29,721 nt of DNA, taken from a virus. The stretch covers positions 1-29,721 of IMG/VR virus record IMGVR_UViG_3300037346_000086. One strand, written 5' to 3'. The notes below the pieces were generated by a model. That model was not told where the DNA came from, searched no databases, and was given only the letters and a program-made list of their open reading frames with translations. Shown one piece after another: positions 1 through 29,721 of this stretch; position 1 is the first letter of the stretch; each line of letters opens with the position of its first letter. The position numbers were made by a program, and so were the translations under genes.

Positions 1-855
1 AGGTCCAATCGTGCCAACCTGTCCACCGTTGAAGAAACTTATCTGGTTACCGTTTGACAACTCAACACGAGTGTTGGTTGACGATGTTCGAACAGTTCTA
101 CCAGTAAGTGTACCAGCCGTGATGTTTGAAGCATTCAAGTTCGTGACGTTTACAGTTGCCGCGTTGATTGTGCCCGAGGTAATCACGTTTGCAGTAATAC
201 CACCGGCAACAATCTTTGACGCGTTTATAGAACCAGCTGAAATCTCTGAAGCTGTAATCGCATTAGCACTAATCTCACGAGACGTAATAGCGTCCGCTGA
301 TATCTTACCGGCAATAATTGCATTGGCACTAATCTCGTTTGCCGTGACAGCGTTAGCACTAATCTGCTCCGCGGTAATCGCGTCGGCAGAGATTTCTCTC
401 GCGGTAATCGCATCCGCGGATATCTTACCTGCGGTAATCGCGTCGGCAGCAATCTCTCTTGCGGTAATCGCGTCAGCGGATATCTTGCCTGCCACGATGG
501 CATTGGCGCTAATCTCATCTGCTGTAATCGCATTGGCTTGAATCGTGCGAGCGTTGATTGCGTCTGTCTCGATAGTTCTATTGCTTACAGCTGAGTCCGC
601 AACCTCATCATTTGTAACCGCGAGTGGCTCAATGGTGCGTGTAGATACCGCGTCTGTCTCAATCTTTTCTTCAACAACAGCCGCGTTATCAATGACGTCA
701 GTGACGATTGCTGCACGGACGAGTTTATCAGTTGTGATAACCTGTGGTTGAAGACGTCGAGGACCTGGGCGCTTCTCAAGGTACGCTAGACGACGCTCAG
801 AGTAGTCAACAACGTTTCCTAGAGAACGACGCGCGCGAAATCTACGACTAGCCAC
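1..855 (-). CDS. Tail stalk/fibre protein with decapeptide repeats (partial, runs off left edge)
   Basis: An open frame of 285 codons with no stop runs from a GTG at 855 to the window edge, so the C-terminus is missing. The GTG is chosen because a GGGAGGTGG ribosome site lies a few bases upstream and the start overlaps the stop of the hub gene by 8 nt. Residues 1-35 are basic (MASRRFRARR at the start). Residues 36-255 are 22 contiguous 10-residue units with consensus SA[DN]AITAxEI, hydrophobic at positions 5 and 10. A different segment follows, TRVELSNGNQISFFNGG, resembling the folds that end repeat stalks in phage tip proteins. Similar ITA-type repeats occur in the central stalks of siphophage tail tips such as lambda gpJ. 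Placement after the hub gene fits a trimeric stalk or receptor-binding fibre at the tail tip. Role and trimer state are inferred. Confidence 0.8.
   Translation of the reverse strand, partial: MASRRFRARRSLGNVVDYSERRLAYLEKRPGPRRLQPQVITTDKLVRAAIVTDVIDNAAVVEEKIETDAVSTRTIEPLAVTNDEVADSAVSNRTIETDAINARTIQANAITADEISANAIVAGKISADAITAREIAADAITAGKISADAITAREISADAITAEQISANAVTANEISANAIIAGKISADAITSREISANAITASEISAGSINASKIVAGGITANVITSGTINAATVNVTNLNASNITAGTLTGRTVRTSSTNTRVELSNGNQISFFNGGQVGTIGP
91..750 (-). repeat. 22 in-frame 30-bp tandem repeats encoding decapeptides
   Basis: The 660 bp divide exactly into 22 units of 30 nt in register with the reading frame and with no indels. The best conserved units lie at 211-540, for example SADAITAGKI and SADAITAREI. 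Units toward either end are more diverged. The repeats are coding and have no spacers. Confidence 0.93.
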
Positions 856-2830
856 GCTTATCCACCTCCCACTCTGCAATCAAACCAAGGTCAACTTTTT
901 CAGGGAACGCCGGTGAGTCCGGAACGTTTACTGTTATGGAGTCAATTTTACGCACTATGACGGTGTTACGAGGTTCCAGGTCAGACGCTAAACGCATCAA
1001 AACAAACGGGTCGTCGGCAATAATCGAGCACCAGTCTCCGGGAGAATAGTCACCGACTTCAGGTGCAAGAGAACCGTTGACACTTACCTTTATATCTCCA
1101 ATAGGAGGTCGCAACTCACTAAGGTACCGTCTCGCGTAGTCGTAAAGTATCTCCTCGTCGGCAACATCACTTACGCTTTCAGTTTGGTCAATTATTGGCC
1201 AGCCGTCAAGCAATAGCTCGCGAGAGGCAGCGGCCGCGTATGGCTGGCTAGCCTCATCGCCTAGGTCACCAATATCACCAACAACCCAGAAACGGGTTGC
1301 CGCATCATCTGACTTCTCGTCAATTTGAATATCAATAATGTTTCCAGGGTACTCAAAGACGAGCTGTTCCGCACCGAATCTACTAATAGGCGATACCTCG
1401 CCTTCAGCCGGTGGGTCTGGAAAATCAATTGGGATAAGAACAAACGTGCGGCTAAATGACGCCGTCGCTGGGTTGTAGTCACAGTCTACTCTGTACTCAA
1501 AACCTTCTATTGTGTCAGAGTACTTATCAAGTTCTTCGCCAACGTTTAGCAGCTCGTAGCCTCTATACAAAACTGGCGGAACTGACACACCCGAGTACTC
1601 GAGTGTAGAGAACTCAAACTGCAGATTAGAGTTTGCAGAATACGGACCGTATGTTCCAGATATAACCTTAGGTGTCATCACAGCGTTTCCACCAGAGACA
1701 GGGGTGTTAGCTACGTTACTTATTCCACTTGTTAGATAACTAAAGGTATTTGCCGTTGGTGTTGCAAGAACAATAAATCTGCCATCAAAGATATTTGACA
1801 CGGCTGTAGGGTCATCAACGCCAAAGATGTCAACCTGTTGCCCGACACTAAATCCGTGCACAGTGTTTGTTGTGACGGTTGCAAGATAATTTGTTAGAGA
1901 CTTGAATAACACACTTCTATCTAGCACAGAGACTGCGCTTGAGCCCACTGAGGCGCCAAGCGCATATTGGAATTCAGTCGCATTCGGCGTCTCAGTCACG
2001 ATGTACTGCCCGTTGAATGTCGCGTCAACGTTGCGGACAATCACAACCTGCCCTGGTGATATGTCGTGTGGCTCACTTGTCGTAAGTGTTGCCGTTCCGC
2101 CTCCGGCCTGCTTATTTGACACTGTAAACTCTAAGCCAATACCTGGTTCAATCTCATCATTTGGAAACTCTAACCCGGTAAAGTCAAGCGACACCGCGTC
2201 AATAAGACTACGAATATACTCGTATGTATCAGTACGAACAGAAACCGTTGTCAGCGGGTACACGCCATTAGGGAGTGTACCAGCGTCTAGATAGAACCTC
2301 GAGGTCGTAGGCGCAGGGCTTGAAAGAATCGTGTAGAACCCGTTATATCTAAAATTAGACACCTCTCTGAAAATAAGTTGAACAGACGCATTAGCATCAA
2401 ACTGATATCTAAACCCAGTATCAAGGTCGACCTGAGCAACGCCAGCGGCAACCGTTACCGTTGCGCCATACTGATGGGACCAGGTTTTCCACACGTTGCG
2501 GTGATAAAGATAGCTAGTAAACTCAGAGGCATCAACGCTAAGTTGCTGACTTACAAGATTGTATGTGCGGCCCCAGATTATCCCGCCCCAGACACATATG
2601 CCGTTGCGTGTAACGTACAGGCCAGTCCTTCCAGGCATGGTGTTATCGTAAAGACTCATTGAGTCTGTGTTTTCAATAACTGGGATATTGCCACTAAATG
2701 AGCCAGCGCCTTTTATCGCGCGCGTGAATGACACACCTTGAAAAGGAATCTCCGCCAAAAGCGCGTTGCTTAGAAGGTCGGTGAGAAAGTATCGGTACTC
2801 CGCAGGTTCACCTGTAAGTTGAACTGACAT
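848..2830 (-). CDS. Tail-tip hub / minor tail protein (Tal-like), 660 aa
   Basis: The ATG at 2830 follows a TAGGTGA ribosome site. The protein starts with a segment (PAEYRYFLTDLLSN, FQGVSFTRAI) that resembles the hub or tail-associated proteins coded after distal tail genes in actinophages. The region of about residues 1-210 and the C-terminal part (about 390-660, with DWCSIIADDPF) look like the hub itself. Between them lie two clear copies of a small beta-rich module, at about 240-300 and 313-385. Each has an ATLTT or ATVTT strand, an H residue, a GQxV strand, DATFNG or a variant of it, and a closing xxFxY strand. A third, degenerate copy may lie at about 130-190 (NFRYNGFYTI). The major tail protein carries the same module. 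No lysozyme or peptidase motif was seen. By position and family this protein closes the tail tube and holds the stalk; the role is inferred. Confidence 0.75.
   Translation of the reverse strand: MSVQLTGEPAEYRYFLTDLLSNALLAEIPFQGVSFTRAIKGAGSFSGNIPVIENTDSMSLYDNTMPGRTGLYVTRNGICVWGGIIWGRTYNLVSQQLSVDASEFTSYLYHRNVWKTWSHQYGATVTVAAGVAQVDLDTGFRYQFDANASVQLIFREVSNFRYNGFYTILSSPAPTTSRFYLDAGTLPNGVYPLTTVSVRTDTYEYIRSLIDAVSLDFTGLEFPNDEIEPGIGLEFTVSNKQAGGGTATLTTSEPHDISPGQVVIVRNVDATFNGQYIVTETPNATEFQYALGASVGSSAVSVLDRSVLFKSLTNYLATVTTNTVHGFSVGQQVDIFGVDDPTAVSNIFDGRFIVLATPTANTFSYLTSGISNVANTPVSGGNAVMTPKVISGTYGPYSANSNLQFEFSTLEYSGVSVPPVLYRGYELLNVGEELDKYSDTIEGFEYRVDCDYNPATASFSRTFVLIPIDFPDPPAEGEVSPISRFGAEQLVFEYPGNIIDIQIDEKSDDAATRFWVVGDIGDLGDEASQPYAAAASRELLLDGWPIIDQTESVSDVADEEILYDYARRYLSELRPPIGDIKVSVNGSLAPEVGDYSPGDWCSIIADDPFVLMRLASDLEPRNTVIVRKIDSITVNVPDSPAFPEKVDLGLIAEWEVDKRG
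862..870 (-). promoter_or_regulatory. Ribosome binding site for the GTG start at 855
   Basis: The minus strand reads GGGAGGTGG, with 6 nt between it and the GTG. It decides the start of the stalk gene, which has no nearby ATG and overlaps the end of the hub gene. Confidence 0.75.
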
Positions 2831-2874
2831 CTTTCACCTACTTTACGTCTGTCGTCTTTGTAGTCATCGTAGGT

Positions 2875-3804
2875 CTATCCTATCCAACCAGAGCGGTAAT
2901 ACACCCTCAAGGTAGCAGTACTGTTTAGATTTGATTCGTCCTGTATGGCGATAACGTTTTGGCCAGGTGCAAGTTGAACCCAGTCAACAAGTGTCTCTAG
3001 GATAGAGCGAGCACCAAACGTCTCACCGTCAACTGCAACCTCGCGGAAATACGTGTCAATTTCTAAGAAGGTTCCATCAGGTATTGAATCAATGATGAGC
3101 ATCAGCTCCCCTGTTGTGACATTGAGTATGCTTGTTGGTCCAGTAAGCGGACCTTCAATTTCAAAGACTGCTGATACCGTCGTATTACCAATGTTATTTA
3201 CAATACCTTCGCCAAGAGCACCAGTACTGTTATTACGTGCTGGTATTTCAATAACACTGTAGCCTTCTGGGTCCTGGTCAGACCATTCGTACTTGATTGG
3301 GTCAGCGGCACGTAGCCCAATGGAAAAATCAGTACGGCCTCTTGCGGTCACGGTTTCGATATCAGGTCGGCCACTCAACCGCACATAGGCAGCCCTGGGA
3401 GGGTCCTCATAGGTGCGAAGCCAGCCACCTTGATATACAAGGCTAGCTGCACGAACAAGTTTGTCACGTGCCACTGCAACCAGCGAAGGGTCGGGGCAAA
3501 AGAACGAACCTTGAAGAATGATGTCCCGTGCAGCCCAGCGGCCACGAACGTCGTATGAACCGTCGCCAAAACCACGCGTGAAGTTACGCAACTCTGGCTC
3601 TGGCAAGCCCCACCAGCCACCAATGTCACGGCATACCCAGGTGACATTGTTCTCGTCTATGGTGTTTAGCACTAGGTCATTGAAGACAACATCGCTGTTG
3701 AGCTTCATTCCTGTAATAAACGGTGTTGGTAGAGGAATCAGCCCTCTATTGACTGTCTCGTTTTCTCTGCCTTGGCGGATACCATCCGCGCCTGGAAGTG
3801 TCAT
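2875..3804 (-). CDS. Distal tail protein (Dit-like minor tail protein), 309 aa
   Basis: The start overlaps the tape measure stop by one base (TAATG), typical of coupled tail genes. The N-terminus includes TWVCRDIGGWWGLPEPE, then RGFGDGSYDVRGRWAARDI and a later GWLRTYEDPPRAAYVRLSG followed by DFSIGLRAADPIKYEW. This pattern is characteristic of the siphovirus minor tail (Dit) family coded immediately after the tape measure. The C-terminal half (about residues 180-309) looks like an all-beta domain (LNVTTGELMLIIDS, VAVDGETFGARS, WVQLAPGQNVIAI), as in Dit proteins. It would form the ring joining the tail tube to the tip. Length and position fit the family; I am fairly sure of the class. Confidence 0.85.
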   Translation of the reverse strand: MTLPGADGIRQGRENETVNRGLIPLPTPFITGMKLNSDVVFNDLVLNTIDENNVTWVCRDIGGWWGLPEPELRNFTRGFGDGSYDVRGRWAARDIILQGSFFCPDPSLVAVARDKLVRAASLVYQGGWLRTYEDPPRAAYVRLSGRPDIETVTARGRTDFSIGLRAADPIKYEWSDQDPEGYSVIEIPARNNSTGALGEGIVNNIGNTTVSAVFEIEGPLTGPTSILNVTTGELMLIIDSIPDGTFLEIDTYFREVAVDGETFGARSILETLVDWVQLAPGQNVIAIQDESNLNSTATLRVYYRSGWIG

Positions 3805-6800
3805 TAGGCAACCGCCCCTCTACGCATCATGAAGGCTATCTTGCGAGACACCATCTCCGCAAGTGCATTTTCGTCCATTCCCTGTGACGGGTATATATTG
3901 AACGTCATTCCTTGGCCACCACCTTGCTTTCCAGCAAGTAGTGCAATCATTGCCTTGTCGCGCTTTGATAGACCGTCTGGGTCCAGCGGCTCGACGCGCT
4001 CTGGGCGACCAGCCTCAGCGATGTTCGCTATAATACCGCCGGGGGTTGGCATAACCGTACCACCCTTAGCAAGCCTTGGGATACGAACGTCATAGGACCT
4101 TCCACCAAAGAACGGCACCCAGTCAGGAATCCCGATAGAGAACCCTTTACCACCAATGTTGCTGTTCCAGAAGTCCTTTACCAGCTGCCAAGCGCCCTTG
4201 ATTCCGTCAATAAGGAAGTCCCAAATCTTTCCGGCGCCCTGCTTCATTTTGTTTGGCAGATCTTTTACATAGTCAAAGATTGTTGTAAAGAAGTTCTTGG
4301 TGTTTGTCCACGCATCTTTTAGAAATGACGTTATTCCGTCCCACACGCCAACAAGAGCATCTTTTATTCTTCCTGGTATCTTCTTTACAAAGCTAACTAT
4401 AGAGTCCCAGTTGTCAATAATGAACTTTACGGCAAGCCCAATTGGTCCAGTCAGGATTGCAAGAAGTAGAGGCCAGTTCTCACTTAGCCAGTCCCAGACT
4501 GCCATTAGCGCACCTTTGATTGTTTCCCAGGCGTTGACAAAGAAGTCGCGCACAGCACCAAGCGCATTATTCACGGTCTCTCTAAAGGTATCAGACGTGT
4601 TGTACGCAACGATAAACGCACCTACGAGTAGCGCTATAAGTCCAATAACAAAACCGATAGGGTTAGCCATAAACGCGGCACCAAGAAGACGTAGACCGTT
4701 TATCACGATTGGAATTACAACTCTTGCAATGTTTAGTAGGAACCCACCGAGAGTCTTTAGAACGCTGAATATCGTTTTGCCAATAAAGCCAAGTGCCTTG
4801 AACGCAACAACACCGAGTAACAGGTTACCTGCAACGACAAGGATGGCAAACTTGATTACGTCAAGGATAAGACCGATAGCTGACAAGGTACCAAGAACCG
4901 GCGCGACCTTGTCAATGATTCCTTTGACAAACTCGTTTTGGAATACGTCGTTTACAAAGCCAATTGCACCAGCCAGTGTGTCAAAGAACGCGGTTATCTG
5001 TTCAGCTTGAGTAAAGGTCTCAATGAACTCAACAAAACCTAGAATAAGTTCTCCGAACGCTGGGAGTGCCTTTGCAATCTCTTCGCCTATTCGTCCAAGA
5101 CCGGGGCCAGCTTCTCCGAGCTGCTTGAAGAAGACTCCAATGTTTGGGTCAGCGCCAAGCTTTAGAATCTCTCCAACCCATATACCAACAGCGTCAAGAA
5201 TAATAATTGCGTTGGCCGCTACGTCAGAGAAGAACTGCCGAGCTTCAGGACTACCTGCAAACTTTTCAAAGTTCTCGGTAATACGCTCAAGGTAGTCGAG
5301 CAGTAGCTGGCCGCCGCTACCTTCACCGGTATTTGCCTCAACAATACCGACAATACCGCCAAAGGTGTTACCAATAATTGCACCAATTTGTGCTGCTATA
5401 ACACCAGCTCTATCAAAGAAAGTTTGCAGCTCACCAGATGCCTGCTTGGTGTCAAGGAACTCTTCAAAGACTCCGGTCTTTTCCTCTAAGAACGTAATGA
5501 AGCCTCGAGTAATACCATCAGCACCGACAAGAAGAGACGTAAAGATTCCCCAGATGTTTCCAAGAGTTCTGCCTAGACCTTCAATAACAAATGCAGACGT
5601 TTCAAAGATAATTGCCAGGTCCGACAGATTTTCCGCGTCTGTAATTGCCTCAGAGACTGAGATTGACGCGTTGCCTAGTGCTGTTCCAATTCCAATAAGG
5701 CCTGTCTCAATTGTGGCATAGCCTTTAGTAACAAGATTTTGAATCGCAACTGTAAGAAGTGGTAAGAACGCCGCGGCGATGGCTTCCTTGAGCTCGCGCA
5801 ACTGTGGCGCAAGACTTGCAAGAAACAACGCGAATTCTTTTTGTGACTTTGTTAGACCAGCAAGAGGGTCGTCAGCTCCGCCGCCACCCGCCTTTGCGGC
5901 ATCTTCCTGTGCGCGGGCAAGATTTCGTTCAGCGTCAGCCTGTGCGCGCGCGTTATCACGTTCTTGCTTGCTACGAGAATCTCTGGCTTCCTGTAGACGC
6001 TCCTCAGCCTGCGCAGCTGTCTCACGGGCTGCAATAACTGAGTCAAGACCCTCAACCCCGGTCTCTGCAAGACGTTCTTGCTCTTTTGCAAGGTCAGAGT
6101 TACGGTCCTTTGCCTTACGCAGGTTGAGGTCCGCCTCAGCAAAAGCAAGTTCTGCCTCACGGCGAGCACGAGAGTTAGGAGGAAGGTCTTGAACACGGAG
6201 AAGAGTTTCGCGTGCTCTTTCGAGCTCGACCGCGGCCTTCTGCTCAGCGATGGCAGCATCTTCTGCTTCAAAACCAAGCTGCTGCAGCTGTTCATTACCT
6301 TCTTCAAGAGCCTTGTTCAGGTCTATCTGAGCGTCTGTAAGCGATTTAGCTGAGTCTTCAATATTGTTATTAGCATCAACAAGAGATTCCTTATTGCGCT
6401 CAATAACAAGAGCTAATGCACGTCGTGCATCTTCAATTCTTCGCTTAGCCGCGGTGTCGTCAGTTCCGCCACCAGCTTTTTGCTGCTGTTTTAGAAGTTT
6501 GCCAACTGCTGCGCCAATGCCGCCAAGCGCAATCTTAGCTGCTATGGCCGCAAAACCGATTGCGGTTAGTCCACCTAATAGCGCAATTGCAGCTGGTGTA
6601 GCTGAAAGTAAAGCTCCACCAAGAGCGACAAGACCTCCTGCTAAAGCACCAATACCACCGATTAGTCCTACGACGACAGCGCCTAGCGTGTTACCAGTTC
6701 TAATAAGTGTTTGGAATCTTTCGCGAGCCTGCTTAGCGTCATTGAAAATCTTGCCCCAGTCCAGACGACCTACTTTAGCAAATGCTTGCTTGAAGCTTGC

Positions 6801-6923
6801 GCCAGAACGTGCGCCTGCCGAGGAGCCTAACTTGTCAATTCCTTTGAACATCTTACCGATGTCCTTGCTTACGCCTTTTCCAATAGCACGTACTATAACT
6901 GTTGCACTACCGACTACTGCCAT
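3804..6923 (-). CDS. Tape measure protein, 1039 aa
   Basis: This is the longest gene of the tail module, with ATG at 6923 behind a near-perfect ribosome site (AAGGAGGTGAG). Residues about 75-145 are very hydrophobic and rich in Gly and Ala (repeated LGG, IGG). About 155-345 is a charged coiled coil (AKRRIEDARRALALVIERNK). About 640-780 is again hydrophobic. From about 790 to 900 aromatic residues recur at near-regular spacing (WDSIVSFVKKIPGRIKDAL, then VWDGITSFLKDAW), a tape measure hallmark. The C-terminus has the usual actinophage ending (LAKGGTVMPTPGG, AEAGRPERVEPLDPDG). The protein sets tail length during assembly and is expelled at infection. At about 0.15 nm per residue, the tail would be near 155 nm. 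No peptidase or lysozyme motif was recognised. Confidence 0.95.
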   Translation of the reverse strand: MAVVGSATVIVRAIGKGVSKDIGKMFKGIDKLGSSAGARSGASFKQAFAKVGRLDWGKIFNDAKQARERFQTLIRTGNTLGAVVVGLIGGIGALAGGLVALGGALLSATPAAIALLGGLTAIGFAAIAAKIALGGIGAAVGKLLKQQQKAGGGTDDTAAKRRIEDARRALALVIERNKESLVDANNNIEDSAKSLTDAQIDLNKALEEGNEQLQQLGFEAEDAAIAEQKAAVELERARETLLRVQDLPPNSRARREAELAFAEADLNLRKAKDRNSDLAKEQERLAETGVEGLDSVIAARETAAQAEERLQEARDSRSKQERDNARAQADAERNLARAQEDAAKAGGGGADDPLAGLTKSQKEFALFLASLAPQLRELKEAIAAAFLPLLTVAIQNLVTKGYATIETGLIGIGTALGNASISVSEAITDAENLSDLAIIFETSAFVIEGLGRTLGNIWGIFTSLLVGADGITRGFITFLEEKTGVFEEFLDTKQASGELQTFFDRAGVIAAQIGAIIGNTFGGIVGIVEANTGEGSGGQLLLDYLERITENFEKFAGSPEARQFFSDVAANAIIILDAVGIWVGEILKLGADPNIGVFFKQLGEAGPGLGRIGEEIAKALPAFGELILGFVEFIETFTQAEQITAFFDTLAGAIGFVNDVFQNEFVKGIIDKVAPVLGTLSAIGLILDVIKFAILVVAGNLLLGVVAFKALGFIGKTIFSVLKTLGGFLLNIARVVIPIVINGLRLLGAAFMANPIGFVIGLIALLVGAFIVAYNTSDTFRETVNNALGAVRDFFVNAWETIKGALMAVWDWLSENWPLLLAILTGPIGLAVKFIIDNWDSIVSFVKKIPGRIKDALVGVWDGITSFLKDAWTNTKNFFTTIFDYVKDLPNKMKQGAGKIWDFLIDGIKGAWQLVKDFWNSNIGGKGFSIGIPDWVPFFGGRSYDVRIPRLAKGGTVMPTPGGIIANIAEAGRPERVEPLDPDGLSKRDKAMIALLAGKQGGGQGMTFNIYPSQGMDENALAEMVSRKIAFMMRRGAVA

Positions 6924-6964
6924 GTTCTCACCTCCTTCCTAATACTCGTTTTCTACAATGTTAC

Positions 6965-7704
6965 TTATTGAAATGGTGCATCTAATGCGCTACCAAATGG
7001 TTTGGCTGCGTTTACGTCTAGACGGGTAGGCGGCACATATGGCTTTACCTGTCCCGTGGAGTTCTTCGGGTCAAACGGACGAATCTTTTCGGCCTCGGGA
7101 ATGTCGTAATCCTCCGGGTCAAATTCCTTAGGTGTTCTTACCTTAGGACTCGCGTACTTGTACTCTTTGTTGTACAATTCTCGATATATAGATAGTCGCG
7201 TTGACTCCCTAGCTTCAGCTTGTTCAGCAGTGCTAAAGTTTAGGTCGTCCTCGAAGAAGTAATGAAGGACGTCAAGCATGTCTGATGCGTTCATGCTCAC
7301 AAGTCGTAGTCCATTCACTAGTGCTCTTCCGTTTATATATGGCCAGAGGTCAATCCCCCACTCTAGGAGACTTCTGGCCCCTCCGTAGGGCGGCTTGTAT
7401 ACTCCTCAACGAGCCAGGCCGTGATTTCTCCAAGTGTTTCAACGGAGACAATCCTGTCCTTGCTCTCAAGTAGCTCATTGAATCTCGTGTACTCGTCAGT
7501 CTGCAACACCGTGCTAAAGAACACATTGATGATTCGTGCTGCAGCGGCTGGGTCATCTGAGTTGTTAGACTCAGATACGAGGTCTAACAAGACCTTGCCC
7601 TGAATCTGGTCAACACACTTGAACTCGTCACCGTGCAGTTTGAACGAGAGAGGTTCTACTGCCTCGCCAACAACGCCTGCTCCAAAGTCTTTGAAACGTG
7701 CCAT
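6965..7704 (-). CDS. Tail assembly chaperone G-T fusion made by -1 frameshift
   Basis: The frame of the downstream open region (stop at 6965) is open back to about 7405, past the end of the upstream gene at 7363, and stands in -1 relation to it. Read in that frame, the junction gives RSLLEWGIDLWPYING before the GTG at 7318, so that GTG is not a real start. The fusion would be about 246 residues, for example with the shift at the GGG codon at 7378-7380. This is the lambda G / G-T arrangement found upstream of tape measure genes in most siphophages, and the tape measure follows directly at 6923. The chaperone binds the tape measure protein and tail tube subunits during assembly and is not in the virion. 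The exact slip codon is not settled. Confidence 0.85.
7341..7390 (-). promoter_or_regulatory. Probable -1 ribosomal frameshift site with hairpin
   Basis: The zero-frame codons are CGC CCT ACG GAG GGG CCA. No canonical XXXYYYZ heptamer is present. The two possible slips by the P-site tRNA are CCT back to CCC (7388-7390) and GGG back to GGG (7379-7381). A perfect 7-bp inverted repeat, GGCCAGA (7373-7379 in minus reading) with TCTGGCC (7341-7347), extends past one mismatch by 3 bp (GTC/GAC), giving a hairpin with a 17-nt loop. It begins 8 nt after the CCC run and directly on the GGG. Confidence 0.6.
7363..7704 (-). CDS. Tail assembly chaperone, short (G-like) product, 113 aa
   Basis: The ATG at 7704 is preceded by AGAAGGA. 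The protein starts MARFKDFGAGVVGEAVEPLSF and resembles the first of the two tail assembly chaperones, with the shape FKLHGDEFKC, VLLDLVSE, AAAARIINVFFSTVL, YTRFNELLESK, ITAWLVEEYTSRPTEG. This pattern (small beta start, then helices ending in a VEEYTxRPT-like tail) is frequent in actinophage chaperones. The zero-frame product ends in GPEVS at the TAG at 7363. It is made in excess over the fusion form in related phages. The position just upstream of the tape measure supports the call. Confidence 0.85.
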   Translation of the reverse strand: MARFKDFGAGVVGEAVEPLSFKLHGDEFKCVDQIQGKVLLDLVSESNNSDDPAAAARIINVFFSTVLQTDEYTRFNELLESKDRIVSVETLGEITAWLVEEYTSRPTEGPEVS

Positions 7705-7751
7705 TTTGTCTTATCCTTCTTTCTTCTCTTTTTCTTATTTCATGTGTCATT

Positions 7752-7767
7752 GAGACCGGTTGGTCTC
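7752..7767. repeat. Small GC-rich inverted repeat between neck and chaperone genes
   Basis: GAGACC, GGTT, GGTCTC form a 6-bp stem with a 4-nt loop in the 67-nt gap 7705-7771. The minus strand has no T run after it, so an intrinsic terminator is weakly supported. It could be a processing or pausing hairpin ahead of the chaperone gene. Confidence 0.4.
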
Positions 7768-7771
7768 CTGT

Positions 7772-8152
7772 TTATCTTATTACGTAAAGCTGGTCGCTTA
7801 GGTAGCGATTAGCCTTAGTTCCAGGGTGCAAAACCTTTCTTGTGTAGACCATCCGTCCACTTGCAACAAATCTAAGTTGCTTTGCAGTGTTAGGCAGAAT
7901 CACATGTGGCTTTGTGCCCTCATGGTGCAGATACGCGTGGTTCTTATTTGAGCCAATCTCAACGTACTGTCCAATACCAGTTCTTCCACGACGGACGTGG
8001 ATAGATGACTTCAATGAGCCAGTGTCCACACCGACCTGACGACGCGCCAGGGCCTTTATCTTTAGTCCCTTACGGTAAAGGTAAATACCTACTGGACCTC
8101 TTGGATTGTTTACTAAAAAATCTAGTGCTTTTTTATTCAGTTCAAGAGGCAT
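7772..8152 (-). CDS. Neck / tail completion protein (HK97 gp10-like), 126 aa
   Basis: The ATG at 8152 lies one base after the stop of the preceding gene. The protein has the usual gp10-like order: a basic N-terminal helix (YLYRKGLKIKALARRQVG), then VDTGSLKSSIHV, a YVEIGSNKNHAYLHHEGTKPHVI segment of which HHEGTKPH is the family hallmark, GRMVYTRKVLHPGTKANRYL, and a short end. Members join the head connector to the tail or complete the tail top. Length (about 110-150) fits. Its place beside the tail terminator and before the chaperones supports the call. Which exact interface it fills is inferred. Confidence 0.8.
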   Translation of the reverse strand: MPLELNKKALDFLVNNPRGPVGIYLYRKGLKIKALARRQVGVDTGSLKSSIHVRRGRTGIGQYVEIGSNKNHAYLHHEGTKPHVILPNTAKQLRFVASGRMVYTRKVLHPGTKANRYLSDQLYVIR

Positions 8153-8153
8153 G

Positions 8154-8657
8154 TTACGGAACCACCAATGACAGCTGCATTGTTACAACCTCAAAACCGC
8201 CTGCCGCGGTACTTGATTCCACGGTCGCGATTACACCCATGCCATAACCTGTCTCGTCCCATTGGTCAAACAAGTTTACCGACTCCATAAGCACCCAGCT
8301 GTCAACAGCCGAGATGTAGGAAGCCTCCTCGATAGTTTGCCCTGATGGTGGTCGTCCGTTTTGCCCAGACGTGGGTATCTCTCTTGCTAATGATATAGAG
8401 ACAACAGCGGTACGAGGTTGGTGGCATCTTTGCGGTGTGCTTGCCTCATCGCCAGGCGTTCCTAGATACATCTGGATAAAGGAAACTACCAGCTGCTCAC
8501 AGTCAATGACTGGTTGGCCTAGCGTCCAATAGCGACGTTCAGGAAGTGGTACGTTGTATGACACAAACGTGCTCTCGGCTCTTTCAAGGACGCCGTCCAT
8601 GAGAGTTTTTAGGTTGAGAGCCTCGCTTGATACACCTGAGATATCAACGATTGCCAC
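8154..8657 (-). CDS. Probable tail terminator / head-tail connector, 167 aa
   Basis: The start is GTG at 8657, 12 nt after the stop of the 76-residue gene. The ribosome site is weak (an AGCTGG-like stretch), so coupling with the upstream gene is likely. The protein has LPERRYWTLG, DCEQLVVSFIQMYLGTPGDE, QRCHQPRTAVVSISLAREIP and a helix with DSWVLMESVNLFDQWDE, then a closing beta region (GGFEVVTMQLSLVVP). I recognise this layout from actinophage genes between the adaptor and the gp10-like gene. The family is usually assigned to the tail terminator or a connector. Two Cys residues, one in DCEQ and one in QRCH, might pair. The structural role is a family-level inference. Confidence 0.7.
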   Translation of the reverse strand: MAIVDISGVSSEALNLKTLMDGVLERAESTFVSYNVPLPERRYWTLGQPVIDCEQLVVSFIQMYLGTPGDEASTPQRCHQPRTAVVSISLAREIPTSGQNGRPPSGQTIEEASYISAVDSWVLMESVNLFDQWDETGYGMGVIATVESSTAAGGFEVVTMQLSLVVP

Positions 8658-8669
8658 GATTTATACCAG

Positions 8670-8900
8670 CTATTCTGCGTCGCCTGAGGTTTCAGCCGCA
8701 GGTGCGTCTAAAACGGTCTCAGAGGCCGTCTCAGGGGTTTCTAGAGTGGTCTCAACGACCTCTTCTACAACCTCGACTGGTTTTGGTGCAGGCTTAGCTT
8801 TATTTGGCGCAGCCTTTGTGATGTTACTAGCCTTATTAGCTTTTGACGCCTTTGAACCGAGCATGTCAGCCGCGGTAAAGTTGGTCATGATGTCAGCCAT
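8670..8900 (-). CDS. Small charged protein of unknown function, 76 aa
   Basis: The ATG at 8900 has a strong AAGGAGA ribosome site, and the frame is flanked by real genes at 30 and 12 nt, so it is likely translated. The first third is Lys- and Ala-rich (GSKASKANKASNITKAAPNK). The rest is acidic and Thr- or Val-rich (VEVVEEVVETTLETPETASE), similar in composition to the scaffold-like start of the capsid protein. It has no domain I recognise and is probably disordered. It could be a minor virion component or assembly factor because it sits between the adaptor and terminator genes, but nothing in the sequence proves this. Confidence 0.65.
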   Translation of the reverse strand: MADIMTNFTAADMLGSKASKANKASNITKAAPNKAKPAPKPVEVVEEVVETTLETPETASETVLDAPAAETSGDAE

Positions 8901-8930
8901 CTTTATTCTCCTTGTTAGTAGTTACAGTAC

Positions 8931-10076
8931 TCAACTAGCGCCAATGGTAAATCCATTGATGCTAGACCTTGCCATTGATACCTGGAGGTTTCCAGACCCA
9001 ATGTAAACTGTCTCGGTTTCCCCCGGAGTAGCGACGCTAGGCCGTGAGGCGTATAGGTCCCATGTTCCTGGGTCAACCATTCCTAATATAGCTAGTGCAT
9101 CGGTGTAGGTGACGTTTATTGTTACGTCATCAGCCTGTTCATCAATGCTCACTGCACCCTGGTCAAGCTCTAGCGACTTTCCGCCAGCATAGCTGCGGAT
9201 AATTACGTTAGGGACCCAGTTGCCATCGTCAACTAGGAACTCTGCGTTGATGTATGCTGTAGGAACGGTGATTGTTCCGCCGCTTTCACCGTAAACTGTA
9301 ATGTCTAAGTTGCTAGTTCCAAGTTCAAAGGTCTTAGGCGTAGAACGACGAGCACGTGGAGTATCAGGACTAAAGACACGAGCCTTCGCTCGAGCGCGGT
9401 CAGGGTTACTTGATTTTAGAAAGAGGTCAACTGCATAGACGCCTGTCTTGAGGTCATCTATAAAGTCCTGATTGTCTAGAACGGTGTACGTAACGCCCTG
9501 ACGTGAAATAGATGTAACACGTTCTGGTAGCGCACATGTGTCATCGCCTGCCCACAACTTGGCTAGTTCAATTGCCAACGTTCTTGCGGCCATCTTACCT
9601 AAAGTTGGAGGGTAGGTACCATATGAATAGGTAATCTCAGTATTACACGGCGTCCACGGCACGCCAGCGCGCGCCTGGATTGTTGAATGGTCAACAAGGT
9701 AGTACTGGTCAGGTGGAACAATAGTGCCATTGCGTGTTCTAATCGCATGAATCTTAGAGATAGGCCGTCCACGTAAACGAATACGTGATTCTGGGGACAG
9801 ACCGTCAGAGACAAGTTCAGCAAAGTCATCGAACTCATTCCCGGGGATGTTATAAACATTGCCGTCTAGAAGAACGGCGTTGTGGGTACGCGAGGACGCA
9901 CCTAAGGTGTAAGAGCGCATTGCGCATACGTAACGTTCGGTTACTGTTGTGACGCCTGAGTACTTACGACCGGATAAGGACCACAGAATGCCAGATGCCG
10001 ACTTGGCTGCCTCATACGCAAACTCTGAATTAGCGTATGCACCAAGTTCTTCTGGTGAAACCCAAAGGTTACTCAT
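8931..10076 (-). CDS. Head-tail adaptor (connector) with extra C-terminal domain, 381 aa
   Basis: The ATG at 10076 follows GAAGGATAGG. The first ~250 residues match the actinophage head-to-tail adaptor: a helical N-terminus (VSPEELGAYANSEFAYEAAKSA), a beta section (GRPISKIHAIRTRNG, PPDQYYLVDH), a helix (KMAARTLAIELAKLW), then the family signature LPERVTSISRQGVTYTVLD, DFIDDLKTGVYAVDLFLKS and RARAKARVFSPD. The adaptor ring docks below the portal and joins head to tail. Residues about 270-381 are an added beta-rich segment (LDITVYGESGGTITVP, WVPNVIIRSYAGG, TWDLYASRPS) that resembles an extra carbohydrate-binding or Ig-like fold. It is not part of the core family and may decorate the neck. Confidence 0.8.
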   Translation of the reverse strand: MSNLWVSPEELGAYANSEFAYEAAKSASGILWSLSGRKYSGVTTVTERYVCAMRSYTLGASSRTHNAVLLDGNVYNIPGNEFDDFAELVSDGLSPESRIRLRGRPISKIHAIRTRNGTIVPPDQYYLVDHSTIQARAGVPWTPCNTEITYSYGTYPPTLGKMAARTLAIELAKLWAGDDTCALPERVTSISRQGVTYTVLDNQDFIDDLKTGVYAVDLFLKSSNPDRARAKARVFSPDTPRARRSTPKTFELGTSNLDITVYGESGGTITVPTAYINAEFLVDDGNWVPNVIIRSYAGGKSLELDQGAVSIDEQADDVTINVTYTDALAILGMVDPGTWDLYASRPSVATPGETETVYIGSGNLQVSMARSSINGFTIGAS

Positions 10077-10115
10077 TCGTCCTATCCTTCGTTATTGAAA
10101 CAGGCGACGTACCTA

Positions 10116-10134
10116 GTGTAGATATCTCTTACAC
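10116..10134. repeat. Short inverted repeat upstream of the adaptor gene
   Basis: GTGTA, GATATCTCT, TACAC lie in the 84-nt gap 10077-10160 between the major tail and adaptor genes. The loop contains the palindrome GATATC. A 5-bp stem is weak; it may be a minor control hairpin or chance. Confidence 0.25.
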
Positions 10135-10160
10135 ATCGGCACGCCGCCCGCTACACGTTA

Positions 10161-11207
10161 TTAGGAGGTTGGGTCCTCGGTTGAAGCAATTATGAAGTCA
10201 ATCGCCTCGTCTGCGTTGTAGTTATCGTTACCAGGTACGTTGTACTCGGAAGTTGAACCTTCAGACCCGAAGTCTAGAACCTGACGGCTATTTGCCTCGA
10301 CCAGCGCGGTACCTGCTGGCGATACTGCGCCCGACGGAACGTCGGCGCCTGTAATCGCCACGCGGAAGCTTGTGGTACCGGGTACTGCGGTAATTGTGTG
10401 TGTGCCATTGAATGTTGCGTCAACACCACCAACAACCACCGTGTCACCAACCTCAAAGCCGTGTGCAGCACCAGTGGTCAATGTTGCCACGTTACTTGCA
10501 AGAGCCTTGTTGTTGATGGACGCGTTCAGGTCGCCATGCCAGCGGTAGAAGCCGTTACGACCAGTAGGTGCCCATGTAGCACGAGCGTATGAGTAAGGAC
10601 GCTCTGTGGCGATTGGGAATTCCCAACGCTCATCCTGTCCAGAACCAAACAATGTGTTACCAAGTCCGTAACCTTCAAATGTGTTAGCGAGAAGTCCATT
10701 CTCGATTACACGGTCGCCAGACTGACGCAGTTTCACGTAGGGGAAAATCCAGTGGAAGTAAGGCATTGTTGCGGATTTCTTGCCGTCCTTGATAGCGAAC
10801 GACCATGTCTCAATGGCAACACCGTTACCGGCTGGGTCATCACCAACAGCAGGTGCGGACCAACCGACCGATTTACGGTCGGGTGACGCATACGTTCCTT
10901 GGTTCTTGCGAAGCAAGAGACCACCTGAAAGTAGCTGTGTTAGTTCAGGGTCGGGCTCACAAATTGCGAGCTCCATTGTGATTCTTTTCAGTGTATCAGG
11001 TGACTGGTAAACGACACAGACGGTGCCATCGGCAGCCTTCTCTGTAATCTCGTCACCTTCCTCATATTCTGGTGTGAAGGAAACACGGATGAAAGCTGAC
11101 GTGGTATAGCTATCACCGGGTCCATCCAGAAGATTTCCAGCGGCATCGAGGCGAGTAACTCGAATCGAAACGCCTTGGATGCTTGCAGCGTAATCTTGAG
11201 TAGCCAT
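10161..11207 (-). CDS. Major tail (tube) protein with added C-terminal module, 348 aa
   Basis: The ATG at 11207 has a strong AAGGAGA site. The protein begins YAASIQGVSIRVTRLDAAG and has GDEITEKAADGTVCVVY, LELTQLLSGG-like sequence, a WSFAIKDGKK region, PYFHWIFPYVKLRQSGDRVIENG, TFEGYGLGNTLFGSG and WEFPIATERPYSYARATWAP. I recognise this layout as the actinophage major tail protein, which stacks as rings to form the tail tube. At about 238-300 it carries a second, appended module (ASNVATLTTGAAHGF, EVGDTVVVGGVDATFNG), also present twice in the tail-tip hub protein. The remaining tail region (DEAIDFIIASTEDPTS) is short. Its place upstream of the adaptor differs from the commonest order but does not contradict the assignment. 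Confidence 0.75.
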   Translation of the reverse strand: MATQDYAASIQGVSIRVTRLDAAGNLLDGPGDSYTTSAFIRVSFTPEYEEGDEITEKAADGTVCVVYQSPDTLKRITMELAICEPDPELTQLLSGGLLLRKNQGTYASPDRKSVGWSAPAVGDDPAGNGVAIETWSFAIKDGKKSATMPYFHWIFPYVKLRQSGDRVIENGLLANTFEGYGLGNTLFGSGQDERWEFPIATERPYSYARATWAPTGRNGFYRWHGDLNASINNKALASNVATLTTGAAHGFEVGDTVVVGGVDATFNGTHTITAVPGTTSFRVAITGADVPSGAVSPAGTALVEANSRQVLDFGSEGSTSEYNVPGNDNYNADEAIDFIIASTEDPTS

Positions 11208-11233
11208 TCAGCTTTCTCCTTATGGTTTCTTGG

Positions 11234-12118
11234 TTATGCTACCGAAGGTAGTGTCACCTGGGCGCAGTAGTGTACGGATGGGTCAAAGTACACAGCTGCG
11301 GGGCGAACTGCCTTTAGCAACATATCGTTTATACTAACATTTGCTCCTTGGGCCAGACTGTCGTTCACGACCTCTGACTTACCAAGGTGGACGTCAACTG
11401 GACCAGTTGCATACATCCATTTATTTGTCAAAGAAGCCGCGGCTGCGGCATCTCCAACAGGTCCATTCCCCGAATACCCGGAACCAACAACGACAGGAGT
11501 ACCAATACGTGTCATTACACGCGTGATGCCATTGTCGTCCTTTAGGTACACGAGGCGGGAACCGAGAAGGGATGCAATATCGCGCGTCATGTGAATAACG
11601 CCGTTAGCTCCAGTTGGAGAGCTAGCAATTGCTCCTTCAAGAAGATATAAGGCTTCAGAAGCGTTGTGCACGCCATTTGATACCTCTGTGACAGATGCCG
11701 CGCGAGACAAATAGTTGTTCGCATTATCTGCACCCTTTGTAGCGAATCCGTCCCAAAGTTCTGCTTCAACGGCCTTTTGTGTGGCTGCCTCAAGCTGCTT
11801 TAGAATGATTGCCAGACGGTCCTCGCCTGGAAGACCAAGCATAGAACGCGCGTCTTCAACTTCAATGAAGAACGGGTAGTAATCCCTGAAGTTATTAGCC
11901 GCATTGTTTACTGGATTGGAAAGTTCTCCGCCAGTAACTGTGTCATCATCAGTTGTTAGAAGTCTAATTCTTGCGAATGAGTCGTACTCATAGGCAAAAC
12001 CACGCACCCAACGCTCATCGTAGTTGCGCGTAGTGTGTGTCATCACACTAGCGACGCTAAAGAGACCTACTGGAGACTGCACCAGCTGTGGGGCTGGATA
12101 GATTCCTCGGAATACCAT
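11234..12118 (-). CDS. Conserved phage structural protein of uncertain role, 294 aa
   Basis: The ATG at 12118 has an AGGAGA site 8 nt upstream, and the gene follows the capsid gene by 62 nt. Features are DERWVRGFAYEYDSFARIRL near residue 35, then FFIEVEDARSMLGLPGEDRLAII and KAVEAELWDGFATKG, and a C-terminal part with TPVVVGSGYSGNGPVG, NKWMYATGPVDVHLGKSEVV and LLKAVRPAAVYFDPS. I have seen the GSGYxGxGPVG ... WMYATGPV arrangement in other actinophage head modules, usually as an unnamed structural protein. It may be a minor capsid or cement protein, because it lies between the capsid and major tail genes. No signal peptide or membrane helix is visible. No enzymatic motif is claimed. Confidence 0.6.
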   Translation of the reverse strand: MVFRGIYPAPQLVQSPVGLFSVASVMTHTTRNYDERWVRGFAYEYDSFARIRLLTTDDDTVTGGELSNPVNNAANNFRDYYPFFIEVEDARSMLGLPGEDRLAIILKQLEAATQKAVEAELWDGFATKGADNANNYLSRAASVTEVSNGVHNASEALYLLEGAIASSPTGANGVIHMTRDIASLLGSRLVYLKDDNGITRVMTRIGTPVVVGSGYSGNGPVGDAAAAASLTNKWMYATGPVDVHLGKSEVVNDSLAQGANVSINDMLLKAVRPAAVYFDPSVHYCAQVTLPSVA

Positions 12119-12180
12119 TGCTGCTTTCTCCTAATCTCTTTAGCGTCGCTTAGTGCGATTACTTATGTGTGGTTATCGGC

Positions 12181-14271
12181 TTAGAGCTCGATAGCCGCAG
12201 CGGTTGCGCCACCTGTTGTGTCACGAAGAGCAGCAGCAACACCATTGACCGAGATGGTCGATGTGACTGCAAGTGCCTCGACACCAACAAATGCGATTCC
12301 CTCGAAGGTCTCAACGAACATCTTGTAGTCGTTGGTACCAGTGAGTGTGCTGTCCCGAATGATTCCAAGGTCCAGAGTACCGCCGTCGAGGAACAGGAAG
12401 CTGCCCTCAGCGAAAAGGTACCATGTGAAGGAGTCAGGGAACTCCAGGAGCGCGGCAACGCCCTGGCTACCATAGACGTTCTGGTCAAGAGATACAGTCA
12501 GGTTGATGTTACGCGAGGCAACATATCCGTCAATCTCGGAACCAGCGTTGAGGGTGCTGTCACCAGGCATTGCCAGGGTGAGGTCAGCAGCCATTGCATC
12601 CTTGACCCAGCCAGGAACGATTGCACGCAAAGGCGCATCTGCTTCCATGCGGTGACGGCTGCGGTACGCAGCAGAGGCGCGACCCATCTGCACGAGGAAG
12701 TCGCGACCAAAGCCGATAAGGCTTGTGCTGGTCACGGCTGTCGATGCAGATGCAATCTTGCCGAGCAGGTACTGCTCTGCTTCACGTGAGTGCTGAATCA
12801 GACCAAGCTCGTTGTGACGAGCAATCAATTCAGGGTACGCACGAGTTGCGAGGTTACCAAACTGCATCTGAAGCGTAACAGCGTCTGTTGCAACTGAGTT
12901 CTCAGCGGCAGCGGTAACTGTAAGGCTTGTCTTGGCAGACGGGCTTGGTGTTTCTGCGGCATCGTTAGCTGCAGTCCAAACGCCTACGGAGTCACCGTAT
13001 GCAGAAAGGATTGGCGGGGTAACGAAGCGGATACCACCACGGTCAGCCTGGAAGCGAGCAAGTGAGTCGCGAACAGGGCGGTTTGTGGTGCCGAGACCAA
13101 AGATGTCGTACTTGGTCTCAAACGGAGCAACGTGTCCACCAGAAGCAACAAGTGCCTCGGGGGAAGTTACTGCGCTTACCTTTGCCCAGTTGGATTCTGC
13201 ATCCTGTGTAAGGGTGCGTGCCTCTGGGTATTCGGTTGTGACAGATGCAACGATGTGCTGCTCTCCGTCACCGCCGTTTACACGGCGAAGTCCGTGAAGT
13301 CGCTTAGCCATAAGCGATGCGACTTCGGACATTGTTTCTACTGTGCTGCCTGCAGTGTAGCCTGGGATGTCAGCGCCTGCCGTGATTGCCACGGGAGCTA
13401 CTGATGTCCGAGCTGCTGGGCGGCGGTCAGCTGGGGCTTCGAAAGCCTCTTCTGATACGGCGGCGGTCACTGGTGCCTCCTGCTCTTTCTGCTCTGTGAG
13501 AGCATCTGGGGTTTCTTGAATTGATGCTTCGGTGTCTGCCTTATCGGCTTCCTCGTCAGCTTCTGCCTCTTCGGCATCTTTCATATCTTCTTTATCATCG
13601 GTTTTGTAGGTTGCGCCTGCTTCAGCTGCATCCTCGACGATAACGTCTGCTGTTGTCTCCTCGACAGCTGCCTCAGCGGCAACCTCTGTCTCAGTTACGG
13701 TATCCGTAACGACAACCTCTTCTACAGCTGCCTCAGTGGCAGGTGCGGCTTCGATTGTTGCTTCGGTTGCGGGCTCTGTCTCAACAACGGCTGCCTCAGC
13801 GGCAACCTCTGTCTCAACAACAGCCTCTGTGTTCTCTGTCGCGGTCGACAATTCAGAACCTTCTTCCTGTGCAGTTGATGCTTCAGCCATAGGCTTCTTC
13901 GGCATTTCCTCGTCCTCAACGGAAGGCATAGGACTTTCGTCCTTGTCCTTGTCGTCATCAGAGTCAGACTCGCCATCAGCCATAGGGCCGTCAGCCATTT
14001 CATCTTCGTTGTCATCGTCCTGACCCTTTACGCGCGTTGCGGCTTCGGCGGCGCGTGCTGTCAGCTCTTCAGCTGCAGCCTCACGACGCTTGACCTCACC
14101 GCGCACGGTGTCAAGCATGTCAGCAAGAGATGTCATGGCGTCAACTGTCTGTGGAGTAGGATCTTCCTTCTCGACCGTTTCAAATTCGCCGACAATAGCT
14201 GTTTGAAGCTCGGTGACTTGTTCGTCACTGAGTTCGGTCAGTGTGTCCAGCATTTCTTTGATTTGGTCCAC
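12181..14271 (-). CDS. Major capsid protein with long acidic scaffold-like N-terminus, 696 aa
   Basis: The start is set at the GTG at 14271, directly behind GGAGGAGGG; the more upstream GTG at 14295 would place that site inside the coding region. Residues about 1-300 are helical or acidic: EMLDTLTELSDEQV, then a low-complexity Glu/Ala/Val/Thr part (repeated ETEVAAEAAV). From about 300 an HK97-fold capsid protein begins (AGADIPGYTAGSTV). Its C-terminus is diagnostic (YLFAEGSFLFLDGGTLDLG, IIRDSTLTGTNDYKMF, VETFEGIAFVG). The capsid core is about 395 residues. In HK97-like systems the N-terminal delta domain acts as internal scaffold and is cut off by the maturation protease, here coded by the next gene upstream. 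A cut near residue 300 is my inference. Confidence 0.9.
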   Translation of the reverse strand: MDQIKEMLDTLTELSDEQVTELQTAIVGEFETVEKEDPTPQTVDAMTSLADMLDTVRGEVKRREAAAEELTARAAEAATRVKGQDDDNEDEMADGPMADGESDSDDDKDKDESPMPSVEDEEMPKKPMAEASTAQEEGSELSTATENTEAVVETEVAAEAAVVETEPATEATIEAAPATEAAVEEVVVTDTVTETEVAAEAAVEETTADVIVEDAAEAGATYKTDDKEDMKDAEEAEADEEADKADTEASIQETPDALTEQKEQEAPVTAAVSEEAFEAPADRRPAARTSVAPVAITAGADIPGYTAGSTVETMSEVASLMAKRLHGLRRVNGGDGEQHIVASVTTEYPEARTLTQDAESNWAKVSAVTSPEALVASGGHVAPFETKYDIFGLGTTNRPVRDSLARFQADRGGIRFVTPPILSAYGDSVGVWTAANDAAETPSPSAKTSLTVTAAAENSVATDAVTLQMQFGNLATRAYPELIARHNELGLIQHSREAEQYLLGKIASASTAVTSTSLIGFGRDFLVQMGRASAAYRSRHRMEADAPLRAIVPGWVKDAMAADLTLAMPGDSTLNAGSEIDGYVASRNINLTVSLDQNVYGSQGVAALLEFPDSFTWYLFAEGSFLFLDGGTLDLGIIRDSTLTGTNDYKMFVETFEGIAFVGVEALAVTSTISVNGVAAALRDTTGGATAAAIEL
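13667..13816 (-). repeat. Direct repeats in the acidic scaffold domain
   Basis: A 27-bp stretch beginning GCTGCCTCAGCGGCAACC is repeated perfectly at 13667-13693 and 13790-13816, in the same frame. Both copies encode an ETEVAAEAA unit. The region between is built of similar Glu/Ala/Thr/Val units. Likely source: slippage in a disordered domain. Confidence 0.8.
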
Positions 14272-14274
14272 TGT

Positions 14275-14283
14275 CCCTCCTCC
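14275..14283 (-). promoter_or_regulatory. Ribosome binding site deciding the capsid gene start (GTG 14271)
   Basis: GGAGGAGGG on the minus strand lies 3 nt ahead of the GTG. Its exact core, GGAGG at the left part, is 6-7 nt away. This supports the GTG at 14271 over the one at 14295. Confidence 0.7.
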
Positions 14284-14299
14284 GGGGCAGTCCACGACA

Positions 14300-14315
14300 A
14301 ACGGGTAAACCCGTT
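14300..14315. repeat. Inverted repeat in the capsid leader (possible regulatory hairpin)
   Basis: AACGGG, TAAA, CCCGTT form a perfect 6-bp stem in the 133-nt gap 14272-14404 between the protease polyprotein and the capsid gene. On the minus strand it is followed by TGTCGTG, so only a weak T run exists. It may be a partial terminator, an mRNA-stabilising hairpin or a processing site upstream of the highly expressed capsid gene. The AT-rich part at about 14383-14400 might include a promoter -10 element, but no clear -35 is seen. Confidence 0.35.
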
Positions 14316-14404
14316 CATCTAGTTGATGTCAGTCCAAGGCCGAGGGACTCGTCACGCACAGAAGCGTAGAGGCACTCCACCTAGATTGAATAATACATTA
14401 GTAT

Positions 14405-17400
14405 TTAGGTTAGTAACCGGAGTAACTTACTCAATTCAGAGCTTATTTGGCTTTGGTTGAACATGTCACCTCCAACCATGTAGGAACGAAGATTCTCAGT
14501 CGCAACGTCGGCATCTTCCTTCCCAATCTTGTCTTCAACCCGCACAATCATGTCATCGACAAGGTCGCGTAGGGCAGGGGGCAAGTCACTGAAGCGCACC
14601 TTTTCGAAGTCAATTCCGAAGGGTAACGGAAGATTGGCAATGGTCTCGCCAAGCTCCCTCGCTGACATCCGCACATTCTCCAAGGCCCTAGGGTTTAGGG
14701 CACCGGTGTCGATACGGTCGATAATGCCAATAAGGTCCGTGGCTGAACGTGCAGCCTCGATATAGTTACCAGCATCATCAAGATTCTCAGTTTCAACAAT
14801 CTTGTCTATCACGTTCTGAAGCCCGCTGTCACCAGCGTTCTGCTTGATACGTGCTAGTACCGTGCGAAACTTACCTTTAGTATCACGCGGCTGAGTCTTA
14901 CCGGAGATGTATTTTGCTCCGGTATCCTTTGTCTCAGCCGCGAGTGCTTTTTTTGATGACTCATCCGTAGGGATAAGGCCTTCTTTAGCTGCTTCTTCAG
15001 TTCCAGCAAGCTCAGTAGAGGCATCAGTCTCAATGACTGCCTCATCTGTAACCGATGCTGTAACACCGCCAATACGGTCACGCAGTTCATCAAGCTGCAT
15101 AGACAGCTCGTCTGAGGCCATGCTCTTCCACTTATCTGGGATAAGGTCAGGTCTTCGCAACTGGCGTGCTCTCTTCATAATGTGACGACGGATAGCCGCT
15201 CTCTTGCTCTTCTTACCGCGCCCGTAGGCAGAGATTGAGTCCTTTAGAGAATCAAGGTTGGTAATTGGGAACGAACCATCTGGAAGCGCCTTACCCTCCT
15301 GAGCAAGCTTTTTACGAGTTCGACGTGGAATGTAGCCAAAGCCATCATCGTAGTCGTAGTCAGCAAACATCTTGTCAGCAAGTTCCTCCGCCTTTGAAGC
15401 GAGCTCTGTGCGTCGTTGTGCGCGCACCTCATCAAATCGGGACGAAACGTCTGCTATTTTAGCAGAAAGTTCCATTTTCTCTAACTGCTCCAGTTTTTCA
15501 ATACGAGACGCTAGTTCTGCCACAGGGTCACTCTTCATGCGCGCAAGTGTGTTTGCGCCAGCCGCGACAAGTGCCATGACTTGGCCTGACGCAACGCGCG
15601 CTCGAGCAATCGGGAACCCAGGCACATTCACCTGGCAAACCGCGACCAGCTCCAAGCTTCCCTTTACAGGACGCCAGTCGCCGGAAGGGGCAGAGGCGCG
15701 AAGTGCGCGCACCTGCTCTGGTGTGGTGCCAGGGCGAAGAGCGCCCGCAACCCAGATGCCATAAGCATCTTCACCAGCATGGACATCTGCAATCGCTGAG
15801 GCTGTATCGTCATAGTGACGTGCGGCGTCTACCGCGCTAGCCTCAAGCGAGGCATGTCCGCCCGCTAAAGTCAACTGACCAACCGGCATGTCGTCACCCA
15901 CGTCTGTGCGAACTACTCCGGTGTGGAAGTATGCGTACTTGCTTCTAGAACGCGGTGGCCTAGTGCCAAACGACATTCCAATGTGGTCAACATGCCATGC
16001 GGCAATATGCCCATAAACTCGGCCCTCGTCATCAACTGTCAACGGGGTTGCCTTATCTAGTTTTGGATCTTGAAACCAATTCTTAGGTGGAATAACGGGG
16101 ATTGCCGCGGCAACCATGCCTGACGCGACGATAGCCGCTGCCTCGGTCGGGTCCATATCTTCCACATAGACTCCGTCAGAAATCATGTTTTCCTCCTGTT
16201 TCTCTTCCTCATCGATGATAAGGATTTCGCATTCTTGGAACGCAGGCTTAGGAACTATGGTAACGGCCATCACTCTTGCCTGTGTTATGTTTAGCTTCTG
16301 CTTTTCAACCTTTTCACCGTCTTCATTCTCGAACTCATCAGTTACCTCCTGAGCTTCGAACTTATCCATGTCGGCTGAAACACCACGGATAAAACCTTCA
16401 CGAACTAGACGTTCAGCCTCCTGGCCAAACTCTCCCGTGTCAAAAACGCCATAGGCATTTCCAATACCCTTCTCTGTGCGCTCCATGCGGTCGATACGAC
16501 CAACAACAACTGAACCCATGTGTCCGTCAGCTGTTTTTATCTGCCAAAGCAATGGCAATGGAAGTTCACGCATTTCAATCGCATCTTTTTCAAACTTGCG
16601 ACCATCACCTGACTCTAGCTGCTCAGGAATAACAAGAGGGATATAGAACTTTGCGCCCGAGTAAGACGCCTCGCCGAGTCCTCCTGCAGTCAACACGCGC
16701 GCCTTAGCATCACGCATTCTTGCGTTTAGCACTGCCTTGTCAACAACCTGCTCGGTACTTGCAATAACGTCGTTACTAAACAAGTTCTTACCTCCTCCTT
16801 TTCTGCCATAGAGCTGGCGGTGAAGCTTGTCACCAGTCCATAGTCCTGTTGCTTCCTTGTGGCGCAATGAGCAGTAGCCCTTGGCACGAGGTCCCATATA
16901 CTTTGATAGATACCGAACGCAGCGAGTCCAGTCACCTCCGGTGTTCCAACGAATCTTTGCGGCACCCTTTCCATACAACCAGTAACGGCGAAGCTTCTCT
17001 GCCCCGCCTCGGTTGCGGTCAAGCCCACCAGCTGCTCTTACCGCAAAGATGCCACCAAGTCCATCACCAAAAGCTTCATCATCTTCTCCCTGGGTGTCGT
17101 CCATAAACTCTTCGTAGTTCTGGGCCATGATGTCCTCACGAGGACCCCACAGAACCATTAGCATAAAGTCAAGAGGCAAGACAGCAGACGCAGTTACTGC
17201 CTCCTCACCGTCAATCTGTGCAAGAACACTTGTCAGTGTTTCAGAGTCAAGTGGAACAACAGGTGGAGGAGTCGCGGAATTGAGGTCACCAATGATGCCC
17301 TCGTCACGAATCCACTTCTTATCTTTTCTCTTCCATGCACTAGGAAGGTTAGATTTAGGTCCTGCTGGAACAATTGCGATTAGGTCTAGAACCGCACGAG

Positions 17401-19210
17401 GGTCATCTGGAGAAACAAGTGCGGTAAACAATGGCTGCACATCTGAGTTTTCCGGAGTTATCTCTTCAATGGTGTCTTCACCAGCGGCTGCTGTTACTGG
17501 CTGATACCAGAGACTATTAGGTGTAGTAGTTCTACCGTTCTTACGCCGCTTTGCACCTAGCCAGTCCTTGAGCATCGGGTGGTCATATGCGTCTACAGTT
17601 ATGTCCTGCCCGGTTGTCTTTGTCAACCAGTCACCGTATTGTCCAAGCTTCGGGTCTGCAGCTCTATCAAGAGGCGTTCTTGCATCGTCAGACATCGGAC
17701 GCTCGTCTGGCATCTTCCCGACCTCTACAGGAGTCGATTCAGGAGCTGCCTTGAAGTCGTCCCTTTGAGACTTTACCCATGCAGGCCAGTCGTACAACAC
17801 AGACTGCAGGTCCTTGGCTGTCAAAGCTGGTAAAGTGCCTGGAATCTGTGCGTTAGGTCTGTCAATTGGAGTACGAGGTTCACCAAGAATTCCAGAGACA
17901 TCAAGCGCACGCACATCCTCAATGTCACCGGCGTATGTGTTTATGTAGCTTTGAACCGTTTGAGTAGAGTTAGCTGGAACATTGACTGTTGAACCACTAT
18001 CTAACTTTACATCAACGCTTTGGTCGTCAGGGTTTATACGTGAAATAGCTCCAACCTGGTTAGGGTCACCACCAACAACTACACGAGAACCTTGAGCGGC
18101 AAAACGTCCATTGGAATCACGAACCTGTCGTGTCGCATTTTCCGAACGCTCCTCTGGGCTGTAGCCGTCATCTAGAGGCTCCTCGCCCGCGGCTGTAATC
18201 GCATAATCTATAACTGTCCAGTCAATCTCACCAGCCGCGTTAGCAACCATCTCTGCCTCAAAGGAATCGATATCCGCAATGGAGACCTTTTGGAAAGGCT
18301 GCTGCTGCATGCGTGCAGAGATGATAATCGCTGAGTCGGCATCAATAATTACGTGGTCTTTTTGAACCTCGTCATACACCTCGTCAAGTTCCTTGTCGTA
18401 GGCGTACACGTCTGAGTTGACATTGCCCATGGTGCCCCAGGAGGAATCGTCCCAAACGTAGACCATTCCATCAAGGTCAATTTTGTAGAGCCGGTCAATG
18501 CCAGAACCGTCAAGTCTAACGCGGCAAAGAAACTCAGGACCCACATGTTCGTCAAGCTCGTGCGCTTCCTTGAACGCGCTAACCTCACCCATATATCCCG
18601 AGGTGGTCTCATAGTTTTCATACTCACTGTTGTACGCAGGGGTTGCGTAGCCATCAGCGGTTACAGCCTTCTTGTTCTCGCGGTCAACTATTCCTTGTGC
18701 CCAGCGCCATGCAGAATCTCCACCCCAAAGAGCCCAGGCAATGCGTCCACGTGAAGGGAAGTTGTCCTCACCTAGCTCATACCCTTTAGCCTTTTTATCA
18801 ATCTCATGACGCGGGAAGTACTTCGCGATATGACGAATCTTCTCGAGGCCGACCTGTCCACCTTTAGAAAGTGTCCGTGCCGTATTCATTCCAACAGGCG
18901 TTCCGCCACGCTTATACTCCTTGCGCCATGCAAGAGCTTTTTTAGCTTCGTTTTGGACACCCTTAGGTATCGTGTACATACGAGCAGACGCCGTGATTAC
19001 ATTTACATCAAGAGTCGTTAGCGCACCCTCAGCTAGGTCAACAATTCCTTGCGGATAGCTTTTGTCGGGGCTATCCCACTGCCCTGAGGCCATAAGCGCG
19101 TGAGCGTCGCCTGTCTCAACGATAATGTTGAAGTCCGTGTCAATAACAACACCGTTGTTCCCATTATGAAAAATAACTAAAGAATCTTTAGCAGCGATAG
19201 CCTTTGTCAC
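14405..19210 (-). CDS. Capsid maturation protease polyprotein, 1601 aa
   Basis: The start is the GTG at 19210, which shares one base with the stop of the upstream gene and sits behind GGGGAGG. Recognised parts in order: about 85-160, a domain with EYKRGGTPVGMNTART and PSRGRIAWALWGGDSA; R364-F370, the motif RDSNGRF followed by a small SH3/KOW-like barrel; about 725-830, a domain with GKGAAKIRW, RCVRYLSKYMGPRAKGYC, RHKEATG; about 845-1000, the HK97-type prohead protease (HMGSVVVGRID with His897, RGVSADMD with Ser945, ARVMAVTIVPKPAF); about 1045-1190, a domain with WFQDPKLDKATPL and YGHIAAWHVDHIGM; about 1235-1300, coiled coil; about 1307-1370, PDGSFPI and HIMKRARQLRRPDLIP; R1442-F1448, RDTKGKF ahead of a C-terminal region. 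Family members are usually 200-500 residues. The protease cuts scaffold and capsid. The extra parts are unusual, and may be processed. Confidence 0.85.
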   Translation of the reverse strand: MTKAIAAKDSLVIFHNGNNGVVIDTDFNIIVETGDAHALMASGQWDSPDKSYPQGIVDLAEGALTTLDVNVITASARMYTIPKGVQNEAKKALAWRKEYKRGGTPVGMNTARTLSKGGQVGLEKIRHIAKYFPRHEIDKKAKGYELGEDNFPSRGRIAWALWGGDSAWRWAQGIVDRENKKAVTADGYATPAYNSEYENYETTSGYMGEVSAFKEAHELDEHVGPEFLCRVRLDGSGIDRLYKIDLDGMVYVWDDSSWGTMGNVNSDVYAYDKELDEVYDEVQKDHVIIDADSAIIISARMQQQPFQKVSIADIDSFEAEMVANAAGEIDWTVIDYAITAAGEEPLDDGYSPEERSENATRQVRDSNGRFAAQGSRVVVGGDPNQVGAISRINPDDQSVDVKLDSGSTVNVPANSTQTVQSYINTYAGDIEDVRALDVSGILGEPRTPIDRPNAQIPGTLPALTAKDLQSVLYDWPAWVKSQRDDFKAAPESTPVEVGKMPDERPMSDDARTPLDRAADPKLGQYGDWLTKTTGQDITVDAYDHPMLKDWLGAKRRKNGRTTTPNSLWYQPVTAAAGEDTIEEITPENSDVQPLFTALVSPDDPRAVLDLIAIVPAGPKSNLPSAWKRKDKKWIRDEGIIGDLNSATPPPVVPLDSETLTSVLAQIDGEEAVTASAVLPLDFMLMVLWGPREDIMAQNYEEFMDDTQGEDDEAFGDGLGGIFAVRAAGGLDRNRGGAEKLRRYWLYGKGAAKIRWNTGGDWTRCVRYLSKYMGPRAKGYCSLRHKEATGLWTGDKLHRQLYGRKGGGKNLFSNDVIASTEQVVDKAVLNARMRDAKARVLTAGGLGEASYSGAKFYIPLVIPEQLESGDGRKFEKDAIEMRELPLPLLWQIKTADGHMGSVVVGRIDRMERTEKGIGNAYGVFDTGEFGQEAERLVREGFIRGVSADMDKFEAQEVTDEFENEDGEKVEKQKLNITQARVMAVTIVPKPAFQECEILIIDEEEKQEENMISDGVYVEDMDPTEAAAIVASGMVAAAIPVIPPKNWFQDPKLDKATPLTVDDEGRVYGHIAAWHVDHIGMSFGTRPPRSRSKYAYFHTGVVRTDVGDDMPVGQLTLAGGHASLEASAVDAARHYDDTASAIADVHAGEDAYGIWVAGALRPGTTPEQVRALRASAPSGDWRPVKGSLELVAVCQVNVPGFPIARARVASGQVMALVAAGANTLARMKSDPVAELASRIEKLEQLEKMELSAKIADVSSRFDEVRAQRRTELASKAEELADKMFADYDYDDGFGYIPRRTRKKLAQEGKALPDGSFPITNLDSLKDSISAYGRGKKSKRAAIRRHIMKRARQLRRPDLIPDKWKSMASDELSMQLDELRDRIGGVTASVTDEAVIETDASTELAGTEEAAKEGLIPTDESSKKALAAETKDTGAKYISGKTQPRDTKGKFRTVLARIKQNAGDSGLQNVIDKIVETENLDDAGNYIEAARSATDLIGIIDRIDTGALNPRALENVRMSARELGETIANLPLPFGIDFEKVRFSDLPPALRDLVDDMIVRVEDKIGKEDADVATENLRSYMVGGDMFNQSQISSELSKLLRLLT

Positions 19211-20328
19211 TATTTTGCCTCCCCGTTTGCGTCGTCTACAATTGGCCCGCCAGCTGCCCACGCGTTACATGTTCTCTCAGAGGCGCACTTGAAGTCGAGG
19301 GAGTTGCAGTATCCAAGTTCTCCAGCTTCGATTGAGCCTTCTGCCTCTTGATTACCTAGTCCGATTCCCTCTTCAATACAGTCAAGCATCTTACTTGTGC
19401 GAACAAAGAAGACGCAGTTACCGCAGACTGCAGACTTAGCTTCTCTTACGGTTGTCTTCCAGCGCTCGGCTTTATCTTGCCAAAATATATCATTAGGCTC
19501 TGCTGGGTTTAGCGGACCGTAACCGACGTTGTCAATGGCGTTCTGTCGATTGGTTAGATTTAGTTCAATATCCTTAGTTGCAGGTGGGCATTCTCCACTA
19601 TACTCGTCTTCTACAGCAAAAAATACAGAAGCCTCAGCGGTCTTCTCTTCTGGCTCATCACTGTCCTCATCGGCGCCTGCTCTAAAATCAACCTCGTATT
19701 TTTCAACGTCGTCTGATAGCAGCTGTTCGTTGTTTCCCTCTGCCATGTCATAAATCTTTATAAACTTAGGGTCTACTTCAAAAACAACTAAGTCGTCAAG
19801 TGCCTCGTTGTTTTTTGGCAGCTTGAACCAAGCGTTGTTCGACCTGATGTAGATACCTGAGTCAGCGGAGTACACAAGATAGCGCACCTCATTATCATTC
19901 TCATCAACGGCTGCATACAGGTTCTCATCGTCAGCTGGGGCATTAGGGGAAAACGCCGACTGAATCTCTGCCATGTATCGCTCCTCAAGTGAAGTAGCCG
20001 GGACCTCAGCGCCCAGGCGTGATGCCCAGGAGCCGTCAGAATCCTGGAAAGCTCGTACTGTGTAAATCTTACCGTAACTCGAGAACGTTATGTCTTCTCC
20101 AGTAGGGCTAATCTTTAGTTCTTCTGCACTTTCTATTGGGTAGTACCGTGTCCCGTTTACACTCCCAATAGCCGCATGTGGTTTACCATCGACGTCTTCT
20201 ACACCCACATAATAGGTAGGGTAGTAGTAATCACCCTCGGAACCTTGTGACTGCAAGACGGCAGGGGCAAATACATATCCGTCCTTTGCCCACTGTTCCT
20301 TTGGGCGCATTCTTAGTTTTCTGTCCAT
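19210..20328 (-). CDS. Virion-region protein with cysteine-rich C-terminus, 372 aa
   Basis: The ATG at 20328 is preceded by TAGGAGAG, 12 nt after the stop of the giant gene. The N-terminal half is beta-rich (FAPAVLQSQGSEGDYYY, VGVEDVDGKPHAAIG) and seems to hold two similar strands-and-turns regions, the second around DENLYAAVDENDNEV. About 225-240 is acidic linker. The C-terminal ~100 residues form a conserved phage domain with IDNVGYGPLNP and DIFWQDKAERW, then six cysteines at 302, 305, 317, 341, 348 and 354 in the order CGNC, DC, GYC, KC, TCNAW, ending in GGPI. The spacing suggests a metal or Fe-S site, loosely like high-potential iron-sulfur proteins (CxxC and CNAW), but this is a guess. 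Its place in the head block suggests a virion or injected protein. Confidence 0.7.
   Translation of the reverse strand: MDRKLRMRPKEQWAKDGYVFAPAVLQSQGSEGDYYYPTYYVGVEDVDGKPHAAIGSVNGTRYYPIESAEELKISPTGEDITFSSYGKIYTVRAFQDSDGSWASRLGAEVPATSLEERYMAEIQSAFSPNAPADDENLYAAVDENDNEVRYLVYSADSGIYIRSNNAWFKLPKNNEALDDLVVFEVDPKFIKIYDMAEGNNEQLLSDDVEKYEVDFRAGADEDSDEPEEKTAEASVFFAVEDEYSGECPPATKDIELNLTNRQNAIDNVGYGPLNPAEPNDIFWQDKAERWKTTVREAKSAVCGNCVFFVRTSKMLDCIEEGIGLGNQEAEGSIEAGELGYCNSLDFKCASERTCNAWAAGGPIVDDANGEAK
19218..19224 (-). promoter_or_regulatory. Ribosome binding site for GTG start at 19210
   Basis: GGGGAGG on the minus strand sits 7 nt before the GTG. The GTG overlaps the TAG stop of the 372-residue gene (TAGTG). 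Together these favour the internal GTG over the ATG at 19261, which would overlap the upstream gene by 52 nt. Confidence 0.75.
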
Positions 20329-20340
20329 GCGTCTACTCTC

Positions 20341-23300
20341 CTATGCAGTTGGTACGGGAAGGTCTTTGCTGGTGCCTGCAGAGATAGCAGCCTCGAGCGG
20401 ACGACCACCAATCTCAGTTATGCCCATCTGGCGCAGCTTTTGAATAATTATAGTGCGTTCTGCCTGACTTGGAACTATAAACACATCAAGGTCGTCAAAT
20501 GACACGCGGTGCTTGAACATAAGCTCATATGCTCCGGTCTGCGCGGCCTTGATAATATCTTGGTCGAGTTTACGAGCTCCATAAGAGTCTGAGTAATTTG
20601 CGTAGAAGTCAAGGCGCTGGTACATTTTCTCTGGGTTGAAGTAGAACATATAACCACCAGTTCCAAATTCCTTGGCGCTTGCATTTTTTACAGGCTTAGT
20701 AAAGACGTAATCAGCACCGCCTGTTGCGACGTCAGTATGACTAGACATGCCAGACGTTCCAATTCCTTCTGTCCAACGCGTTGTGGTGGAGAGCAATCCT
20801 CCTTGTGGATTAGCTAAAAGATTGGCTATCCAATCCTCAGTGGTAACGCCTTGTCCTCCAAGATAAGGAACACTCAAGTTATGTTGTATCGCTTCAGGGT
20901 TTCCAGTGGCATTTACAATTTTCTGTGCGCCCTCTGGTGAAAGCTTAGTTTCAATTCGCCCTGATGCTCCAGTGGAAATAACAACGTCATCGGGTGTTAT
21001 TCCATACTTATCTTGAATGCGCTGTAGACTTTGTGCGCGCTCTTCACCAGAAGGATTCTTTGTGGCATCTGTCTTAGAGTCAAAGACGCTCATTAGACGA
21101 TTCTCTATGAGTATTCGCGCGTCACGCGTTGTCGCAGGTCGTGTATCGGCAACTCCCGCCTGCTCTAATGCTTTCTGAATCTGTTCCGGTGTTGCATCGG
21201 CAGGAGCTTGAATCTCCACAGTGTTGTGGAATGCCTGTCCACCTTCTCCCTTTGGAACGCCACTTCCACCCGTTCTGTTACCGCGATTGAAGTTGATTAC
21301 AATTCCATCTTCTGTGGTAATTTTCCAGCTGTATCCGCCACTTGCCTGGTAGGACGTCTCGGTCATGGATATCTGGCCAATTCCGTCTGGTCCAACGTTG
21401 ATACGCTCAACTACCATTGAAGAAGTTCTAGTGATTCCTAACGCATTAGCCTGTGTCTTGTCAAGTGCAAGAAGAGATTTTGCCTTTGCGTTACCAGCCC
21501 ACGCGGTTAGTTTGAACTTGAACCGTAGACCATCCTCGCCCTGCGCGTTACGAACACGCATGACACGAACGTCAAGGTCCTCGATAGAGTCAGAGTCTAT
21601 CGCTGCTGAGCTTCCACGCATAGCCGCGGTGTTCCTTCCAGTCGCGCTCTCTTGCTTGACCTGCCCAATTGCGTCTACCAAGGAAGGAACATCAGTAAAG
21701 TTTGATGTCTCCCAGCTGTCAGGGTTTTCAACAACAACAACCTGAGTTCCTGCAGGAGTAACTTTTCCAGCCTTAGGTTTAGGCGTGCTCACCGAGCTTG
21801 TTGCGCCTGGTGGAGGTGGAACGGAGCCCGGCTTTACATTACCGGTTGTGCTAAGCGTCGCGACTGAGCGCCAACCGGTACTTCCATCTTCAAACTCAAC
21901 GAACGCGTAGTTATCCTTGTTTACCTTCTTGACAGTTCCAGTCTTACCCTTTTTGTCAGTAATCTCTACTCCGGAGTAGATAAGGTTCGTGCTAAGGTTC
22001 TCAGCTACAGTCGCGTTGCTGTCTTCTGGCTCCGGTGATGGAGTATCTTCGTCATCAAGCGCTGTTGCTCTTTCCTTATTTGGAACCTCTGCAAGCTGCG
22101 ACTCGATTTCTTGAGCATCCTGCTTACTAGACCCAGTCTTATACAGATTTTTCATAATGAGAGCTTGAAGACCTGAGTTATCGCTCCAGTCCTTTTTCTT
22201 GTACTCTGCGTCAAGCTTCTTGTATTCCTCACTTGTCATGAGACCATTGCTGTCTACATCGGAGAGACTTGTCATGTTCTTTATAACCTCAAGCCCCTCG
22301 CCCTCTGTGGTATATGGGTTGGACACCGCGTTGACGAATACCTCCACGCCGCTTGATATGTCTTTTTTGTCTAGCAACTCAATAATCTTGTTGCGTGTCT
22401 CATCTGTCATAGGGCCATTGATGTCTACCTCTGGGACTGCTGACTCTGGCTCAGGGGCTTGCTCTTCTGGAAGTTTTTCAAAGTTTGCTATGGTAAAGTT
22501 TTTCTTCTGGCCATCGCCAAGGTCCTCACCATACATGTTGATGTTGCCGTTCTTTGGGTTATCCCATACGCTTTGTGGAATCACCTCACGAAGTTTTCCC
22601 TTATAGAAGAAGCGAATCTTGTCGCCCTTGTCCACTGCAGCCTCAACCTGGGCACGAACGTCGCCATCAACATCAATGTCAATGACATTGCCAGATGAAC
22701 CAGGCTCGGGCTTGTCAGGGCTAGGTTCCGCATCAGGCGCATTTTCCACGATAGGTTCTGGCTCAATCACGGGTATCGGGCTCTCGGGGGCGTTCTCTGG
22801 GACTAGTGTTTCGCCGCCAGTGAACTCTTCAAGCTGCTTAGTCGACTTGTTCTTGGGCTTCTCATTACCAACCTGAACAAACACGTAGTTCGGGTTACCC
22901 TTGTCATACTTGATAACCGTGCCAACTTCTTTAGTCTTACTATGCACGACCTGCATGCCAATAGTGATGGGCGTTCCGCTGCCAGTCTTGTATGGGTTAC
23001 CTGAATCAGACTCTACCTCAGGGGTTTCAAGGTCGATTGGCTCTGTCTCTTCGACTACAATCTCGTCAGCATCCTCATCTGCAACCTTAGTGTTATCAGC
23101 GATTGTTCCGGTGTTTTCGCCCTGTAGTCCAAACTTCTCAAGAATAAACTGACGACGCGCCTTTAGCAGTGCCTTTAGGTCATCGCCAACAACTGTGTTA
23201 CTAAACGTCGCGTCAACCATCTTGTCGATATCCTCATGGGAGATATCCAGCAGTCTCTCAGCGGAAGCCTTCTTGTCCTCGTCTGACATATCACCAAAGA

Positions 23301-26300
23301 TATCAGCGGATACCGCGTTCATGCTTGGGTCAACAAAGGTGTCAAGCTCATTTACCTCGTCACCAAACGCGCTGCCCTTTGGCGCACCTTGCGCTCTAAA
23401 CAACAACGCTCCACCTGGGTCAACACGAACTGGTTTTCCTTCGCCGTCTGTCATAACGTTGTCATAGACGAGACCGCCGACATCCCAGTTGGCTAACCAT
23501 GCATCAACGGCAAAGCCTTCTTGAAGCTTCTTACGGTACTCTGGGTCGTTTAGGCGAGACTTTAGGTCCTGCTTGGAATTCTTGATGTCAGGTGAGTAGG
23601 TGTAGTAGTCACCGCCATCTTTTCCAATGTAAACTTCTGCCGCATCAATTCCGGCTAGGCGGTAGAGAGCTGACGCAAGAGCTTCATTCTCGGCGTGCCC
23701 CTGCGACTTTGCCTTTTTGACGTAGTACCTGTTTCCGTCTGGGTCCTCGTAGAACCCACCTTCGTTAGAGCCTAGGGCGCCAGTCTTTTTCTCCCAGTCG
23801 GAGATGTCTTTTATGTCTGAGACCTGTATGGCAATTTCGCTTGATTTACTTTCAATTATAGAAGGTACTGGCTCATCAATAGGCTCTGATGTCTCTGGCT
23901 CTCCTTCAACATCAGCGATGTCCTTTAGAACCTGGTTGGTTTCAATTCCTTGTATCTGTAGAGCGTCACGGATAGCCTCAACGGAAATCTGTGCGTCAAA
24001 TCCATCTTCAATTGGGTACTCTAGAACAGCTAGTCCGCTTCCATCTTCAACACCACCACGGAATACCTCAAGGAGGCTTTCCATCTCCCACATCCTTGCG
24101 ATGTACAAAGGGCTGTCATCAAACTCGTCTGGCATGCCTTCCATGTTTCCAGGAGTGTAGGCGTCTGTGCTTAGCTGGTAATACTCTCCTGGCATGTCAA
24201 CGTCTTCATTGATTAGTAACAACGGAGCGTAGTCGTCCTTATAGCCCTCAAGAACAGCATCACGGTCGTTGACCTTACTAAGCTCGACGTTATAGCGCGT
24301 TTTACCTTCTGGAGTTGTACCCTCCTTTACGGAGACAATCTTATAGTTACCCCAACCGAGAGCCTCTGCCTCGAGCTCATACAAGGAGATATTTGAAATA
24401 TCAACAGAGTTACCTTTACCCTGGGGGATAGTAAAGATTACCGCGGCCTTGTCAGTGTTCTTCGAGAAGACACCAGAGAAGTTTCCAGCAGTAGTCTTAT
24501 CAGTTGTGAATGACCTTGGGTCAATCGAGATAAACCCACCTTCGTTGATATAAGCCTGTAGCTCCTCTGAGTCTGGGTCAAGCTGTATTCCTCGATACAA
24601 CTTTGAGACATTCGGCTTTGTCAGCGCAGCGATAAGTCTGTACATCGCAGTGGCGGTTGTATCATTGTTGAAGATATCAACCTCGCCTGTGGCGATTTGC
24701 TCCTTGCCGTTTAGCAGGTCCGTGTAGTAACCAAACTCAGCAAAGAAGTCATCAATCTCTCCCTGCGAAGGTGTACTACCGTTATACTCAAACAAGGCGT
24801 CAGCCACAGCATTTGACAGCATGCTTTGCCAGCCTTTTTTCGTGTAGCCTCCATCAGTTGAAAGCAAAACACCAAATAGACCACGGAAGGCTTGACGTTC
24901 GTCAGGGTTATCACTAAATGCCATTTCAATGTTTACAGCCAGCAGAGCGCCTACATCTGCGTCAGTATCAAGTGCGGTTATTAGACTAGCCATCTTGACA
25001 ATTTCTGGGTTGGACTCTCCATTGTCCACCGCGGCCTGCAGCTGCACGGCTGCGTACTGCGCAATCTCTGGCTTTGCCAGCCACTTGTTTAGCGCAATAA
25101 TTTCTTCAACCTCGTCAAAGATTTCATCATCCTCGTCGAAGTCGTCAACAATCTGTGGACCTTCAACTTCACCGACAGTTTCACCCGTACGTGCCGAGTC
25201 GAGGATATCGACGTTCTTTGACTCGCCAGTGCCCATGTCGTAGAGCTCAGCAAGAATCATATCGGCGTCTTCGCCTTGCTCCCTTAGCGCACCGTGCAAC
25301 GACTCAGCGGGAACCATCTCCTCACCGAATGAAAACTCAAGGCCGCCAAAACCAGTACCCTGTTTTGCCTTGGCGGTAGTCTTCTTCTTGGCACCAGCCT
25401 TGCCCTGCTCGCCAAGACCATCAAGCATCTCGTCAATGTCGGCGTCATCGTAGTTCTTCTCGCCACGGACAGCCTCAGCAAGAGCGCTAATGAGCTCGTT
25501 CTTTCCAAACTTATTTGCAAGTACCTTAGGGTCATCTGTAAAGTCAGGTGATTCCTCGTCAATACGACCCTCTGGCTCGTACTCTTCAGGCTTGAATAAC
25601 TTGAACGCTCCATCAGGTACGTCCCACTCTGGCTCAGGGGCAGCCTCAGGAGTAGGCGGAACCTGCGGGGCAGACACTGGAACCGCCTGTGGAGTAGGCT
25701 CGGCGTCAGGAATAACGGCCTTGACCTCTACCTTTTCAACAGGCTCAAACTTGTCTGGGGCATCTTCAATTGACTTTAGGCCTTTTCCAAAAGCAGCCCA
25801 TTTGTCCTTCTGTGCCTTTTGTGGAAGGTCGACAAAGTTACGCGTGTCATAGTCGTCCTTTGCACTCTTCCACTTAGAGTTATTATCTAGCTCAGCAAGA
25901 ACATCCTCGCCTGAGGCACCAGACTCAAATAGCTCGCGGGCTTTTCCACTCTCGTCATATTTGTCAATAAACGCAAGTGCCTCGTCGCGACGCGCGTTGA
26001 CATCACTTTCTACAAAGCTGTCAAACGCGCTATCAGCCGCGTCCCAGTCTGCAAACTCTTTTTCACCGTATGAACCGGTAAATCCACCGTCCTCCGTATG
26101 GTAAAGGTTTCCCTCAGCACCCTGCTCCGTTTTTGTGTATGAAACGCCCTTGTGTTTTTCAATGTTCTTTGTGACGTATTCCTTATCACCAGAAATCAAT
26201 GATGGTCCAGGTGTCAGCTGGCTCTCGTTCTTTACAGCTTCCCAGCCATCAGGAATCTTGTTACCAAACGGGTCAAGACCTTTAGCAAGATTGGCGTCAA

Positions 26301-27717
26301 TCTCGGAACGAACAGCATCATTGCTCTTCATTACCTCCTCGGCGTTTTTCTTATACGCCTCACTTGAAGCCTTAGACGCAGCAGCGGAGTCCTTCTGCTT
26401 AGACTTTTTATCTACGTTGCTTTTTTGAACCTTTTCAAGATAGTCGGCAAACTTTTTCTTATCGCCTTTAGCACGGTCGTTGCTTGCAGACCACGACTGT
26501 GATATAAGAACTGCCTGCTTTTTAGTGTCAGGTGTCTCCTTACGGTACAAAACATAAAGTGGCTTATCCTTATTGAACTTTGCCTTAGTGCTGAGGTTAC
26601 CATCGCGGTCAACGCGTTCGGTGAACTTACCTACGAATTCTCCAGGAGCCTCTGAACCAATGCCACCATTGTGGACATACGCCTTTTGGACGTCAGCCTG
26701 TTCGTACTTGCCACCTTCAAAGTACTCGACGACATAGCCGTCCTCGTTTTCATAAACCTTGTCCGGGCCTAACTCACCCTCTTGCTTCTCCTTGACAAGT
26801 GTCCAGCCGTTAGGAGCGTCAATAGGGGCAAACTGTGAGATATCCATTGCGTCAACGTCAGATGGAAGGTCTACCTCGTCGTCGCCAATGCCAGGGATAA
26901 ACGCCTTGATAGCCTCTGCGTTCTTTGATGGAATGTCATATAGACCGTCAGGAATATCTGGGTCATCAAGAATCTCGACCTGGAAGCCGTCACTGGTGCT
27001 AGAGTTTCCGATGTACTGTTTTACCTTAGACTTGATGTTGTTGCCAACGCGAACAAAGAACTGTAAGCCTCCGCCTTCATAGGCAAAACGTCCTTTACGG
27101 TCACGCCTTTGCGCTTCAGCCCTTGCGGATTTGCCAAGGTCAATGAATACAGTCTCAGAATCACCATCAACCTGCGCGGCAATAATGATGTCCTGTGGAA
27201 CAAGACCAGCAGTGACAGCCGTGAGCCGTGCGGCTGCATGTCGTTGCTCGACGGATAGCATAGGGTACGAAAACGCGGAGGAGACAAGTGCACGGGCACT
27301 GTCGTCGATACGTGGGTCAGCCGCAATCCAGCGCGCAAGAGCCTCTGAGTGGGCCGAGGCGGTCATTGCATGTGGACGCGTTGATAACGGGTGACCGATA
27401 GGCAGAAGGTCACGATGACGTGTTTGGTGGACAGGCACCTTGCCGTGGATTGCTAATGAAACAAAAGATGCAACCTCACGGTACGCGGCAAAGAACCGAG
27501 ACTTCTTTTCCATACCAGTGGTGTTATTTAGTGAGCGCGAAGCAACGATGTCAATATCGCGCTGGGTAACTTGACGTTCCTCTGGAACCTTCTGGTTGTA
27601 CTCATTGGCAAGTTCATGGATGGCACGGCGAAGACTGGCAGAAGACCTTGGCTTTATCTTTGAAGGTACACCCTCTGTCTGCTGCTTAGCGATAAGCATG
27701 TTCAACAGGTTATTCAC
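20341..27717 (-). CDS. Giant polyvalent protein with ADP-ribosyltransferase-like and kinase-like domains, about 2458 aa
   Basis: The start is the GTG at 27717 (AAGGAAGG 8 nt upstream, 8-nt overlap with the upstream gene), rather than the ATG at 27759. Parts in order: about 20-115, a domain ending RDLLPIGHP; R205-F211, RDRKGRF; lysine-rich and acidic linkers, Pro-rich at about 660-695; about 1030-1130, an ADP-ribosyltransferase-like domain with LYRGI (Arg1042), SFTTD (1069-1073) and ELEAE (Glu1116, Glu1118), fitting the R-S-E class; about 1315-1545, a kinase-like domain with YYVKK after V1333, NWD (D1412), YDN (N1420) and DPGG (1433-1436), of the HipA/PI3K-like type; KOW-like barrels at about 1585-1635 and 1908-1955; a WYL-like patch at about 1685-1750; about 2315-2445, a conserved domain with TGGADYVFTKP. 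ART and kinase domains together mark polyvalent proteins of phages, injected to modify host targets. That role is inferred. Confidence 0.75.
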   Translation of the reverse strand: MNNLLNMLIAKQQTEGVPSKIKPRSSASLRRAIHELANEYNQKVPEERQVTQRDIDIVASRSLNNTTGMEKKSRFFAAYREVASFVSLAIHGKVPVHQTRHRDLLPIGHPLSTRPHAMTASAHSEALARWIAADPRIDDSARALVSSAFSYPMLSVEQRHAAARLTAVTAGLVPQDIIIAAQVDGDSETVFIDLGKSARAEAQRRDRKGRFAYEGGGLQFFVRVGNNIKSKVKQYIGNSSTSDGFQVEILDDPDIPDGLYDIPSKNAEAIKAFIPGIGDDEVDLPSDVDAMDISQFAPIDAPNGWTLVKEKQEGELGPDKVYENEDGYVVEYFEGGKYEQADVQKAYVHNGGIGSEAPGEFVGKFTERVDRDGNLSTKAKFNKDKPLYVLYRKETPDTKKQAVLISQSWSASNDRAKGDKKKFADYLEKVQKSNVDKKSKQKDSAAASKASSEAYKKNAEEVMKSNDAVRSEIDANLAKGLDPFGNKIPDGWEAVKNESQLTPGPSLISGDKEYVTKNIEKHKGVSYTKTEQGAEGNLYHTEDGGFTGSYGEKEFADWDAADSAFDSFVESDVNARRDEALAFIDKYDESGKARELFESGASGEDVLAELDNNSKWKSAKDDYDTRNFVDLPQKAQKDKWAAFGKGLKSIEDAPDKFEPVEKVEVKAVIPDAEPTPQAVPVSAPQVPPTPEAAPEPEWDVPDGAFKLFKPEEYEPEGRIDEESPDFTDDPKVLANKFGKNELISALAEAVRGEKNYDDADIDEMLDGLGEQGKAGAKKKTTAKAKQGTGFGGLEFSFGEEMVPAESLHGALREQGEDADMILAELYDMGTGESKNVDILDSARTGETVGEVEGPQIVDDFDEDDEIFDEVEEIIALNKWLAKPEIAQYAAVQLQAAVDNGESNPEIVKMASLITALDTDADVGALLAVNIEMAFSDNPDERQAFRGLFGVLLSTDGGYTKKGWQSMLSNAVADALFEYNGSTPSQGEIDDFFAEFGYYTDLLNGKEQIATGEVDIFNNDTTATAMYRLIAALTKPNVSKLYRGIQLDPDSEELQAYINEGGFISIDPRSFTTDKTTAGNFSGVFSKNTDKAAVIFTIPQGKGNSVDISNISLYELEAEALGWGNYKIVSVKEGTTPEGKTRYNVELSKVNDRDAVLEGYKDDYAPLLLINEDVDMPGEYYQLSTDAYTPGNMEGMPDEFDDSPLYIARMWEMESLLEVFRGGVEDGSGLAVLEYPIEDGFDAQISVEAIRDALQIQGIETNQVLKDIADVEGEPETSEPIDEPVPSIIESKSSEIAIQVSDIKDISDWEKKTGALGSNEGGFYEDPDGNRYYVKKAKSQGHAENEALASALYRLAGIDAAEVYIGKDGGDYYTYSPDIKNSKQDLKSRLNDPEYRKKLQEGFAVDAWLANWDVGGLVYDNVMTDGEGKPVRVDPGGALLFRAQGAPKGSAFGDEVNELDTFVDPSMNAVSADIFGDMSDEDKKASAERLLDISHEDIDKMVDATFSNTVVGDDLKALLKARRQFILEKFGLQGENTGTIADNTKVADEDADEIVVEETEPIDLETPEVESDSGNPYKTGSGTPITIGMQVVHSKTKEVGTVIKYDKGNPNYVFVQVGNEKPKNKSTKQLEEFTGGETLVPENAPESPIPVIEPEPIVENAPDAEPSPDKPEPGSSGNVIDIDVDGDVRAQVEAAVDKGDKIRFFYKGKLREVIPQSVWDNPKNGNINMYGEDLGDGQKKNFTIANFEKLPEEQAPEPESAVPEVDINGPMTDETRNKIIELLDKKDISSGVEVFVNAVSNPYTTEGEGLEVIKNMTSLSDVDSNGLMTSEEYKKLDAEYKKKDWSDNSGLQALIMKNLYKTGSSKQDAQEIESQLAEVPNKERATALDDEDTPSPEPEDSNATVAENLSTNLIYSGVEITDKKGKTGTVKKVNKDNYAFVEFEDGSTGWRSVATLSTTGNVKPGSVPPPPGATSSVSTPKPKAGKVTPAGTQVVVVENPDSWETSNFTDVPSLVDAIGQVKQESATGRNTAAMRGSSAAIDSDSIEDLDVRVMRVRNAQGEDGLRFKFKLTAWAGNAKAKSLLALDKTQANALGITRTSSMVVERINVGPDGIGQISMTETSYQASGGYSWKITTEDGIVINFNRGNRTGGSGVPKGEGGQAFHNTVEIQAPADATPEQIQKALEQAGVADTRPATTRDARILIENRLMSVFDSKTDATKNPSGEERAQSLQRIQDKYGITPDDVVISTGASGRIETKLSPEGAQKIVNATGNPEAIQHNLSVPYLGGQGVTTEDWIANLLANPQGGLLSTTTRWTEGIGTSGMSSHTDVATGGADYVFTKPVKNASAKEFGTGGYMFYFNPEKMYQRLDFYANYSDSYGARKLDQDIIKAAQTGAYELMFKHRVSFDDLDVFIVPSQAERTIIIQKLRQMGITEIGGRPLEAAISAGTSKDLPVPTA

Positions 27718-28519
27718 TGTCGGTACCTTCCTTGTCAATCCTAGGCAATAGGTCAGCATCCTTTGAGCTGTAAAGTGCAGATGCTAAAACGGCAGCACGG
27801 GCAAACGGAGATTCATTATCTCGAATACCGCGCATCCATGCAGCACGAAGAGCAGGGATAATCTCGTAGCCTTCTCCGGAAAGCTCAGCCATCGCAATGA
27901 GCGCATGCTCTGCTGAGTCGTATTCCATATCAGTCTTTAGTGAAACCGTAAGCTCCTGGTCCTCATAGGCTGAGGCAATTATCGAACTCTCGCCCTTGCT
28001 TGACTTCGGGTGCTTAGCGGGCAACAAGTCGTTATCCTGTTTGTAATTCGGATTAGAAGGCTTTCCAGACTTTAGCAAACGTAAAAACGCGTTTACGCGA
28101 GCGTATGCCCAACCATCACGCGTCATGCCTGGACGGTGACTAGATGAGAATGCTCCCGCGCCACGACGGTAGACAGCCTTTAGCATTCCAAGTGTAGCCT
28201 TGCGACCCTCAGGAGCTTTTTTATTATGCTTCTCTACCTTGTCACGCAGAGTTGCCTCTGTCTTTTTACTAAAGGTAATCTTCTTCCCACCAGCCGCGGA
28301 ACCTTTTTTGTTTTTCTTTGAACCGGATATGCGGTCCTTCTTAGGTGCACGAGGATTTGCAAAGTCTGCGTCAGAGTCGTCTGCGGAATCTTTAGGGACG
28401 CAGTTGGGAACCATGTTTCCGTTCTTGCCCTTCTTCATTCCAACCTGCTTGTACCCATCCCAGCATGGACTCTGCCCTGCGGCAGTTACAGAGTCGCTAG
28501 GCAGTTGGTTCTGATTCAC
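27710..28519 (-). CDS. Conserved phage head-region protein with DLLPxxHP domain, 269 aa
   Basis: The GTG at 28519 has GAGGAG 7 nt upstream and overlaps the portal stop by 23 nt. Residues about 18-43 carry a cysteine motif seen in many phage proteins (CWDGYKQVGMKKG and PNCVPK). A Lys-rich linker (KKNKKGSAAGGKKI) follows. About 85-172 is a domain with KHNKKAPEGRKATLGML, GAGAFSSSHRPGMTRDGWAYARVNAFL and DNDLLPAKHP. The same layout appears at the N-terminus of the next protein. The C-terminal part (LIAMAELSGEGYEIIPALRAAWMRG) is helical. The function of the domain is not known to me. The place between portal and the giant effector protein, and the shared domain, suggest a role in the head or as an internal protein. 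Confidence 0.7.
   Translation of the reverse strand: MNQNQLPSDSVTAAGQSPCWDGYKQVGMKKGKNGNMVPNCVPKDSADDSDADFANPRAPKKDRISGSKKNKKGSAAGGKKITFSKKTEATLRDKVEKHNKKAPEGRKATLGMLKAVYRRGAGAFSSSHRPGMTRDGWAYARVNAFLRLLKSGKPSNPNYKQDNDLLPAKHPKSSKGESSIIASAYEDQELTVSLKTDMEYDSAEHALIAMAELSGEGYEIIPALRAAWMRGIRDNESPFARAAVLASALYSSKDADLLPRIDKEGTDSE
27726..27733 (-). promoter_or_regulatory. Ribosome binding site for GTG start at 27717
   Basis: AAGGAAGG on the minus strand with 8 nt to the GTG. It supports a start inside the 3' end of the upstream gene. The ATG at 27759 lacks a comparable site. Confidence 0.7.
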
Positions 28520-29721
28520 CTGAAGTCTCCTCAGCGGCTGGAGTCTCTACGGGCGTCTCTTCAGTTGCTGCCTGTGGACCCTTGAGAAGTTTCTCAAGCT
28601 CAGGCGGAATTGGTGCAACACTCTGTGATTGTTGCGCAACGCGCGTTGCCTGAATAACCTCAGGGGCAACAGCTGAAAGCATCGACTCAGTGAGCTCCGG
28701 AGTAATTGAGCCCTTCTCAATGAGTAGGCGCAAGGCAAGCTCTGTAGGCGTAGGAGCGTCTGCACCTGTGAATCCGTGAGCACGACGCCATGAATCAAAG
28801 GAAACAGCCATACGGTCAAACCCGGCGTCAGCATCAGCGGCACGGTCATTGCGAGTGGCAACCTGCGATGGGTCATACCAAACGCATACACGCTCAACCT
28901 CTACTGGGTCAAACCCACTGGCCAAAAGATAAGGACGCAGATACACGACGGTCAATGCGTCAACGATAAGAAGCATCAGTGGCTCAATGTGAGCCTTGTA
29001 AAGAGATTCGTCAATTTGCAACGCGTTCGAGTACTTGACGTTTGCTAAACCGGTAACAACGTCCTTTGGAACATCAAGTCCCTGCAGGATACGCTCGAGT
29101 ACTCGGTCTGAACGCTCAGACAGCGCGGGGTCAAATGAACGCTCAAACTTGAACTGCTTTATCTTGTCACCAAGCTCTGCAGGACCACGAATAATCAATG
29201 GCACAACCGCACTAGCCGAGTCCTCGTCACGAATCGGAGTTGTCATCGCATCGATGAGCTGGTCCTCGAACTCGTCGGCAGCTTCCTCAGGGGTAAAGCC
29301 TTGGTTCAAATCTGAATCATCGTCATAAGGGTAATCTGGGTCAGGGCTAGCCGCGACGGATAATCCGTCAGGAAGATATAAGGCACCAGCGTTTAGACGT
29401 GAACGAGCTGTCGCGCGGAACGTCCTGTTGAGAAGTAGGAGCTCAGCGCACATGTCCAAAAGACCACGCATGCTGGAGTCAGCCTCATCTGAGAAGCGCG
29501 GGTGCGCCTTCCAGATACGGCCAACAAACGCGCTGGACGGAAGTTCAAGCGCACCCTTAGATTTTTGCCCGGTGTTCTGTGCGAGGTCTGAACGAGGAGT
29601 GATTGTATACGCTCCGCGGGTATCAACATGAAGTTCATCAACAGAGCGAATATCCCAGCTCTCAGGGGTACCTGAACCTTGACGCTCAGGAATCTGTACA
29701 AGATAACACTCTCCCGCAACG
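28497..29721 (-). CDS. Portal protein (partial, N-terminus beyond the right edge)
   Basis: The frame stays open from the right edge to a TAG at 28497, giving 407 visible residues. The ATG at 29471 is internal, because the upstream codons continue the family: GECYLVQIPERQG, SWDIRSVDELHV, FVGRIWKAHPRFSDEADSSM, then RGLLDMCAELLLLNRTF, RATARSRLNAGALYLPDGL. This is the clip and wing part of an actinophage portal, the ring through which DNA is packaged and to which the adaptor binds. Later parts include FKFERSFDPALSERSDRVLERILQGLDVPKDVVTG and YKAHIEPLMLLIVDALT. The C-terminal ~60 residues are Pro- and Glu-rich (PIPPELEKLLKGPQ), probably flexible. It starts the block of head genes seen here; a terminase gene would be expected just beyond the edge. 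Confidence 0.9.
   Translation of the reverse strand, partial: VAGECYLVQIPERQGSGTPESWDIRSVDELHVDTRGAYTITPRSDLAQNTGQKSKGALELPSSAFVGRIWKAHPRFSDEADSSMRGLLDMCAELLLLNRTFRATARSRLNAGALYLPDGLSVAASPDPDYPYDDDSDLNQGFTPEEAADEFEDQLIDAMTTPIRDEDSASAVVPLIIRGPAELGDKIKQFKFERSFDPALSERSDRVLERILQGLDVPKDVVTGLANVKYSNALQIDESLYKAHIEPLMLLIVDALTVVYLRPYLLASGFDPVEVERVCVWYDPSQVATRNDRAADADAGFDRMAVSFDSWRRAHGFTGADAPTPTELALRLLIEKGSITPELTESMLSAVAPEVIQATRVAQQSQSVAPIPPELEKLLKGPQAATEETPVETPAAEETSGESEPTA

Follow-up and report, generated by a model that had tools for sequence, protein, structure and literature searches.

A probable self-processing head-maturation polyprotein with two protease-fold domains in a freshwater actinobacterial phage

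Introduction

The systems closest to the protein analysed here are the S78/assemblin prohead proteases (HK97 gp4, T4 gp21 and herpesvirus assemblin) and the head-processing proteases of giant phages (SPN3US gp245, phiKZ), in which one protease and one short motif serve for capsid, portal and ejection proteins as well as for self-processing. SPN3US gp245 has nine head proteins, itself included, as substrates and cleaves them after A-X-E (PMC10052503). In actinophages, maturation proteases fused to MuF or to the capsid protein have been described, and one actinophage head protein of more than 4400 residues has been called likely processed (PMC7302621). Polyvalent proteins (Iyer et al. 2017) are long multidomain phage proteins with embedded peptidases, for which processing like that of viral polyproteins has been proposed; their assemblin-like peptidase is reported to lie always at the C terminus (PMC5512222). 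A search of the literature outside subscription journals returned no paper on tandem assemblin-like domains or on the motif code described below, and the main text of the Rosebush capsid paper contains no cleavage information.

The 1601-residue phage protein described here shares with the S78/assemblin proteases conserved Ser and His in one domain (D1), which has a weak S78 match, a D1 model that resembles EBV protease and T4 gp21, a gene adjoining the capsid gene, and a second domain (D2) of similar predicted fold. It differs from them in carrying two such domains per chain, the second without a Pfam family, in the middle of 1601 residues that include seven other modules. The same D1-D2 pair occurs in the actinophage capsid maturation protease/MuF-like fusions (PHROG 859, labelled portal protein), whereas our protein lacks MuF and has modules N1-N3, M1, M2, C1 and C2, several of which are separate genes elsewhere. 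In the giant phages the motif is A-X-E, the substrates are separate and cleavage is experimentally proven, while here the substrate would be a polyprotein. Unlike in the polyvalent proteins, the protease pair is tandem and central, and none of the modules is a recognised effector domain; only the two protease-fold domains can be recognised in the 1601-aa protein, where polyvalent proteins have several enzymatic effector domains.

Results

An intact gene in the head module

The window, by which we mean the whole stretch of DNA analysed, is a 29.7-kb IMG/VR virus fragment from a freshwater actinobacterial phage, with its head module on the minus strand. The order on that strand is portal, 269-aa, 2472-aa, 372-aa and 1601-aa proteins, major capsid protein (704 aa), probable penton protein and tail genes; the portal gene is truncated by the contig end and lacks its N terminus. 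The gene of interest is the following.

14405..19210, minus strand: gene of the putative 1601-aa head-maturation polyprotein, GTG start, open frame

The minus-strand ORF at 14405-19210 encodes 1601 residues with no interruption. Its GTG start at 19210 overlaps the upstream gene's stop codon and has a strong ribosome-binding site, GGGGAGG, seven bases upstream; an alternative GTG lies 17 codons farther up in the same frame. The ORF is real, an intact gene in the head module of an actinophage. The first-pass annotation had placed a prohead protease inside a chain of this length, and this was confirmed. A frame error splitting the gene was not found: in 63 relatives the frame is likewise uninterrupted and similar in length, and the protein of Microbacterium phage Cece aligns end to end.

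Modules along the chain and their relatives

The chain is composed of two protease-fold domains and seven further conserved modules.

18665..18982, minus strand: module N1, residues 77-182, resembling part of phrog_2859
18221..18553, minus strand: module N2, residues 220-330
17936..18178, minus strand: module N3, residues 345-425
17207..17458, minus strand: module M1, residues 585-668, located in a separate gene in Sixama, Phendrix and Atuin
16811..17020, minus strand: module M2, residues 731-800, phrog_6439, two copies in several relatives
16202..16657, minus strand: D1, S78/assemblin-like protease domain, residues 852-1003, His897 and Ser945
15566..16105, minus strand: D2, second assemblin-like domain, residues ~1036-1215, His1132 and Ser1176
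15122..15325, minus strand: module C1, residues 1296-1363, tandem-duplicated in L036, L049 and L080
14408..14917, minus strand: module C2, residues 1432-1601, a separate gene in ten relatives

The earlier count of at least four further conserved domains was true but understated, there being seven modules plus D2. Several independent modules thus share one frame, as relatives split, duplicate and separately encode them. A coiled coil, also proposed at first, is plausible by eye at residues 1226-1290, but a crude heptad scan of the 1601-aa protein did not single out this stretch. The C-terminal residues 1590-1601 (14405-14440) contain SKLLRLLT, near-invariant across all relatives, including those with C2 as a separate gene, and could be a docking peptide to the capsid interior.

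Among annotated phages, Microbacterium phages Cece, Big4, A3Wally, Zooman and Pumpernickel have a protein that aligns with it over the whole length at 44-45% identity. In the Actinomycetia phage DSL-LC01, from a lake, the counterpart of the 1601-aa protein is spread over three consecutive genes. A whole-protein scan of IMG/VR for close relatives gave no matches; the D1-D2 alignment as query did match, and 579 candidate stretches encode relatives of this central region. The whole fused protein (1474-1969 aa) is present in 63 of the 80 best viral loci of these 579, a count that includes the window and Cece, and the giant fused form is therefore the norm of the clade. The first-pass statement that most family members are far shorter applies to isolated phages, where members are mostly ~330-1300 aa, but not to the protein's own clade. 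D2 is present in 831 of 50,697 phage records, and the bacterial genomes with the central D1-D2 pair are nearly all Actinobacteria.

Public records label D1-D2 proteins as portal protein or RNA ligase (PHROG 859; Kithara gp23; Gordonia phages MelBins and Tardus); these labels are probably wrong, or derived from another domain of the chain. We also observed that the 372-aa protein (19210-20328) has a cysteine-rich C-terminal stretch similar to those that terminate the middle DSL-LC01 gene and the split relatives L058 and L094, another module moving between chains.

Two protease-fold domains

D1 is an S78/assemblin-like domain. Its match to Peptidase_S78 (PF04586) in the window protein is weak (17.5 bits; curated cut-off, 21), but 9 of 24 relatives match at E <= 0.01, DSL-LC01 scores above the curated cut-off, and PHROG assigns D1 to S78 as well. 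His897 and Ser945, named as the protease core in the first-pass annotation, are invariant in 24 full-length proteins; over all loci, Ser945 is serine in 199/199 rows and His897 is histidine in 188/199. The alignment rows and the model place this predicted catalytic Ser and His correctly in the fold.

A search of solved structures with the D1-D2 tandem model gave EBV protease and T4 gp21, and we attribute these matches to D1 because D2 alone, searched with Foldseek against the PDB, matched none. Sequence searches of the PDB with D1, D2 and the capsid protein gave nothing meaningful. The AlphaFold model of D2 is confident. When compared with viral models by Foldseek, D2 retrieved its own relatives first and then mostly prohead proteases, with probabilities of 0.9-1.0 and low TM-scores (0.3-0.4 against the prohead proteases). 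In the tandem model both domains finish in strand-strand-helix-strand-strand; the conserved serine (Ser945, Ser1176) is the third residue of the corresponding strand, and the conserved histidine (His897, His1132) lies shortly ahead of the first strand, with a His-Ser spacing of 48 in D1 and 44 in D2. The models make it likely that D2 is assemblin-like in fold. A Pfam search with D2 returned no family and the profile-profile comparison of D1 with D2 was not significant; its kinship to S78 is therefore argued from structure, and we file D2 as assemblin-like by fold, outside S78. A fixed D1-D2 pseudodimer was also considered and is unsupported: pTM was 0.54, the linker between the domains is disordered, and in some relatives 100-800 residues separate them.

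Over all loci, Ser1176 is kept in 219/220 rows (one gap) and His1132 in 218/220, with two further histidines, His1119 and His1076, in 219/220 and 220/220. D2 is not a decayed copy, because Ser1176 and His1132 are kept in nearly every row, D2-only rows included. D2 was found in 219 loci and D1 in 198; D2 occurs without detectable D1 in 21 of its 219 loci and D1 without D2 in none, although the loci were gathered mostly with D1-D2 queries and D1-only cases could be under-sampled. In Gordonia phages Sixama, Phendrix and Bakery, whose genomes are complete, D2 is a small separate gene, gp79 in Sixama and gp72 in Phendrix, and no D1 or S78 domain is detectable. Of the two protease-fold domains, D2 is the more conserved and the one able to occur alone.

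It is quite possible, though we do not lean towards it, that one domain alone does the work: D2 as the protease with D1 accessory or regulatory, or D1 as the protease with D2 binding substrate. The loci with D2 and without D1, among them the three complete genomes, in which the motif is still present in head proteins, and the constant company of D2 wherever D1 occurs speak for D2; D1, in turn, is the domain that clearly resembles known proteases. Against either version, D1 and D2 have each kept their Ser and His, which is what two active domains would show, and the bias of the D1-D2 queries weakens the argument from missing D1-only cases.

An ordered motif recurs between the modules

The linkers between the modules repeat an ordered motif, hydrophobic-[T/V]-A-[S/A]-[A/G]. 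The class [VILMA][TVIMS]A[SAG] has 482 occurrences in 46 non-redundant full-length proteins, compared with 167 +/- 11 in shuffles, and its positions recur, mostly at conservation minima between modules. For a narrower motif class, 302 of 368 instances are in linkers, which make up 28% of the length and were defined after inspecting the profile; the enrichment may be partly a matter of composition, since the linkers are Ala-rich. The order of residues matters: hydrophobic-T-A-[SA] recurs at ten separate inter-module sites, and other orders give the same sites in shifted register or only 0-2 sites. The sites are present in variable subsets, some relatives being without some of them. A weight matrix trained on the relatives, with the window excluded, found 11 sites in the window's 1601-aa protein as compared with 0.9 in shuffles. 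The candidate cleavage sites are as follows.

18986..18997, minus strand: ITAS, residues 72-75, preceding N1
18188..18199, minus strand: ITAA, residues 338-341, N2/N3 junction
17486..17497, minus strand: VTAA, residues 572-575, preceding M1; replaced by stop and start in L025
17186..17197, minus strand: VTAS, residues 672-675, M1/M2 junction
16682..16693, minus strand: LTAG, residues 840-843, preceding D1
15560..15571, minus strand: LVAA, residues 1214-1217, following D2
15053..15064, minus strand: VTAS, residues 1383-1386, C1/C2 junction

Motif copies at 1027-1035, in a predicted helix, and at 1124, within D2, are probably structural and were not taken as candidate cut sites. A tail-fibre-like protein (1-879) has many ISADAITA-type repeats with a superficial likeness to the motif, and was excluded from the motif counts.

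The motif in the capsid protein and other head proteins

Three further head-module proteins of the window carry the motif.

12181..14295, minus strand: major capsid protein; its N-terminal region is long and acidic, and VTAA at residues 276-279 (13459-13470) is a candidate maturation site
27710..28519, minus strand: 269-aa head-module protein, candidate substrate, two strong motif sites at residues 11 and 180
20341..27759, minus strand: 2472-aa protein, candidate substrate, strong motif site at residue 132

In 67 of 70 capsid homologues the motif stands 29-35 residues ahead of a fixed point of the capsid core, where shuffled windows predict 7%. The weight matrix detected four sites in the window's capsid protein, the two strong ones in the 269-aa protein and the strong one in the 2472-aa protein, and nothing above 9.2 bits in the window's penton, tail and connector proteins. 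Sixama, which lacks D1, has single motif sites near the N termini of its portal and two large head proteins and further sites in its M1-M2 protein, D2 protein and capsid protein; its penton, major tail, integrase and glycosyltransferase proteins have none. Taken with the linker sites, this pattern suggests that the motif is likely to be a head-maturation cleavage code.

The portals of L002, L005, L010 and L018 have one strong motif site, at residues 23-36, which would fit the removal of an N-terminal propeptide. The 269-aa protein (27710-28519), which has a DUF5824 match, and the N terminus of the 2472-aa protein (27259-27759) have a domain in common (29% identity, E 2e-6), which ends directly at the motif (IIASA, MTASA) and is a candidate head-targeting propeptide. 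By eye, the 2472-aa protein also has an ADP-ribosyltransferase-like stretch at ~1000-1160 and a kinase-like stretch at ~1320-1550, neither of which was confirmed by Pfam on the window protein; its positional counterparts in Atuin and Sixama match an ADP-ribosyltransferase exoenzyme.

Natural splits and duplications

The gene of L025 breaks exactly at site 572: where the window reads QPVTAAAGED, L025 has QPIVKGGNN followed by a stop, and a new start, MADKAGES. In L079 the break falls between D1 and D2. On the tree, C2, separate in ten loci, switches between the split and the fused state six times; supported branches force at least four of these switches, and one of the six is Atuin, where C2 is perhaps absent. 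In several split versions C2 retains a short leader that finishes with the motif (AVVAAP, AVLAAA, AVIAAP). The M2 and C1 duplications of relatives sit within linkers, the M2 copies often carrying a leading AAGGLDRN. Sixama, Phendrix and Atuin encode M1, M2 and C1 in separate genes or as part of other head proteins. We did not accept the first DSL-LC01 split (599/607) as a clean junction, because it lies within M1 and reads like a frameshift.

These breaks bear on whether the chain is cut at all. It could be a single-chain assembly protein, whose fusion fixes copy numbers and co-delivery to the prohead, with the capsid protein cut and the polyprotein left whole or cut once or twice. Protease-MuF and protease-capsid fusions are frequent in actinophages, and retention of the fusion in 63 of the 80 best loci could mean that the whole chain is required. 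We nevertheless consider this unlikely: the motif that precedes the capsid core recurs between the modules, L025 swaps it for a stop and a start, and linkage of the modules is dispensable because relatives encode them as separate genes. That the motif is merely a favoured, uncut sequence of flexible linkers, its likeness to the capsid site being compositional, would fit the position of most instances in low-conservation stretches, where such residues are common, but is improbable given how rarely other orders of the same residues recur, the near absence of the motif from tail, penton and connector proteins of the same genomes and its fixed position ahead of the capsid core.

Discussion

What stands most securely is that the head protein is intact, conserved and built of many modules, with Ser and His conserved in two of its domains. 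We infer cleavage at the code, its execution by D1 and/or D2, and the fate of the pieces. Since the chain combines two protease-fold domains with modules whose linkers resemble one another as possible cut sites, it probably processes both itself and neighbouring proteins while the head is assembled. Overall we regard it as fairly probable that the protein is a head-maturation polyprotein whose D1 and D2 cut at a shared code, freeing modules and trimming head proteins.

The most likely mechanism, modelled on SPN3US gp245 and the assemblins, would run as follows. The polyprotein would be made as a single chain and enter the prohead, where D1 and/or D2 would become active and supply the maturation protease. 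Cuts at hydrophobic-[T/V]-A-[S/A/G]-[A/G] would free the flanking modules, strip the capsid protein of its acidic N-terminal region and remove N-terminal parts from other proteins inside the head. The likely pieces would be, approximately, 1-74, 75-340, 341-574, 575-674, 675-842, 843-1216 (D1-D2), 1217-1385 and 1386-1601. Once freed, they could be internal proteins, propeptides or scaffold, and might remain in the head, leave it or be ejected with the DNA.

The first-pass interpretation, a self-cleaving polyprotein, is supported in part. The ordered motif at ten inter-module sites and before the capsid core and the splits and duplications in linkers make self-processing a well-supported inference; what changed is that two assemblin-like domains are present rather than one and that the fusion is ordinary in its clade. 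We advance only tentatively, and with some doubt, a bolder proposal: that one chain holds two active proteases alike in fold and divergent in sequence, that D2 founds a new protease family able on its own to process the heads of D1-less actinophages, and that in hundreds of actinophages one code (hydrophobic-T-A-S/A-A/G) directs cleavage of the polyprotein as well as of capsid, portal and large head proteins.

If self-processing at the shared motif is correct, it would provide a testable head-maturation cleavage code for a large and abundant group of actinobacterial phages, allow prediction of the proteins packed and processed within their heads, and change which domain deserves the name of protease. 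It would also give the polyproteins of RNA viruses a counterpart among DNA phages, one whose split, fused and duplicated forms occur naturally and can be compared.
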